NCBI GenBank assembly: GCA_945861465.1
Contig: CAMAVB010000007.1
Coordinates: forward strand, 1-64,000
DNA: 64,000 bases
Direction of reading: 5' to 3'
Origin: Candidatus Kuenenia stuttgartensis
GTDB lineage: Bacteria > Planctomycetota > Planctomycetia > Planctomycetales > Planctomycetaceae
Numbering within the stretch: the stretch's first letter is position 1; each line of letters opens with the position of its first letter. The position numbers were made by a program, and so were the translations under genes. Under the pieces are notes generated by a model. It was not told the origin of the DNA. It did no database searches and saw only the letters and a list, made by a program, of their open reading frames with translations. This document shows positions 1 through 64,000 of the stretch, one piece after another.

Positions 1-206
1 GCGATCTCAGTGACCACACCGGCGGCGTTCTTCTTGAGACTGCACCCGGCTTTTTCGAGTGCCGCGACGGCGGCGTTATCGTCGGGCGTGACTTTTGCAA
101 TCGCGGGCTTGGCCGGACCGGGATTATCAACGCAGCCTACAGACAGAAAACAGCCTGTGGTAAACACCGCCAGATTGAGTTTGAAGTTGCGTGGGAAGAA
201 TTTCAT
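1..206 (-). CDS. Lipoprotein, N-terminal part only (possible leucine-rich repeat protein)
   Basis: The reading frame starts at an ATG complementary to 204-206 and runs off the left edge, so only about 68 residues are visible. They begin MKFFPRNFKLNLAVF, followed by a hydrophobic stretch and a lipobox LSVGC, so the product is probably a lipid-anchored envelope protein. After the Cys comes a Pro/Ala linker and then a segment with ALEKAGCSLKKNAAG followed by VVTEI, a pattern that in planctomycetes often opens a leucine-rich repeat domain. The LRR assignment is inference; the signal and lipobox are directly visible. Confidence 0.7.
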   Translation of the reverse strand, partial: MKFFPRNFKLNLAVFTTGCFLSVGCVDNPGPAKPAIAKVTPDDNAAVAALEKAGCSLKKNAAGVVTEI

Positions 207-372
207 TGGCCTGAACACCCCTGAGTAAAAAACATGTCCTGATTCGGCAGCGTACGTCGATCCTCGAACTTTCGCAACGGTGGACGGCGATCATCGCGGT
301 TTGATTGTCAACGAATCATCAAGCCATCAGGATTTCCCGGTGTCAACACGGTGAACTCACCACGGTTGACCA

Positions 373-545
373 ATGGTAACCGCGTTGCTGCGTTGTTTTC
401 GCATGTGGATTGACAGGAATGCGAGTCGGCGGAGCGACATCGCCTACGTAGCTCAGTCGCTCCGCCGACTGAGATTCCCCGTTGCGAGCCTGGTCAACTC
501 GCCACCGGCGACTTATGGTAACCACGTTGCGGGGTTGTTTTCGCA
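373..545. repeat. 31-bp direct repeats flanking a palindromic repeat
   Basis: Near-identical 31-bp direct repeats (373-403 and 515-545, both opening ATGGTAACC and closing GTTGTTTTCGCA) bracket about 110 bp. That stretch contains the inverted repeat GTCGGCGGAGCGAC (425-438) / GTCGCTCCGCCGAC (456-469). A 31-nt segment at 447-477 recurs identically at 19955-19985. An open frame runs through this repeat into the formyltransferase gene, but the repeat is not part of the protein. Confidence 0.75.
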
Positions 546-585
546 CAGCCAGGATCAGGAATCAGACCTGTCGAAAGGAGTCGTG

Positions 586-1524
586 ATGTCGTCGGCACTT
601 TGGCAAAGCGGCGCCGTGGTGATCGGGTGCCGCGAGAATACGGCTGAGTTCATCGAAAAACTGCTGAGCAGTCATTGCCCTGTCGCAGGTGTCGTGACGA
701 TCTCGCAGGCGACCGCTGATCGCAACCAGGTTCCCAGCTGGATTGATCTGTCGCTTGAATTCGGCGAGCACATTTCCGTGTACACTTCGCAGAGCTACAA
801 ACTGGAAACTCCGGCCGACATCGAAATCCTTGGTGCGACGAAAGCCGACGTCGGTTTCTGTATCGGCTGGCAACGTCTGTTGCCGCAGTGGTTCCTGAGT
901 CTGCACCGCAACGGCGTATTTGGTATGCATGCATGTGCAAATCGTCTTCCCAACGGACGCGGTAGGTCCCCGATCAACTGGAGCGTGATTGAAGGTGCAT
1001 CCAGATTGCACGCGCATATTTTCCGGTACAACGACGAGCCCGACGCCGGGGATCTGCTGAGCGTGCCGATCATCCCGATCGAGCCGCATGATGACATTCA
1101 GACGCTGCAGCAGAAGGCTCGCGTTGTCTTCAACAGCGAAGTGATACGCCGCTGGCAGGAGTTGTTATCCGACACCGTCGCACTGCAGCCGCTCAACAGT
1201 TCCGGTGAACCCGAACGGTTTTATCCGAAGCGATCGGAACACGACGGACTCATTGACTGGACGTGGTCGGCGCAGCAAATTACCAACTGGGTGCGGGCTC
1301 AGACACATCCATACCCCGGAGCATTCACATTCCTGGACAATCAGCGTTACAGTATCTGGCGTTGCGGCCCGACAGGACTGGAACTCATTGCGCAGACTGG
1401 GACAATCGTCGAAAGTTTCCGGGACGGTACCTGCTTTGTCGCTTGTGATCAGAACCAAAGTGTGCATCTGCTGCAGCACGATCTGCCGCTCCCGCTGAAA
1501 CCTGGAACAAGATTAGGACTATGA
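586..1524 (+). CDS. Formyltransferase-family protein (sugar/amino N-formyltransferase-like)
   Basis: A 312-residue protein of the formyl-transfer fold (methionyl-tRNA formyltransferase, ArnA N-terminal domain, PseJ type). Around residue 113 it has the family signature in the form MHACANRLPNGRGRSPINW, which gives the catalytic His and the LPxGRG loop. A DAGDLL segment supplies the conserved Asp. The C-terminal part resembles the short substrate domain (FYPKR, then WVRAQTHPYPGAF). The start at 586 is chosen because AAAGGAG lies 5-12 bases upstream; the frame continues 5' but only through repeat DNA. The stop overlaps the next start as ATGA, so translation of a polysaccharide-deacetylase-like gene is coupled to it. 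Inference: it formylates an amino sugar of a surface glycan rather than initiator tRNA. Confidence 0.75.
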   Translation: MSSALWQSGAVVIGCRENTAEFIEKLLSSHCPVAGVVTISQATADRNQVPSWIDLSLEFGEHISVYTSQSYKLETPADIEILGATKADVGFCIGWQRLLPQWFLSLHRNGVFGMHACANRLPNGRGRSPINWSVIEGASRLHAHIFRYNDEPDAGDLLSVPIIPIEPHDDIQTLQQKARVVFNSEVIRRWQELLSDTVALQPLNSSGEPERFYPKRSEHDGLIDWTWSAQQITNWVRAQTHPYPGAFTFLDNQRYSIWRCGPTGLELIAQTGTIVESFRDGTCFVACDQNQSVHLLQHDLPLPLKPGTRLGL

Positions 1525-2321
1525 AGCTCATCCGCAATACCGAACCCATACGCGACTTCAGTACGGATCACTACCGCGAGATCGTCGCTGCGATCTGCCA
1601 GTCTCACAAAACCATCTGCTTTCGGGACATCCATAAAATGGGACGGGCGGTCTTTGAGATCCCGAAATTCGTCGTCATGCGGCACGATGTGGAATTCAGT
1701 ATTCCGGCGGCTTTAAGGATGGCTGAGATCGAAGCCGAACTCGGAGTCCAGTCCACATTCTTTCTGCTGCAGACCAGCGACTACAACCCGTTCGAAGAGG
1801 AAGAGGCTGTTCAGATTCGCCGGATACTTGACTTGGGGCACGATATCGGCCTGCACTACGACGCCGCACTGTTTGAACGTCTCAACGTCGACCCACTCGC
1901 GACCGCAAAAGCGCAGATCGAATTGTTTCAGACGTTCTTCCGCACGAAGATTCACGCGATGTCATCGCACATGCCCATGCGTTCCGGCAAGACATTTTCC
2001 ATCCCCGGCGTGATCGATACATACGACCCGATGTACCTGACCGAAATGAAGTACATCAGCGACAGCACTCAGGCCTGGCGCGAGGGCGTGGTGACAGAAA
2101 ATCTGGCGACGTACAACCACATCCATTTGCTGACGCACGAATATATCTGGCATCCTTTCGGCTGGGACTGGTCGGCACTGCTGTTTACCGAAGTCAACGA
2201 CAAGTTCCAGCGCGCTTGGAAACGCGCGGAAAATTTCATCAACATGTACCGCGAAGGCCTGCAATTGCGAGCCCAGAAAGATAAGCAGTTCAAGGAACGC
2301 TACATGAAGCCGACGGAATAG
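1521..2321 (+). CDS. Polysaccharide deacetylase-like (NodB-fold) protein
   Basis: A 266-residue cytoplasmic-looking protein with no signal peptide. Residues 50-80 read VVMRHDVEFSIPAALRM, the RHDV variant of the NodB metal-binding motif, followed by IEAELGVQSTFFLL and then DLGHDIGLHYD. Together these outline the (beta/alpha) barrel of a divalent-metal carbohydrate-esterase-4-like family. Ser/His residues later (MSSHMPMRSGK) and LTHEYIWHPF fit the remaining metal or substrate positions. The start overlaps the formyltransferase stop (ATGA). The pairing suggests that an N-acyl or N-formyl group on a sugar is added or removed in one pathway. The substrate is unknown. Confidence 0.7.
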   Translation: MKLIRNTEPIRDFSTDHYREIVAAICQSHKTICFRDIHKMGRAVFEIPKFVVMRHDVEFSIPAALRMAEIEAELGVQSTFFLLQTSDYNPFEEEEAVQIRRILDLGHDIGLHYDAALFERLNVDPLATAKAQIELFQTFFRTKIHAMSSHMPMRSGKTFSIPGVIDTYDPMYLTEMKYISDSTQAWREGVVTENLATYNHIHLLTHEYIWHPFGWDWSALLFTEVNDKFQRAWKRAENFINMYREGLQLRAQKDKQFKERYMKPTE

Positions 2322-2721
2322 CGCTTGGCGCGGGCTTGTCCCGCAACCGAATCGCTTATGCCGCATCAATGGCTTTGCCGCCCTGTCCGGTGCGAGCCGA
2401 CGGAGCGGCTCGCCTATGTAGGTCCGCCATGTTCTTGCTTTTGTGAGTCTTGTGAGTTTTTGTGGCCAGTCCTATTCGTTCAAGTGTTTGTTTGTGAATC
2501 AGGGTTTTGCGGGCCACAAAGATGCACAAAATCCACACGAGGAACAATGGAATCAGCCGCGAATCGATCACCGCCAACATCGCAGCTCAACATCCCAGTA
2601 TCAAACGACTTATGGAACTCGTGGCATCAGATAATTTGCGTCCTACGCAATTTTTAGTCGTTAGTAGAACAGAATTTCGGCGAATCATTGCTGTTTTTTG
2701 TGGTGTTGTTATCGTAACAGG

Positions 2722-2752
2722 TTTGTTTTCAGGCGATTCTGCCTGAAACAAA
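2722..2752. terminator. Hairpin in the 2322-2848 intergenic region
   Basis: TTTGTTTTCAGGC and GCCTGAAACAAA form a 12-bp stem with one bulge around the loop GATTCT. No T-tract follows, so it may be a terminator remnant or an RNA-processing hairpin. The rest of 2322-2848 (527 bp) contains short palindromes (for example AGCCGACGGAGCGGCT near 2396) and low-complexity text but no convincing gene. Confidence 0.4.
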
Positions 2753-2848
2753 GTCTCCGTTGGACGACGGTGCGTTATGGTACCGGTATGATTCTGACGG
2801 TTTCACTTTCCCACTTGTCTGTCCCACCTGAATCCTGAGGTACTCTCA

Positions 2849-4252
2849 ATGACGCAAAAAACATCACGTCGCGGTTTTATCGGCACCACTGCCGCTCTGG
2901 GGACCGCGTTCTGGGTTGCTCCACGTTCGTTCGCCAAGCCCGGACGATCTGCTCTTCAAGGCTTGACAGCGGCCTGTGTCGGCGTGGGTGGTAAAGGCGA
3001 CAGCGACTGCAGCCATATTTCCGATCAGGACGTGGAAATTGTCGGCATTTGCGACGTCGATCGCCGCACGCTCGCCAAGAAAGGAAAAGAATTCACTAAA
3101 GCTGCACAGTTCACTGACTTCCGCGAAATGCTGGATAAGCTCGGCGATAAAGTAGACATTGTAACGGTCAGCACGCCAGACCATACACATGCTGCAGCGG
3201 CCATCAAGGCCATGAAAATGAAGAAACATGTCTATTGCCAGAAGCCAATGACATGGTCCATTCGTGAAGCCCGCATGATGCGTGAAGTGGCCGCTGAAAT
3301 GGGAGTCGTGACGCAGATGGGCAATCAGGGGACATCCGAAGACGGACTTCGTGAAGCGGTCGAGGTCATTCGATCCGGAGCGATCGGCGATGTTGCCGAG
3401 ATCCATGTCTGGACCAATCGACCGATCTGGCCACAGGGCGTTGGTCGTCCACCTGGTGAAGATCCGATTCCGGATTACCTTGACTGGGATTCATGGATCG
3501 GACCTGCCGCCATGCGTCCTTACAAGGAAGGCATCTATCATTCATTCAAATGGCGTGGCTGGGCCGACTTTGGCACCGGCGCGCTGGGTGACATGGCCTG
3601 CCACACAACCAACATGCCTGTCATGGCACTTGAACTGTGGGACCCGATTGCGGTCACGGCCGTCAAAAATCCAGGCATTTTCGAAAATGAAACCTACCCA
3701 GGTTCATCTACGCTGGTATTTGAATTTCCGGAACGCAATGGCAACGTCGCCTGCAAGTTCTACTGGTATGATGGCGGCAACCTTCCACCTGAAGACTTGA
3801 CCGCTCAATTGCCCGAAGGGTTCCGTAAGCGAATCGACAAACAGAGAAAAGGCGATCCGAACCTGACCAGCGCGGCTCTGATCGTGGGCAGCAAGGGCAT
3901 GTTGCTGTCGGAAAACGATTACGGTGCGCAGTACACGTTACTGCCGGAACCTGATTTCAAGGGCTTCAAGAAGCCTGCTCAATCGCTGCCTCGAATTCCA
4001 TTCAAAGGCGGCACGGACGAACGACAGAAGTGGGAATTTGTCCAGAGCTGCCGCGGCGAATACGAGCCGGGCACGATGTCGAACTTCGGCTACGCAGGTC
4101 GCCTAACCGAAACCATCCTCGTCGGCAACCTTGCCGTGCGAGCTGGTGAAGGCCAGCGAATCGAGTGGGACGCGAAAAATCTCGTCAGCACGAACCTGCC
4201 GGACCTTAACAAATACGTCGCGCGCGAATATCGCGAAGGCTGGACTCTGTAG
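2849..4252 (+). CDS. Tat-exported Gfo/Idh/MocA family oxidoreductase
   Basis: A 467-residue NAD(P)-dependent oxidoreductase of the Gfo/Idh/MocA family. It opens with a twin-arginine signal (TSRRGFIGTTAALGTAF, then an AxA-like cleavage region near residue 30). The Rossmann part follows (VGVGGKGDSDC, then VEIVGICDVD). The catalytic-Lys motif appears as HVYCQKPMT, a QKP variant of the usual EKP, followed by MGNQGTSEDG. The C-terminal substrate domain has the planctomycete pattern DYLDWDSWIGPA and DFGTGALGDMACH. Such proteins act in the periplasm on sugars or cyclitols. A strong terminator follows 37 bp after the stop, so it is probably monocistronic. The substrate is unknown. Confidence 0.9.
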   Translation: MTQKTSRRGFIGTTAALGTAFWVAPRSFAKPGRSALQGLTAACVGVGGKGDSDCSHISDQDVEIVGICDVDRRTLAKKGKEFTKAAQFTDFREMLDKLGDKVDIVTVSTPDHTHAAAAIKAMKMKKHVYCQKPMTWSIREARMMREVAAEMGVVTQMGNQGTSEDGLREAVEVIRSGAIGDVAEIHVWTNRPIWPQGVGRPPGEDPIPDYLDWDSWIGPAAMRPYKEGIYHSFKWRGWADFGTGALGDMACHTTNMPVMALELWDPIAVTAVKNPGIFENETYPGSSTLVFEFPERNGNVACKFYWYDGGNLPPEDLTAQLPEGFRKRIDKQRKGDPNLTSAALIVGSKGMLLSENDYGAQYTLLPEPDFKGFKKPAQSLPRIPFKGGTDERQKWEFVQSCRGEYEPGTMSNFGYAGRLTETILVGNLAVRAGEGQRIEWDAKNLVSTNLPDLNKYVAREYREGWTL

Positions 4253-4289
4253 TCCGGCAGCTCTTGCAGTGCTCAGTTGATCAATACCC

Positions 4290-4321
4290 GGCCCGGCATC
4301 GAAAGACGCCGGGCCTTTTTC
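4290..4321 (+). terminator. Rho-independent terminator
   Basis: A perfect 8-bp stem GGCCCGGC (4290-4297) / GCCGGGCC (4308-4315) with a 10-nt loop is followed by TTTTT. It ends the Gfo/Idh/MocA transcript and is the clearest terminator in the left half of the window. Confidence 0.9.
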
Positions 4322-4379
4322 GTAGCTTGACTCGAGACCGCAGCAAAGTTGGGGTTGAGCAGGGATATTGTTCTGGTGA

Positions 4380-4850
4380 GATTTGTTTACGGTATTTGAA
4401 GGGGAAAGGCGAGTCTTTGTTGAGCCTGTGCGGAAACTGGCAGATGCTCTTTGCACCACGCTTGCACGAGTGTCACAGGAGTTTTCTCCAGGGCTTCTTT
4501 GATTCTTGTCGTGGTCCAGTCTTTCATGCTGAGCGAACGTGATCAACTCGGCCTCCACGCGAGCATGACGCATCGCGGTCGGTCGTGCGCCCAGAAGTGC
4601 GGCAAGCTCAACGTCGCAGTCCTGAAAAAATCCGTGAATGCAAATGAATTCGACACTGCATCTGACGGTGTCTTCCCAGCGAGACCATTCGCTCAGGATT
4701 TTCCGCGGAATTCCCGCGCGTTTTGCCGGGTTCTCCAATTCTTCAACTGCTGAAGAACGATCTGAAGGTTGCAATGTTCCGTGACTCTCGCCACGGCTCG
4801 CAATGCCGTTCGAACTCGGAAAAAACCGTCGCATCGCCGCGAAGATTATC
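4380..4850 (-). pseudogene. Possible decayed gene on the minus strand
   Basis: The 990 bp between 4253 and 5243 hold no intact gene. On the minus strand, short protein-like stretches appear in different frames: one with VFSEFERHCEPWRESRN, one with DCDVELAALLGARPTAMRHA, and one starting at an ATG near 4527 with MKDWTTTRIKEALEK and TLVQAWCKEHLP. The frame changes and early stops are what a frameshifted old gene would leave. No family is recognised. The longest open frame here reads through the terminator into the oxidoreductase gene, so it is not taken as real. Low confidence. Confidence 0.25.
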
Positions 4851-4900
4851 GATGATCGCGGGATTGAGTGTTTGAAGATTATTGTGGTGGAGCAGCGATT

Positions 4901-5028
4901 TTTTGGAGAGCGTTTCTGGTAGTGATCACCGTTCGACGGGGGCGAGCCCCGTCGTGACGAAGTTGTTTTGGGAGGCTGTCTGGTTATGATCTCCGCTCCA
5001 CGGGGACGAGCCCGCGTGGAGGCGACGC
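4901..5028. repeat. Two tandem copies of a palindromic repeat (about 65 bp each)
   Basis: Units begin at 4901 (TTTTGGAGAG) and 4966 (TTTTGGGAGG). Each carries CTGGTnnTGATCnCCG and then a GC-rich hairpin: CGACGGGG...CCCCGTCG at 4934-4954, and CCACGGGG...CCCGCGTGG near 4998-5019. The units are diverged (about three quarters identical by eye). The same sequence in reverse orientation occurs at 7807-7853. Confidence 0.7.
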
Positions 5029-5243
5029 GGTGAGAGTTAGGCGGGGCGGAGGTTTGCAGTAAGGATTCTCACGGTTGGGCTTTCCAATTCAATCCACCAA
5101 ATTTGGTTTGAAGATGGACGTGTTACACCCTTTTCTCGTAAAATGCATGTGTCCGCTGGCTTCAACCTGCCGGATTCCCACCACACCTTTGCGACAACTT
5201 CCTGCCGTCGCATCCTTCCTCATGGCCTAAAATCGGTTGACGT

Positions 5244-7490
5244 ATGGCCTTAATAAAACACAACCTGATCCCAAGCCACGAAGCGTGCAAGTTTTTGCTT
5301 TCCGCTTTGGCCTTCCTGATTTTATTTCGACCCGCAGCGGCTGGCGAAGAGTTTCGCAGCGTCAGCTTTGTCAACGATGTTATGCCGGTGTTGACAAAGG
5401 CGGGCTGTAACGCGGGCGTTTGTCATGCGAAAGCTGGTGGTGGACAAAACGGGTTTCAGCTTTCGTTGCTCGGTTTTGAGTTTCAGGACGACTACGAACA
5501 TCTGGTCAAAGAAGGTCGCGGGCGAAGATTGTTTCCGGCAGCTCCGGAACGCAGTCTGCTGCTGATGAAAGCAGTCGGCAAGATGCCACATGGTGGCGGC
5601 GTTCGCCTGCAGACCGAATCCGAGGGATATGCGCTGCTTTTGAACTGGATTCGACAAGGGGCTGCTTACGATGCAGACACAGCACCGCAATTGATGAGCA
5701 TTGAGATTCAGCCGAATCGCGGCACCGTGATGCGAAACGCTGCACAGCAACTGAAGGCGATCGCGAAGTATGCGGACGGCAGCGAACGAGATGTCACGGG
5801 ACTTGCTCTGTTCGAATCCAACGACAAGAGCATGGCGGATGTCGCCGATGGCGGGCTTGTGCAGATTTCGGACATTCCTGGCAAAGTGGCCATCATGGTG
5901 CGATATCAGGGCAAAGTGGCCGTCTTCAATGCGTCCGTTCCGTTGGGGGTTCCTGTTGACAGTGTGCCGGCATCAAAGAATTTTGTGGATGACTTCGTCT
6001 TCGGCAATCTGAAGGAAATCGGAGTTCCTCCTTCGCCCGTTTGTGACGATGCGACGTTTCTTCGGCGAGTCTCCCTGGACATTTCCGGTCGTCTTCCCAC
6101 GGACGCTGAAGCAACAGCCTTTTTGACCAGTCAGGACGCGGACAAACGCGATCAGGTCATTGACCGCCTGCTGCGAAGTCCCGAGTATGCGGACTTCTTC
6201 GCGAACAAATGGACGGCGATGCTGAAGAATCGCCGTGACGATGCCAGCGACATGACATCAAACTTTGCATTCTACGCATGGGTGCGAGACAGTCTGCTGG
6301 CCAACAAGCCTTATGATCAGTTAGTACGTGAACTGCTGGCGGCGACGGGTACGGTGATCGCCAATCCGCCGGTGGCGTGGTACAAACGCGTAAAGGAACC
6401 GAAGCAGCAACTGGAAGATGTGGCTCAGTTGTTCCTTGGTGTCCGCATGCAGTGTGCTCAGTGTCATCACCATCCGTTTGAACGCTGGAGCCAGAATGAC
6501 TATTACAGCTTGTCTGCCTTCTTCACTCAGGTCGGAAGAAAGCCTTCAGCGACGCGCGGTGAAGATCTCATCTTTCACAAACGCGGTATTGCCGGAGCTG
6601 CAAACATCAAGACCGGTCTGACGCTGAAGCCTGCGGCGCTGGGTGATGCAATCCCCGCAATTGCTCCGGACGAAGATCCGCGACTCAAGCTGGCGGATTG
6701 GATGAGTTCCCCGGAGAATCCGTTCTTCGCGAAGGCCCTGGTGAATCGTTACTGGAAGCATTTCTTCCGTCGCGGTTTGATCGAGCCCGAAGACGATATT
6801 CGCGACACGAACCCGCCGACGAATCCGGACCTGCTGGCGGCTCTGGAGCAGCATTTCCACGCCAGCGGCTTTGATCTGAAGGAACTTGTACGAGTCATCA
6901 CACGCTCACACGCTTATCAACTGAGTTCCGTCCCGAACCAGTACAACGTTGCGGATCAGCAAAACTACTCACGCTATTATCCGCGCCGATTGCAGGCTGA
7001 GGTGATGCTGGATGCCATTGATGACTTGACGGGGGCTCAAACGGATTTCCCGAATCTTCCGACCGGTACGCGCGCGATCGCATTGCCGGATAACAGCTAC
7101 AACAATGCGTCGCCGTTTCTGAAGGTCTTCGGACGACCGGAGAATGAAAGTGTTTGCGAATGCGAACGAGTGCAGTCATCGAGTCTGGCGCAGAGCCTGC
7201 ACTTAATGAATGCCGGAGACATCAAGGCCAAACTTGCCACCAGCAGCGGTCGAGCCGACCGACTGGCGAAATCGGAACAACCTGCGGAACAAAGAATCCG
7301 CGAATTGTACATGGTCGCATTCTCACGTGAGCCGCGAGCCGATGAATTGAAGGTGGCGTTGGATTATCTTGCAGAATCACGAGTCGATGCAGCGGGTAAT
7401 CCGATTGATGCCCAAAAAGCTAATACCGAAAACTTCCAGGATCTGATCTGGGCGTTGATCAATACGAAAGAGTTTTTGTTTAATCATTAG
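5244..7490 (+). CDS. DUF1549/DUF1553 domain heme-binding-motif protein
   Basis: A 748-residue exported protein with a signal peptide (hydrophobic FLLSALAFLILF, then AAAG near residue 35). Next comes a cytochrome-like segment with CNAGVCH and a downstream LLLMKAVGKMPHGGG. A bacterial Ig-like region (residues 150-235) follows. The DUF1549 block (FVDDFVFGNLKEIGV, then RRVSLDISGRLPT) includes MQCAQCHHHPFERW. The C-terminal DUF1553 block has NPFFAKALVNRYWKHFFRRG and ITRSHAYQLSS. This architecture is almost confined to Planctomycetota and related phyla, where it accompanies DUF1501 proteins. One lies at 10301-11755, with a PPC protein between. The biochemical role of the family is not established; a periplasmic redox role is inferred from the CxxCH motif. 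Confidence 0.92.
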   Translation: MALIKHNLIPSHEACKFLLSALAFLILFRPAAAGEEFRSVSFVNDVMPVLTKAGCNAGVCHAKAGGGQNGFQLSLLGFEFQDDYEHLVKEGRGRRLFPAAPERSLLLMKAVGKMPHGGGVRLQTESEGYALLLNWIRQGAAYDADTAPQLMSIEIQPNRGTVMRNAAQQLKAIAKYADGSERDVTGLALFESNDKSMADVADGGLVQISDIPGKVAIMVRYQGKVAVFNASVPLGVPVDSVPASKNFVDDFVFGNLKEIGVPPSPVCDDATFLRRVSLDISGRLPTDAEATAFLTSQDADKRDQVIDRLLRSPEYADFFANKWTAMLKNRRDDASDMTSNFAFYAWVRDSLLANKPYDQLVRELLAATGTVIANPPVAWYKRVKEPKQQLEDVAQLFLGVRMQCAQCHHHPFERWSQNDYYSLSAFFTQVGRKPSATRGEDLIFHKRGIAGAANIKTGLTLKPAALGDAIPAIAPDEDPRLKLADWMSSPENPFFAKALVNRYWKHFFRRGLIEPEDDIRDTNPPTNPDLLAALEQHFHASGFDLKELVRVITRSHAYQLSSVPNQYNVADQQNYSRYYPRRLQAEVMLDAIDDLTGAQTDFPNLPTGTRAIALPDNSYNNASPFLKVFGRPENESVCECERVQSSSLAQSLHLMNAGDIKAKLATSSGRADRLAKSEQPAEQRIRELYMVAFSREPRADELKVALDYLAESRVDAAGNPIDAQKANTENFQDLIWALINTKEFLFNH

Positions 7491-7522
7491 TCTTAGGGAC
7501 AACCAGATATTTGTGCGAGACC

Positions 7523-7602
7523 TGTAGGCCGGACCAAGCGCAGCGCCGTTCCGGCAATTGACTGGCACTGCCGGAACGGCGCTGCGCTTGGTCCGGCCTA
7601 CA
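7523..7602. repeat. Perfect 34-bp inverted repeat (dispersed palindrome)
   Basis: Left arm 7523-7556 starts TGTAGGCCGGACC; right arm 7569-7602 is its exact reverse complement; the loop is 12 nt. It can form a long hairpin after the DUF1549 gene and might stop transcription. A second copy, with an intact left arm and a degraded right arm, lies at 19385-19440. Confidence 0.9.
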
Positions 7603-7621
7603 TCAGAATCAGACATCAAAA

Positions 7622-7801
7622 ATGAAAAAAAGTCAAATTGAACATTTGGTCGCAGAACTTCCGGAAAATGTCAATGTCGGTGCGTTGATTGAGCGGCTGC
7701 ATTTGCTCGACAAAATTGATCAAGCCGAGCAGCAGTTGGCTCGTGGAGAAGGGATTTCTCACGCGGTTGCGGTGCAGAGGTTAGATCAATGGTGGAAATA
7801 A
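7622..7801 (+). CDS. Small antitoxin-like protein (orphan)
   Basis: A 59-residue acidic helical protein starting MKKSQIEHLVAELPENV and ending VQRLDQWWK. The size, the composition and a central LIERLHLLDKIDQAEQQLARGEG segment fit the short antitoxins that precede ParE/RelE-type toxins in many bacteria. The last codons overlap an ATG in the +1 frame, as is usual for antitoxin/toxin pairs, but the toxin frame stops after 14 codons (see the next entry). It is therefore either an orphan antitoxin or a relic. Family membership is inferred from pattern, not from a search. Confidence 0.6.
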   Translation: MKKSQIEHLVAELPENVNVGALIERLHLLDKIDQAEQQLARGEGISHAVAVQRLDQWWK

Positions 7802-7833
7802 TCAGGTCGCCACGATGGGGCTCGTCCCCATAG
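7789..7833 (+). pseudogene. Truncated ParE/RelE-like toxin start
   Basis: An ATG inside the last antitoxin codons opens a frame reading MVEIIRSPRWGSSP and then stop. MVEII(W/R)SPxA is a common opening of ParE/RelE toxins. From about the seventh codon onward the DNA is a copy of the palindromic repeat also present at 4901-5028, so the toxin body is missing. No continuation of a toxin is visible before the next gene. Confidence 0.5.
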
Positions 7834-7853
7834 AGCGATGACCAGAACGTTTC
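7807..7853. repeat. Palindromic repeat copy at the toxin breakpoint
   Basis: GTCGCCACGATGGGGCTCGT, then CCCCATAGAGCG and ACCAGAACG. Read on the other strand this matches the two tandem units at 4901-5028, hairpin core included. Confidence 0.6.
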
Positions 7854-7900
7854 AAGTTCACGAAAAAGCAGAAGTAAGTTCAGCTATCCTGGATAAATAC

Positions 7901-10153
7901 ATGATAAGCGCTCAAACACGAAACTCGCATCTCGCCATCTTTGCAATGGTTGTGATTGCAACCACAAACGCCCACGCACAATCCGTCTGCCTGCCGCTGC
8001 CGCGACTGCTGACCACCATACCGATGGGCGGCACTGTGGGTACGCAGGTTGAAATCACAATCAGCGGCGAGAACATCGAAGATGTCAGCGAGCTGATGTT
8101 TACGCATCCGGGACTGACCGCCACACCAAAGCTCGATGTGAATGGCCAGCCGGAAGCGAACAAGTACATTGTGACGATCGCGGTGGATTGCCCGACGGGA
8201 ATCCATGAAGCTCGGTTGATGACGCGTCTGGGCATTTCGTCCGCGCGTGTCTTCTGTGTCGATACATTGCCGGAAGTCACACAGGCCGCACCGAACACGA
8301 CGCTGGCTACGGCGATGGAGTTGAAAGTTAATTCCATCTGCAACGCGGTGATGACAACCAAAGCAGTTGATCATTACTGGTTCGAAGCCGTAAAGGGGCA
8401 TCGATACATCGTCAACTGTGCGTCGCGAGGCATTGATTCGAAACTCGACGCCGTGCTGATCATCGGTGACTCGGCCGGTCGCGATCTGGTCGTCGAACGC
8501 CGTGGTGGCACGCTGGATTTTACCGCCCCTGAGGACGGTCGGCATGTGATCAAAGTTCACGAGCTGACTTTCAAAGGCGGCCCTGCGTTTTACTACCGCC
8601 TGGCAGTGCAGGAACTGAATGCGGACGCGGCGATTCCGGAGTTTGCATCGACGAAAACCGTCAACTCATTCTCATGGCCACCGGCAGGACTTGCGGCCAG
8701 CGCCGCATCGTCTGAGACAGAGCCGAACAACGAGCAGGCTCAGGCTCAGAAGATTTCGCTGCCCTGCGACATTGCCGGGAATTTCTTTCCGGCGGCTGAT
8801 GTCGATCGATTTGAATTTGCCGCAACAAAAGGAGATGTGTGGTGGGTGGAAGTGGCATCAGAGCGATTAGGACGTCCGACCGATCCGGCTGTACTTGTGC
8901 AGCATGTGACCGGCGCAGGGGCCGGGGCCGATGAGAAACGGACCGATGTGGCGGAATTTACAGACATCGCCAGTCCGATGAAACCGTCCAGCAACGGCTA
9001 TGCTTACGACGGACCTCCTTACGATGGTGGTTCTGCCGATATCATCGGGAAGCTGGAGATCAAAGAAGACGGCGTGCATCGCCTACAGCTGACGGATCTG
9101 TTCGGCGGGACTCGCAACGACGTACGCAACGTCTATCGTCTGGTGATTCGCAAAGCGGCACCCGATTTCGCTATGGCTGCATGGGGTCTGCATATGGAGC
9201 TCCGCAACGGCGACCGCAACGCACTTTCCAAACCGCTCGCGCTGCGTGCCGGTGCGACAACGGCTCTGGAAGTTGTCGCTGTGCGGCGAGATGGCTTCGA
9301 TGGAGCCATTGAACTGGTGATGGAAGGCTTGCCTGAAGGTGTGACGGCTCAGGGACTGAAGATCCCGGCAGGCCAGACACGCGGCATCATGCTCATCACC
9401 GCCGATCAGAACGCGCCGCGCGCGTTGGCGAATGTGTCGTTCCATGGCAGAGCAACTCTCGGCGAAGCGGCAACGACCCGGCCGGTTCACATGGCAGCGA
9501 TGGCATGGCCGATTGTCGATTCCTGGGGTGAGATACCAAGTCCTCGCCTGGTCACGGGGTTGCCGGTTTCGGTCACGACATCTGAATTCGCTCCTGTTAC
9601 GATCGCGGCGAGTGAGAAAAAGGTGTGGGAAGTTGCTGCTGGTGAAAAGCTGACGATTCCGCTCGTGCATACTCGTCGCAGTGAGTTTTCCGGATCGACG
9701 TTGCAACTGCGGACATTCGGGGCAGGTTTCGAACAGGTGCCGCGTTTTGATGTCTCGCTGGACGCTGATCAATCAGAAGCCGTGCTGGATCTGGCGTCAT
9801 TGAAAACTCCGCCAGGCGACTATCTGATCGCGTTCTATGGCAGTGCGGTCGTGAAATACCGATACAATCCCGAGGCCGTTGGTGTTGCTGAGGCGGCTCA
9901 GAAAAAAGCGACAGAAGAAGCCGCAGTGGCCACCGCAGAAGTTGAGCGATTGACCGCTGAAGCGGCAGCGGCAGCTTCTGATACCAAAGCTGCGGCCGAC
10001 GCTGCCGTGGCTGAAGCGACAGTGAAGAGACAAACTGCCGATGCTGCAGTCGCTGCTGCGGCCGCGAAATTCAAAGCGGCAAACGATCAGGCTATGCCGA
10101 AAGATACAGCGGATATTGTGTTGTCGGAACCCATTGCGATTCGCGTGAAGTAA
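7901..10153 (+). CDS. Exported PPC (pre-peptidase C-terminal) domain protein
   Basis: A 750-residue secreted or envelope protein. The start at 7901 is preferred because it places a normal signal peptide (LAIFAMVVIATTNAHA) at the N-terminus; the frame extends 21 codons upstream through non-gene sequence. Beta-rich repeats follow, including two PPC-like segments (NTTLATAMELKVNS...VDHYWFEAVKGHRY near 140-175, and ETEPNNEQAQAQKISLPC...DVDRFEFAATKGDVW near 265-310). The last 90 residues are an Ala/Glu/Lys-rich coiled coil. It lies between the DUF1549/1553 and DUF1501 genes, the usual planctomycete trio. The function is unknown; it may be a structural or adhesion partner. Confidence 0.85.
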   Translation: MISAQTRNSHLAIFAMVVIATTNAHAQSVCLPLPRLLTTIPMGGTVGTQVEITISGENIEDVSELMFTHPGLTATPKLDVNGQPEANKYIVTIAVDCPTGIHEARLMTRLGISSARVFCVDTLPEVTQAAPNTTLATAMELKVNSICNAVMTTKAVDHYWFEAVKGHRYIVNCASRGIDSKLDAVLIIGDSAGRDLVVERRGGTLDFTAPEDGRHVIKVHELTFKGGPAFYYRLAVQELNADAAIPEFASTKTVNSFSWPPAGLAASAASSETEPNNEQAQAQKISLPCDIAGNFFPAADVDRFEFAATKGDVWWVEVASERLGRPTDPAVLVQHVTGAGAGADEKRTDVAEFTDIASPMKPSSNGYAYDGPPYDGGSADIIGKLEIKEDGVHRLQLTDLFGGTRNDVRNVYRLVIRKAAPDFAMAAWGLHMELRNGDRNALSKPLALRAGATTALEVVAVRRDGFDGAIELVMEGLPEGVTAQGLKIPAGQTRGIMLITADQNAPRALANVSFHGRATLGEAATTRPVHMAAMAWPIVDSWGEIPSPRLVTGLPVSVTTSEFAPVTIAASEKKVWEVAAGEKLTIPLVHTRRSEFSGSTLQLRTFGAGFEQVPRFDVSLDADQSEAVLDLASLKTPPGDYLIAFYGSAVVKYRYNPEAVGVAEAAQKKATEEAAVATAEVERLTAEAAAAASDTKAAADAAVAEATVKRQTADAAVAAAAAKFKAANDQAMPKDTADIVLSEPIAIRVK

Positions 10154-10203
10154 ATCGTATAACCGCGTACCCATCGGGCCGCGATTGTTCTTTTTGAAAT
10201 TTC

Positions 10204-10268
10204 GTATTTGAGATTTGAAATCTGAAATCTGAAATACAAAGCGCGGGCCGTTGGCCACGCGGTGAAAC
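10204..10268. repeat. TGAAATC-type repeat plus GC hairpin
   Basis: Short iterations of GAAATCT (10216-10234) precede a GC-rich palindrome GCGCGGGCCGTTGGCCACGC (10241-10260) and then GGTGAAAC. The same pair of modules recurs at 41736-41777. It sits just upstream of the DUF1501 gene and may overlap its untranslated leader. Confidence 0.6.
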
Positions 10269-10300
10269 AATCAAAAATGACTTTTTTCAACGGTGTCACC

Positions 10301-11755
10301 ATGAGCGATCCATTTTATGCATCATCTGTCGTTCGATGTCCCGGACCATACGCATTTGACTCCGCCGGGCGCCGTGGATTTATTCGCATGGGACTGGCAG
10401 GGTTTGCCAGCATGAGTCTGCCGGGGCTGTTGCGGTTGCAGGCTGCGAATGCTCAGGCGAACGAAGTGAATGGAAAACCGGCCAGCGAAAAAACGGCCGT
10501 CATTATGGTCTGGCAGCCGGGTGGCTGTTCGCATATTGATACGTATGATCCGAAGCCTGACTCCGGCAGTGAATATCGCGGTCCATTCTCGACAATTGAC
10601 ACGAAGGTGCCCGGCTTGCAGTTTACGGAGTTGCTTCCGATGCAGGCGGCGATCGCTGACAAGTTCACAGTGCTGCGATCAATGCGTCAGACAGCCGGCG
10701 GACATCCGGCCGGCTCGATGCAGATGCTTTCCGGAGATCCGGACACGCGCGACAAGCCAAAACCAAAATTTCCTGACTGGATGACCGTTACAAATTATCT
10801 GCGTTCGCAGAGTGGTCCTCGGACAAATCCGTTACCGCTGTATGTAGGTCTTAAACCTCCGCTGGAATACAACGGGCCGGCGTATCTCGGCGATGCCTAT
10901 TCACCGTTCACCGTGAATGGCGATCCAAACCTGCCGACATTTTCCGTGCCGAACATCGGGCTGTCAGATCAGAGCGAAATCCAGCGGATCGACCGACGCT
11001 CTTCGCTGCGGCAGAATCTGGACACTCTCGAACGTGCGTTCGATCGGCAAGGGGAACTCGGCGCACTCGATCAGTTCGAAGAACAGGCCATGACGCTGCT
11101 CACAAATCCGCAGACGCGTGATGCGTTTGATCTGACAAAAGAAGATGACCGCACGCGAGACCGCTACGGTCGCAATTCCTGGGGTCAGCAGTTACTGATG
11201 TCGCGTCGATTGATCGAAGCGGGTGTCGAAGTTCTGACAACCAGCCTGAACGGCCCGCTGTGTGGCCGCGTTCAGAACTGGGACGACCATGCCGTCAATC
11301 ACCACGTCTTCGATGCACTGCGATTCCGGGCCACGGCATATGATCAGGCCGTTTCCGCGCTGATTGAAGACATCTACCAACGCGGGCTTGATAAGCGAGT
11401 TCTCGTTGTCGTCACGGGGGAATTCGGACGCACACCAAAGATCGAACATTCCCCAAGCACCGGTGCCGGCGATGCCAGCGCGCCAGCCGGAACGATTCAG
11501 CCGGGGCGGGATCACTGGCCCCGGGCATTTTCAAACATCTGGGCCGGAGGTGGAATTGAAACCGGTCGCGTCATCGGTGCCACCGACAAACGCGGCGAAG
11601 ATTCCATCGAACGAATTTGTTCCGCCGGTGACTTCCTCGCCACGATCTACCATCACCTCGGCATCGACGCCGCGCATACGCTCATCAAGGACTTCAACGG
11701 TCGACCGACACCGATCGTGGATCATGGCAAACCGATTCCGGAATTGATGGGATAG
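10301..11755 (+). CDS. DUF1501 (sulfatase-like fold) exported protein
   Basis: A 484-residue DUF1501 protein. A Tat-type signal sits near residues 23-55 (AGRRGFIRMGLAGFASMSL). Family motifs present are VIMVWQPGGCSHIDTYDPK, an LPMQAAIADKFTVLRSM segment, and VVVTGEFGRTPKIE near the C-terminus, followed by GRDHWPRAFSNIWAGGG. DUF1501 belongs to the alkaline-phosphatase/sulfatase superfamily by fold, but its reaction is not known. The start at 10301 is chosen over upstream GTG/ATG codons because the latter lie in repeat DNA. Its partner DUF1549/1553 protein is 2.8 kb upstream. Confidence 0.92.
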   Translation: MSDPFYASSVVRCPGPYAFDSAGRRGFIRMGLAGFASMSLPGLLRLQAANAQANEVNGKPASEKTAVIMVWQPGGCSHIDTYDPKPDSGSEYRGPFSTIDTKVPGLQFTELLPMQAAIADKFTVLRSMRQTAGGHPAGSMQMLSGDPDTRDKPKPKFPDWMTVTNYLRSQSGPRTNPLPLYVGLKPPLEYNGPAYLGDAYSPFTVNGDPNLPTFSVPNIGLSDQSEIQRIDRRSSLRQNLDTLERAFDRQGELGALDQFEEQAMTLLTNPQTRDAFDLTKEDDRTRDRYGRNSWGQQLLMSRRLIEAGVEVLTTSLNGPLCGRVQNWDDHAVNHHVFDALRFRATAYDQAVSALIEDIYQRGLDKRVLVVVTGEFGRTPKIEHSPSTGAGDASAPAGTIQPGRDHWPRAFSNIWAGGGIETGRVIGATDKRGEDSIERICSAGDFLATIYHHLGIDAAHTLIKDFNGRPTPIVDHGKPIPELMG

Positions 11756-11760
11756 TTGTA

Positions 11761-11816
11761 ACTTGACTCTCCGAGTCGAGTGCAATTCGCGTAGCTTGGA
11801 CATTCATGTCCGAGTC
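11761..11816. repeat. Two small hairpin repeats
   Basis: ACTTGACTCTCCGAGTCGAG (from 11761) forms a hairpin with a 3-nt loop, and CTTGGACATTCATGTCCGAG (from 11794) forms another. The first recurs at 17813-17838 with the same GTAGCTTGACTC opening. The GGACAT...TGTCC hairpin resembles those at 12041-12066 and 13502-13531. Confidence 0.6.
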
Positions 11817-11854
11817 GGTCGCACATGTGGACGATCGATCGTGTTGCTTTTCAT

Positions 11855-11972
11855 TCTTAATCTTAATCCTGCTCTTAATCTTAATCACTCACTGCAGCGT
11901 CCGACGTGCGGATTTGCGGAGCAAGCGGAGCCGCGAATCGATTAAGATTATGATTATGAGTAGGATTAAGAA
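11855..11972. repeat. TTAATC-arm inverted repeat element, copy 1
   Basis: The left arm repeats CTTAATC-like units (11855-11888), and the right arm (11938-11972) is roughly its reverse complement (GATTAAGATTATGATTATG...). About 50 bp lie between. It fills the space between the convergent DUF1501 and SGNH-DUF1080 genes, where it could stop transcription from both sides. Other copies are at 41646-41904 and 47260-47390. Confidence 0.7.
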
Positions 11973-12040
11973 GGAGGGTGATCGCATGGGGAAGCATGTT
12001 TCGAACTCGACATTCTTCCGATTGCCTACGTTGCTTGGTC

Positions 12041-12066
12041 ATCCGACGGACATGAATATCCATCCT
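12041..12066. repeat. Short GGACAT hairpin repeat
   Basis: CATCCGACGGACATGAATAT, then CCATCCTAC. In reverse orientation it matches 13502-13531, so the two copies flank the minus-strand hydrolase gene as an inverted pair. Its last bases overlap the 3' end of that gene. Confidence 0.5.
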
Positions 12067-13411
12067 ACTGTTGACTGATCCGAATTCGGCGGTATTCCAT
12101 CTGGCCTCGGTCACCTTCCAGCCCGATCGGGCCGGTAGCAGGGACTTTCATTGCTTCTTCAATCACTTCGCCGTTGCAGGTGCAGTGCGCGATACCGTCT
12201 TTCACTTCAACGATCAGCTCGTTCCAGTCACCGGACCTGAAATTCTTCAGCTCTTTGTATGGTCCGGCGAGAGGAAAGTCGCGGCATTGCAATTGAGGCT
12301 CGCGGATGAAAACGCCGCTGTCGGCGTTCGGCGTGGCTCGGAATTCCAGCTTGAGTGTGAAGTCTCCGCTGAAATCGCGAGTCGTGTACAATTGCTGGAT
12401 TTTGCGGCCTTCCGGTGGCGTCGTCACGATGAGTCGACCGTTCTTGGCCAGATAGCGACCTTCGGGCGTGACAGCTTTGCCATCGAAGCTGACAGGTTCG
12501 TCCACAAACGGCCATGAGACACCCGGATCACTCGCCATCCACTTCAGTGCCCCGGCGCGTGATTTTTCAGGCGTCGCACGATAGCCCCAGCCGGTGAGGT
12601 CTTTGCCATTGAACAGACCCTCAAAACCATGCTCAAGCGGAAAGTCATCTACATCTGTTTCGACAAAACCCAGCGTGGCGAGCACAGGCCGCAGTGCGCC
12701 GGCCCATTTGGCGTAGCCGACTTCGTTAGGGTGCAGCAGGTCGGGCATCTCGTCCGCTTTGGCATCACCCTTTTCGGTGGCAAACAAAGTCCATGTGTCC
12801 AGGACCGTGATCTGCGGATCGCCCTGAACGGCCTTGGCACAAAGCTTGTTGATTTCTTTGATCTTTTCGGCGGGGCGACTCTTTGATTCAGAGCTTGGAA
12901 AAACCTGACACAGCACGATCGGCATTTCTGCATTGTATTTCTTCAATGCCGCGATGATGAGCTTCACGTTGTTGGCGATGACTTGTGGCTCGGCCTTCTC
13001 TTCGAGGTCGTTTGTGCCCATCAGCATCACAATGGCCGAAGGATTGAGGTCCAGCACGTCGCCCTTGAGTCGAATGAGCATCCCGCGCGTTGTGTCTCCG
13101 CTGATGCCTCGATTGGCAACTTTCAAGCCCGGAAACGCGCCGTGCAGGTCATCACCCCAGCCCTGTGTGATTGAGTCACCGAGAAACACGACGGCGTTCT
13201 GATCCTGTTCGACCTGCTTCGCCCATGCTGAACGCCTTTCGTTCCAGAGACTCTTGAACCAATCGTAGCGGCGGATCGGCCCGGCACCCGGAAGTCCATC
13301 GTCGGTGGCTGGCAAAGCAATCCCCATCGCATCGTCCGCTATCACCGTCGGGAAACAGAAAATCAGGCACGTAAGAGCAACGAAAAAGCGAAATAAGTTC
13401 GAGAGTTTCAT
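12065..13411 (-). CDS. SGNH/GDSL hydrolase fused to DUF1080 (3-keto-disaccharide hydrolase-like) domain
   Basis: A 448-residue secreted two-domain protein. A signal peptide (LFRFFVALTCLIFCFPTVIA) is followed by a GDSL esterase/acylhydrolase domain. That domain has block I VFLGDSITQGWGDD, block II NRGISGDTTRG, block III MGTNDLEE and block V DLLHPNEVGYAKW, so the Ser-Gly-Asn-His set is complete. From about residue 265 begins a DUF1080 lectin-like jelly roll (LFNGKDLTGWGYR...SGVFIREPQ...YRRIRI). The start at 13411 is preferred over a TTG five codons upstream. The combination suggests de-esterification of a bound glycan. Both domains are common in planctomycetes. Confidence 0.9.
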   Translation of the reverse strand: MKLSNLFRFFVALTCLIFCFPTVIADDAMGIALPATDDGLPGAGPIRRYDWFKSLWNERRSAWAKQVEQDQNAVVFLGDSITQGWGDDLHGAFPGLKVANRGISGDTTRGMLIRLKGDVLDLNPSAIVMLMGTNDLEEKAEPQVIANNVKLIIAALKKYNAEMPIVLCQVFPSSESKSRPAEKIKEINKLCAKAVQGDPQITVLDTWTLFATEKGDAKADEMPDLLHPNEVGYAKWAGALRPVLATLGFVETDVDDFPLEHGFEGLFNGKDLTGWGYRATPEKSRAGALKWMASDPGVSWPFVDEPVSFDGKAVTPEGRYLAKNGRLIVTTPPEGRKIQQLYTTRDFSGDFTLKLEFRATPNADSGVFIREPQLQCRDFPLAGPYKELKNFRSGDWNELIVEVKDGIAHCTCNGEVIEEAMKVPATGPIGLEGDRGQMEYRRIRISQQ

Positions 13412-13501
13412 GGGCGAGACGTCCAAGGAGCGTGAGGTCTGGAAAGTTCGGCCCCTGAGTCTAGCGGTTCGCGGTATGAATGCGTAGCGTCCTGCGATTC
13501 A

Positions 13502-13531
13502 TGTAGGATGGACATTCCTGTCCGTCGTCGG
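13502..13531. repeat. Short GGACAT hairpin repeat
   Basis: GTAGGATGGACATTCCTGTC followed by CGTCGTCGG; GGACA(TTCC)TGTCC forms the hairpin. It is the inverted partner of 12041-12066. The remainder of 13412-13755 shows no gene. Confidence 0.55.
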
Positions 13532-13755
13532 ATTAGCAACATGGCCGCACAAACACGATTGGTTTACGAACAGCTCTCGACGCCCATCTCGGACAAGAAT
13601 GGCCAAGGTACTCGTCTGGGCGACTTGTTCTGAATCGCAGCGTCCGTCACACTGCGAATCAGACTTCATTCGACTTTCGTATTTTAACCGGAGCGTCTCT
13701 CCTGCATTCGCCTTCATCTGATGATCACTGTTGTTCCGTTACCGGCGGATCCGCG

Positions 13756-14667
13756 ATGCCGGAACTGGATGCGGCGTTGCCAAAGCAGACGCGGATTCGC
13801 GCTTGGGAATCGGCGCCGGTTCTGGCAGCGCGGCCGAATCGGGAAGATCTGCCGCCCGTTCCGGATCGGATTCATCGTCGCTGGGACCGCTTTGTGCGGC
13901 TGATGGGACACAATGGTGTGCTCCGTCTGCTGAGTTCGCACGTGACGATCTTTGGTCTGGGGGGCGTCGGAAGCTACGTGGCAGAAGCACTGGCGCGATC
14001 GGCGGTGGGACGCATGACGCTTGTCGATTTCGACGACGTCTGCCTGACCAATGTGAACCGGCAGTTGCAGGCATTTCCCGGAACCGTGGGACAGTCGAAA
14101 GCGGCGCTGTTGGCAGAACGTGTTCGCGCGATTCATCCGGAAGCGTGGGTTGATCCCGTGCAGTCATTTTATGACGCATCCACTTCCGCCGCATTGCTGA
14201 CGCCTCGTCCGGACTTTGTCGTGGATGCGATCGACAATGTCACATCCAAGGTGCAGTTGCTGGAAACGTGTCTGACGCAGGGCATTCCTGTGATCAGCAT
14301 CACGGGTGCGGGTGCTCGACTTGATCCGACTCAAATTCGCGTTGATGATCTGAGTCGCACGAAAGTCGATCCGCTCGCCCGTGTGCTGCGCAGGGAGCTG
14401 GTTCGACGAGGCTACGGGACCGATGGCGAAATGGGTCTGCCCGTGGTCTATTCCGAAGAAGAAGTCCGCGCACCTGAAGTTCCGGAATGGGATCGCGACC
14501 AGGGATTTCAGTGCATCTGCCCGCATCGCGAAGATTCACCGCATGCCTGCGAAAAACGGCGAGTCATCTATGGCACCGCGACGTTCATGACAGCGGCATT
14601 TGCGATGGCCGCGTCGTCTGTGGTGGTGCGAAGGCTGAGTCTGCAGCAGGCGGAGACTGGGTTATAG
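13756..14667 (+). CDS. tcdA: TcdA-like E1/ThiF-family enzyme (tRNA threonylcarbamoyladenosine dehydratase)
   Basis: A 303-residue E1-like ATP-dependent enzyme. After a divergent 50-residue leader come DRFVRLMGHNGVLRLLSSHV and the nucleotide-binding loop TIFGLGGVGSYVAEALARS. Then come VDFDDVCLTNVNRQ, the usual ATP/adenylation residues, and VDAIDNVTSKVQLLE. Near the C-terminus CICPHREDSPHACEKRRV and IYGTATFMTAAFAMA match the TcdA/CsdL tail. TcdA forms cyclic t6A at A37 of ANN-decoding tRNAs. No sulfur-transfer partner lies nearby. The long leader may mean translation starts later, near 13890. A generic ThiF-domain protein is the main alternative. Confidence 0.82.
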   Translation: MPELDAALPKQTRIRAWESAPVLAARPNREDLPPVPDRIHRRWDRFVRLMGHNGVLRLLSSHVTIFGLGGVGSYVAEALARSAVGRMTLVDFDDVCLTNVNRQLQAFPGTVGQSKAALLAERVRAIHPEAWVDPVQSFYDASTSAALLTPRPDFVVDAIDNVTSKVQLLETCLTQGIPVISITGAGARLDPTQIRVDDLSRTKVDPLARVLRRELVRRGYGTDGEMGLPVVYSEEEVRAPEVPEWDRDQGFQCICPHREDSPHACEKRRVIYGTATFMTAAFAMAASSVVVRRLSLQQAETGL

Positions 14668-14716
14668 CCGAAAGAAACGAAAGAACGCGAAAGAAATGCC
14701 TCGCTCACTCGCAAGA

Positions 14717-14853
14717 TTCCTGACTCTACCGGATTCAATGTGCGATCAAGAGAAACGAGTTTACAGGGAGCATTCAGACCGATCTTGAAAGACTAATCAA
14801 AACCAACGACCGTTTGGGAAATCACGACACATAGAATTCGGTAAAGTCAGGAA
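14717..14853. mobile_element. MITE-like element, copy 1 (137 bp)
   Basis: Terminal inverted repeats of 26 bp (left begins TTCCTGACTCTACCGGATTC; right ends GTAAAGTCAGGAA) match at 23 of 26 positions by eye. The 85-bp interior has no open frame. A second element with the same termini is at 50748-50930. Mobility is inferred from structure only. Confidence 0.6.
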
Positions 14854-14987
14854 GTCTCTTTCGCCGTCTTTCGGTTCTTGCGGCCCAAAAAAAACCGCCA
14901 CGGAAAGCTCGATTTTCTCAAACACATCTGCTGGTTAGCGATTTGATGCTGAACATTCCTGCCTCCAATTCATTGCGACAATTCTCC

Positions 14988-17801
14988 ATGAACCACTCTG
15001 CTCCAATCAGGTTTTTGCTGTTTTGGGTCGCTCTTGGCACACCGTCAATTGCTGCCGACGGAATTGTGGTTCCTGCGTATCAGCGATTTCGCGCTGACCA
15101 TTTGAGTTCGGTGGATGCCGGGCGACTCCTGATTTCTGAGCTGAATTGTCAGTCGTGTCACGGTACGTTCGCTGGTGAAGTGCTGCCACCTCGGCAGGCA
15201 CCGATTTTGACGAAGATCGGGGAACGCACGAGCGCGGAGTATCTGCAGAAATTCATTCGTGATCCGCAGGCTCTCAAGCCTGGAACTGCGATGCCTGGCA
15301 TCGCAAGTGTGAAGTCAGATTCCTTGACAGCAGAAGCCATTGCAGCTTTTCTGACGCAGGGAACATCATGGCGTCCGGCGGGTGTCAGCATCGGAGCCGT
15401 GCGACGTGGTGAGGCATTATTTCATTCAGTGGGCTGTGCTGCGTGCCATGGTGACCAGCGGGACGTCGCAGCGATCGAAGCCGTTCGCAAAGGTCTCGCA
15501 CTACCCGTGGAACAGCAGGACGAGGAGGAAGACACCCCTCCGAAAAATGTGGCGTCCGATGCCAGCTATGCCACGCCTGACTTCGCAATGCCGTTGGGGA
15601 GGCTCGACGACAAATACACGCTGTCCAGTCTGATCACTTTCCTGCAGGATCCACACGCTGTGCGTCCGTCGGGACGAATGCCCGCACTGAATCTGAAACC
15701 CGAAGAAGCAAGAGACATCGCCAGCTATCTGCTGAAAAACGTCAGGGTGAAGGCCAACATCCATTTTGACCATTACGAAGGCGACTGGGAAAGCGTGCCG
15801 GATTTTTCACAACTGACTCCGACAGACTCGGGCGAGACGACGGATTTTTCGGTCAGTGCATCTCCAAAAACTGAAGCATTCGGGCTTCGGTTCGCCGGCT
15901 TTCTGCAGATCCCGGCGGACGGAGACTTTCGATTTTTCCTGAGCTCAGACGACGGTTCAAAGCTGCTGATCGACGGGACGGTCGTGGTCGATCATGATGG
16001 TGTGCATCCGGCGGGGTTTCGAGACGGTGTCGCGACTCTCAAGGCTGGGCCTCACGAGGTTGTGGTTGAATACTTCGAAGCCCACGGAGAAGAAGAACTG
16101 GCTGTTGAAATTCAAGGCCCGAACATGCCTCGTCAGCCAATGGCCAGCTTCGTGACGCTCACACAGGAAGCCGTCACAGCGGCACAAGAAGTTGCTGCCG
16201 ATGCGTCGCTTGAATTGATCGAAAAAGGCCGCCAGGCTTTTGACTCGCTGGGATGTGCGGCCTGCCATCAATTTGGCGATGCCGGACAGCGGATTGCATG
16301 GACCGGCAAAGCACCTCAGTTCGCCGACCTGAAAACAAGCGGCGGTTGTCTGGCAGAACAACCTGCGGCCAACGTCCCGAACTTTGCCATCGGCCCGCGA
16401 CAGCGAGACGACCTGACCGCTGCGATCCTTGCAGCGCGCGGCCCGAATGCCCTGCTGAAAGCCGCAACTGCAAGGAGCGAGATCAATCAGATCATGCTCA
16501 CGATGAACTGCTACGCCTGCCATGCCCGTGGCAGCATTGGCGGCGTGTCTGAAGCGATGACTCATGTTTTTGTCGGAAGCATACCGGAGATGGGTGATGA
16601 AGGCCGTGTACCACCTGCTCTGGATGGTGCCGGCGATAAACTCAACGAAGCATGGCTCAGGACGATCCTGAATGAGGGTGCGAAAGATCGGCCCTACATG
16701 AAGACCCGAATGCCGAAGTTTGGCAATGCGGCAGCCGATGCTCTGGTGCCGCGAATGATCGCCAGTGACCTGCAGGAATCTGTCGCTCCTGTTGTGATGA
16801 CGGAAGCCGATCATCGCGTCAAAGCCGATGCACGACTGATCGTTGGCGACCAGGCATTGTCGTGTATCAAATGTCACACATTTGAAAAGTATGCGGCCAC
16901 TGGAATCCAATCGCTCGACATGACCACCATGACACGGCGACTGAGGCGTGACTGGTTCCACCGTTATATGATGGATCCACAACAGTACCGTCCGGGAACT
17001 CGAATGCCGGCCGCCTGGCCAGGAGGGCGGTCTGTGGTGCCCGACATCCTGGGTGGCGATGCAGGCGTGCAAATTGAAGCGATCTGGCAGTATCTGCTCG
17101 ATGGCAATCGGGCAAAAATTCCGTCCGGACTGATGCGGGAAGCCATTGAACTGATTCCGGCCGACAGACCGATCATCTATCGCAATTTCATCGAAGGACT
17201 GTCGCCGCGGGGGATAGCGGTCGGGTTTCAGGAGAAGGCCCATTTCGCCTGGGATGCTGAGCAAATGACGCCGCGTCTGATCTGGCACGGTGCATTCATC
17301 GATGCGTCAAAGCACTGGGTGGATCGCGGACCTGGGAATCAGACTCCGCTGGGAGACCATGTCATGACTCTTCCCGCAGGTCCACCGATCGCGACGCTGG
17401 TGTCGCTTGATCAAACCTGGCCAGACAAGTCGCCTCGTGAAAACGGATTTCATTTTAAGGGTTACACGCTGAATCCTGGTGGCGTGCCAACCTTCAAGTT
17501 CCAATGGAATGACGTCAGTGTGACTGATTTCCTGCAACCGTACGAGGCAAGTCCTGACAGCGGTCTCCAGCGAACGGTGATCGTCAAGTCCTCTGAGCGC
17601 ATGGAGAATGTGTATTTGCGAATCGCCGCTGCTTCGAAGATTAATGTTGTCGATGGTGTGTTTGTGACAAACGGAATAACGCTGAAGTTTGACGACTGTG
17701 AACCGGTGATTCGGACGATTGACGGCCATCAGGAATTGCTGGTCCCGGTGCAGCTGAACATCGATGGCAAGGCGATAATTCGTTATTCGATCGTATGGTG
17801 A
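14988..17801 (+). CDS. Multi-heme c-type cytochrome with PA14 domain
   Basis: A 937-residue exported protein with signal peptide [18 protein letters not shown]. Five CxxCH heme sites are visible in order: CQSCH, CAACH, CAACH, CYACH and CIKCH. Between the second and third lies a PA14-like beta-barrel (residues 255-390, with [29 protein letters not shown] and [15 protein letters not shown]), usually a carbohydrate-binding module. MPG/RMPA sequences after several hemes supply likely Met ligands. The start at 14988 is preferred; 14946 is possible. The next gene encodes a beta-propeller protein 88 bp downstream, so a periplasmic dehydrogenase plus electron acceptor pair is plausible. Confidence 0.88.
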
Positions 17802-17812
17802 TACAACTCCAC

Positions 17813-17838
17813 GTAGCTTGACTCTCCGAGTCGAGTTG
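17813..17838. repeat. GTAGCTTGACTC hairpin repeat, copy 2
   Basis: CTTGACTCTCCGAGTCGAG is shared with 11761-11781. Here flanking ACAACTC (17803-17809) and GAGTTGT (17832-17838) extend the stem. It lies between the cytochrome and propeller genes, and an upstream-extended frame of the latter would run through it. Confidence 0.6.
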
Positions 17839-17889
17839 TCTTCTTACATTTTACATTCTGCTGCTTTACTTTCAGAGCTGATCCTAACA

Positions 17890-19389
17890 ATGCGAAGCAT
17901 TTTTTCTGACGTGATACGATCCCGGCCAGTCACTGCCTGTTTGCTGTTCATGTTATTGTCGAGCCTGGTCGAGGCTCAGGATACAATTCCGCCAGCGGAA
18001 GACGACTTTTATCCGCTCACCAGATTTCAGATTCCCCAAGGCATTGTGCTGGAGGCGGGAGCGATCGAACCGCTACCTGACGGCACACTGGCGATTGCCA
18101 CACGCCGGGGAGACATTTACCGAGTCTCGAATGCGTGGAGCGATGATCCCGCTGCGGCGACGTTCGAACTGTTTGCTCAAGGCATGCATGAAATCCTTGG
18201 CCTGAGTTACAAAGATGGCTGGTTGTATGCCACGCAGCGTTGTGAAGTGACACGGTTGCGAGATACCGACAACGATGGCAAAGCCGATGATTTCGAAACG
18301 TTCAATGACAGTTGGAGCATTAACGGCGACTATCACGAGTATGCGTTTGGCTCGCCATTCGACAAAGACGGGAACATGTGGGTTGTGCTGTGCCTGACGG
18401 GTTCATTTAACAGTGACTGCCCTTGGCGCGGATGGGCGCTGCGGATTGATGAGTCCGGGAAAACGATCCCGACATCCAGCGGTATTCGGTCACCGGGTGG
18501 TATCGGCTTCAATGCCGAAGGCGACGTCTTTTACACTGACAATCAGGGTCCGTGGAACGGCACCTGCAGTTTGAAATGGCTGCGCCCGGGATCGTTTCAG
18601 GGGCATCCAGGCGGCAATCGGTGGTTTTCATTGACTGCAGGAGGCAGGGATTCGGCACCGCAGGAACCACTGAGTGGCAGCCGGATCATGACCGAGGCAG
18701 ACAGGATTCCGGAGTACGAACCGCCTGTGATCTTGTTTCCGTATCAGAAGATGGGGCAAAGCGCCAGCGGAATTGCGTGCGACGTGAGCAAGGGGAAATT
18801 TGGTCCGTTTGAAAATCAATTGTTCGTGGGTGACGTGACGCACAGCACAGTCATGCGTTGCTTCATCGAAAAGATCAATGGCCACTATCAGGGAGCCTGT
18901 TTCCCGTTTCGTGAAGGGATCAGCTCAGGCACGCTGGCACTGCGGATGACGGACGATGCCACGATGTTTGTGGGAGGCACGAACCGTGGCTGGGGTTCCA
19001 GAGGGACTCGGCCATTCTCGCTGGAACGCCTGCGCTGGTCGGGAAAAATGCCATTTGAGATTCAGGAAATGCGAGCAAGGCCGGACGGGTTTGAACTCAC
19101 GTTTACGGAACCTGTCGATCCTGAGATCGCTCGGAAGCCCGAAACATGGACGATGGCAACGTACTGTTACATTTTTCAGTCCTCGTACGGCAGCCCGGAA
19201 GTCGATCACACCAAACCGGTCATCACTCAGATTGATGTTGCTGCCGACGGTCGATCAGTGCGTCTAAAAATTGATGGTATGCAACGCGGACACGTTCATG
19301 AACTGCACGCTGACGGCTTGAGATCCACTACCGGGATTCCTCTGCTGCATCCCGTGGCATATTACACGTTGAACTATATTCCTCTGTAG
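17890..19389 (+). CDS. Exported beta-propeller protein (PQQ/sorbosone dehydrogenase-like fold)
   Basis: A 499-residue protein with signal peptide [17 protein letters not shown]. Propeller-type motifs follow: [50 protein letters not shown] (Ca-binding-like) and [19 protein letters not shown]. It has no CxxCH, so electrons would go to a separate carrier, fittingly the multi-heme cytochrome encoded just upstream. The start at 17890 is chosen because upstream codons lie in a repeat. The stop codon TAG is part of a dispersed palindromic repeat beginning at 19385, so the C-terminus may have been reset by repeat insertion. The substrate is unknown. Confidence 0.8.
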
Positions 19390-19440
19390 GCCGGACCAAG
19401 CGCAGCGCCGTTCCGGCAGGCGCAAGGGAAGTGCCGGAAC
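19385..19440. repeat. Second copy of the 34-bp palindrome, right arm degraded
   Basis: Positions 19385-19418 are identical to the left arm at 7523-7556. The right arm survives only as TGCCGGAAC (19432-19440). The upstream gene's TAG is at 19387-19389, inside the repeat. Confidence 0.8.
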
Positions 19441-19610
19441 TGCTGCCGATTACACGCCCGGAAAGACATCTTGCCAGCAAACATCGCGAATTGTCGCGAA
19501 TCAGGAATAGTGTTTGTCATCCCGACAGAGCGGACTCTCGGTCTCTGCGACTATTCGTGTCAATTTGCGCCATTCGCGGGCAGAATACAATCAGGAATTG
19601 CGAGCGAATC

Positions 19611-19952
19611 ATGGGACTTCTGGCAGGCACAAAATTTGATCGACCACCGCATTGTAATCGCTGTGAAAAACTGGAATCTGAGTGTATCTGTCCGCCGCTG
19701 GAACCAGTTCGCACTCCGCCCGGAAAACAGACCGCGCGGATTGCCGTGGAAAAACGTAAGCACGGTCGCATGATGACTGTGATTCGCGGGCTGGCGGAGG
19801 AGGACAACGACTTGCCATCGTTGCTGAAACGCCTGAAGAATGCATGTGGAGCGGGTGGAACCATCACGGAGGACGGATTGGAAATCCAGGGCACCCATGT
19901 TGATCGAGTGCGGACAGAATTGCAGACAATCGGCTATAAAGTGAAGGGCTGA
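19611..19952 (+). CDS. SUI1/eIF1-like translation factor (YciH family) with Cys cluster
   Basis: A 113-residue protein. An N-terminal Cys-rich knuckle (HCNRCEKLESECICPP, CxxC then CxC) precedes a SUI1 domain with KRKHGRMMTVIRGL, LLKRLKNACGAGGTI and a C-terminal GLEIQGTHVDRVRTELQTIG. These are the basic loop and the GxGGT segment of eIF1/YciH. The bacterial homologue is linked to fidelity of start-codon selection, but its role is minor or unclear. The start ATG at 19611 gives the family's normal length; upstream frame is not conserved-looking. The four-Cys knuckle might bind zinc; this is inference. Confidence 0.85.
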   Translation: MGLLAGTKFDRPPHCNRCEKLESECICPPLEPVRTPPGKQTARIAVEKRKHGRMMTVIRGLAEEDNDLPSLLKRLKNACGAGGTITEDGLEIQGTHVDRVRTELQTIGYKVKG

Positions 19953-19954
19953 AC

Positions 19955-19985
19955 CGTAGCTCAGTCGCTCCGCCGACTGAGATTC
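19955..19985. repeat. Copy of the CGTAGCTCAG palindromic repeat
   Basis: Identical over 31 nt to 447-477, with hairpin CTCAGTCG/CGACTGAG around CTCCGC. It lies 3 bp after the SUI1-like gene. Confidence 0.85.
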
Positions 19986-20131
19986 GTGTCAGCACGCCCT
20001 GCGAAACAGTCGATTCCGGTTTCTGCCATGATCGCTGCAATTCACGGTCGGATTTTCGCCGGGCAGTGTCTATGATTCCTCTCAGCACACGATAATCAAC
20101 AAGCAAACTACGCTTCTGGAGACAGCCTGCC

Positions 20132-20917
20132 ATGAAAACAATCTTTGCTTCGATCTTCACCATACTTCTTGCAGCATTCTGCTGCCGATCAGTGGCACTG
20201 GCAATTGAAGAACCAGATGAAGCAAAGAAGTCGCCTGCGGTCGTCGATGAGAGCCGCTACGAAAACCGTCCGGATCATGATCCCAACGGTATCGGCAAGT
20301 TCTACATGGGGCGCGAGATCGCGCATGTGATGGGTTTCGGGCCAGGAGGTCAGGGGGCGGACTGGCTGGAACGGTCCAGTCGCGAAGAAGAAGAACGACT
20401 GACGCTGCTGGTGCGCTCGCTGCAGTTGAAGCCTGGTCACGCGGTGGCGGACATTGGTTCCGGCAGCGGAGTGATTTCGCTTCGCATGGCCGAGCAGTTA
20501 TTGCCGGATGGAAAAGTTTTCGCGGTGGATGTCCAGGATGAAATGCTGGAACGCCTGAAAGCCAACTGCGAACGCTTTGGCATCAGGAACATCGAACCTG
20601 TGAAGGGAACGCAGTACAAAACCGGACTGGAACCAGGCAGTGTGGACATGGCCATTATGGTGGATGTGTACCATGAGTTCGAATTCCCGCACGAGATGAT
20701 GACGGATATTGCAAGGGCGATGAAACCAGGTGGACGTGTGGTACTCGTGGAATACCGCAAGGAAGATCCGACGGTGCCCATCAAGGAAGTTCACAAGATG
20801 TCACAGGTTCAGGCAAGGAAAGAAGTTGAGCAGGCGGAGTTCGGTCTGCGATGGACAGAGACGATTCATGTGTTGCCGCGTCAGCATATTCTCGTATTCA
20901 CAAAACAGCAGGATTGA
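20132..20917 (+). CDS. Exported class I SAM-dependent methyltransferase
   Basis: A 261-residue protein beginning with a normal Sec signal (FASIFTILLAAFCCRSVALA). A Rossmann methyltransferase domain follows, with motif I VADIGSGSGVISLRMAEQL, an acidic loop AVDVQDEMLERLK, motif IV VDMAIMVDVYHEFEFPHEMM and post-motif MKPGGRVVLVEYR. The combination of a signal peptide with an SAM-dependent fold is odd, because SAM is cytoplasmic; the hydrophobic segment may be an anchor instead. It starts a tight cluster: a small membrane protein begins 4 bp after its stop, and that gene overlaps an RNase Z-like gene. The substrate is unknown. Confidence 0.85.
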   Translation: MKTIFASIFTILLAAFCCRSVALAIEEPDEAKKSPAVVDESRYENRPDHDPNGIGKFYMGREIAHVMGFGPGGQGADWLERSSREEEERLTLLVRSLQLKPGHAVADIGSGSGVISLRMAEQLLPDGKVFAVDVQDEMLERLKANCERFGIRNIEPVKGTQYKTGLEPGSVDMAIMVDVYHEFEFPHEMMTDIARAMKPGGRVVLVEYRKEDPTVPIKEVHKMSQVQARKEVEQAEFGLRWTETIHVLPRQHILVFTKQQD

Positions 20918-20920
20918 ATC

Positions 20921-21232
20921 ATGGACCGGACCACACTTCGCGGAATTGCCTTCTGGACAACAGTTGTCGCACACCTGATGCCATTGATGATCAGTGCGAT
21001 CTATGCCCCGGCGAGTTTTTCGCCCTTTGGAATTTCCGGCGAGGCGTTTTTCAGAGTGAAGTCAATGTTTAGTTTGTTTGTCAGTGTTGTCAGCGTCGGG
21101 TCATTGCTTGTGTACCTCGGCCTCGTCCACTACGACCTGATGACCGCTCAGCGACTTTCGGAACATGCGCGTGACTATCTGATCCGTGATCTGACGCAGT
21201 CGTCTGAGGAAAACAAATCGCATCATGGTTGA
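20921..21232 (+). CDS. Small two-helix membrane protein
   Basis: A 103-residue protein of unrecognised family. Two hydrophobic segments (roughly residues 8-30 and 49-72, the latter [20 protein letters not shown]) are separated by a short loop. The tail is charged and hydrophilic ([20 protein letters not shown]). It sits 3 bp after the methyltransferase gene and overlaps the next start by 8 bp, so it belongs to the same operon. No function is assigned. Confidence 0.7.
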
Positions 21233-22094
21233 GAACCTTCCGTATGAAACCGTTCGTCATAAAGCACTGACGATTGAAGGGTACTCCCGCGCGGCCGTGC
21301 AGAGCTACTGGCGCATTCCGGAACTGAAAATCGGATTTGAACTGGGAGGCAGTCCATGGGCCTTCATGGGGACTCAGTACTTTCTGGTCACGCACGCGCA
21401 TCTGGACCATCTGGCCGCGTTGCCCGTGTATGTGGCGCGTCGCCGCATGATGAAGATGGAGCCACCCACGATTTATCTGCCGGAAGAGGTCGTCGATCCG
21501 GTCTGGGCGATGCTCAAAGCATGGCAGAAACTGGATCGCGGTCGGATGAATTGCGAACTGGTCGGCGTGAAGAGCGGCGACGTGCTGACGTTGTCGCGCG
21601 AACATCGAGTTGCCGTGTATGCGACGACGCATACTGTGCCGTCGGTCGGCTACGTCGTGTACGACGTGCGGAAAAAATTGAAGCCGGAGTTCCATGGCCT
21701 CCAGGGTGATCAGATTCGCGACCTGAAGTTTCAGGGGGTCGAAGTGGCTGCAGAATCCCTGACGCCGATTCTGGCCTTCACGGGAGATACGTCACCCGGA
21801 GGCCTTGATGCGCATCCCGACAATTTTGCCGCAGAAGTGCTGATCACGGAGATGACGTTTTTTCGTCCGGAACATCGCAAAGAAAAGATCCACAAGTTCG
21901 GCCATATGCATCTGGATGACATCCTGGATCGCGCCGACAGGTTTCAGAACCAACTGATCATTCTGGCGCATCTGAGTACCAGAACACACGATGCAGAGGC
22001 GAAACGTCGTCTGGATCAGCAGCTGCCGCCATCCCTTCGCAGTCGCGTACTGCTTTGGAAGCAGGGCGATCGACCACAATACGTTCCACAATAG
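21225..22094 (+). CDS. Ribonuclease Z-like metallo-beta-lactamase-fold protein
   Basis: A 289-residue MBL-fold protein. The metal motif is [15 protein letters not shown] (HxHxDH). Later elements are a [14 protein letters not shown] segment (typical RNase Z His motif), [11 protein letters not shown] (Asp ligand), [14 protein letters not shown] and a closing ILAHLSTR (His ligand). The order and spacing match the RNase Z/ElaC group, which cuts tRNA 3' trailers, rather than lactamases or glyoxalases. The exosite arm is short, so tRNA processing is not certain. It overlaps the preceding membrane-protein gene by 8 bp, an unusual setting for RNase Z. Confidence 0.75.
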
Positions 22095-22742
22095 AATTGC
22101 GCAATAAAAAACCTCTCCCAGCGGTCATGAGCAAACGCGGTTGACACCCATTGATCAGATGAAAAAGGCGGGCACCCGACGCCCGGGTCATGTGATCCGA
22201 GACATAGTCGGCGTGACAGTCAGCCGGGATCAGACCGGGTTCCCTGTTGGGTTTATCTGTAGGGTCAACTTGTTTTGCTGCAAGACGAAGCTGGCAGAGG
22301 TAACGCACTTCAAGTGCAGCGACACGATACGCAGGCATCCGGTTTGACGCAAGCGCAAGTCCTCGCGACTTTAGCGGAATTTTTTTCTGATAAATTGCAG
22401 GAAAATGCCGATTCCGATTGATTCGCGGCCATATCCGATCTCACCATTCCGAGGCTCCGCGGGGTCAAAGGCACGGAATCATCCTCGCGACCGACATGTC
22501 GGAAATTCCGTTCCTGCGAATGGTAAGGCGACATCGCTTGACAGCATCGGTTCGCGGGGTAATGATCGAGGCCTCAGGAATAGTGCAGTGGAAGGCGGGT
22601 TTGGTCCAAATTCGCATTTTTGCGACGGCTGCGATAATTTTGCGGCAAGAGCCTGTTCTGAAGACCTTGGTGGCTATTGTGGTCGATCAGAAATCTGTTC
22701 CGGCAGGTTAACGGAATATTAAAGAAGATAGAGGGGCTGGCA
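22095..22742 (+). other. 648-bp region with no convincing gene
   Basis: Open frames here are short, overlap on both strands and have no recognisable domain. One hairpin (GGCGGGCACCCGACGCCCGG around 22168) and a promoter-like TTGACA at 22538-22543 with a weak downstream TAATGA are visible. The length before a STAS-domain gene suggests room for promoters or a structured leader, but nothing decisive is seen. Confidence 0.4.
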
Positions 22743-23102
22743 ATGTCAAAGTCCGATCGTCGGATTGATATCGAAGAAATTAGTGGTGTCACCGTCGCAC
22801 GTCTTCTGGAAAAGAAGATCCTCGACGAAGCAAATATTGATGCGCTGGGGCAGGAACTGTTTGCCCTCGTTGATAAGGACGGTCGCAAGAAAATTGTGCT
22901 GGACTTCACGCTCGTGGAATATCTCTCCAGCGCGGCTCTGGGAAAACTGATCACGATGCACAAGAAAACCAGCACCGCCGGTGGAAAACTGGCACTGTGC
23001 AGTATCCAGAAAGACATTCTGGACGTATTCAAAATCACGCAACTCAACAAAGTGCTGACGTTATGTAACGACCTCGACGATGCGCTGAAAAAAGTTGGTT
23101 AG
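22743..23102 (+). CDS. STAS-domain anti-sigma factor antagonist (RsbV/SpoIIAA-like)
   Basis: A 119-residue STAS protein. It contains KIVLDFTLVEYLSSAALGKL, the conserved phosphorylation-loop pattern with candidate Ser62/Ser63, and the following KLALCSIQKDILDVFKITQL helix. In partner switching, the unphosphorylated protein binds an anti-sigma kinase and frees a sigma factor or other target. The start is supported by GAGGGG 9 bases upstream. A matching HATPase-domain gene lies 108 bp downstream, so the pair is likely co-regulated. No sigma factor or PP2C phosphatase is in the window. Confidence 0.88.
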   Translation: MSKSDRRIDIEEISGVTVARLLEKKILDEANIDALGQELFALVDKDGRKKIVLDFTLVEYLSSAALGKLITMHKKTSTAGGKLALCSIQKDILDVFKITQLNKVLTLCNDLDDALKKVG

Positions 23103-23210
23103 TCCGACGAATTCAGAATTCCCGTCTTTCACGCGCGATGCTGCTTCCGGGATGTGTCGCAGACGTTGTTTGGGGAAGTTTTATTGTTTCCCTTCGGTTT
23201 CGAATGCGCT

Positions 23211-23645
23211 ATGACTGAACATGTGGAATTCAAAGTCAGCATCCCCAGCAGTCTCCACGAGGGTCTGGCATTGCAAGACCGGATCGTGCAGCTGATGGAA
23301 CGATTTGCCTATTCGCCGCGCGATGTGTTTGCCGTGCGGCTGTCGTTTGAAGAAGGTCTGGCAAACGCAATCAAGCACGGAAATCAACTGGATGAATCAA
23401 AGCTGGTGATGATCTCGTGTCGGATCGATGACAACAGAATGCGGGTCGAGATTCAGGATCAAGGCGCAGGATTTGAACCGCAAGCCGTGCCCGATCCGAC
23501 TCAGGATGAATTCATCGAACGCTCCACAGGTCGTGGCCTGCTGCTGATGCGTGTGTATATGGATCACAGCGAATATGCTGACGGAGGTCGCTGCCTGATC
23601 ATGGAACGCCAACGCAACAGTCCATTGCCGATCACGGAAAACTAA
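23211..23645 (+). CDS. RsbW/SpoIIAB-like anti-sigma regulatory serine kinase
   Basis: A 144-residue HATPase_c protein with the compact anti-sigma kinase layout. The N box is SFEEGLANAIKHGN (near 45-58), the G1 box IQDQGAGFEP, and the G2 region STGRGLLLMRVYMD. It would bind ATP and phosphorylate the Ser of the STAS partner encoded just upstream. The start at 23211 follows CGCT with no strong Shine-Dalgarno, but the upstream extension of the frame shows no conserved sequence. The target sigma factor or effector is not in view. Confidence 0.87.
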   Translation: MTEHVEFKVSIPSSLHEGLALQDRIVQLMERFAYSPRDVFAVRLSFEEGLANAIKHGNQLDESKLVMISCRIDDNRMRVEIQDQGAGFEPQAVPDPTQDEFIERSTGRGLLLMRVYMDHSEYADGGRCLIMERQRNSPLPITEN

Positions 23646-23806
23646 TCGCCGGAGGGGACTGACTTCTACAGGTCCTGGTTCGCGATCGAAACTGCTGGTA
23701 TGCTGCTGACCCCGCGATGCAAACTACGGGACTGGTGCCTCCACGCTCGCCGGTCTCCTGACGCATCGTGGACGGCTCCTCCATTTTCCCGCCAGGGTCT
23801 TTCGAA

Positions 23807-25261
23807 ATGAACAGTAAACTCGCTCAGCTGCAACATCAGACTCGCCGCCACTTTCTTTCTTCGTCGGGCGTCGGACTGGGAGCGATCGCACTTTCCTCAC
23901 TCAACGGCGGACTGGCTCAGGCGGATATCCCCATCGATCCCACCACGCCGTTGCAGGGACGAAAGCCGCACTTCGACGCAAAGGCGAAGCGAGTCATCTA
24001 TCTGCACCTGACCGGGTCGCCGCCGAATCTGGACATCTACGACTACAAGCCGGAACTTGTGAAACGCACGGGACAGGATTGCCCGGATGAATTCCTCAAG
24101 GGTCGAACATTCGCGTTTACGTCCGGCGTGCCAAAACTGCTCGGCACACCGCGGACGTTTACGCAGCACGGTCAATCGGGAACGTGGCTGTCGGATGCCG
24201 TACCGAATTTTCATCGCGTCGCTGACGACATGTGTTTCATTCATTCGATGAACACGGACCAGTTCAATCACGCTCCTGCGGAACTGCTGATCTACACCGG
24301 ATCTCCGCGTTCAGGCCGACCTTCAATGGGATCCTGGGTCACCTATGGATTGGGAACGGAAAACCAGGACTTGCCAGGATTTGTGGTTCTCATCAGCAGC
24401 GGTGTCCAGCCGAATGGCGGAGCGAACTCCTACGGCAGCGGATTCCTGCCATCCGTGTTTCAGGGAGTCCAATGTCGTTCCAAGGGTGACCCGGTCCTGT
24501 ACGTTTCGGATCCCGCTGGTATGGATCGTGCGATTCGCCGCAGATCGCTGGATGCTTTGAAGGAACTCAACCAGCTGCAGGCACAGGAACTTGGCCATCC
24601 GGAGACCATCACCCGTATTGCACAGTACGAGTTGGCTTATCGCATGCAAGCCTCCGTGCCGGAAGTCATGGATATCACAAAGGAAACGAAGGAGACTCAG
24701 GAAGCCTACGGCGCACAGCCGGGGGAATCCAGTTTTGCCAACAATTGCCTGCTGGCACGACGACTGGTGGAACAAGGTGTGCGATATGTGCAACTGTTTG
24801 ACTGGGGCTGGGACTTCCACGGAACCGGTGCTGGCGAAGGCCTCACAGATGGGCTCACCAACAAATGGGCGAAGACCGACAAGCCGATTGCGGCCCTGAT
24901 CGAAGACCTCAAACAGCGCGGGTTGTTTGAGGATACGCTGATTGTCTGTGGTGGAGAATTTGGACGCACGCCGTTCCGTGAAGGTCGCACAGCGGCGAGC
25001 AACATCCTGGGCCGCGACCACTTCCCGGACTGCTTTACGATGTGGATGGCTGGCGGTGGAGTCAAAGGTGGTTTCAACTACGGTCAGACCGACGAACTGG
25101 GTTTTGGCGTCGTGGAGAACAAAGTCACGCCACACGACCTGCAAGCGACGATTTTGCATCTGCTCGGTTTCAACCACGAACAGTTGACCTACCGTTTTCA
25201 GGGCCGCGATTATCGACTGACCGATGTGCATGGAAAAGTAATTGCGGATGTGATTTCGTAA
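23807..25261 (+). CDS. DUF1501 exported protein (second copy)
   Basis: A 484-residue DUF1501 protein with a Tat-like signal ([20 protein letters not shown], then LAQA). Family landmarks are [20 protein letters not shown], an [21 protein letters not shown] segment and [15 protein letters not shown], followed by [17 protein letters not shown]. It is only distantly similar to the copy at 10301 and belongs to the subgroup beginning with a longer mature N-terminus. The usual DUF1549/1553 partner is absent from its immediate surroundings. A DUF1559 pseudopilin follows 26 bp downstream. Confidence 0.92.
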
Positions 25262-25287
25262 GTGGCGGTAACCGTAACAGGCAAACA

Positions 25288-26316
25288 ATGAATGTTTTTG
25301 AAAGAGATCCGATGCGAGTTTCCAATTTGCGTGATCGTACTCGCGGCTTCACTCTGATCGAACTGCTGGTAGTGATTGCGATCATTGCGATTCTGATCGC
25401 CCTCCTGCTCCCGGCAGTGCAACAGGCCCGCGAGGCTGCGAGGCGAACTCAGTGCCGCAACAATCTCAAACAGATTGGTCTCGCAATGCACAATTACCTC
25501 GACACCTTCAGTCGCTTTCCGCCGGTGTCCGTTCTGCCGATGGGAAGGACATTTGAACCGTATTCAGCGCACGTCCGGCTGCTTCCCTACATCGAACAGG
25601 TAAACCTGTCGAATCTCATTGACTGGAATGTCAGCTCGGAGTTTACAACCAATCCCCTGGCAGCGAAGACGCGCGTGGCGATCTACATGTGCCCCAGCGA
25701 AGTGAATGACCGAGCCCGGATCACGCCAACACTTGTGCATTACCCTTTGAACTATGGCTTCAATGAGGGCACGTGGTTCATTTACGATCCATTGACAGGA
25801 AATGTGGGGGATGGCATGTTTCATCCAAACCGAGCCTTCAGGGCGGCCGACGCGACGGATGGACTGAGCAACACACTGGGCGTTGCTGAGGTGAAGGCGT
25901 TTCAACCCAATTTGTGGGACACAAACAATCCCTCCACTCCGGGTGTTGCTCCGCCAGCCAACCCAGCTGCTGCATCGGCCTACTATGGCGGGACGTTCGA
26001 TTCCAACGGGCATACGGAATGGGTAGAAGGCGATGTCCATGAATCTGGTGTTACGACTACATTCACTCCCAATTCCCGCGTTCCCTATGTGAACGCAGGG
26101 ATTACTTATAGTATCGACATCACGTCCATGCGCGATGGGGAATCGACTACTGCACCCACTTATGCGGCAATTACGGCTCGAAGCTATCACACGGGCATTG
26201 TGAATACGCTGTTGATGGACGGATCTGCGCGTTCCGTGAGTGACAACATCGATCTCGGAGTATGGAGAGCTGTCGGGACGCGGAGTGGCGGCGAAACGCA
26301 GTCACTCGATCAGTAA
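25288..26316 (+). CDS. DUF1559 pseudopilin-like protein
   Basis: A 342-residue protein with a type IV-pilin-type leader. Charged residues precede the cleavage site in [20 protein letters not shown], followed by the DUF1559 signature [20 protein letters not shown] and [13 protein letters not shown]. The C-terminal beta domain ends with [20 protein letters not shown], the usual DGSVRF-like closing motif. Processing by prepilin peptidase (G/F cleavage) and surface assembly are inferred from family knowledge. Start 25288 is taken; 25312 has a somewhat better purine-rich leader. Many paralogues are typical in planctomycetes; a second lies at 56470. Confidence 0.93.
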
Positions 26317-26418
26317 GCCATGGCTACGCACCTGATTGTTCTTTTCATCGCGACTGCTTTTCAAAATCAGGGGTCGCCAGTTTCCCAGGAAATAACGGCC
26401 AATCAGGAGATTCCATTC

Positions 26419-26844
26419 ATGCCGTTTCGCTCATCCGCCAAGCGGCGAGGTCAAGCAAAAACTGCGGTGCTGGTGGTCACTTTGCTGGTCACCACAGCGA
26501 TTGCGATTTGGTTGTGGACTCGTACAGGCAGCCAGCCAGCCTTTGAGGCCGGTCGCAGCGTAGGGGAAGAGTTCCTGCGGGCGTTGCAGCATGGTCATCC
26601 GGATCAGGCGTGGGAGTCAACAACAGCAGAGTTCAAGAGCGCACAAGGCAAGGAAGCATTCATGCGGGATGTCAATTCTGTCAAGTTCCTCCAACAGCCA
26701 CTGGATTTTGTTTCCGTTCAGAGTGTCACAGTCGCCGAACAGCCTCGTACTGAATACCTGTTTCGCGGGAAGACTGGAGAGACCGTGCGAATCTTACTCG
26801 GGCAGGAAGACGGGGAATGGAAAGTGGATCGCTGCTTGAGGTAA
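26419..26844 (+). CDS. Membrane-anchored small alpha+beta domain protein
   Basis: A 141-residue protein. A basic N-terminus (SSAKRRGQAK) precedes one membrane helix (AVLVVTLLVTTAIAIWLW). An extracytoplasmic domain follows, reading VGEEFLRALQHGHPDQAWES, then an ETVRILLGQEDGEWKVDRC end. The pattern is like NTF2/DUF4878-type domains but is too short to assign. The start at 26419 is supported by AGGAG nine bases upstream; an earlier ATG at 26320 has none. It directly follows the DUF1559 gene, so a pilus-accessory role is possible but unproven. Confidence 0.65.
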   Translation: MPFRSSAKRRGQAKTAVLVVTLLVTTAIAIWLWTRTGSQPAFEAGRSVGEEFLRALQHGHPDQAWESTTAEFKSAQGKEAFMRDVNSVKFLQQPLDFVSVQSVTVAEQPRTEYLFRGKTGETVRILLGQEDGEWKVDRCLR

Positions 26845-27192
26845 ATAATCAAGGCGTTCAGGTCCGCAGAATGAGCGTCGGGCAGAACGAGAATCAACAC
26901 AAGTGTCAGCTGATAGTACCTTCACCCGGCAGCTAATGTTCGATTCATCAGGGCGCTCCAGGATCGCGGGTCATCCCTTGGTTTGGAAAACCAACTGAAT
27001 CAGCGGTCACGTGCCCAGCAACAGAACTTGTACTTTCGACCGCTGTTGCAGGGACACGGTGCGCAGCGTTCCATTCCGGGGTACTTCTCGGTCGATGTGG
27101 TTCCTGGATCGAACCGGGACGAAGGGCTGCTTTGTGAAGGGCTGCTTTGAAAACGATCTGCCGAACGCTCCCGATGCATTCGCGGAAATAAT
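26845..27192. other. Convergent intergenic stretch with a small duplication
   Basis: It lies between the membrane protein (+) and the enolase-superfamily gene (-). A tandem duplication of GGGCTGCTTTG (about 27124 and 27139) is visible. The only gene-like content is the small SEC-C frame listed separately. Confidence 0.4.
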
Positions 27193-27224
27193 TCATGATG
27201 TCGCCGGATCATTGGACGGTACAA
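27000..27224 (-). CDS. Small SEC-C motif protein (possible gene remnant)
   Basis: A frame of up to 74 residues ends in APCPCNSGRKYKFCCWARDR, a clean SEC-C zinc-binding motif (CxC...CC), as found at the end of SecA and many small proteins. The residues before it are low-complexity (QSSPSQSSPSS, caused by a tandem duplication) and do not look conserved. The frame overlaps the 3' end of the enolase-superfamily gene by 32 bp. It may start internally (27179), or be the last part of a decayed larger gene. Confidence 0.45.
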   Translation of the reverse strand: MYRPMIRRHHELFPRMHRERSADRFQSSPSQSSPSSRFDPGTTSTEKYPGMERCAPCPCNSGRKYKFCCWARDR

Positions 27225-28506
27225 TGATGTCCAGCGTCCTCACTGCCAGTTCGCGAACCCGGCATTCTTTTACGTCGCTGGACAATCCGGAGCCGTGCAG
27301 TCGCGGTCCCTTGCCTCCGTAGTGGAACGTCAGATCCTGTTCCGTGAGCGATTCGCGGACCAGAAAACGATCAAAGCTACCTTCCAGATATCGAATGTCC
27401 GGCACGTTGCAGGCGAAGTGGCGGCCGGCGGCAGAGAGAATCCCCGTCTCACCAACCTGACACCCCAGTTGATAACCGATGCCATGCTGACGCGCCAATG
27501 CGACGAGTTCAAGTGACCGCGATATCCCGCCGCATTTGGAAAGCCGAATATTGAACAAATCACACCATTGGCCAACGATTGCACGCTCGGCGTCTTCCCG
27601 GCAGCACAGGGATTCGTCGAGCATGATGGGGACGTGGATTTCCGATCGTACCTGCCTGAGCCCCGCCACTTCACGATGCGGGACTGGTTGTTCGAGGCTG
27701 GTTGGCAGAAATGGCATCAGCGGAGCAATTTTTGAAGCCACTTCATCGCAATACCATGCTTCATTTGCATCCAGTCGCAGGTTCACTTTGCGTCCGACAA
27801 TCCTCCGCACACGTCGCAGCAAATCAACGTCACTGATGCCATCGGCGCCTACCTTGACTTTCACCTGACGAAACGCAAACAACTTCATTTTTAATGCCGA
27901 GATCCACTGACCTCGCGGCGTCATGGAAGTGATTGCACCGCTGTAGAAAACCTCATTGACCGGTCTGCCCTGGACTTGCCGGAACGCGCTAGCGTTCGGT
28001 TCGTCTGGTCTTTCGGGAGACCGTGGGCTAGCGCCCGGCGGCTGATGTATTGATCTATTCTCAACGGTCGCTTGCCTCAAGGCGGGATGTTGCAGAATGA
28101 AATCGCCCAGACTGATCTGATCTGCACGGCACGCGGCATCAAGGATCGCGAGTTCCAGTGCACACCGGACGGAGTTGCCGAAACTTTCGCGAACGTCGAT
28201 GCCCTCATCAGCCGCCACATCTGCGAATCGAAAGTCATCGATCGCAAGGCTGGCATCGGAGGCACAGGAAAACGTGGCATCGCGGAGCGGTGTAAAGTCG
28301 GTCTGTTCCAGATGCCGCCAGACGGAATCCATTGATTCGCCCGTCACATACGGTCGCGGCAGCCCTTCGCCCCAGCCGCAGCTTCCGTCGTCCATTACGC
28401 AGCGCAGGATGAGCGTTTCGTTTGCTCGACGTTCGTGCGATGCATGGCGCACGGGCTTCCTCAAGGCGATGGGAATCTGAAATGCGGTAAGACGATGAAT
28501 TCGCAT
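27193..28506 (-). CDS. Enolase-superfamily enzyme (mandelate racemase/muconate lactonizing type) with palindrome insertion
   Basis: A 437-residue cytoplasmic enzyme. The capping domain begins MRIHRLTAFQIPIALRKPV with GWGEGLPRPYVTGES. The barrel then shows the catalytic KxK (QVKVKVGAD), metal ligands LRLDANEAWY, LEQPV and IMLDESL, and the final base Lys in IRLSKCGGI, so all key residues of the MLE/dipeptide-epimerase subgroup are present. Between the capping domain and VNEVFYSGAITS lies a Pro/Ser/Arg-rich stretch of about 28 residues (GASPRSPERPDEPNAS). Its DNA is a palindromic repeat inserted in frame (27975-28055). The substrate may be a muconate-like lactone, an O-succinylbenzoate-type compound or a dipeptide. 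Confidence 0.88.
   Translation of the reverse strand: MRIHRLTAFQIPIALRKPVRHASHERRANETLILRCVMDDGSCGWGEGLPRPYVTGESMDSVWRHLEQTDFTPLRDATFSCASDASLAIDDFRFADVAADEGIDVRESFGNSVRCALELAILDAACRADQISLGDFILQHPALRQATVENRSIHQPPGASPRSPERPDEPNASAFRQVQGRPVNEVFYSGAITSMTPRGQWISALKMKLFAFRQVKVKVGADGISDVDLLRRVRRIVGRKVNLRLDANEAWYCDEVASKIAPLMPFLPTSLEQPVPHREVAGLRQVRSEIHVPIMLDESLCCREDAERAIVGQWCDLFNIRLSKCGGISRSLELVALARQHGIGYQLGCQVGETGILSAAGRHFACNVPDIRYLEGSFDRFLVRESLTEQDLTFHYGGKGPRLHGSGLSSDVKECRVRELAVRTLDIIVPSNDPATS
27975..28055. repeat. In-frame palindromic repeat inside the enolase-superfamily gene
   Basis: Two GCTAGC-centred palindromes (GAACGCGCTAGCGTTCGG near 27982, and CCGTGGGCTAGCGCCCGG from 28021) flank GGTCTTTCGGGAGACC, a small hairpin. 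Reading through in the gene's frame adds a hydrophilic Pro/Arg/Ser segment and no stop. Confidence 0.65.
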
Positions 28507-28599
28507 AGGCTCAAGCCGACTTGAATTCGGCGAATATGTTACAACTTGCCCGGATGGTGAAAGCGATGGTGGGCTAGTGCGTTGTCCAACGTGCTTTGA

Positions 28600-28665
28600 T
28601 GTGTGCCACTGGCTCTGCCAGTGTTCTCCATTCGCATGAAACACTGGCGGAGCCAGTGGCACACA
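28600..28665. repeat. TGTGTGCCACTGGC inverted repeat, copy 1
   Basis: Arms TGTGTGCCACTGGCTCTGCC... (28600-28625) and the near-complement 28640-28665 form a 26-bp hairpin with a 14-nt loop. A second copy is at 39166-39231. It fills most of the divergent region between the enolase-superfamily gene (-) and the hydrolase gene (+). Confidence 0.85.
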
Positions 28666-28793
28666 GACCATCAATACATCACTGACAAAGCACTGGCAGA
28701 CGACACCCCCCACGGATTTGTCCCACCATCTAATTCACCAACGGCACGAGGCCGTTGAGGTCGACAGTTAAACAGTCGAACTAAGGACTCTAC

Positions 28794-29651
28794 ATGCCCA
28801 ATCAAGAACTTACGACCGGCGACGGTGTTTCTATCCACATGTTCGAACTGAAATCCGGTGACGGCCGCGACGTGCTCATGTTGCACGGAGTTGCCAGAGC
28901 CGGGCGGACTTTCTCCGGGTTTGCCGCCATGCTGCCGGATCAGCTGCGAATTTCGGCGATTGATTTTCGAGGCCACGGTCAGTCGGGTCGCGCTGACATG
29001 CGATATCATGTGACGGATTACGTCCACGATGCAGTAGCCGCTCTGGAAGCGATCGGTCGCCCGACGATCGTCTACGGTCATTCGCTGGGGTCGCTCGTCG
29101 CAGCCGCAGTGGCCGCTCAAATGCCCGATGCGGTGTCGGCGATGATACTTGAAGATCCGCCGTCGCTGGGGTATTGGCAAAACCTTGAAGCGACAAACTA
29201 TCATCCGACGTTTGTGGCCATGCGGCAATGGGCCGGTCGCATGGATCTTTCGTCACACGAAATCGCATCGCAACTGAGAGATGTCCCCATGAAGCCCACG
29301 GCGGATGGCAGAACGATGAAACTTGGCGAGGTTCGCGACGCAGTTTCTCTGCGATTTACGGCAAGCTGTGTCCGGCAACTCGACCCCAACGTCATCAGGA
29401 CAATTCTGGAAGACGACTGGCAGAAAGGCTACAACGCAGAGTCAATCTTCAAGGCGATCCGATGCCCTACCCTGCTCCTTCGGGGCAACACGGCGTTGGG
29501 AGGCATGCTGCCCGCTGACGATGCTGATCGCCTCGTCAGCCAGTTGTCCGACTGCACGCGGATTGATTTTCCGACCGCCGGGCATCTGCTGCACTGGCAG
29601 ATGAGAAACGAAGCATCTTTACAGACAGCCGCATTCCTCGAATCGCTGTGA
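28794..29651 (+). CDS. Alpha/beta hydrolase
   Basis: A 285-residue alpha/beta-hydrolase fold protein. Visible are the oxyanion segment [24 protein letters not shown], the nucleophile elbow [13 protein letters not shown] (Ser near residue 101) and the terminal catalytic His in [10 protein letters not shown]. There is no signal peptide, so it is cytoplasmic. The fold alone does not tell the substrate (ester, epoxide, haloalkane or lactone). A DJ-1/PfpI gene starts 77 bp downstream on the same strand and may share the transcript. Confidence 0.9.
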
Positions 29652-29727
29652 GGTGTGCAGAGATGCGACAATTTCAGCCCGGATGGCTGTTTCAGGACCA
29701 TTCACAATCAACAATCAGGAATTTCAG

Positions 29728-30300
29728 ATGATCCCAAAACGTGTACTGTTTCTCGCAGGAGACTTCGTAGAGGACTACGAGATCATGGTTCCGTATCAGA
29801 CTTTGTTGACCGTCGGGGTTCAGGTCGATGTTGTTTGTCCTGATAAAAAATCGGGGGACAGGATCCGCACGGCGATTCACGATTTCGAAGGCGATCAGAC
29901 ATACAGCGAAAAGCCTGGCCATAATTTTACGCTGAACGCAGACTTCGCCACGGTCAAAGAATCCGACTACGACGGGCTGTTGATTCCGGGTGGAAGGGCA
30001 CCAGAATATCTGCGACTTAACATGCGTGTCCTCGAAATCGTGCGTGTGTTCGACAAATCGAATAAGCCGATCGCCGCCATTTGTCACGGAATGCAGATTC
30101 TCACGGCGGCGGGCATCGTGAAAGGCCGGACGTGTACGGCGTATCCGGCGTGTGGTCCTGAGATCATGCTGGCTGGCGGAACGTATTCCCAAATTGCCAT
30201 CGACAAGGCTCTCGTTGATAAGAATCTTGTGACTGCCCCAGCATGGCCAGCTCACCCCGATTTTTGTCGAGAATTCCTCAAATTGCTGGGAGTTTTGTAG
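29728..30300 (+). CDS. DJ-1/PfpI family protein
   Basis: A 190-residue protein with the class I glutamine-amidotransferase-like fold. It has the N-terminal strand [20 protein letters not shown], with the conserved Glu, [13 protein letters not shown], and the nucleophile elbow [13 protein letters not shown] with its Cys. The start at 29728 has an AGGA 9-12 bases upstream and gives the typical family length. Members act as cysteine-dependent chaperones, deglycases or amidases; the exact role cannot be told from sequence. Confidence 0.9.
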
Positions 30301-30383
30301 GTCAACTTTCAAAAACTCACGCTGTCCTGAACATGAGAACACATTCCAAAATCGCGAAGTGAGCCGACGGGCAAATTGACGAC

Positions 30384-30412
30384 TTGACAGGTTCATCCAA
30401 TCGGCGTGTAAT
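30384..30412 (+). promoter_or_regulatory. Sigma-70-type promoter candidate
   Basis: TTGACA (30384-30389), a 17-nt spacer, then TGTAAT (30407-30412). This is a near-consensus pair in the 390-bp gap before the ketoacyl-synthase gene. It would give a leader of about 270 nt, which contains a TCATCGG/CCGATGA hairpin (30601-30624). The rest of the gap shows no gene. Confidence 0.45.
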
Positions 30413-30690
30413 CACCAGCGTGAAAGTTCTGTGATTGGGTACTGGAGCGGGGATGCTTTGTATTCGAAGACAGAATTTGCCGACATCATTGAAAGCTGGA
30501 TCGCCGATACATTTCTTTGCGGGGGCAAAGAGACGTAGAGGATAAAGCGGGATGTCGCATATGATCAGCCTTGAGTTCGTGGGGAAACAGGGCCGGTCTT
30601 TCATCGGCATGGATTTTCCGATGAATCCAAGATGGGTCACATCTGCAAAGCATTGAGTCGCGATGCGGGTGTCTGATGTGAGGCGTTACC

Positions 30691-31977
30691 ATGGCTGGGC
30701 GCAACAGAATCCGCGTTGTTGTGACGGGTGTCGGTGTGGTGTCACCCATTGGCATCGGCAATGAAAATTTCTGGAACAGTCTTGTGCACAGTCGGTCCGG
30801 GATCGACTTTCTGCAATCGATGCCGTCGGATGGACTGCCTTCGGCATTTGGTGCCGAAGTTCGCGATTTTCATCCTGCCGACTATCTGCGCGACAAGAAA
30901 TTCGTGAAAGTGATGACTCGGGCGATTCAGTTGGGCGTTGCATCGTCCAATCTGGCGGTGAAGGATTCGTGTTTGGCAGCCGGGATGGTGGATCCTGAAC
31001 GATTTGGCGTTGTCTTCGGTTCCGGGCGAATGACCTGTCACCCCAGTGAACTCGCTGCCGCCGTTGAAGTTTGCCGCGCTGAAGGTGGCATTGACTTCGG
31101 TAAATGGGGGCAGGAAGCACTGGCTGAAATCGCTCCCTTGTGGTTGCTGCGTCAGATGCCGAACATGCCTGCCAGCCACGTTTCTATCGATCACAATGCC
31201 TGCGGTCCCAATAATACGATTACCTGCCGCGACGCATCGGCGTTGCTGGCGTTGTCGGAAGCGGTACGCGTGATCGAAGCTGATCGAGCCGACTGCATGA
31301 TAGTGGGTGCCTGCAGTTCGAACATTCATCCGGTGGACATAGCCAAGTTCCATAGCTTTGAAGGTTTGTCTCGTCGATCGGATGATCCAAAACGCGCCTG
31401 CCGACCGTTCGACTTCGAACGGGAAGGTGCAGTTGTGGGTGAAGGTGCGGCTTCGTTCATGGTGGAGAGCTATGAACACGCTGTCGCACGCGGTGCGGAA
31501 ATCTACGCAGAAATTCTCGGCACAGGCGCAGGTTGCGACGGACGTGGTGCGGCGAATGAAGCCGCTGGCCTGGGTCTTGTGCGAGCCATGGAATCGGCGT
31601 TGCGACAATCAGGCGTCCGCCCGAATGAGCTGGGCCACATCAATGCTCAGGGTAAGAGCACTCAGCCGGATGACATTGTCGAAGCAAGAGCCTATCATCG
31701 TGTGCTTGGCGATTACATTATGAACGTTCCCGTGACGGCATTGAAAAGTTATGTCGGTCATTTTGATGCGGGTGCCGGTGCCGTTGAACTCGCCGGGACT
31801 TTGTTATCTTTGAAGAACGGCTATGTCCCGGCCACACTCAATTACGAGATCCCCGACCCGCGCTGTGGTCTGAACGTGGTGCGTGGCGAGGCTGTTCGCA
31901 TGAGAAACCGCACTGCTGTGACAGTCAATCGCACAGCGATGGGCCAAAGTGCTGCAGCGGTTCTGCGGGCGATCTGA
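30691..31977 (+). CDS. Beta-ketoacyl-ACP synthase family protein with altered active site
   Basis: A 428-residue thiolase-fold condensing enzyme of the FabF/KAS-II group (VVVTGVGVVSPIGIGNENFW, GEGAASFMVE). The nucleophile is present in IDHNACGPNNT (Cys171), and the second catalytic His and Lys in LKSYVGHFDAGAGAVE (Lys352, His357). The first catalytic His, normally in NAHGTST, is replaced by Gln in INAQGKST (Gln320). A Cys-Gln-His site should weaken decarboxylation, so it may condense unusual substrates or work without malonyl decarboxylation. No ACP or reductase gene is beside it. The start at 30691 is the first in-frame ATG of the conserved region. Confidence 0.88.
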   Translation: MAGRNRIRVVVTGVGVVSPIGIGNENFWNSLVHSRSGIDFLQSMPSDGLPSAFGAEVRDFHPADYLRDKKFVKVMTRAIQLGVASSNLAVKDSCLAAGMVDPERFGVVFGSGRMTCHPSELAAAVEVCRAEGGIDFGKWGQEALAEIAPLWLLRQMPNMPASHVSIDHNACGPNNTITCRDASALLALSEAVRVIEADRADCMIVGACSSNIHPVDIAKFHSFEGLSRRSDDPKRACRPFDFEREGAVVGEGAASFMVESYEHAVARGAEIYAEILGTGAGCDGRGAANEAAGLGLVRAMESALRQSGVRPNELGHINAQGKSTQPDDIVEARAYHRVLGDYIMNVPVTALKSYVGHFDAGAGAVELAGTLLSLKNGYVPATLNYEIPDPRCGLNVVRGEAVRMRNRTAVTVNRTAMGQSAAAVLRAI

Positions 31978-32001
31978 GTTCGCAGGTCAATCTGTCAATT
32001 T

Positions 32002-32033
32002 GTAGGGTGGGACCAGCGGAGCGCAGGCCCACC
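32002..32033. repeat. GTAGGGTGGGACC palindromic half-element
   Basis: GTAGGGTGGGACC...GGCCCACC, a short hairpin-type element between the ketoacyl-synthase gene and the DUF4838 gene. It resembles the GTAGGGTG-type hairpin at 35916-35993 at its 5' end. Confidence 0.45.
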
Positions 32034-32073
32034 AGGTTGATGTCAGCGACAAGGAAGTCGCAAAGGCTGCTGA

Positions 32074-34356
32074 ATGAAACCTTGTTGGCTGATCGCCGTA
32101 CTTGCTTGCGCTGTTCTGTCGGAAAGCGTTGAGGGCCAAACTCGCATCATAGACGACGGTGCCGCGGAATGTGAGATTGTCGTGCCATCGGATGGCGGTG
32201 GCGTCGTTGTGCGGCGTGCAGCTGCAGAAATTGCGAAGTATCTTAAAAGAATGTCCGGCGCGGATGTTGGAATCGTTCGTGAAGGTGAGGCAACGCAGTC
32301 AATTGCACTCCACATCGGTCCCACGACAGTCGCACAGCGAAATGTTCCTCAGGATCTGACGCAGCACTCCGAGCGATTTGTCATCCAGTCCGTTCCGGAA
32401 GGTGTTGTCATTTGCGGCGGCAGTGACCGAGGAACATTGTACGGAGCCTACCGCTTTCTCGAAGCACTGGGGTGTCGCTGGCTGACTCATAATCCGGACG
32501 ACGAAATTGTTCCAAATCTGCCTGCAATCGATGTTCCCGAGCTGTCCGTTGACTCACGCCCGGCCTTTGACTGGCGGCTGTTCAAGGGATATCAGCCCTA
32601 CCTGGAACCCTGGGGTCTAAAGCTGGGAATGAATGGCTTCTTTCCGCCTGAAACAGCCAGTAAGAACGGGATGGCTCTGTTCTTGCCCTCACAGGCACGC
32701 GACGTTCATACGTTTTCGCAATTGATTCCCGCTTCAAAGTACTTTGCAGGACATCCCGACTGGTTCATGAACGCGGATGGGCAACGCACGAAAACCCTCG
32801 CAGACGTCGGAGGACAGTTGTGTTTGACTGCGCCGGGTTTAATTGAAGAATTTACCAGTCGCGTTCGCGAGATCTTTGATGCCGACTCCAATTGCCGGGT
32901 TGTTTCCATCACTCCGAACGATGGTTTCGGCTGGTGCAAGTGTACTCGATGCATCGAGCTGGATCGTCGGCTGTGCGGAGGCCGAGCCACGCGAGTCGAT
33001 TTAGGCCGCGACGAGCCATTCGTTGGAGATCGACTCTTTTGGTTCGGCAATGAAGTCGCTCTTCGAATTGCCGAGTCACATCCGGATCACAATCTGCTCA
33101 TGCTTGCGTATTTGAACTACGTTGAGCCTCCGGATTCTGTGCGACCTGTCCCTGGCCTTGTCCCGTTTGTATGCCATTATGTTCCGGCTGATTACAGTCG
33201 CGCAATATCGGATCCGTCGTCAGAGGCCAATCGCCAGTTCAATGAGTTACTGCTCAAATGGCGAGAGCTTTCGCCGGACATGACGGTTTACAGCTATGTC
33301 GGCAAGTCCATGTGGTGGAACCTTCCGCGACCGATCCTGCAGAACTTTGCGTCCGATATCAAGTACTTTCATACGTTGGGCATTCGACGGTATTTCTGCC
33401 AGAGTCCGCTGTCTGATTGGGCTCTTGACGGTCCGCTGTACTACGTGCTTACCAAATTGCTTTGGGATCCTGAAGCGAATCCGCAAACACTTACTGATGA
33501 GTGGATCAAGGGAATGTTTGGTCCGGCAGCAGACGAGATGACGACGTTTTACGCATGCGTTGAAAAATCGATAAAGAAGACGGGCAGACCTTACAGTGAC
33601 GATCCACCGAGACAGGTTCCGGGGCTGTATGATCGAGTCGAACTGGGACTGGCACTGCGGGCGATTGAACGCGCAGAGAAGGTCTCGGCTCCCGAAAACG
33701 TCCGAGCCCGAGTCAATCGCGTTGCCCAAACATTTCGCAATGGCTACTGGATGATTCGATGTCTTGAAGAGGATAAGCTTGGCCCGCCGCCCATTGCAAA
33801 GGGATTGTTTTACACGGGACTTTCAGTGACATTCATGGGATGTATGCTTGCCTTTCGTCGGCAGTCCTCCGCACGGCGCCATGGGTTGAGGAGTTCTCCG
33901 TCGTTCTGGCTGATGATCTCGATCATGATGATGCTCCTGATCGCAGATCGCGCGCTCAACCTCCGAGAATCGGTGATTGAGATACTGAGAAGCTTTGTGG
34001 AGTCACAGGATTGGTATCGGAGCCGAAACGTTCGCCGTACCGTTTTGGTCACCATTGCAGGTGTCGGAGGAGTCCTGGTCGTGGGTGCCCTTATCCTGTC
34101 TGCGTTCGGGCAACTGAAGAAAAACTCGCCTGCGTTAGTTGGCGTAATCTTACTTAGTGGCTTTTTCCTCGTTCGAGCGACTTCGTTCCACCAGGCGGAT
34201 GGGCCGTCTCCATTTCACCGATTCGACGCCGCGTTTCGGCAATCGTGTGCAGGACTCAGCAGTCAATGGATTGTCGAACTGACGTCCATAACCACGATTG
34301 CCGCTTCGGCTCTGCTGACTTCGCGACGGTCTGACATCGTGAAGCCGAAGTTGTAA
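32074..34356 (+). CDS. DUF4838 glycosidase-like protein fused to a C-terminal membrane domain
   Basis: A 760-residue protein. A signal peptide (WLIAVLACAVLSESVEG) is followed by an alpha-glucuronidase/GH20-like N-domain (EIAKYLKRMSGADV, IALHIGPTT, GSDRGTLYGAYRFLEALGCR). The DUF4838 barrel has SITPNDGFGWCKCTRC and LMLAYLNYVEPP. From about residue 575 the chain changes to a polytopic membrane domain with at least four hydrophobic segments (FYTGLSVTFMGCMLAF, FWLMISIMMMLLIADRAL, VLVTIAGVGGVLVVGALIL, ALVGVILLSGFFLVRATSFH). The frame is continuous. Fusion of a putative polysaccharide-processing domain with such a membrane block is unusual; two ancestral genes may have joined. Confidence 0.85.
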   Translation: MKPCWLIAVLACAVLSESVEGQTRIIDDGAAECEIVVPSDGGGVVVRRAAAEIAKYLKRMSGADVGIVREGEATQSIALHIGPTTVAQRNVPQDLTQHSERFVIQSVPEGVVICGGSDRGTLYGAYRFLEALGCRWLTHNPDDEIVPNLPAIDVPELSVDSRPAFDWRLFKGYQPYLEPWGLKLGMNGFFPPETASKNGMALFLPSQARDVHTFSQLIPASKYFAGHPDWFMNADGQRTKTLADVGGQLCLTAPGLIEEFTSRVREIFDADSNCRVVSITPNDGFGWCKCTRCIELDRRLCGGRATRVDLGRDEPFVGDRLFWFGNEVALRIAESHPDHNLLMLAYLNYVEPPDSVRPVPGLVPFVCHYVPADYSRAISDPSSEANRQFNELLLKWRELSPDMTVYSYVGKSMWWNLPRPILQNFASDIKYFHTLGIRRYFCQSPLSDWALDGPLYYVLTKLLWDPEANPQTLTDEWIKGMFGPAADEMTTFYACVEKSIKKTGRPYSDDPPRQVPGLYDRVELGLALRAIERAEKVSAPENVRARVNRVAQTFRNGYWMIRCLEEDKLGPPPIAKGLFYTGLSVTFMGCMLAFRRQSSARRHGLRSSPSFWLMISIMMMLLIADRALNLRESVIEILRSFVESQDWYRSRNVRRTVLVTIAGVGGVLVVGALILSAFGQLKKNSPALVGVILLSGFFLVRATSFHQADGPSPFHRFDAAFRQSCAGLSSQWIVELTSITTIAASALLTSRRSDIVKPKL

Positions 34357-34424
34357 TGTTCTGAGCGCCGCGAACTTCGCTAAGGACTGAGACAGAAATA
34401 AGTGGGGCACGATTCCATCGTGAC

Positions 34425-34445
34425 GAGCACGTTAAAAACGTGCTC
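34425..34445. terminator. Hairpin between convergent genes
   Basis: A perfect 9-bp stem GAGCACGTT/AACGTGCTC with a 3-nt loop lies between the DUF4838 gene (+) and the antiporter gene (-). No long T-tract is present, so termination is possible but not certain. Confidence 0.45.
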
Positions 34446-34481
34446 CACGCCCGAAAGACGACAGTTAATGCTGCGCCGGTC

Positions 34482-35768
34482 CTACGCAATCAGCCAGAAA
34501 AACGCGATCGCCATCAAAGTGGGAGGGGTGGCTCCCAGCAGCAGCCCCACTGGGCTGAGTCCATTTTGACCAAACGCGCGAGACGATTGCAGGATTCCCG
34601 CTCCGGCCGGATTCGGGGCATTCGCGATCACGGTCAGACCACCGCCGGAAACGGCACCGGCGACCAGAGCATATTTGAGCTCATCCGAAATACCCTTGAC
34701 CTGTGTCCCGAGAAAAGTCAATGCAGCATTGTCGGTAATTGCCGTCAGACCTGTGGCACCAAAATACAGCTTAGTTGCGGTCATCTGGCTGTTATTGAGC
34801 AAGGGTTCAAGCCACCAGGATTGAGGCTTGCCGAGCGTGACCAGACCTGCAAGAAAAAATCCAACCAGCAGTCCTTCTCGCAGCTTTAGAGAATCCTGGT
34901 ACTCGTGAGTGGCTGTCACCAACCCCAGAAAGACCATGAAGATGCCAAAACAGATGTCTGGATGATGTGCAAATCCTACTACTGATGCGAGAAAAATGAG
35001 GTGTAGTGCCGTCAGCCACGGGGGTATTGGGTCAGACTTCGTGGTGTCCTGTTCAACAGCATTGAGCTGTTTCCAGAAGACGATGGTGATCAGCAGAGTC
35101 GAACACAGGCAACTTGCCGCTGCACGCCATCCAAACGTGGTGGCCATGAAGACGGTTCCCCAATTCCATGGGGTCGCCACCATCAACACCGGCGGAGCGG
35201 CAAAATGCGTCAAAGTGCCGCCGATCGAAACATTTACGAAAAGCAAACCAATCGTGGAATAGGCCAACACTTTGCCAATGTTGCCATCAAAATAACGTCG
35301 TTTCAGCAGCAACGCCAGCAGTGTCATGGCCGCCGGTTCTGTAATGAACGATCCAAACAGCGGGCCAAACGCAAGCGCCGCAAAGTAGAAAGAGACACTC
35401 TCTTTGAATGGCAGCAGTCGGGCAATCCACAGAATAATCGCCTCAGCCAGATTCACGATTGGGCGGGTTGCGGCCACCACCATCACGACAAGCACAAACT
35501 TCGGTTCGTTAAAACTGGCCTTCATCGTTTCGATGTACTCGATCGCAGCATGCAGCGAACGATTCAGAACGGCGATTCCAACGAACAGCGCCGCAGCCCA
35601 CAGACCGAAAACGACTTCCGTTTCAGCCAGAAAGTGCAACAGATTCTCGCCAATCGAGCCTTCCGGATACTTGTGAGCCCATTTCGCAAATTGCTTGACG
35701 CTAAACGTATGAACCACTGCGCACGTGAACAACACCGTGGCAAGTATTTGCTCGGAAGTTGGATTCAT
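34482..35768 (-). CDS. Putative Na+/H+ antiporter (PF07399-type)
   Basis: A 428-residue integral membrane protein with about 11 hydrophobic segments. Motifs include FLAETEVVFGLWAA near the N-terminus, FGPLFGSFITEPAAMTLLAL and SIGGTLTHFAAPPVLMVATP in the middle, and GATGLTAITDNAALTFLGTQ and IANAPNPAGAGIL towards the end. The charged and Asn/Pro residues within helices match the putative antiporter family PF07399, part of the ion-transporter superfamily. Cation specificity is inferred only. It is monocistronic, converging with the DUF4838 gene. Confidence 0.85.
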   Translation of the reverse strand: MNPTSEQILATVLFTCAVVHTFSVKQFAKWAHKYPEGSIGENLLHFLAETEVVFGLWAAALFVGIAVLNRSLHAAIEYIETMKASFNEPKFVLVVMVVAATRPIVNLAEAIILWIARLLPFKESVSFYFAALAFGPLFGSFITEPAAMTLLALLLKRRYFDGNIGKVLAYSTIGLLFVNVSIGGTLTHFAAPPVLMVATPWNWGTVFMATTFGWRAAASCLCSTLLITIVFWKQLNAVEQDTTKSDPIPPWLTALHLIFLASVVGFAHHPDICFGIFMVFLGLVTATHEYQDSLKLREGLLVGFFLAGLVTLGKPQSWWLEPLLNNSQMTATKLYFGATGLTAITDNAALTFLGTQVKGISDELKYALVAGAVSGGGLTVIANAPNPAGAGILQSSRAFGQNGLSPVGLLLGATPPTLMAIAFFWLIA

Positions 35769-35915
35769 AATCGATCATATCTCTCAAAAAGAGGACAGCA
35801 TACTGAAACGAGATTGACAGCGGAGCAGCGGGTTCCCGTTCGCTCTCGCCTCAGTGTAGGCAAAGGAACCCAGCATTTCGAACGAACGATGACTGTTCCC
35901 GTTGTTGCGGCAGTC

Positions 35916-35993
35916 GTAGGGTGTGACAAGCAACGCGCAGGCATACCATATCACCGGTCTGGTGTGCCTGCGCTGCCGCTTGTCACACCCTAC
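35916..35993. repeat. Long hairpin repeat, GTAGGGTGTGAC type
   Basis: GTAGGGTGTGACAAGC at 35916 pairs with GCTTGTCACACCCTAC ending at 35993, and GCGCAGGCA pairs with TGCCTGCGC inside. There is an interior bulge and a loop of about 20 nt. It occupies the middle of the 35769-36144 gap; nothing else gene-like is seen there. Confidence 0.85.
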
Positions 35994-36144
35994 AAATTCA
36001 GAAATTAGCCAGTCGTGCGTAAAACACAGAAACCGTTACTTTCGAAGCGGCCGCATGTTAGAATGCCTTGTGCAACGTGAATCGCTGATAATCGGCGTGC
36101 AAACTGCTTGGAAGCGTTGTCGGTTCAAATGGAGAATATTGCAC

Positions 36145-37575
36145 ATGCAGACAGTGGACGTTTCAAACCAGTCGGCTCAGCTTGCGACTGCTCCCCGAAA
36201 TTCGCAATTCTGGAAGCGTCGTGGCGTCGTAGCAACATCGATCATCCTTTCCATTCTGGGTGCGGGTGTCTGTGCGACACCGATGGTCCTGACCGCTACG
36301 ACCATGCGAAACGGCCTGCTGAATTCTTCGATCGGCAACGAAGAATTGCCAGCCACGGCGGAATGGGCCACCGGCGGCTGGTTTGCTCCACTGATTTTCA
36401 AAAACGTCCGCATGGCGGATGCGGAAGGTCAGTTCGAGTGGACCGTGCAGGAGATCCGAACATCAAAAGGTCTGCTGTCCTTTATCACAGACCCGGTTCA
36501 TATCGGTGAAATACTGCTCGTGGGTTCGTCCCTCAAAGTGCATCTGAATGCTGATGGTGAGTGGCCCTTGAAGTCCGGGGTTAGGCCGTCAATGTCTGAA
36601 CTTTCGTTTCGCATTGAAGGCGGTTCGCTGGAACTCAGCGTGCCGTGGCGAGCGATTCCGATTGTGGAATTGAGCCAACTGACAGTCACTGGAAATATCG
36701 GCCCGGACGCCGATGGTCATCGAATGCTCAACATCGATCCTGTTCATGTGCTGGACCACGCAACGATTTCCGAATCGCACACTCAGCAAAATCTGGCGTT
36801 AATCGCGCCCGTACTGTCACAGTCAACCACATTGTCCGGAAGTGCGTCGGTCTGGCTGGATGAAATGCATATTCCGCTCGACGAACATCCTGTATCAGAT
36901 GTGAATGCAGGCGAGATGACTGGCACGGAACAAGGCGAACTCCCGAACTTTCCGATTCATGGTCGCGCTGAATTCCATGCTCTCGAAGCGCGTCTGAAGG
37001 AACCCTGGACGCGGCAACTGACTGCACTTCTTGGGCAGGTAAGCGGCACTGCCCTGCCCGACCGGATTCTGGTCCTGAAGGATTCGACGGTTGAATTTTC
37101 GGTCTCAAAAGACGGCATCGCGCACGACGGTTTGGTGTTTTTGCTGCCGCAACTCGCTCAGGAGCTGACAATCACGTCGTCCGGCGTTGTCCGTCTGGAT
37201 GAAACGCTGGATCTGCTGCTCACGCTGAATCTGCCGGAAATCGTGCCCGCCGGACGTCCGTTCATGGTGCTGCTGTCGCAGTTTGCGGCGGCACCGATGC
37301 AGTTGCGCGTGGTGGGAACGGTTTCCGAGCCAGAACTGCAATTGCCGGAAGGCATGAATCTGCTGGGCGATCTGACGAGGCGCATCGCTCCGGCACAGTA
37401 CACAGACGTACCGCCACCGCTGCCAGTGGCTGTGAAGGACCTCATTCAGAATGTCGAAAGTCAGGATCGCGAGCAGGCGAACCAGAATCTTCCCGGCAAC
37501 ATTCTGAATCTCATCCGCGCAGTGGACGAACAGACGAGGCAAAAGCGTGCGGAACGCAAATCCCGCAGAAAATAA
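36145..37575 (+). CDS. AsmA-like envelope protein (inner-membrane anchored)
   Basis: A 476-residue protein. After a hydrophilic start, one membrane helix (VVATSIILSILGAGVCATPM) is followed by a long beta-rich periplasmic part. Repeating amphipathic strands there resemble AsmA/TamB-type lipid-transfer grooves (for example VRMADAEGQFEWTVQEI, SFITDPVHIGEILLV, ITSSGVVRLDETLDLLLTLN). The tail is basic (RQKRAERKSRRK). The start at 36145 has GGAGA ten bases upstream; the frame extends 5' only through a repeat. Assignment to the AsmA group rests on overall pattern. Position just before a polysaccharide-export locus suggests an envelope-biogenesis role. Confidence 0.6.
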   Translation: MQTVDVSNQSAQLATAPRNSQFWKRRGVVATSIILSILGAGVCATPMVLTATTMRNGLLNSSIGNEELPATAEWATGGWFAPLIFKNVRMADAEGQFEWTVQEIRTSKGLLSFITDPVHIGEILLVGSSLKVHLNADGEWPLKSGVRPSMSELSFRIEGGSLELSVPWRAIPIVELSQLTVTGNIGPDADGHRMLNIDPVHVLDHATISESHTQQNLALIAPVLSQSTTLSGSASVWLDEMHIPLDEHPVSDVNAGEMTGTEQGELPNFPIHGRAEFHALEARLKEPWTRQLTALLGQVSGTALPDRILVLKDSTVEFSVSKDGIAHDGLVFLLPQLAQELTITSSGVVRLDETLDLLLTLNLPEIVPAGRPFMVLLSQFAAAPMQLRVVGTVSEPELQLPEGMNLLGDLTRRIAPAQYTDVPPPLPVAVKDLIQNVESQDREQANQNLPGNILNLIRAVDEQTRQKRAERKSRRK

Positions 37576-37652
37576 ATTCTGCGAAGCTGCGATGTCGCGC
37601 AGAAGTTGCCACATTTTCACCGCTGAACGACATCGCCAGACCACTGTCTTTA

Positions 37653-37681
37653 CATAAGTCATTTGTAGTAAATGACTTATG
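37653..37681. terminator. Strong hairpin before the polysaccharide export gene
   Basis: A perfect 12-bp stem CATAAGTCATTT/AAATGACTTATG around the loop GTAGT, 78 bp after the AsmA-like gene. The A/T-rich stem lacks a following T-run, so it may be a factor-independent terminator on either strand or a protein site. The remaining 330 bp to the next gene show no gene. Confidence 0.5.
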
Positions 37682-38012
37682 GATTAGTCCCGTTCGTCAG
37701 GTTCGTCTTGACCGAATTCCCGTTTTTTCCGTAAAACTCGACCAGATTCTCCCCATACAATCCTCTCTCTCCGGCGCAGGCAAAGCCGTTTCTGCGGATC
37801 GCCTGCGTTCGAAACTCACACGAATTTCAGACATCACCGAAACCTGACATCAGATTCAAAGGGCGATATCGCTTTCTGAAGTGATGTGGGCTGCTGTTGA
37901 TTTTTGATTCGCGTCAAACAAGTTGTGATTCATGCTCTGCAGTTACAGTGATCGCAGGACAACGATTTCAGAACCACTGCCCTGTGCAGGGTACGCTGAA
38001 TGTTTGCGCAAA

Positions 38013-39143
38013 ATGACTGTGAAGTCCCTCTACGGAAAACGTGTCCTGGGACTCCTGCTGCTGATCTGCCTGTCATTGACCGGGTGTCATGGGGCAAATC
38101 ACTATTACGCTGAGGACACAATCTTTGGCACGAAATTGCCTTCGGAGATGCGTTTGGCAGAGCGGCCTAAGACTCACACCGTGGATTTGACACGTCTGGC
38201 TGGCGGCGCAGGTGACAGTGACACAATTAACACCGGCGATCTTCTGGAAGTGAAGATCGCAGCCGGGCTGAGCGAAGATGATCAGGCGACGATGGGGGGG
38301 CGTGTGTCGGACGACGGCACGATCAGTCTCCCCGAAATTGGTTCAGTGAACGTTGTCGGAATTGAACCTTCCGGAGCAGAAACACTGATCCGCGAGGCAG
38401 CTATCAGCAAGGGACTCTACATTAACAGTCCATCCGTAACAGTTCGAGTGACAGATCGCCGGATGAACACGGTGCGTGTCATGGGTGCTGTGAAATTACC
38501 GGGAACCTACAGGCTGCCACCGAATTCGAGCGATGTGGTGTCTGCTCTCGCAGCCGCTCAGGGATTGGCCGATGACGCCGGCGAAAAAATCGAGGTACGC
38601 AATCCAAGCCCTCGGACGCGCGGCGAACGTCCCGCCGTTGCTGGTGATCCGACAACGCCGTATTCGAACGTGAGCAGCACGACGAATGATCCTGCGACAG
38701 GCGAAGTCGGCATGGAATCTTATTCGATCGACTTGATCTCTGCGGCCCGATCCGGCGATGGTTACTACAACGTCGCAGATGGCGGCGTGATCATGGTTGA
38801 GAAACGTGACCCGGAAACAATCAATGTTCAGGGGCTGGTGAAGCTCCCGAATCGTTATGAAATCCCGGTCGGTGAGGATCTGTATCTACTGGATGCAATT
38901 GCACTTGCCGGCGGCATCTCGAATCAGCTTGCCAACAAGATCTATGTCAAACGCAAACCGCTTCCGGGGCAGGATCCGACGGTCATTGAAGTCAGCTACC
39001 GTGCCGCAACACACAGCACTGATTCCAACGTACTGCTGGGGCCGGGCGATGTTGTCAAAGTGGCACACACGCCGGCCACTGTCGTGATGGAAGCATTGAA
39101 TATTATTCGGTTTGGCATCAATGGTTCAACAAGGGTCTTCTAG
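38013..39143 (+). CDS. Wza-type polysaccharide export lipoprotein (SLBB domains)
   Basis: A 376-residue outer-membrane-directed lipoprotein with lipobox LSLTGC. The Poly_export domain starts near INTGDLLEVKIAAGLSED, with RVSDDGTISLPEIGSVNVVG. SLBB-like domains follow (VRVMGAVKLPGTYRLPPNSS, INVQGLVKLPNRYEIPVGED). It is the channel component of exopolysaccharide export and pairs with the Wzc-type kinase encoded downstream. A Thr/Asp/Pro-rich insert (residues 205-240) between SLBB domains is less conserved. The start at 38013 is chosen because it directly precedes the signal; earlier codons are not signal-like. Confidence 0.92.
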   Translation: MTVKSLYGKRVLGLLLLICLSLTGCHGANHYYAEDTIFGTKLPSEMRLAERPKTHTVDLTRLAGGAGDSDTINTGDLLEVKIAAGLSEDDQATMGGRVSDDGTISLPEIGSVNVVGIEPSGAETLIREAAISKGLYINSPSVTVRVTDRRMNTVRVMGAVKLPGTYRLPPNSSDVVSALAAAQGLADDAGEKIEVRNPSPRTRGERPAVAGDPTTPYSNVSSTTNDPATGEVGMESYSIDLISAARSGDGYYNVADGGVIMVEKRDPETINVQGLVKLPNRYEIPVGEDLYLLDAIALAGGISNQLANKIYVKRKPLPGQDPTVIEVSYRAATHSTDSNVLLGPGDVVKVAHTPATVVMEALNIIRFGINGSTRVF

Positions 39144-39165
39144 TACTTTGTGATTCGTGTTTTGA

Positions 39166-39231
39166 TGTGTGCCACTGGCTCTGCCAGTGCTTCCTGCAAA
39201 TGGGGGGCACTGGCAAAGCCAGTGGCACACA
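39166..39231. repeat. TGTGTGCCACTGGC inverted repeat, copy 2
   Basis: Left arm 39166-39189 and right arm 39208-39231, 24 bp each with an 18-nt loop. The left arm is identical to the one at 28600. It separates the export lipoprotein gene from the autokinase gene. Confidence 0.88.
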
Positions 39232-39271
39232 ACCATGAAACGAGATTGAAGACGGCAGGGAGGCCGTACGA

Positions 39272-41599
39272 ATGTCAGGTCCGGAAAATCACATTCCTGG
39301 AATGCAGGAACACGGGCAGAATACTGCTGCCTCAACGTTGCATTTGATGTTCCGTTTTTTGCGCACTGTTCGGATGCGAAGCGGAATTCTTATTGCGACA
39401 CTTGTCATATCGTGCATCGCCGGGGCGGCGTATTTCATCACCGCGCAGCGAATCTATCAGTCAGATGCATCGCTGTACATTGTCCGCATGGGTGGAAACG
39501 TCACGGAAGAAACGCAGAATAGCGGCAGCACCAGCCTGAGCAACGACATGCCGACTTTCATCGAGCTGATGTCGCGCGATGAAGTCATCGTCCGGGCGGT
39601 CAAGAGGCTTCCAAAATACGCTCGACTCGGTCTGGGAGGTAATTCGGAAGCCAAATGGATCGGGACCATCAAGACCAATCTTTCGGTGTCCTGCGCGTTC
39701 AGCACCACCATGCTCGACCTGAGTTATCAGTCAAAAGATCCAAAGACCTCACAGGCCGTTCTGAAGTCAATTCTGGCAGCTTACGTAGAATTTCTGGATG
39801 ATACACACAACGGTTCTTCGGAAGAGAGCATTCGAAAACTGAAACAGCAACTGAAGGCCGATAACGAGCGGCTGACTTTGGCAGAAGCAGAGCATTTGAG
39901 GCTGCGAAATTCAGCTCCGGAACTCGTTGACACCGGGGACAAAAATTCCGGCCTGAGCCTCGTGTCAGATACGATCAAACTGTTGAACATTGACTATTCT
40001 GCCGCCCGCCGGATCTCTGAGCAGTCTCGCACGCAGTACGATGGCCTGCTGCGGGCAATCGCCAATGGTGAAGACATTCTGCAGTTCGCTAACAAGACTC
40101 TCGACGCCGCCGGACGCCAGATGATCGAACAGTCCATGGGTCTGGGAACTCAGGATGCGTATCTGCTGCAGCGAATCAATCAGGAGTTGCTGGAACTCGA
40201 GAGCCAACTGACCGATGCTCGCACACGGTATGGAGAAAGTCACTCAAAAATCAAGGCGCTTAAGGAGAACATTCAGCTCAAAAGGCAATACCTGCAGGAC
40301 TATCCTCGGCAGCAGCAGCAGGAAATGATGCGGCTGGCAAAAACTGAACTCGCTCCACGCATGGTCCAGTATCTCCGCCAACAGATGGAATCCGATCAGC
40401 AGAATGAACAGGCCATCCGTCAGCAGATTGAAACCGAAAAAAATAAGGCTCAACGGCTCGGTCAGGTTCAAGCGGACCTTGCCAGAAATGAACGCGAAAT
40501 TCTGCGTCTGAGTGAAAGGATTCAGGAGTACCAGAATCAGGTCGATGGGATTGGCATCAATAAGGACAAGATGGTCATCACGAGAATTGCTCGGCAGCCG
40601 TCCCTGTCACCGCGCCCCGTCAACCCACGCCTGGCGATTACCGGAATGCTGTCGTTGATGCTCGGGTCCGTCGCAGGACTTGGCATCATCTGGGTTCTGG
40701 ACATCATGGATGACCGCTTCCGCACTCCGGAAGAACTCAAGCTGCAGCTTGATACGCAGGTCTTATCAATGATTCCTCGTATGGAAGAACTGCAGGGCGA
40801 AGGGTTTGCGGCTGTGATGTGCCATTCGAAACCGCACTCGAAGGAAGTCGAAGCGTTTCGAGCCCTGCGGACGAGCATCGAATTTTCACCGCAGGACACG
40901 AACCGTCTGGTCTGTACGAGTACCGAACCTGGCGACGGCAAAACGACGGTCTCGTCCAATCTGGCAGTGGCTTTCGCTCAGTCCGGCAAACGCACACTGA
41001 TCATTGATGCAGACATGCGGCGTCCTGGACTCTCAACTCTGCTCGGCCTGCGCGACGACACCGGGTTGTCAAAAATTCTGCGTGACAGTGATGAACTGGA
41101 AGTGTCCATCGAACGCAATCTGCGTAAATCGGACGTCAAGGGTCTGGATGTGATCTCCTGCGGACCGCGCCCCGTGAATCCGGCAGAATTACTTTCGTCT
41201 GAGCGGTTTTCGAATATGCTGGCATGGGCAGAAACGAAGTACGATCAGATTATCGTGGATGCTCCGCCGGTCCTGGCCGTGAGTGATCCGGCGATCGTCG
41301 GTCGTCTGGTCGATGCTGTGATTCTTGTCGTGCGGCCTGACAAAGACCGCCGCCGTATGGTAATTCGGGCGACGGAAACGCTGCAGACTCTGGGATGTAC
41401 GCTGCTAGGCGTGGTCATCAACCACCTGACGACAACCGACACCGATGGCTATGGTTACGGTTACGGCTATGGTTACGGCTATGGCCACGATCACGAACAT
41501 GAGGAGCAGTCGGAACGCGACGTTGCCAGCGGCCTTTCCGCTCTGGCGTCCGGAAAAAGTCGCGCGGCGGATCTGCAGGAAAGGAATCGTGCGGCGTAG
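39272..41599 (+). CDS. Wzc-type bacterial tyrosine autokinase / polysaccharide co-polymerase
   Basis: A 775-residue fusion. The N-terminal Wzz-like chain-length domain lies between two membrane helices (SGILIATLVISCIAGAAYF near 32-52, and LAITGMLSLMLGSVAGLGII near 455-475), with long coiled coils between. The cytoplasmic BY-kinase has Walker A TEPGDGKTTVSSN, Walker A' LIIDADMRRPG and Walker B IIVDAPPVLAV. The C-terminus carries a Tyr cluster in a Gly-Tyr run (seven GY-type repeats, about residues 726-740) and then HDHEHEEQ. Autophosphorylated Tyr clusters control chain length and export. GGCAGGGAGG upstream of 39272 supports the start. It belongs with the Wza-type lipoprotein. Confidence 0.93.
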   Translation: MSGPENHIPGMQEHGQNTAASTLHLMFRFLRTVRMRSGILIATLVISCIAGAAYFITAQRIYQSDASLYIVRMGGNVTEETQNSGSTSLSNDMPTFIELMSRDEVIVRAVKRLPKYARLGLGGNSEAKWIGTIKTNLSVSCAFSTTMLDLSYQSKDPKTSQAVLKSILAAYVEFLDDTHNGSSEESIRKLKQQLKADNERLTLAEAEHLRLRNSAPELVDTGDKNSGLSLVSDTIKLLNIDYSAARRISEQSRTQYDGLLRAIANGEDILQFANKTLDAAGRQMIEQSMGLGTQDAYLLQRINQELLELESQLTDARTRYGESHSKIKALKENIQLKRQYLQDYPRQQQQEMMRLAKTELAPRMVQYLRQQMESDQQNEQAIRQQIETEKNKAQRLGQVQADLARNEREILRLSERIQEYQNQVDGIGINKDKMVITRIARQPSLSPRPVNPRLAITGMLSLMLGSVAGLGIIWVLDIMDDRFRTPEELKLQLDTQVLSMIPRMEELQGEGFAAVMCHSKPHSKEVEAFRALRTSIEFSPQDTNRLVCTSTEPGDGKTTVSSNLAVAFAQSGKRTLIIDADMRRPGLSTLLGLRDDTGLSKILRDSDELEVSIERNLRKSDVKGLDVISCGPRPVNPAELLSSERFSNMLAWAETKYDQIIVDAPPVLAVSDPAIVGRLVDAVILVVRPDKDRRRMVIRATETLQTLGCTLLGVVINHLTTTDTDGYGYGYGYGYGYGHDHEHEEQSERDVASGLSALASGKSRAADLQERNRAA

Positions 41600-41645
41600 A
41601 TTGAGGCTGGCGTCATCCCTGCCCAGTCCGGACATTCACAATAGG

Positions 41646-41904
41646 TCTTAATCTTAATCTTAATCTTAATCTTAATCTGCACGCGGTTGACATCGGCTCG
41701 TTCAACCGTGTGCCCAGCGGTCCGCGACTGGTCTATCTGAAATCTGAAATCGCGGGGCGTTGCCCACGCGGTTAAACGAATGTGCCATCCTCAACCCCGT
41801 GCGGTATAGTCGAACTTCCTCTTACCCGGCGACCGGAAGTCAGGGCTCGAACGGGAGACTCATGTTCTGCGACGAGGAATTAAGATTAATCTTAAGATTA
41901 AGAG
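41646..41904. repeat. TTAATC-arm element, copy 2, with internal GC palindrome
   Basis: The left arm is five CTTAATC-type units (41646-41678); the right arm is TTAAGATTAATCTTAAGATT... (41880-41904). Between them lies the TGAAATC/GCGGGGCGTTGCCCACGCGG pair (41736-41777) also found at 10204-10268. The whole 41600-41919 gap is this composite repeat. Confidence 0.65.
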
Positions 41905-41919
41905 TTTAGTGATCACCCA

Positions 41920-44799
41920 ATGGCTTCCCGACACACACGCCAATCATCGCGAATTCCGCAACTCATCCGCTTCAATGCGGGGCCGGGGATGGCGTTTCTG
42001 CAGGGATCGAAGCTGCTTCTGGCGACCGATGCCATTCTCGCGGCATTGATTGTGATTTTCCCATTCATCATGGGAGGTCGCGAGGCGTGGGGACATCGGA
42101 TTCTGATCTCCCTGGCGCTGGCGCTGGGTTGTGTCTGGAGTCTTCATAAGATTCGCACGGGCGGGCGTCTCGTCTTACTGGCCGTCGAACCCTTGATTGT
42201 CGCGGGATTGCTGCTGGTCTGGTTTCAGACGGTTCCACTTGCTCCGGCTGTGCTCGCAAAGATCTCACCCGAGTACGAACGGCTGCTTCCCGGATGGTCC
42301 GCGACGCAGCTGGCGTCCAATGGGCAGGTCGTACCGGATACCTGGAAAACAACCAGCCTGTTGCCCACAGAAACTCAGCATGCATTTCTGATGCTGCTGT
42401 CGTACGGCGTGATCGCGATTGTCGTGGCTCAGCGCCTGGCGACGGAAGCGGATTGCCATCGAATGCTGAAGCTGGTAGGAATCTCAGGGATTCTGATGGC
42501 CTTGTTTGCCGTCATCCAGCTGGCGACGTCCAATGATCGTTTCTTCTGGTTTTATCGCCAGCCGTACACCGGCACTCGTGAAATTCTGAAGGGCGCGTTC
42601 ACCAATCGCAATCACTTCGCCCAGTTTCTCGCCCTTTCGATCGGGCCCTTGGTCTGGTGGATGCTGGCACAGACTCGTGACAACAACAGCGGAGTTCGAC
42701 AACTCAAAGGACTTGGGCCGGCGAAGGCGAATCATTCTCCGTTCGACAACATCGTCGATATGAACATGCTGTTCATGATCTGCGCGGTGGGTGGCGTGGT
42801 TGTGTCGATCATGTTATCTCTGTCGCGTGGAGGCATGGTGGCAGCAGCTTTGGCGAGCACCGTGTGTCTGGCAGGACTTTGGAAGAGTGGTCGCGTGGGT
42901 GCATCGCTGGCCGTAGTGATTGTCGGCGTCGGCGGAATTGCGGTGGCCGGGACGATGCTCCTGGGGCAGGGGAAAATTGAAGACCGTATCGATCAACTGG
43001 CTTCAGTCGATGCGGACAGGATTGATGGCACAAATGCGCGGCGCGCCATCTGGACAGCTGACGTAGCCGCCGTCAAAGAATTCCCGCTGCTGGGCTGCGG
43101 CGTCGGCAGTCATCGCTACGTGTACCCGGTGTACATGCGGAACTTCGTTGATTTTCGCGGAGTGATTTTTTCGCATGCCGAGAGTTCCTATGTGCATCTC
43201 GCGACCGAAACCGGTCTGGCGGGACTTGCCCTCGTCGCTCTGGGAATGCTGTATGTCGCCGGGCGCATCCTGTGGCATATTGTGAAACGTAAGGAAACCG
43301 AACGAGTTGCCGCGCTGTCCGCTGTGATGGCGAGCCTGGCTGCGGGGCTGTTTCACGCCAGTGTCGATTTTATCTGGTACGCGCCCGCCATTGTGGTGAT
43401 CACCATCGTGCTGGGTGTCACCGGCCTGCGTCTGTGCAGTGGGTTCCGCCCTGAGCTGGGGATTCCTTTTCCTCGCATCGGATGGTTGATTGCAGGTGTT
43501 GGATGCCTGCTGGTGCTGTGTCGCGTTCAACCGGACCTTGAGCGCCGTGTTGCAGGCGAACACTGGTGGAATCAGTACAAGAATACGTCCAATGATCTGG
43601 AATCCAGTCGCAATGCGGCGACGGAGATTTCCGAGCTGAATGATGAAGAGTCAAACTCGGAGACATCTGAAGTTCCCGACGAAAAGCCGCCATCGTCCGA
43701 AATCGCAAGCTACAATGGTCCGGAAAACTCCGTGGCCGAAGACGATGAACTTCAAGGGCTGTCGGCGCGCATCAATCTGCTGCTGAAAGGTATCAAAGCG
43801 GATCCGCAGCATCTGGACTCACAGCATGAACTGTCACTGCTGAGTCTGAAGATGTTTCAGCTCCGGCAACGACTCAGTGACAATCCACTCAGCGAAATTC
43901 AGATTCGTGACGCCGCACTTTCCAACTTCAATTCAACCGGGGAGATGCACGTATGGCTCAGGAAAGCATTTGGTCGCAATATCAAACTGCTGATGCTGTC
44001 TGATCAGATGGCGCGCCGCGCGCTGGCGCTGTGTCCGGTGAAAGGCGAAGCGTACATGATTCTGCTGCACACGAGTTTTCTGAGGGACGCGCGGGATACC
44101 GGACGACAGTCACTGATCGGTCAGGCGATGCTGGTTGGTGGTAATGATCCGTATGTGCGTTACTTTGTTGGTGACTGTCTGCTTGCGGAAGGCAAAGTCG
44201 ATGCCGCGCTGGAACAATGGCAGTTCGTGTTTCATTCCAGTCCGGAGTATCGGCGTCAGGTCTGTCTGAACATCTCACGACAGTTGTCGGCAGATTTTGT
44301 GCTCACGACCTTCCAGCCGTCCATTGATGAACTGGATGAAGTGCTGACAGCGTTTCGCGAGCGCGGTCGAAAATCGGATATCGAAAAACTGCTGTACGTG
44401 ATTGAGGAAGTCGCGGGACCCGCCGCAACAGCACCGGGATTTGAAACGGCGTCCGCACCGCCAGATCTGTCGCAGGACACAAGTCAGCGCGTGAATCTGT
44501 TGATGGCCGGTCATCAGGCAGCGTATGCATTTGGGCTTCACGAACAGTCTGAAAACATGCTCCGCCTTGCCCTTGCCTGCGATGAAACCGCGTACTGGCC
44601 GCATCATGCCCTGGGTCTGTTGCTGTTGAGTCAGGAACGTTACGCTGAAGCCGGTGATTTGCTGCAATGGTGCTGTGAGCAGAATCCAGGAGACACCAAA
44701 ATCGAAGAACTCCTCCTTGAAACTCGCAGCCGAGCGCATCAAAAACGCACCCGAATCCACCCTGCATCGCATCGGGATGAGAACACTGCCGTCCAATAA
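41920..44799 (+). CDS. O-antigen ligase / polysaccharide polymerase-like protein with TPR tail
   Basis: A 959-residue protein. The first 520 residues hold about 12 membrane helices and the Wzy_C core. That core includes LLGCGVGSHRYVYPVY, with FSHAESSYVHLATETGLAGL as its active loop. The C-terminal 400 residues are soluble, with an acidic linker and TPR-like repeats (ALCPVKGEAYMILLHTSFL, HALGLLLLSQERYAEAGDLL). Position after the Wza/Wzc-type genes points to polymerisation or ligation of the exported polysaccharide. The TPR tail may recruit partner enzymes. The start at 41920 follows the repeat; an internal start is possible. Confidence 0.88.
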   Translation: MASRHTRQSSRIPQLIRFNAGPGMAFLQGSKLLLATDAILAALIVIFPFIMGGREAWGHRILISLALALGCVWSLHKIRTGGRLVLLAVEPLIVAGLLLVWFQTVPLAPAVLAKISPEYERLLPGWSATQLASNGQVVPDTWKTTSLLPTETQHAFLMLLSYGVIAIVVAQRLATEADCHRMLKLVGISGILMALFAVIQLATSNDRFFWFYRQPYTGTREILKGAFTNRNHFAQFLALSIGPLVWWMLAQTRDNNSGVRQLKGLGPAKANHSPFDNIVDMNMLFMICAVGGVVVSIMLSLSRGGMVAAALASTVCLAGLWKSGRVGASLAVVIVGVGGIAVAGTMLLGQGKIEDRIDQLASVDADRIDGTNARRAIWTADVAAVKEFPLLGCGVGSHRYVYPVYMRNFVDFRGVIFSHAESSYVHLATETGLAGLALVALGMLYVAGRILWHIVKRKETERVAALSAVMASLAAGLFHASVDFIWYAPAIVVITIVLGVTGLRLCSGFRPELGIPFPRIGWLIAGVGCLLVLCRVQPDLERRVAGEHWWNQYKNTSNDLESSRNAATEISELNDEESNSETSEVPDEKPPSSEIASYNGPENSVAEDDELQGLSARINLLLKGIKADPQHLDSQHELSLLSLKMFQLRQRLSDNPLSEIQIRDAALSNFNSTGEMHVWLRKAFGRNIKLLMLSDQMARRALALCPVKGEAYMILLHTSFLRDARDTGRQSLIGQAMLVGGNDPYVRYFVGDCLLAEGKVDAALEQWQFVFHSSPEYRRQVCLNISRQLSADFVLTTFQPSIDELDEVLTAFRERGRKSDIEKLLYVIEEVAGPAATAPGFETASAPPDLSQDTSQRVNLLMAGHQAAYAFGLHEQSENMLRLALACDETAYWPHHALGLLLLSQERYAEAGDLLQWCCEQNPGDTKIEELLLETRSRAHQKRTRIHPASHRDENTAVQ

Positions 44800-44949
44800 T
44801 GACAGGTTGAGAACGGTACAGGAAACTCTCCAGGATCAGGTTTCTGGGGTGTTTTCTGATGCCTCCCGAGTTACAGAAACCATTTTCAAGGTGATTTCCT
44901 GCTCCTGGTCGTGAATCTGGGACAGTCGAAGCAGAGAAAAACTGCCAGC

Positions 44950-44979
44950 TTGACCTGATTTTGTTCAGATCAATATACT
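44950..44979 (+). promoter_or_regulatory. Sigma-70-type promoter candidate
   Basis: TTGACC (44950-44955), an 18-nt spacer and TATACT (44974-44979). A transcript from here would start about 77 nt before the ATG at 45063, so this is the likely promoter of the anchored-protein/pseudouridine-synthase operon. Confidence 0.55.
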
Positions 44980-45062
44980 GTGCGGCTTGAATTTCGACCA
45001 AACTGACCTGGATACCACCCCAACTGACGGGGTTCGTGTCTCTCGATGAAAGTTCACCGACA

Positions 45063-46124
45063 ATGTCGGATCGTCATTACGTCCATCACGAAAATGAAGT
45101 TCAACTAGCCAAACTTCTCAAAGAATCCAGGCCGTTCTTTGAGAGGTACGGCACTACGATGATCTACGGGGTCGCCGCGCTCATGGCGATCGCGGCGGTG
45201 GTTGTCTACTTCGTGCGGCAACCAGCTCCGACTGCAGGAGTGTCGCAAGCCCTGCTGGAGGCGACAACGGCCGAAGCCTTCCAGACCGTGGCCGATGGAT
45301 CCCCGGAATCACCGATTGGGATTCTGGCTCGACTGCGTCAGGCGGATAGTGAACTGGAAGACGCAGTTTCGAAAATGTTCACCGATCGTGAAGCCGCAAA
45401 GGTCCATCTGGAATCTGCGGCGAAAGCATACCAACAGCTTGAAGATCGAAACGATATCAACGACTCTGTTCGCGAACGTGTTCGTGTCGGGCTGGCCCGG
45501 GTAGCGGAATGTCGCTGTGATGGAACTGACGACGCTATAAATGCCGCAACCGCCGCATGGGATCGAGTGCTGAAGACAATTCCGCAATCCAAAACATTCA
45601 AGGCGATTGCCGAGTCGCGTATCAAGCGACTGGCTTCAAACGACAGCAAGGAATTCTATAAATGGTTCAGTACACAGAATCCAAAACCTGGTGATGACCT
45701 GCTGATGCCTCAGGATGGTGTTCCGGGGCAAGTGCCTTCAGCGCCGTTGTTTCCTGACCTGCACAATTTTGGTTTGCCAGGTGCGACAGCTCCGACGCCG
45801 ACAGCAACGACACCAGCTGCCCCCGCAGAAAATCCAGTCAGCGCTGAAACGCCGAGCGAAGCCACGCCATCCGCAGATAAGCCTGCGGAGACACCAGCGG
45901 ATCCTGATGCCGCCGATACTCCCGCAACTGAGCCGCCCGCAACTGAGCCGCCCGCAACTGAACCGCCCGCAACTGAACCGCCCGCAACTGAGCCGCCGGC
46001 AGCCGATGTTCCTGCTGGTGACGATGCTCCGGCAGAATCTCCTGCAGCTCCGCCTGCTGCGGACGCACCAAAAACTGAAGCACCAGTTGGAGAAGCGCCG
46101 ACTCCAGAGAAATCCGGAGAATGA
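45063..46124 (+). CDS. Membrane-anchored protein with Pro-rich repeat tail (YfgM/TPR-like N-domain)
   Basis: A 353-residue protein. A cytoplasmic leader (HENEVQLAKLLKESRPFFER) precedes one helix (YGVAALMAIAAVVVYFV). A helical periplasmic domain of YfgM/TPR-like type follows (ILARLRQADSELEDAVSKMF, EDRNDINDSVRERVRVGLAR). From about residue 245 the chain is Ala/Pro/Thr-rich with TEPPA repeats (15-bp DNA unit, about 45928-46002). Such tails span the envelope or bind the wall. The stop overlaps the start of the RluA-type gene (ATGA), so the two are translationally coupled, although their functions look unrelated. Confidence 0.75.
   Translation: MSDRHYVHHENEVQLAKLLKESRPFFERYGTTMIYGVAALMAIAAVVVYFVRQPAPTAGVSQALLEATTAEAFQTVADGSPESPIGILARLRQADSELEDAVSKMFTDREAAKVHLESAAKAYQQLEDRNDINDSVRERVRVGLARVAECRCDGTDDAINAATAAWDRVLKTIPQSKTFKAIAESRIKRLASNDSKEFYKWFSTQNPKPGDDLLMPQDGVPGQVPSAPLFPDLHNFGLPGATAPTPTATTPAAPAENPVSAETPSEATPSADKPAETPADPDAADTPATEPPATEPPATEPPATEPPATEPPAADVPAGDDAPAESPAAPPAADAPKTEAPVGEAPTPEKSGE
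45928..46002. repeat. Five-fold 15-bp tandem repeat encoding TEPPA
   Basis: Units of the type ACTGAGCCGCCCGCA repeat about five times with third-base changes (GAG/GAA, GCA/GCC/GCG). The changes indicate age or selection on the protein rather than recent slippage. Confidence 0.8.
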
Positions 46125-47239
46125 CATCGGACGAAGATTCTGCAGTAACCGACAGCAGCGGGATCTCGCCGCTGTCGGCTGAAGCTGCTGGGGATTCTGA
46201 TGAGCCAATTGATATCACTGTGGAAGCTCGCGCCCACGGTTGGCGGCTGGATCATTATCTCAGCCGACTGTTCCCGAATCACAGCCGCGCTCAACTGCAG
46301 CGCGCAATCGAAGCGGGCGGCGTGCAGTTAAATGGACTCACACCCAAATCATCGCGGCGTCTGCGGGTGAATGATCGAGTCTGGATTCAGTTGCCGGACG
46401 CTGAGGAATCGCACATCGTGGCAGAAAATCTGCCGCTGGATGTCCTGTACGAAGATGATGCCATCATCGTCGTCAACAAGCAGGCGAACATGGTCGTGCA
46501 TCCGGGGCGAGGCAATTCCCAGGGCACGCTGGCGAGCGCGTTGCAGTTTCACTTCGATACGCTCAGCGATGTTGCCGGACGTCATCGCCCCGGCATCGTG
46601 CATCGTCTGGATCGCGATACGACGGGTGTGATTCTGATCGCCAAAGACAATCAGGTTCATCAGAAAATCAGCAGCCAGTTTGAACGCCGCGAGGTACAGA
46701 AAGAATACCGCGCCATCGTGCGTGGAGTCCCGGAACTGGCGTCCGACTATATCCGGACATTTGTTTGTCCACATCAGCGCGTGCGGGAAAAGATGATGGT
46801 CTGCCCGGAAGGCGGCAACGCACGAGAAGCCGTGACTTTTTATCGCACGGGCGAAGACTTCGGCAGCTATGCCCTGATGGAACTGCATCCGCAAACCGGG
46901 CGCACGCACCAACTACGAATTCACATGCAGCACATTCTGACGCCGATCGTGGCCGACCGGATGTACATCGGTCAGCCCACGTTGACAAAGTCGGAAGTCA
47001 TGAAGTCGACCGCGGCTGCGAATCGCCGGTCGGGCTTGCTGGCAGCGGAAAAATCCCTCAATTCCGCTGCTGACCCTGCGAATCCCGAAGACGACGTGCT
47101 CATCGCTCGCCAGGGGCTTCATGCGTTTCGTCTGACAATTCGGCATCCAGTGAGTGGAAAAAACATCCAGTTTGAAGCACCATTCCCGGAAGACTTTCTG
47201 CGGACTCTGCAATTCCTGCGAGCGTTGCATCGCCCGTAA
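46121..47239 (+). CDS. RluA-family 23S rRNA/tRNA pseudouridine synthase
   Basis: A 372-residue enzyme. An acidic N-terminal extension (DSSGISPLSAEAAGDSDEP) precedes an S4 RNA-binding domain (GWRLDHYLSRLFPNHSRAQL, VNDRVWIQLP). The RluA catalytic domain has the motif IVHRLDRDTTGVILIAK (catalytic Asp), VVHPGRGNSQGTLASAL and LMELHPQTGRTHQLRIHM. It isomerises uridines in rRNA, most like RluD/RluC. The start at 46121 overlaps the stop of the preceding gene. No rRNA operon lies nearby. Confidence 0.93.
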   Translation: MTSDEDSAVTDSSGISPLSAEAAGDSDEPIDITVEARAHGWRLDHYLSRLFPNHSRAQLQRAIEAGGVQLNGLTPKSSRRLRVNDRVWIQLPDAEESHIVAENLPLDVLYEDDAIIVVNKQANMVVHPGRGNSQGTLASALQFHFDTLSDVAGRHRPGIVHRLDRDTTGVILIAKDNQVHQKISSQFERREVQKEYRAIVRGVPELASDYIRTFVCPHQRVREKMMVCPEGGNAREAVTFYRTGEDFGSYALMELHPQTGRTHQLRIHMQHILTPIVADRMYIGQPTLTKSEVMKSTAAANRRSGLLAAEKSLNSAADPANPEDDVLIARQGLHAFRLTIRHPVSGKNIQFEAPFPEDFLRTLQFLRALHRP

Positions 47240-47259
47240 CGATGTGTCTGCAACTTTTG

Positions 47260-47390
47260 AATCTTACTCTTACTCTGAATCTTAATCTTACTCCTAATCG
47301 ATTCGCGCAAGATCAAATGTGCGAGGTTGAGACCCACGGGTGGCGCGTTACGAATCGATTAAGATTATGATTAAGAGTAGGATTAAGAGC
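47260..47390. repeat. TTAATC-arm element, copy 3
   Basis: The left arm (AATCTTACTCTTACTCTGAA, then TCTTAATCTTACTCC) and the right arm (GATTAAGATTATGATTAAGA, then GTAGGATTAAGAGC) are approximate reverse complements. ATCGATTCG and CGAATCGAT lie just inside the arms. It occupies the space between the RluA-type gene and the VWA gene. Confidence 0.7.
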
Positions 47391-47463
47391 AAACGCAGGC
47401 GGCGGACATGAATAACCCTCCTGCGAATCACCAGCCTCACAAGTAAATCGGGATCACTTTGGC

Positions 47464-49638
47464 ATGTTTGAACTTCTTGCTCCCGTTTTTGCCGTCGCGG
47501 GCGGTTTGCTTGCGGGCGTTCCGATCGTGCTGCACATGCTTCGTCGCACCCCCGCCGTGCGGATGCCGTTCAGCGTTGTGCGCTTCCTCTCGCCGACTTT
47601 GCCGAAGACAACGAAGCGTTCCACCATCGAACACTGGCCCCTGATGCTGCTGCGAATGCTGGCCGTCGCGTTGATCGCGCTGGCATTTGCCCGACCGTTT
47701 CAGCGGCTGGCAATTGATAAGGAAGCCGCGACCGGCAGTGCGGATCGCATCGCCATTCTGGTTGATGCCAGCGCCAGTATGCGGCGTGACGGTCTGCGCG
47801 AAGCTGTCGCTGCCGAATTTCGCAAAGTTGCCGACGAACTGGATGCGAATGACACTCTGAGTGTTTCCGCCTACTCTGAATCGATGCGGAAGCTGATTAC
47901 CGCCGAAGCATGGAAGTCGACCAATCCCGGCAATCGCCAGGCATTGATTGAACGAGCAATTGAATCCTGGGAACCGGACTGGATGGCGACACGCACAGCC
48001 ACCGCCTTGCTGGAAACTGCGGATGAAGTGTCACGCGAAACCGCGAAGTCAGATTCAGTCAACGAACGCCGCGTGATCCTGATCACCGATTTTCAGGAGG
48101 GGAGTTCGTTGGATGAACTCCGGTCCGGAAAATGGCCGGATTCCGTAAAACTTGATCTGCGCATCATTCAGCCGCAACAGCCGGGCAATGCGGGTTTGAG
48201 CCTCGTGGAAGACAACCGCACCGGAAAGATTCGCGTGCGAGTCACCAACTCCGGCGACGCCGTGATGACAAAGTACGTTCTGCAGACCTTTGATGCGAAA
48301 GGCGAGCCAGTGGGAACTCCGCTGACGGCAGAGGTGGGTGGCGGACAGCGTCGGACCTTCTCAATGCCCGACGCCGTCCAGGGACAGCCACAAATCATCG
48401 GCGTCGAATTGCTTGGCGAGCCGCATGTGTTTGACAACGTTGTCGATTTGCCGATCGATGAGCGCGGCGTGATCCACGTCGCTCACGCAGGCTCGACGGA
48501 TGCCAACAACGCCAAAGCAATGCGTTATTTTCTGCAACGCGCGCTGGATGGCAACGAAACCGATCCGATCGAGATGACGGATCTGCTGGGGGCGGATGGT
48601 GTCGCCGTGCCAGCGGCTCCGGGTGTGCGACTGGTCTTCGTGACTGAGCTGATTCCGGAGAGCCTGGCGACGTCATTGGAAAACGTATTGAAACAGGACG
48701 GCGTTGTCGTCCTTGCCTTGAAGTCGATTGAGATGGCAGAGTCCGTCAGGAAACTCCTGCCACCGGAATCCACGTTCAGTGAAGCCGACGTGAAAGACTA
48801 TGCGATGCTCGGACAGATCGATTTCTCGTCACCACTCTTCGCCACGTTCGCAGACGCCAGATTCTCGGATTTTTCCTCGATCCGCTTTAAGCATTATCGC
48901 AAGCTGACCCTTGATGAAAAGCAGGCTGATGCCCTGCGCGTGCTTGCTCGATTCGATTCTGGCAGTCCTGCCGTGCTGGAGTACACTCATCCGTTGGGCG
49001 GACGTATTGTCGTGCTGACAACCGGATGGCATCCGGACGACAGCCAGTGGGCGTTGTCCACACGATTTCCGCCGATGATTCAACGACTCGTGCAGATGGC
49101 CAACCCGCGTCACAGAGGACATCAATTGCTGGAAGTTGGTCACCGGATCAACCCCGCAGAGTTGGCTGGCAATGTCGCCTGGACCTTGACCCGGCCCGAC
49201 GGCACACAATTCGCGCCAGATCCAGTCACTGCCGCTGCGGATTCCATCACGGATGTGCCGGCGAATGAAGCGGAATCGACATCCGTCGTAAAATCCGTGG
49301 TCCTTGATGAACCAGGTCGCTGGACACTCAGCAGTGAAAACACTGACGGCCCGCAATCCGTCAGTCTGCTGGTGACAGTCGCTGCGTCAGAAAGTCGCAC
49401 GGAACCGCTGCCCGCAGGCCAGTTGCAGGCGCTGGGAATGTCACCGGACATTGCGATCGTGCGCGACGCTGCGCAGCTTTCAAACGATCCGGCACTCGCA
49501 GCACAACTCGATGCCGCAGAACTGGAATCCCGTCAGAAATTCTGGCGGTGGCTGCTGCTGGCCGGACTCGGCTGCCTAGCGCTGGAAGGCATCATTTCGT
49601 ACGCGATTGAGAAACGTCAGCAACCCGAACTGGCATGA
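47464..49638 (+). CDS. BatA-domain VWA protein (aerotolerance-type)
   Basis: A 724-residue membrane protein. The N-terminal BatA module has FAVAGGLLAGVPIVLHML, VVRFLSPTLPKTTKR and LMLLRMLAVALIALAFARPF. A von Willebrand A domain follows with the MIDAS motif ILVDASASMRRDG (DxSxS) and LITDFQEGSS. A large beta-rich extracytoplasmic region ends in a C-terminal helix (WRWLLLAGLGCLALEGIISY). BatA-type proteins usually work with a MoxR ATPase and DUF58 protein, none of which is adjacent. The stop overlaps the start of cmoA by 4 bp, an unusual coupling. Confidence 0.88.
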   Translation: MFELLAPVFAVAGGLLAGVPIVLHMLRRTPAVRMPFSVVRFLSPTLPKTTKRSTIEHWPLMLLRMLAVALIALAFARPFQRLAIDKEAATGSADRIAILVDASASMRRDGLREAVAAEFRKVADELDANDTLSVSAYSESMRKLITAEAWKSTNPGNRQALIERAIESWEPDWMATRTATALLETADEVSRETAKSDSVNERRVILITDFQEGSSLDELRSGKWPDSVKLDLRIIQPQQPGNAGLSLVEDNRTGKIRVRVTNSGDAVMTKYVLQTFDAKGEPVGTPLTAEVGGGQRRTFSMPDAVQGQPQIIGVELLGEPHVFDNVVDLPIDERGVIHVAHAGSTDANNAKAMRYFLQRALDGNETDPIEMTDLLGADGVAVPAAPGVRLVFVTELIPESLATSLENVLKQDGVVVLALKSIEMAESVRKLLPPESTFSEADVKDYAMLGQIDFSSPLFATFADARFSDFSSIRFKHYRKLTLDEKQADALRVLARFDSGSPAVLEYTHPLGGRIVVLTTGWHPDDSQWALSTRFPPMIQRLVQMANPRHRGHQLLEVGHRINPAELAGNVAWTLTRPDGTQFAPDPVTAAADSITDVPANEAESTSVVKSVVLDEPGRWTLSSENTDGPQSVSLLVTVAASESRTEPLPAGQLQALGMSPDIAIVRDAAQLSNDPALAAQLDAAELESRQKFWRWLLLAGLGCLALEGIISYAIEKRQQPELA

Positions 49639-50441
49639 CAGACGACCGAACAATGACGCGTGATGACATTTATGCTCTGCCACTGAATCAGGTGGGTAGT
49701 TTTGAATTTGACGAACAGGTTGTCAAAGTCTTTCCGGACATGATCGCACGGTCGGTGCCGGGATATGCATCGATCCTGTCCATGATCGAACAACTGGCTG
49801 CAAGGTTTGTGCGCCCCGGAACCACAGTCTGGGATCTGGGCTGTTCGCTGGGCGCTGCCACTCGTCTGATCCGACGGCAGGCGCCATCAGATTGCACAAT
49901 TCACGCCGTGGATAATTCGGCCGCCATGATCGAACGTCTGCGGACGATTCTCGCGGAATCGAGCGACCAGGGCTGCCAGGTCGAGCTGCACGAAAGTGAT
50001 CTCCGGAATGTTGAAATCCGCAGGGCCACGTTTGTGGTGCTGAATCTCACACTCCAGTTTCTTCCGCCGGAAGAACGCACGAGAGTGATCGAAAATGTCT
50101 GGCATGGACTGCTGCCTGGCGGAGCCTTATTGCTGTCAGAAAAAATCTGTTTCGATGAACCGAACCAGCAACAGTTAATGACCGATCTGCATCATGATTT
50201 CAAACGTGCCCATGGTTACAGTGAACTTGAGGTCGCTCAAAAACGCACGGCGATCGAAAACCGCCTGATACCCGAATCGCTCGACACACATGTCGCGCGG
50301 CTCAGACAGGCCGGTTTCACCACGATCGCTCCGTGGTTCCAGTGCTTCAATTTCGTGTCGATACTTGCTGTTCGAGGTGAATCATGTGCTGGACATTTCA
50401 ATCTGACAGACCAGGCATTGGCAGGAACGAATCTGTGTTGA
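49635..50441 (+). CDS. cmoA: Carboxy-S-adenosyl-L-methionine synthase
   Basis: A 268-residue Rossmann methyltransferase-fold protein closely matching CmoA. The N-terminus has DDIYALPLNQVGSFEFDEQV, the SAM/prephenate site VWDLGCSLGAATRLIRRQA and AVDNSAAMIERLR, and the C-terminus FNFVSILAVR. CmoA makes carboxy-SAM from prephenate for CmoB, which forms cmo5U34 in tRNA; CmoB is not in the window. The first ATG (49635) overlaps the VWA stop; a second ATG is seven codons in (49656). It is translationally coupled to an unrelated membrane protein. Confidence 0.92.
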   Translation: MTDDRTMTRDDIYALPLNQVGSFEFDEQVVKVFPDMIARSVPGYASILSMIEQLAARFVRPGTTVWDLGCSLGAATRLIRRQAPSDCTIHAVDNSAAMIERLRTILAESSDQGCQVELHESDLRNVEIRRATFVVLNLTLQFLPPEERTRVIENVWHGLLPGGALLLSEKICFDEPNQQQLMTDLHHDFKRAHGYSELEVAQKRTAIENRLIPESLDTHVARLRQAGFTTIAPWFQCFNFVSILAVRGESCAGHFNLTDQALAGTNLC

Positions 50442-50747
50442 GTTTGTATTTGTCGCGAGAATGCCTGCTCCTGGGGCACGCGGATCATGGGTCTGGGATT
50501 CTCGGCAATCTGGCAGCAGGGAAAATGGCACGAAAGAATTCCGCAGTGGCACACAGATGGCCCGCTTGCCGGTTTCAGTCGAAATGCAGGCGGTGCCCGT
50601 CATCACCGCTTCATTTCTCGCAACAATTTTTTGACAACGGCTTCAGGGTCTCGCTACTCGTACGCAATTTTGCTAATTTCATGGTCTCCGCTACCATTTT
50701 CTCTGGGAATCGATCGGTCAATTTCAAGCCCTTTCAAAATGAAATTG
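50442..50747. other. Gap after cmoA with no supported gene
   Basis: Overlapping open frames cover this stretch but lack domains and start signals, and they run into the MITE-like element. Nothing else is recognised. Confidence 0.4.
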
Positions 50748-50930
50748 CTGACCTTACCGGATTCTATGTGCAGCTCCCAACTGGTTTTGAAGCGAAAATC
50801 GAGCGTGGAAGAATGCATCGTTTAACGGCGAGCCGCAGGCGAAGCCGGCAGAGAATTCCCCTACGCCTGCGGCTCGCCGTTAAACGAATGACTTTCCCGT
50901 GAACACACACGTAGAATCCGGTAGGGTCAG
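50748..50930. mobile_element. MITE-like element, copy 2, with nested palindrome
   Basis: The termini CTGACCTTACCGGATTC...TATGTG and, inverted, CACACGTAGAATCCGGTAGG...GTCAG match those of 14717-14853 (about 21 of 23 positions). Inside is a perfect 23-bp inverted repeat (50819-50841 / 50864-50886, starting CGTTTAACGGCGAGC) that looks like a second repeat inserted into the first. The element ends 47 bp before the TPR gene start. Confidence 0.6.
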
Positions 50931-50977
50931 GTATTTTTTAAGACGTCGCAAATTTTCGCACTGCCTGGATCGTTCCT

Positions 50978-52282
50978 GTGAGTGAAGCCCAATATCTCAG
51001 CAAAAGCGGTCCGTTGGCACGCAGGAGGCGAACAAGGCGGACACTATGTTTTCGTATGTTCTTTATGCTTGGGGCTGGAGTGGCACTTTTGGCAGCCGGA
51101 CTCTGGGCCGTGGTCTGGTGGGAAGAACGGCCACTTCGAGTCGCATCGAATCTGCTGGAGGAAGACCGTGCTGCAGAGGCGATTCGGGAACTTGAGCAGT
51201 TCCTTAAGTATCACCCCGATCATGGACCGGCCACAGCTCTGAAGGCCAGAGTACTTGTTCAGCTGGGTCGTCCTGCGGAGGCCTGTCGGCTGTTCGATCG
51301 CGTGGGGGCCGCGAGCGAAGAAGAAATGCGTGCCTGTTCCAATGCCAATTTGATGCTTGAACGGTGGCTTCAGGCGATTCCTTTGCTGGAGTATCTGCAT
51401 TCACAGAATCCAGATAACGCGGACTTGCTTCATGAGCTCAGTTCATGCCGGGCAAAATTGGGGCGTTATGATGCGGCCATTGACGCCGCTCAAAAATTTG
51501 CGGCACTGCCGGACTGTCAGGCGCGTGGCTATACGTTAATCGGACTGCTGGAGAGCGAAAGAGGAAATCATCGGAAAGCCTGCGAGGCATGGCATCATGT
51601 GCTGGAAGTCAATCCGGAGGCGGCAGACCTCCAGGTTGCGGCGGACGAATTCAAAATGGAGTACGGAGCCGCATTGTTGAAAGCCGGTGACCCCGCAGCC
51701 GCCCTCGAGCAACTCCGCGCGAGTGTCAAAATCAGGCCCTCGGCCAGATCGCTGGCACTCCTTGGGAAAGCCAGTTATCAGGAGGGAAAGGTCAACGAGG
51801 CCGAAGATGCGTGGCTGAAGGCTGTCGCGCTGGACGAAAATGATCAGGAATCACGTCAGGGTCTTGCTGAATTAGCCATGAAAAAATCCGAGTATCGGAC
51901 CGGGCTGGATTGGCTGCAACCGCTGGCTGAATCTTCAGATCTTTCAAGCTCAACTGCGTTCCTGCTGCAGCGTTTGTATACATTGACCGGAGATCAGGAA
52001 TCAGGCCGCCGGTGGCAGTCGCGAGCGACAGAAATTCGAAAGCGCGAGGAGCTGGAGAACACGGTTGACCAGATTCTCATTGACAGCCCGTCCTCAATGT
52101 GGGGGCAGGTTTTGGAATCCTACAGACTTGCGAAACAGTCGAATTGGGAGCAGGCAGCACTGGTACTGAATCCGATTGTCGGGACCGAATCACACCCATT
52201 TATTGAAAAGCTGGCTGCCGCAATTCACGCGCAGGGAACGCTGCCAGACCTGAATCTCCTTCCCATAGAACTCTTTCATTAG
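50978..52282 (+). CDS. Membrane-anchored TPR protein (module 1)
   Basis: A 434-residue protein starting at GTG. A basic leader (RRRRTRRTLCFR) precedes one helix (MFFMLGAGVALLAAGLWAVV). At least eight tetratricopeptide-like repeats follow (LLEEDRAAEAIRELEQFLKY, LELG/YDAAIDAAQKFAAL-type units, LGKASYQEGKVNEAEDAWLK). The first repeat after the helix closely resembles that of the TPR protein at 59462, which suggests paralogy. It heads the cluster of seven-heme cytochrome, CRTAC1, beta-domain and DUF1559 genes. TPR proteins of this layout usually scaffold periplasmic assemblies. A GTG start fits the lack of an in-frame ATG before the helix. Confidence 0.85.
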   Translation: MSEAQYLSKSGPLARRRRTRRTLCFRMFFMLGAGVALLAAGLWAVVWWEERPLRVASNLLEEDRAAEAIRELEQFLKYHPDHGPATALKARVLVQLGRPAEACRLFDRVGAASEEEMRACSNANLMLERWLQAIPLLEYLHSQNPDNADLLHELSSCRAKLGRYDAAIDAAQKFAALPDCQARGYTLIGLLESERGNHRKACEAWHHVLEVNPEAADLQVAADEFKMEYGAALLKAGDPAAALEQLRASVKIRPSARSLALLGKASYQEGKVNEAEDAWLKAVALDENDQESRQGLAELAMKKSEYRTGLDWLQPLAESSDLSSSTAFLLQRLYTLTGDQESGRRWQSRATEIRKREELENTVDQILIDSPSSMWGQVLESYRLAKQSNWEQAALVLNPIVGTESHPFIEKLAAAIHAQGTLPDLNLLPIELFH

Positions 52283-52316
52283 ACTGTGGTGCCACTGCTG
52301 GAGCATTGATGACGAC

Positions 52317-53753
52317 ATGATCGTGGCTGTTCCGGTGATGATAAATCTCATGAAGATCACACTTTTGCTTTCTTTGACTGCGATCATGCTGCTGCTGCTG
52401 ATCTGGTTGACAACCCCAACTGCCAGTGAGTACAGCGTGCGGCCGTTGACCGAGCTTTCCACAGTCCGCCAGATTGCTCCGGACGAGTGGATTGGCATCG
52501 TTACCTCGGGAGAAAACAGCGAGGCGGGTACGGTCCTGCTTCCTCGAAGAGCGTCGGGGCCTGAATTCGAATCGGGCATACTCCCCGCATCACGGGGGTT
52601 TCTGACGCCGGAGGTCTGCGGCAAATGTCATCAGGAAAATTATACGGGATTTCTCCTGACATCGCATGCCCGAACATCAATGGAACCGCGTACGGACACA
52701 ATTCCTGGAAGCTTTGAGCCAGGTCGCAACATGCTGAAGACCAGGGATCCCCACCTCTGGTTTACAATGACAAAAGATCAGGCCGGATTTTATCAGGAAC
52801 TGACGGTTGAAAAAGATCTGGTCAGATATGAGTATCGCCGCTCGATCGATCTGGTCATCGGTTCCGGGAATCATGGGCAGGGGTATCTCTCCTGGGAAGG
52901 AGATCACCTTTACCAGATGCACGTTAGCTATTTGAAGGAAATGGACCAGTGGGTCAATAGTCCGGGGCTGTACATAGACGGAACTGCCGACTTTGCCAGA
53001 CCAGTGCCCGGACGATGTCTGGATTGCCATGCCACCTGGTTTGCCGAAGACGTAAAATCCATCAATCGCTTTGATCGAAGTAACTACGTGCTGGGAGTGA
53101 CGTGCGTTCGCTGTCATGGCCCTGGTCACGAACACACAGCCTACCATCTCGAATTCCCGGACGCAGACGTTGGAAAACAAATCGTCAATCCTGCCCGATT
53201 ATCCAGGGAGCGGATCAACGAATTGTGTGCTCAATGCCACTCCTCCGGCGAACCGCTCGCGCCCGCATTCGCTTATCGCCCGGGGGAACCATTGTCAGCG
53301 TATCTGGAATTGGATCTCTCCGCAGATGATTCAGGAAACGAGGATCCTCACAGCGCAAATCAGCTTGCGCGGCTGATGAAGAGCGAGTGCTACAGGCAGA
53401 CCGAGACGCTCACCTGCATTACCTGCCACGACCCTCACCGCAATCAGCGCGGTGACACAGCGGGGTATTCAAAGGGCTGTCATCAATGCCATGCTCCGGA
53501 GTCATGCACCGAACGATCAGTCACTGGATCTGCAATTGACGACCGGTGCGTGGAGTGCCACATGCCATCACGACGAGATGCACAGGTCCGGATTGAAATG
53601 GCGTCGGGAACGGTGACAGCATTGATTCGTGATCATCTCATTGGAAACTGGCCTGAAGCGTCAGATCACATCCGCAAAAAGATTTCGGCAGCTTCCCGTG
53701 AAAAAAGTCGAGCGGTGCCAGGTCGCGTTTCTTCACCCGAGGTCCTGGAATGA
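52317..53753 (+). CDS. Seven-heme c-type cytochrome
   Basis: A 478-residue protein with an uncleaved or cleaved N-terminal helix (TLLLSLTAIMLLLLIWLTT). Seven CxxCH motifs are in order CGKCH, CLDCH, CVRCH, CAQCH, CITCH, CHQCH and CVECH. Extra His residues (HGQGYL, HEHTAY) are possible distal ligands. The arrangement, with paired CxxCH and a CVECHMP end, is that of multiheme cytochromes of the NapC/NrfB/DmsE-like type found beside TPR proteins. The stop overlaps the CRTAC1 start (ATGA). The redox partner and electron acceptor are unknown. Confidence 0.9.
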   Translation: MIVAVPVMINLMKITLLLSLTAIMLLLLIWLTTPTASEYSVRPLTELSTVRQIAPDEWIGIVTSGENSEAGTVLLPRRASGPEFESGILPASRGFLTPEVCGKCHQENYTGFLLTSHARTSMEPRTDTIPGSFEPGRNMLKTRDPHLWFTMTKDQAGFYQELTVEKDLVRYEYRRSIDLVIGSGNHGQGYLSWEGDHLYQMHVSYLKEMDQWVNSPGLYIDGTADFARPVPGRCLDCHATWFAEDVKSINRFDRSNYVLGVTCVRCHGPGHEHTAYHLEFPDADVGKQIVNPARLSRERINELCAQCHSSGEPLAPAFAYRPGEPLSAYLELDLSADDSGNEDPHSANQLARLMKSECYRQTETLTCITCHDPHRNQRGDTAGYSKGCHQCHAPESCTERSVTGSAIDDRCVECHMPSRRDAQVRIEMASGTVTALIRDHLIGNWPEASDHIRKKISAASREKSRAVPGRVSSPEVLE

Positions 53754-55552
53754 ACACTCGACAGCGAACGGCCTGCATCCTCGTGATTGTGCTTCATGCC
53801 ACGCTTGCAGGATGTGGTGACAACACTGCGCGACACAAACCGGAAGCTCTCAAGCGGCAGGTGCAAAGTGCCGCAAAAAAAACATCAGAATTGGCATCAG
53901 AGGTGGACGCAGACCGCACCGACGATCGAGGCGACATTCATTTCGTTTCAATGCGGGACGGGTCCGGAATCACGTTTCGGCACACCAGTGGCAATTCACC
54001 GGAGAAGGCCTTTCCCGCAGCCAATGGGAGCGGTCTGGCAGCGTTTGATTCAGACATGGATGGACACATTGACCTGTACTTTGGCAACGGAACGGAATTC
54101 CCCATCAACAAAAACCGAACAGGCCCCTTCGATCAGTTTTATCGAAATCTGGGAGCCTGGAAGTTTCGCGATGCCACGCAGGCCGCCGGATTTCGAAATC
54201 CTGATTACACCACGGGGGTCGAGTGCGGGGATTACAATAATGACGGCTTTCCCGACCTGTATTTGACCAGCGTTGGGAAAAACCAACTGTACTGCAATCT
54301 TGGTGACGGCAGTTTTGAAGAAGTTTCAGAGGCGAGTGGCACAGCTGATGCCAGTTGGGGAACCAGTGCGGCGTTTCTCGACGTTGATCAGGACGGCTGG
54401 CTGGATCTGTATGTGTGCAATTACGGCGAGTGGACTTACGAAAAAAATCGATTTTGCGGCGATCAGGCGCGGGGAATTCGAATGTTCTGCAGTCCGACCA
54501 TGGTCCCATCAGAACCCGATGTCCTCTACCGAAGTCTGGGTGATGGGACGTTCGAGAACTTCTCAGAGACCGGCGGAATCTCCGTGCGAAACGGACGGGG
54601 TCAGGGAGTCCTTGCGGCGGATTTGAATGAAGATCACGCGACCGATCTTTACGTGTCGAACGACATCAATCCCAATTTTCTCTTTCTGAATGATGGGCAT
54701 GGACACTTTGAAGAGGTGGGAGAGTTGTCAGGCGCCGCCTATGACCACCTCGGGCAGGCACAGGCGGGCATGGGTCTGGCAATCGGAGATGTTGATCGGA
54801 ACGGATGTTTCGACTTGTTCGTTACCAACTACCAGAATGAACATAATGCGTTGTACGAGAACCTTGGGAATGGTGTATTTCTTGAGACAGGAACAACACG
54901 AGTGCCTGAAGGCAGCCTTCCATTTGTCGGCTGGGGCACAGCTCTGGAAGACTTTGATCTGGATGGATGGCTCGATCTCATCGTCACGAATGGACACACC
55001 GACGATAACCTTGCCGAACTGGGCAAAGAGGGCGTTTACCTCCAGCCACCGGGCCTCTGGAAAAACACTGCAGGACGTCTGAAACTTGTAAGTCGGGGAG
55101 CAGGTTCCTATTTTCGCGGACTACACAACGGACGTGGCCTCGTGACTGCGGACCTTGACAATGATGGTGATTCGGATGTTGTGATCGGACATCAGGACAA
55201 TTTTCCGGAGTTGTTGCGGAACGATAGTCTGGAATCTCCCGCTGCTCGCATTCTTCAAATCAGACTCATCGACGCAGCACACAACCGTGATGCCATCGGG
55301 GCAATTGTTGAAGCGGGTGGAGTCCAGCCACCGCTGCGGACGGCTATCCATGGAGGAGGAAGTTATGCCTCCGCTTCCGACAAAAGGGTGTACATCGCAA
55401 TCGGTGGCCAGGATCTCACTGCAATTCAAATCACATGGCCGAACGGAACGCAGTCAATCGTTGCTGATTTGACGGTCGGATCAGGGTACGCTATTCTCCA
55501 CAGCGATAAATCTGATTCCCAGCCGAGAGTGATTCCGGTTGAGAATCCATGA
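53750..55552 (+). CDS. CRTAC1-type lipoprotein with FG-GAP/VCBS repeats and ASPIC/UnbV domain (module 1)
   Basis: A 600-residue lipoprotein (lipobox LAGC). A seven-bladed beta-propeller follows, with each blade carrying a calcium-binding loop: DSDMDGHIDLYFGNG, DYNNDGFPDLYLTS, DVDQDGWLDLYVCNYG, DLNEDHATDLYVSND, DVDRNGCFDLFVTNY, DFDLDGWLDLIVTNGH and DLDNDGDSDVVIGHQ. The C-terminal ASPIC/UnbV domain reads GAIVEAGG...AIHGGGSYASASDKRV. The family is eukaryotic cartilage acidic protein-like and common in planctomycetes; its function is unknown. The start overlaps the cytochrome stop. Confidence 0.93.
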   Translation: MNTRQRTACILVIVLHATLAGCGDNTARHKPEALKRQVQSAAKKTSELASEVDADRTDDRGDIHFVSMRDGSGITFRHTSGNSPEKAFPAANGSGLAAFDSDMDGHIDLYFGNGTEFPINKNRTGPFDQFYRNLGAWKFRDATQAAGFRNPDYTTGVECGDYNNDGFPDLYLTSVGKNQLYCNLGDGSFEEVSEASGTADASWGTSAAFLDVDQDGWLDLYVCNYGEWTYEKNRFCGDQARGIRMFCSPTMVPSEPDVLYRSLGDGTFENFSETGGISVRNGRGQGVLAADLNEDHATDLYVSNDINPNFLFLNDGHGHFEEVGELSGAAYDHLGQAQAGMGLAIGDVDRNGCFDLFVTNYQNEHNALYENLGNGVFLETGTTRVPEGSLPFVGWGTALEDFDLDGWLDLIVTNGHTDDNLAELGKEGVYLQPPGLWKNTAGRLKLVSRGAGSYFRGLHNGRGLVTADLDNDGDSDVVIGHQDNFPELLRNDSLESPAARILQIRLIDAAHNRDAIGAIVEAGGVQPPLRTAIHGGGSYASASDKRVYIAIGGQDLTAIQITWPNGTQSIVADLTVGSGYAILHSDKSDSQPRVIPVENP

Positions 55553-55583
55553 TTCCCCCTGACCATTCGACAAAGGTCTTCGC

Positions 55584-56198
55584 ATGTCCGAGCCACAGCC
55601 CACTAAGACTTATCCGCCAATCAGCATTCCGCAGCAGTCGGAATTCAGTCTCTTACGCGTGGTGATGTCGGTTCTTGTCATCGGCACGCTGGGAGCAGGA
55701 TGCTACTTCGTTTGGTCCTTGCTGCTGGAACCTCCGGTTCTTGTTGAATTCTCAGGGCGAGTCATGTTCGAAGGTAAGCCCGTGACAACGGGGGGTGTCG
55801 CCACACTCCGCCTTGACGATGAACTCGACAGCGCAGTGTCATCACTCGATGCGGAAGGGAAATTCACATTGGAAACAAATGGTGCTCCTGGCGCATACGT
55901 CGGTCGTCATAAAGTCCTCATTTCCAGCATGACTCCCACCATGCCGCCTCGTCCGTTGATTCCTGGCATCTATGGCAGTTTGGCAACAACTCCACTGATG
56001 ATTAACGTCTCCAAAGATCCTTCGAAGAACTCTGTTGAATTTGTGCTCGAAGGGTCCATGCCTCAAACTGCTCCTCAACCAGCGCCTGAAACACCAACAC
56101 CGCCCGGAACACCAACGCCACCCGGAACTCCGACGCCGCCAGAGACAGCAAAGCCCCCCGGAACACCAACGCCTTCAGAGACACCGAGCACCGAGTGA
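55584..56198 (+). CDS. Anchored beta-sandwich protein with Pro/Thr-rich tail
   Basis: A 204-residue protein. One helix (VVMSVLVIGTLGAGCYFVW) is followed by a small carboxypeptidase-regulatory-like domain (FSGRVMFEGKPVTTGGVATL, AEGKFTLETNGAPGAYVGRH, KVLISSMTP). The tail has about four TPTPPG(T/E)-type repeats. In planctomycetes such proteins often sit beside DUF1559 genes, as here (DUF1559 at 56470). The tail may anchor to the surface layer. The function is unknown. Confidence 0.72.
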   Translation: MSEPQPTKTYPPISIPQQSEFSLLRVVMSVLVIGTLGAGCYFVWSLLLEPPVLVEFSGRVMFEGKPVTTGGVATLRLDDELDSAVSSLDAEGKFTLETNGAPGAYVGRHKVLISSMTPTMPPRPLIPGIYGSLATTPLMINVSKDPSKNSVEFVLEGSMPQTAPQPAPETPTPPGTPTPPGTPTPPETAKPPGTPTPSETPSTE

Positions 56199-56274
56199 GT
56201 CGCCAGCAACGCTTTGGAAACCTGAGACATCAACGGAGTCTACGCTGTCAAGGTGGCTGGAAGAACTCCTTTGG

Positions 56275-56288
56275 GGGCGTTAACGCCC
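56275..56288. terminator. Perfect 14-bp palindrome GGGCGTTAACGCCC
   Basis: It is flanked by TTTG and CAAA, which extend the pairing. It lies 77 bp after the beta-domain gene. It could act as a hairpin or a protein site; no T-run follows. No gene is seen elsewhere in 56199-56469. Confidence 0.4.
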
Positions 56289-56469
56289 GTCAAAGCGGCC
56301 AAATCTAGGCAAATGTTCATTTGTTTCTCATGTTCCGCTTTTTTTTATTGCACTCGTGCTGGCATCTTATTCGACAATCAGCTAAAACCGAAAGCCGTGG
56401 ATCGGGGAGGTATACCCCGAAATGCGTTCCAGATTTCATTATGTTTTCCATTTTTGGGGAGGTCAGAGT

Positions 56470-57504
56470 ATGCGAAAGTTTAATTGGAGGAGGTCGGGGT
56501 TCACGCTGATCGAGCTGTTGGTGGTGATTGCCATCATCGCAATCCTGATTGCTTTGCTGTTGCCCGCTGTACAGCAGGCTCGTGAAGCCGCGCGGCGGAC
56601 TCAGTGCAAGAACAACCTGAAGCAGATCTTGTTGGCGATGCACAATTATCACGACATTCATAATCAGTTCCCACTCAGCGTGGGATGGGGGTTGCAAACC
56701 GGTGATCGTCATGGGGCGTGGTCGGACAAGGTGTTCATATTGCCGCAGCTTGAGCGAGCCAATGAGTTTACTGCATTGAGATACAATGAGCTTCCATATA
56801 CGCATTGGGACCGGGGGCACAATACAAGATTGAGCGGTCGATTGCCCATGTTTAATTGCCCGTCAGACCAAGTAAATCAAAATGGGCCGGATGGTAACTT
56901 TTCTTATGCCATCAGCGGTGGTGTGATGAATTTCGCCCCAGCTGCCCCGGCTTCCGGTGCCCAGCGGGTTAGTGGCTGGGAAGGGAACCACAATGGGTTT
57001 GCATCCTACGGAGCATGGCCCGGAGTCAATGATCGGCCTGTCACGTTTTCCACGATTATCGATGGGTCCAGCAACACTGCCGCCTATTCAGAATTCGGGA
57101 AGACACTGTTTGTGCCGGAGCCTTATGGTCAAAGGGGAATGCAGATTAAGACTTGGGTCGGTGGGAACACCCATATAGAGCTGCGAAATGCGTGTTTGGC
57201 ACAGACAGCGTCCGCAGACAATGGCGGCGGACGCCATCACATGCGAGGAGCTGGTTGGTCGTGGTCATTTGTCGGTGAGGCTTCGGCGTACGCCCACAAT
57301 ATGAACCCGAACGAAACTGGGTGTTTCTCTCACGAGGGGGACTGGTTCGGAAGCACTTTGAGTTCTGCGTCAAGTTATCACACCGGCGGTGTTCAGGTGG
57401 CACTTGCAGATGGATCGGTTCGATTTGTGAGCGATAGCATTGATAACGGAACCTGGGTTAATCTCGGCAATCGTGCCGATGGCCGGGTTCTCTCGGAATT
57501 TTGA
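56470..57504 (+). CDS. DUF1559 pseudopilin-like protein (module 1)
   Basis: A 344-residue DUF1559 protein. The leader MRKFNWRRS precedes [20 protein letters not shown], then [20 protein letters not shown] and LKQILLAMHNYHD. The C-terminus ends HTGGVQVALADGSVRFVSDS, the typical closing motif. GGGGAGG lies 8-14 bases before the ATG, a strong ribosome site. Prepilin-peptidase processing is expected. It is the last gene before a strong terminator and may be the structural product of the adjacent module. Confidence 0.95.
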   Translation: MRKFNWRRSGFTLIELLVVIAIIAILIALLLPAVQQAREAARRTQCKNNLKQILLAMHNYHDIHNQFPLSVGWGLQTGDRHGAWSDKVFILPQLERANEFTALRYNELPYTHWDRGHNTRLSGRLPMFNCPSDQVNQNGPDGNFSYAISGGVMNFAPAAPASGAQRVSGWEGNHNGFASYGAWPGVNDRPVTFSTIIDGSSNTAAYSEFGKTLFVPEPYGQRGMQIKTWVGGNTHIELRNACLAQTASADNGGGRHHMRGAGWSWSFVGEASAYAHNMNPNETGCFSHEGDWFGSTLSSASSYHTGGVQVALADGSVRFVSDSIDNGTWVNLGNRADGRVLSEF

Positions 57505-57534
57505 TCTAAAGTGTTTTTTGTGGTGCTCACAGAG

Positions 57535-57574
57535 GGTCGGACTGTCTTGTTTCAGCAGTCCGACCTTTTTTTTT
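57535..57574 (+). terminator. Rho-independent terminator
   Basis: A perfect 10-bp stem GGTCGGACTG/CAGTCCGACC with an 11-nt loop is followed by nine T residues. It ends module 1 after DUF1559. Confidence 0.93.
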
Positions 57575-57632
57575 GAGTTGATGATTAGTCTTTTGCGCCC
57601 CGTTGCGTGTCTTCGCCATTCGGGTTCCGGGG

Positions 57633-59465
57633 ATGATGGTTTACAAAGACTTCAAATGCATGCTGATGAACTTTTGCCGCTGTGGACCGATTGTGTTTCT
57701 GGCGATGTTTGGGTGTTCGTCAGAAGCTCCGGAGGTTCCGTCTGCTCCAGTGAAAGCAGGCGAGTCTGAAAGCAACTCGCCAGTCCCGAAAGGTGCGAGT
57801 ACATCCGAGCCGGGCCGGAATTCCGGGGAAACCGCTATGCGGCCAAACTTTCTGAATGTTGCCGCTGCCAGTGGAATTGAGTTTGAGTATTTTGAGGATC
57901 GGATTCCCGGGAGATTCTTCCTGCCTGAGGTCATGGGAGGTGGCGTCGCCTGGTGCGACTTTGATCTCGATGGCTGGCTGGATCTCTATTTGATGAACGG
58001 TGCCGCTCTTGACCCGGCGAACAAGCTCGCTGTTGATGGGCAGCCTGCGGATCACCGGGACGGGCTGTTTCGCAGCAAATCAGGAAAGCAGTTTTTCGAT
58101 GCGTCAAAGCTTTCAGGTTCAGATGACACCGGTTATGGTCAGGGGTGTGCCGCTGGTGACTTCGATGCGGACGGCTTCGAGGATCTGTATCTCTCAAATT
58201 TCGGGGCCAACGCACTGCTTTTCAATAACGGTGATGGCACATTCTCTGATGTGACGAAAATCGCGAAGGTTGGTGATGAACGCTGGAGTTCCAGTGCAGT
58301 CTGGGTCGACTTGAACGCCGACGGAAATCTGGATCTGTACTCAGCGAACTACATGAATGTGACGCTGGAAAACAGCGAGTCATGTCGGTACGGTGAAAGT
58401 ACGGGATACTGCGGTCCTGGCCACTATGAGGGCGTTCCTGACGCCGTCTACATCAGCGCGGGCGATGGCACTTTTCGCGATATGGCAACCGCGTTTGGCT
58501 TCAACACGTTCGCCGGCAAGGGGCTGGCTGTCGCCGTCAGCGATTTCGACAACGACTTCCGCCCCGACATCTACGTGGCCAACGATATGGAGGCAAACTG
58601 CCTGTATCGACGTGTCGATGCAGGCGGGGCAGAACATCCGTCCGGCGCTGCGCTTTATGAAGATGTTGCACCGGCCTCCGGGTGCGCCGTTAGTGGCGAA
58701 GGCATGAATGAAGCGAGTATGGGGATTGCGTGCGCCGACTTTGACTCTGACGGACTTGTGGATATCTACCTGACGCATTACTACCAGATGAAAAATACGC
58801 TTTATCGCAATCTGGGAGGGCTGCATTTTGAAGATGACAGTTATCGGTCCGGGGTGGCTGCGACCAGCTTTCCGTTCCTGGGTTTTGGAGTCATCCCACT
58901 GGATTTCAACAAAGACCGCTTTCCGGACATTTTTATCGCCAACGGGCACGTCCTCGGGCCGACCGTTGATCCAAGCGCGATGACGCCACAACTACTGCGG
59001 AACGATGGTCGCGGAAGGTTTGAGGATGTGTCACGAGCCGCCGGTTCCTATTTTGAAGACGTATGGTTGGGACGCGGAGTCGCTGGGGGGGATTTCGACA
59101 ACGACGGCGATGTGGATGTGGCGGTGACACACATTGATCGTCCATTTGGCTTACTCAGGAACGAAACAGAGTCAAACATGGGTTTTGTCGGAGTCCTTCT
59201 GCGAAGCGCAGAGCGGGTCCCGGCGCATTGTGCTCGGGTGTCCGTGAGCGATGGACGCCAAACTTCTGTGCAGGTTCTCGGAGCAGGTGGCAGCTACTTA
59301 TCGACCTCGGATCACCGGTTATTATTTCCCGTGGAAGCGACCACAACCACGGTTAGCATGATTGTGGAGTGGCCGTCTGGTCGCTCAGACCGTTACGAAT
59401 CACTTGTCTCCAACTGCTATTGGATCATCATCGAAGGGCAACAACCACAGGTAATGGTAAAATGA
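57633..59465 (+). CDS. CRTAC1-type lipoprotein with FG-GAP/VCBS repeats and ASPIC/UnbV domain (module 2)
   Basis: A 610-residue paralogue of the protein at 53750. Lipobox LAMFGC is followed by a Pro/Ser/Glu linker. Propeller loops include DFDLDGWLDLYLMNG, DFDADGFEDLYLSNFG, DLNADGNLDLYSANY, DFDNDFRPDIYVANDM, DFDSDGLVDIYLTHYY, DFNKDRFPDIFIANGH and DFDNDGDVDVAVTHID. The C-terminal ASPIC/UnbV domain has VQVLGAGGSYLSTSDHRLLF. Start choices are 57633 or, more compatible with a short signal, 57660. The stop overlaps the TPR gene start (ATGA), so CRTAC1 and TPR are coupled here, whereas in module 1 the TPR gene comes first and a cytochrome lies between. Confidence 0.92.
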   Translation: MMVYKDFKCMLMNFCRCGPIVFLAMFGCSSEAPEVPSAPVKAGESESNSPVPKGASTSEPGRNSGETAMRPNFLNVAAASGIEFEYFEDRIPGRFFLPEVMGGGVAWCDFDLDGWLDLYLMNGAALDPANKLAVDGQPADHRDGLFRSKSGKQFFDASKLSGSDDTGYGQGCAAGDFDADGFEDLYLSNFGANALLFNNGDGTFSDVTKIAKVGDERWSSSAVWVDLNADGNLDLYSANYMNVTLENSESCRYGESTGYCGPGHYEGVPDAVYISAGDGTFRDMATAFGFNTFAGKGLAVAVSDFDNDFRPDIYVANDMEANCLYRRVDAGGAEHPSGAALYEDVAPASGCAVSGEGMNEASMGIACADFDSDGLVDIYLTHYYQMKNTLYRNLGGLHFEDDSYRSGVAATSFPFLGFGVIPLDFNKDRFPDIFIANGHVLGPTVDPSAMTPQLLRNDGRGRFEDVSRAAGSYFEDVWLGRGVAGGDFDNDGDVDVAVTHIDRPFGLLRNETESNMGFVGVLLRSAERVPAHCARVSVSDGRQTSVQVLGAGGSYLSTSDHRLLFPVEATTTTVSMIVEWPSGRSDRYESLVSNCYWIIIEGQQPQVMVK

Positions 59466-60790
59466 GTGAATCAAAGGACTCCAGCGTTCAGGCTCAGACA
59501 GTTCGCCCTACTCGCTGGCGCCGAATCCTGTTGCCGGTTTGTTTGATCCTTGTTGGAGGCGGTGTTTGGGCGGGGATCGAGATCTGGAATGCGGAGCGAG
59601 CGTTCAATCGCGGGAGACTTTTGCTGCGACAGGATCGCGATGTCGAAGCTGAACGAGAACTGGAACACTATCTTCGCTGGCATCCTCACAACCCGAAAGC
59701 CATTTTGCTGTGGGCGGAAGCGGTGATCAAAGGCGATTCTCGAACTGCGCGTGATGCTGCAGAACTGGCAATTAGCGGACTAAAGAAAATTCCCGATGCC
59801 TCGCCGCTCGGGGCTGAGGCCCGGATGCGCGAAGGCCGATTAGCGTTTCTGATCCTGCAACAGCCGGGCCGTGCAGAAACATTGCTGCTGCGATCGGCTG
59901 AACTTCGCCACGATCTTCCGGACACGCATTACCTGTTGTGGAAATTGTTGGATATGACTGAGCGCTACCATTACAGCGAAGCTCATTTTTGGAATATCTA
60001 TGAGTTGACTCCGACGGGCAACAAAGCAGAACGCTTGAGGGAATGGTATCTCAGTCAGTTCAGCCCCGGTTCAGCAAACGCGGATCTCGATCGTCATATG
60101 GGATTTCTGGCGTCGGGAGAATCGGCGAGTGAGGCCACGGAAAATCTGCGTCTCAGCCAGTTTCTGGCGAATGAGCCCGAATCATCAATGGTAGTGGCCG
60201 CCTATGCGCGTTGGCTCCTGCACGCCAGAGAACGCGATCAGGCTGCTGATCTGTTGAAGAATTTTCCTGCGTTTGACACGGCGCTTGGCGATCCGTCCTT
60301 TGTGTCTGTATTGGTCGATCTGATGATCGATCTGGGCAGACTCGACGAAGCGCGCCTCTACTTTGACAGGTGGCCATTGCCGCGGGACGGATTTTTGTAC
60401 TGGCATACTGCAGGTCGGGTGTTTGAAATTATTGAGAGGGATGACAAGTCCGCAGTGGATGCATACGACCGAGCACTGTCCGTATGGCCGGGACCAGCAG
60501 AATGGTCTGTTATGCATCGTCGTGCTCAGTGCCTGTCCCGCCTTGGGGACCGTTTGAACGCCGAGCTGGGGCGACAGGAATCAAAGAGGATTGAGTTGCT
60601 TATGGACACCGATGTGCACAAAAAGCTGCGACTTGTTTTGGTTGATCTGAAGAGCGTTGACACGTTGAAGCAAATGGTCAGTTTCTATACAGCGTTGCAC
60701 CGTTCGCGAGAAGCAAAGTGCTGGCAAAGTGAGCTCGATCGATTGATTTCGTTGCCTGCGAGGAGTAGACTACGACCGTTGGCGCTGTGA
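59462..60790 (+). CDS. Membrane-anchored TPR protein (module 2)
   Basis: A 442-residue paralogue of the protein at 50978. One helix near residues 20-40 (RILLPVCLILVGGGVWAGIE) precedes the same first repeat pattern (LLLRQDRDVEAERELEHYLR followed by WHPHNPKA). Further TPR-like repeats include LPDTHYLLWKLLDMTERYHY and YDRALSVWPGPAEWSVMHRR. The start overlaps the CRTAC1 stop by ATGA. It is probably a periplasmic scaffold partner of the CRTAC1 protein. Confidence 0.87.
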   Translation: MSESKDSSVQAQTVRPTRWRRILLPVCLILVGGGVWAGIEIWNAERAFNRGRLLLRQDRDVEAERELEHYLRWHPHNPKAILLWAEAVIKGDSRTARDAAELAISGLKKIPDASPLGAEARMREGRLAFLILQQPGRAETLLLRSAELRHDLPDTHYLLWKLLDMTERYHYSEAHFWNIYELTPTGNKAERLREWYLSQFSPGSANADLDRHMGFLASGESASEATENLRLSQFLANEPESSMVVAAYARWLLHARERDQAADLLKNFPAFDTALGDPSFVSVLVDLMIDLGRLDEARLYFDRWPLPRDGFLYWHTAGRVFEIIERDDKSAVDAYDRALSVWPGPAEWSVMHRRAQCLSRLGDRLNAELGRQESKRIELLMDTDVHKKLRLVLVDLKSVDTLKQMVSFYTALHRSREAKCWQSELDRLISLPARSRLRPLAL

Positions 60791-60842
60791 CTGGAAATCA
60801 ATCCACTTATTCAAATGACACTCCTCACTTAGGACTCGTGCA

Positions 60843-61040
60843 ATGAAGTCAGCTTTCTGTGGAATTATGTTTCTGAGTTTGTTCGCTTTCGCTGGGTGCA
60901 GTGGCGGCGTAGAAGAACTACCTCCCGGCGAAGGAGGCCCATCCACCTCGAGTCCAGATGAGATGAAGAAACAAATGGAAGAAAGCATGAAAAAGGGCGG
61001 CGCAAATTACGGCGGACAGTTACCAGGCGCTACGAAGTAG
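60843..61040 (+). CDS. Tiny lipoprotein (65 residues)
   Basis: Signal and lipobox (MFLSLFAFAGC) are followed by a short Gly/Pro/Ser linker and a Lys/Met/Glu helix (DEMKKQMEESMKKGG). The Cys lies at about residue 19, leaving a 46-residue mature peptide. Such tiny lipoproteins often sit next to DUF1559/CRTAC1 genes in planctomycetes. It lies 52 bp after the TPR gene and is probably in the same transcript. The function is unknown. Confidence 0.8.
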   Translation: MKSAFCGIMFLSLFAFAGCSGGVEELPPGEGGPSTSSPDEMKKQMEESMKKGGANYGGQLPGATK

Positions 61041-61052
61041 TGAATTTTTCAA

Positions 61053-61074
61053 CCCGCGAATGAAAGCGCGCGGG
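61053..61074 (+). terminator. Weak terminator-like hairpin
   Basis: CCCGCG (61053-61058) pairs with CGCGGG (61069-61074), followed by ACTTTG. It is 12 bp after the small lipoprotein gene. The remaining sequence to 61343 shows no gene. Confidence 0.4.
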
Positions 61075-61343
61075 ACTTTGTCGTGCTGATGAAATTGCGA
61101 CGAAGCGAAGAGTCTCGGACATTACCAGGAGATTCTTCGCTCCGATCGTCTCTGGCCGTTCCTATAGTATCGGCTTGCGCGAGATTCGCGTGGCTTTTCA
61201 CCGTCGCTCCCAGGAGTCTGTCCAGAGACATGTCATCCAACGACGTTGAGGGAAAAAATCGGTCTGCGGAACGCACGCCGGTCCTGGTGTGTGTCGTCGA
61301 TTGCGAGCTCACCGACATTCGCGACAGCTCTGCGCATCTTATT

Positions 61344-63266
61344 ATGAATCGCCCGAACACTTTCCTTCTTCAGACTCAGTTGTCCGCGCTGGCAACCGTC
61401 GTGTTGTTATGCCAGTCGCTCGGCATCGGTCGCGCTGAAGACGGGACTTTCATCGGTGCCCGGTTCGATGTTGATTCAAATGTCGCCTACCCGGAGAGTC
61501 ACGCTGTTGTCGATGTCACACAAGCCCCTTATTGCGCCAAGGGAGATGGAAAGACAGACGACACCGAAGCACTTCAACGGGCACTTTTTGATGTGATGGG
61601 GCAGCACAAGGTTCTCTACCTGCCAAATGGAACGTATCTCGTTTCCCGGACGCTGAACTGGTCGAAGAAGAATTCTGCGGGGAAAGATGCGTGGGGCAAG
61701 AACTTCATTCAGGGACAGAATGTCGCGAAGACCATTATCCGGTTGAAGGACTCTACATTCACTGATCTGGCTCAGCCTGCGAGCATCATGTGGTGCGGCG
61801 GATTTGGATCGGCCGACTGGTTTCACAATTACATTCAGGACGTGACTTTTGATGTCGGGCAAAACAACCCCGGCGCGATTGGATTGCAGTTCTACTCGAA
61901 CAATTCCGGAGCCGTGCGCAATTGCCGCCTGATCGCAAGTGACGGTAGCGGACTTGTGGGTCTTGATCTCGGCCATAGCGACATGAACGGTCCGCTGCTT
62001 GTGCGGAACTGCGAAGTCATTGGCTTCCAGCGCGGCATCAGCACTGCGCGAGCGGTGAACGGGCAGACTTTCGAGCACATTTCGTTGCGAGGCCAGGCGG
62101 AGTTCGGTTTCACGAACGAAGGTCAGGCTGTCAGCATCCGAGGACTCAGCAGCGACAATTCGGTCCCTGCAATTCAAAGTTATGGCACGCTGTGTCTGAT
62201 CGAAGCAAAATTGACCGGTCGAAACGGTGCGACCGAAATGCCGGCAATTGTCAACTTCAACGGCGGACGCATTTTTCTGCGGGACATCGCCACGACAGGC
62301 TATGGCCGGGCACTTGGTGATGTTGAAACGCCGGATTCTTTTGCCGCAGTCCTGATCACTGGCCCGGACAAGCCCGGCAGCGAAGGGCCGAACATCGCCG
62401 AGTATTGCTCGCATCCAACGACCAGTCCGTTTCCCTCTGCGGTAGGTTCACCGCGACTGCCGGTGAAAGATCCGCCGGAAATTCCCGTGGATGATCCAAA
62501 GACCTGGGCAAATGTGGATAACTTTGGTGCCGACCCCACGGGACAACTGGACTCCTCGGCGGCGATTCAGAAGGCAATGGACTCTGGCGCGACAACTATC
62601 TTTCTGCCCGGCTTCTATGCGTTGCAGAAGACGGTGATCATTCGAGGAAAAGTACGACGCATTGTCGGCACAGGTGGATGGGTTGACTACGACGGCAAGG
62701 CGAAGCCCGACTTCCGCATTGTCGATGGTGCCGCGCCCCTCGTGTCGCTGGAGCATTTCTCGTACATCCACGGAGGCCTCGAAATTGACACGAGCCGCAC
62801 GATACTTCTTCGCAGCGTCTCCGACTGCGACCTAACTTTTTCCGGGAAGGCTGAAGGAGGCGAACTCTTCTTCGAGGACTTTGTCACCCACGACCTCAGG
62901 CTGAAGAAGCAGCGCGTCTGGGCTCGCCAGCTCAATGTCGAAAACGAGGGGACGCATGTCGTCAACGATAACAGCGACCTATGGGTTCTGGGATACAAAA
63001 CAGAACGCGGCGGCACGCTGCTGGAAACACGTGGTGGCGGACGCAGTGAAATTCTTGGTGGCTTCAGCTACACAACCACGTCCGGAAAACTCGCCCCCAT
63101 GTTTGTGACCGACAATTCGTCCGTTTTCACGTTCTTCAGCGAAGTCTGCTACAGCGGCGACCCGTTTGCGACACTTATCCGTGAAACCCGTAACGGCACG
63201 ACCCGGAGCGTCGAACGAGGTACAGGGACGACGACGCCGTACAGCTCAATACCGGCAGGTCGGTGA
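61344..63266 (+). CDS. Exported double beta-helix protein (pectate lyase 3 / GH55-like)
   Basis: A 640-residue secreted protein. A signal peptide (LATVVLLCQSLGIGRA) is followed by a first right-handed beta-helix domain beginning YCAKGDGKTDDTEALQRAL, the classic pectate_lyase_3 opening, and VLYLPNGTYLVSRTL. A second, similar opening occurs near residue 390 (NVDNFGADPTGQLDSSAAIQ, ATTIFLPGFYALQKTVII). Two such domains in one chain are the GH55-like layout. The start at 61344 is chosen because the upstream frame has no signal. It probably binds or cleaves polysaccharide; catalytic residues cannot be confirmed by eye. Confidence 0.85.
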   Translation: MNRPNTFLLQTQLSALATVVLLCQSLGIGRAEDGTFIGARFDVDSNVAYPESHAVVDVTQAPYCAKGDGKTDDTEALQRALFDVMGQHKVLYLPNGTYLVSRTLNWSKKNSAGKDAWGKNFIQGQNVAKTIIRLKDSTFTDLAQPASIMWCGGFGSADWFHNYIQDVTFDVGQNNPGAIGLQFYSNNSGAVRNCRLIASDGSGLVGLDLGHSDMNGPLLVRNCEVIGFQRGISTARAVNGQTFEHISLRGQAEFGFTNEGQAVSIRGLSSDNSVPAIQSYGTLCLIEAKLTGRNGATEMPAIVNFNGGRIFLRDIATTGYGRALGDVETPDSFAAVLITGPDKPGSEGPNIAEYCSHPTTSPFPSAVGSPRLPVKDPPEIPVDDPKTWANVDNFGADPTGQLDSSAAIQKAMDSGATTIFLPGFYALQKTVIIRGKVRRIVGTGGWVDYDGKAKPDFRIVDGAAPLVSLEHFSYIHGGLEIDTSRTILLRSVSDCDLTFSGKAEGGELFFEDFVTHDLRLKKQRVWARQLNVENEGTHVVNDNSDLWVLGYKTERGGTLLETRGGGRSEILGGFSYTTTSGKLAPMFVTDNSSVFTFFSEVCYSGDPFATLIRETRNGTTRSVERGTGTTTPYSSIPAGR

Positions 63267-63321
63267 CCTGATCGACCGCCACTTTATGGCTTTCCTGCAC
63301 TTCTGAAGGTGAGGCCAAACC

Positions 63322-64000
63322 TTGACATTTTCCGATTGCAACTTCAATACCACTGACGAACTCGACGACGAATTGAGCCGCCCCACGCCTGGCGTGCTCG
63401 ATACACTGCGCGCCGTGGATGGCGCCGTGATGGTGCTCGGTGCAGGCGGCAAAATGGGGCCGACGCTTGCGCGGATGGTTCGTCGTGGCCTGGATGAGAT
63501 CGGGCACAAGGAGCGGCGAGTGATCGCGGTGTCGCGATTTTCCTCAGCCAGCGCAATGCAGGGGCTTCAGCGGTGTGGTGTCGAGGCGATCTCGTGTGAC
63601 TTGATGAACCGTTCTGCGGTGGCGGCGCTTCCCGATGCGACGAACGTGATTTTCATGGCGGGACAAAAGTTTGGGACGAGCGATTCGCCGGAACTGACCT
63701 GGGTCATGAATACGCTCGTGCCGGCCATCGTGGCGGAGCGGTTTGCGAATTCGCGCATCGTCGTATTTTCGACGGGTTGCGTTTACCCGCTCGTGTCGGT
63801 GAATGGGCCAGGCTCGCGTGAGGATGATGCCCTGGGACCGCCGGGTGAGTATGCCAACTCGTGCGTCGGGCGCGAGCGAGTGTTTTCTCATTTTGCGAAG
63901 CAGAACGGCACACACATGCTGATGTTCCGCCTCTGTTATGCCATCGACTTGCGATATGGGGTCCTGTGCGATGTGGCTTCCAAAGTATGGCAGGGTTTAC
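63322..64000 (+). CDS. NAD-dependent epimerase/dehydratase-like protein, C-terminally cut by window edge
   Basis: An open frame from TTG at 63322 continues to the last base (226 codons visible). AAGGTGAGG lies 8-16 bases before the TTG and decides the start. The Rossmann opening is VMVLGAGGKMGPTLARMV (GxGGxxG variant). RIVVFSTGCVYPL gives the strand with the catalytic Ser/Thr region, and GEYANSCVGRERVF lies where YxxxK is expected. The Lys is absent at the +4 position, so it may be an atypical extended SDR. The preceding gene encodes a beta-helix protein 55 bp upstream. Confidence 0.78.
   Translation, partial: MTFSDCNFNTTDELDDELSRPTPGVLDTLRAVDGAVMVLGAGGKMGPTLARMVRRGLDEIGHKERRVIAVSRFSSASAMQGLQRCGVEAISCDLMNRSAVAALPDATNVIFMAGQKFGTSDSPELTWVMNTLVPAIVAERFANSRIVVFSTGCVYPLVSVNGPGSREDDALGPPGEYANSCVGRERVFSHFAKQNGTHMLMFRLCYAIDLRYGVLCDVASKVWQGL

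Follow-up and report, generated by a model that had tools for sequence, protein, structure and literature searches.

A REP/REPIN-like hairpin repeat, very probably inserted in frame, in the linker of an enolase-superfamily gene of a planctomycete

In the window (the whole 64,000-nt stretch of Candidatus Kuenenia stuttgartensis DNA that was analysed), a copy of a dispersed REP/REPIN-like repeat has, in all likelihood, jumped into the variable linker of an enolase-superfamily gene, with the frame kept, after the species split from its nearest sampled relatives, and has been tolerated there as a disordered loop. In the mechanism that we propose, a repeat copy made of two inverted 29-nt hairpin units would have entered the linker between the capping domain and the barrel in frame. 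It would persist there through a length that keeps the frame, a reading frame that avoids the TAG within GCTAGC, and a Pro/Ser/Arg-rich peptide that would remain a disordered surface loop. The locus permits a clean comparison of before and after: here the enzyme gene is intact and has the palindrome inserted, and in two close relatives it is free of it.

The host gene and its insert

The host gene (27193..28506, minus strand; ATG at 28506, stop at 27193) is a 437-aa ORF of the MLE / dipeptide-epimerase-like type. Its product matches Pfam MR_MLE_C at 6.8e-40, its sequence is closest, among proteins of solved structure, to L-Ala-D/L-Glu and other dipeptide epimerases, and the folds closest to its model are those of N-succinylamino acid racemase and dipeptide epimerase (PDB 2p88, 3q45, 3jva and 1jpm; TM 0.76 by query length for 2p88). 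The residues expected of the MLE subgroup of the enolase superfamily are all present, as the preliminary description had claimed for the catalytic ones: the KxK motif (K216/K218), the metal ligands D246, E272 and D297, and the second catalytic lysine, K324, each invariant or nearly so among orthologues. The host enzyme has its fold and catalytic residues in common with the racemase and epimerase structures listed above, but it alone is predicted to have an extra disordered linker.

The insert consists of a 29-nt hairpin repeat present twice, in inverted orientation, and its tightest boundaries are 27978-28047. The left half-unit, a REP-like hairpin at 28019..28047 on the minus strand, is full length and of the GGGC:GCCC stem type (covariance-model match 1-29, 43.1 bits, E 5.9e-8). 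The right half-unit, at 27978..28001 on the plus strand, has the inverted orientation and the ACGC:GCGT stem type (match 6-29, 30 bits, E 3.6e-4), and its outer ATCA end is degenerate. The 17-nt spacer between them (28002..28018, minus strand) contains most of a small hairpin, GGTCT-TTCGGG-AGACC, which sits between two GCTAGC-centred palindromes at about 27986-27996 and 28025-28036. The palindromes and the hairpin, in frame in an enolase-superfamily ORF, are as first described. Whether modelled as DNA or as RNA, the 72-nt core folds better than 199 of its 200 dinucleotide shuffles.

The altered stretch extends beyond these units. Judging from the codon alignment and from the points at which blastn alignments with L193, L192 and L194 break, 27952..28081 (minus strand) stands where the collinear locus of the orthologues has about 30 bp; within it, 27970..28067 (minus strand) codes for the insert that pLDDT marks as low-confidence and probably disordered, at about residues 147-179. 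The preliminary description, which had put an insert of about 28 residues at 27975-28055, was right about its location and about the presence of an added peptide, but gave too short a length for both the stretch and the peptide, which comes to about 33-34 residues.

Effect on the enzyme

With the linker left out, dN/dS between the host gene and its two nearest orthologues is 0.14-0.15, vs 0.12 between those two, and lineage-specific replacements number 15 in the host and 13 in the nearest relative. Judged by these comparisons, ordinary purifying selection acts on the insert-bearing host gene; the ratios and relative rates also rule out a pseudogene. The AlphaFold2 model of the host protein (64 orthologues) has a mean pLDDT of 91, with values of 55/50/54 across residues 151-180 and above 90 further out on both sides. 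The low-confidence insert falls between the last helix of the capping domain (141-149) and the first strand of the barrel (185-187), so that structure prediction, as anticipated, renders it as a disordered excursion at the junction of the two. The simplest reading of the model is that the insert is a tolerated, disordered surface excursion, and we infer that it is near-neutral for enzyme activity.

The insert could instead have been recruited, with a role for its peptide or its mRNA hairpin in, for example, protein contact, substrate access or translation pausing. Such a role would be in keeping with the purifying selection that persists on the gene and with the folding of the RNA form of the core (z -2.97). 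However, that fold is accounted for by the element's own hairpins, and the insert is predicted to be disordered, is missing in all orthologues and has no sign of constraint on itself; its right arm has started to degenerate. We therefore consider recruitment very unlikely. Between the two outcomes that had been left side by side in the preliminary description, the evidence is for tolerance, and none was found for recruitment.

Absence from orthologues

As expected of an insertion, the element is missing in all 80 named planctomycete orthologues and also in 27 whole-genome relatives, a set that overlaps the 80. The linker between capping domain and barrel has 47 residues in the host vs 12-23 in the orthologues. 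By blastn, the locus is collinear with those of the two nearest orthologues (L193 and L192, 86-87% identical to the host) on both sides, reaching the upstream neighbours. Between the alignment breaks the window has 130 bp and the nearest relative 31 bp; the net gain is about 100 bp, or about 34 codons, and keeps the frame, and about 30 bp beyond the core are also new. Exact junctions and any target-site duplication are unreadable here because the linker is hypervariable. On these alignments, the best explanation would be that the repeat arrived after the species' split from its nearest sampled relatives.

A chimeric gene, formed when two stretches were joined at a repeat copy during assembly, would be a different account of the same locus. 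The genome (G000, 8.2 Mb) is a draft of 474 contigs, and assemblers can be misled by short repeats. Nevertheless, in two relatives a single collinear locus aligns with both halves of the gene and with its upstream neighbours at comparable identity (86% and 89% for the protein on the two sides), and the reading frame runs on through the join, which makes an artefact highly improbable.

Two orthologous enolase genes contain another in-frame repeat, of the SQISDLKSQI type, located at the same linker in L214 (gene 1501-2700) and in the capping domain in L241 (gene 1501-2784). Their peptides, SQISDLKSQI and DLKSEISDLKSQISD, derive from a AAATCTCAGATTTG-type repeat, which fits with enolase loops accepting repeat DNA. 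Between the host gene and the upstream hydrolase gene, about 230 bp (28551-28782) take the place of about 36 bp in both nearest relatives; this stretch contains an almost perfect inverted repeat (TGTGTGCCACTGGCTCTGCCAGTGTT / AACACTGGCGGAGCCAGTGGCACACA) and resembles a further palindromic insertion, of MITE type.

A dispersed family of hairpin repeats

The consensus of the unit is ATCAG-[CCGnnnnGC GYTA GCnnnCGG]-TT, 29 nt with an 8-pair stem. Searched with blastn, the same genome yielded 49 matches to the element, and the pattern CAGCCGNNNNGCGYTAGC gave 71 matches vs 0 for a reversed control. A covariance model, with which 150 of 7156 candidates were scored, found about 110 units across the genome at E<0.01, a number that is accordingly a minimum. 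Grouped together, model and pattern matches define 97 sites, most of them outside genes or long open frames. The suggestion that the stretch belongs to a dispersed repeat with copies elsewhere in the genome, mainly outside genes, is thus borne out.

All 34 oppositely oriented pairs are inverted, with the ATCAG ends outward and spacers of 2-25 nt. Pairing is kept in three stem types (ACGC:GCGT, GGGC:GCCC and GTGC:GCAC): 92.5% of stem cells are paired, vs 82.1% when shuffled and 27-38% when slid. Two-sided changes are seen in 31 stem cells, with covariation at columns 12-23 and 13-22, and we regard the hairpin as the conserved feature because its stem covaries. In the conserved flank (ATCAG/CTGAT), CAG is invariant and AT at least 90% conserved among 30 distinct units. 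The pattern is present, patchily, in 19 of 59 related planctomycete genomes, with 77 and 26 matches in two genomes of the same genus (G029 and G011), and the element had no match in the plasmid collection.

Ordinary expansion of the linker, with palindromes arising by chance and no repeat involved, has next to no likelihood: linker length does vary somewhat (12-23 residues in orthologues), but the genome counts refute it, one half-unit alone reaches an E of 5.9e-8, and the two units have the family's invariable inverted arrangement.

The paired hairpin core also forms the centre of longer elements, at least three of them, whose terminal repeats are unrelated and of the types AGTGCTCTGTCAAG (L013, L016, L020, L118), TATACTGCACGCGG (L029, L030, L093) and TAAGGACCG (L003, L008, L011), as though several MITE families had acquired a single hairpin module. 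At other loci (L010, L021, L023, L024, L025), copies break off at the central CTAG and continue into the ends of other repeats (TGTTGATTTAGT, CTGTTAAAAATC), a structure suggestive of CTAG-targeting mobile elements that use the palindrome as an insertion site. The copies in G029 (L302-L338) often have extended outer arms in common, TTCGGGTTGTGA-ATCAGCC ... GGCTGAT-TTCACAACCCGAA, which makes the full element in that genome a longer palindrome.

Copies in other genes

Four of the 34 pairs in the same genome lie in frame inside genes: the enolase, a polyketide synthase (C43, between KS and AT), a PSCyt2/PSD1 protein (C33) and a DndB-like gene (C382). The PSCyt2/PSD1 copy falls in a variable linker, with a net gain of 25 codons, and relatives at 90% and 80% identity are without the element. 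The DndB-like gene is the weakest case because the family model misses its N-terminal part. The direction of reading is the same in all four pairs, and their right arm encodes P-D/N-A-S/N-A-F-R. We saw no clear mid-gene disruption in this genome, and some copies lie at the 3′ ends of genes; since the search favours open frames, we claim no statistic on disruptions. None of the 42 pairs checked in G029 and G011 lies clearly within a recognised domain-bearing gene. The long open frames at G029 pairs look antisense, and in one of the ten frames tested (in G029) Pfam domains were found, all on one side of the element.

More tentatively, this untagged planctomycete REPIN-like family may repeatedly donate the P-D/N-A-S/N-A-F-R peptide to unrelated linkers, making coding palindromes a recurrent source of linkers in the phylum, a generalization that we hold to be possible rather than probable. 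If true, recurrent coding palindromes would not be peculiar to Rickettsia or Opitutus.

Inferred mobilisation

Because the stem covaries and the units pair in inverted orientation, we infer that the repeat arrived by hairpin mobilisation, perhaps in single-stranded form, along the lines suggested for REPs. A RAYT as the mobiliser is unsupported: the genome has 19 Y1_Tnp matches, none of the 12 of their loci that were checked is near a repeat copy, and 1 of 30 Y1_Tnp loci in relatives is. That one (L187, 2012-2160, genome G020), the sole tested Y1_Tnp locus with repeat units nearby (two of them), is a possible lead to a mobiliser.

The flanks of the 34 pairs have no consistent target-site duplication (L012 alone has a possible GCCAC pair), and neither do those of the bare cores, among them the one in the window. 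Elsewhere the core is embedded in longer elements that have terminal inverted repeats. The bare core does not pass as a MITE, which would combine terminal inverted repeats with a target-site duplication.

Comparison with known systems

The family has the features of REP/REPIN (BIME-type) elements, namely a hairpin palindrome of 20-40 nt, dispersed and mainly extragenic copies, and inverted pairing. As in the REPIN / RAYT system (Bertels and Rainey 2011, PMC3116915), the dispersed unit is two inverted REP hairpins, but among 12 Y1_Tnp loci in the same genome and 30 in relatives we found no RAYT gene flanked by the ATCAG repeat. Intragenic GTAG- and CGTC-tagged REPs have been described in several bacteria, one of them Opitutus terrae, a member of the PVC superphylum (Di Nocera et al. 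2013, PMC3733652); many of their intragenic copies are dimers that encode 20-30 aa, argued to lie in flexible linkers or loops (PMC3733652). The tagged REPs and the ATCAG family are both 20-40 nt hairpins, often inverted dimers and mostly extragenic. They differ in that the flank here is ATCAG: the GTAG/CGTC tetranucleotide that defines those superfamilies (PMC3733652) is missing from our 30 distinct units, and the GCTAGC core does not occur in the main text of that paper. We found no description of the ATCAG hairpin family in the open-access literature. In-frame intragenic REPs as such are already known, and the repeat family itself appears to be undescribed so far; it adds a hairpin-repeat family without known tags or an identified mobiliser.

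A close parallel in behaviour is that drawn in the preliminary description, to the Rickettsia palindromic elements (RPE; Ogata et al. 2000, 2002, as related in passages of PMC3733652 and PMC10969869), which are in-frame palindromic repeats inside unrelated protein genes. The parallel holds for behaviour, since the ATCAG family is likewise a dispersed palindromic repeat in frame in several unrelated genes. The first RPEs were about 150 bp long and nearly half were intragenic, whereas the ATCAG element is an inverted dimer of 60-80 bp with 4 of 34 pairs intragenic and in frame. With these further in-frame copies in the same genome, the question of whether coding palindromes are tolerated or recruited becomes directly testable in free-living bacteria.
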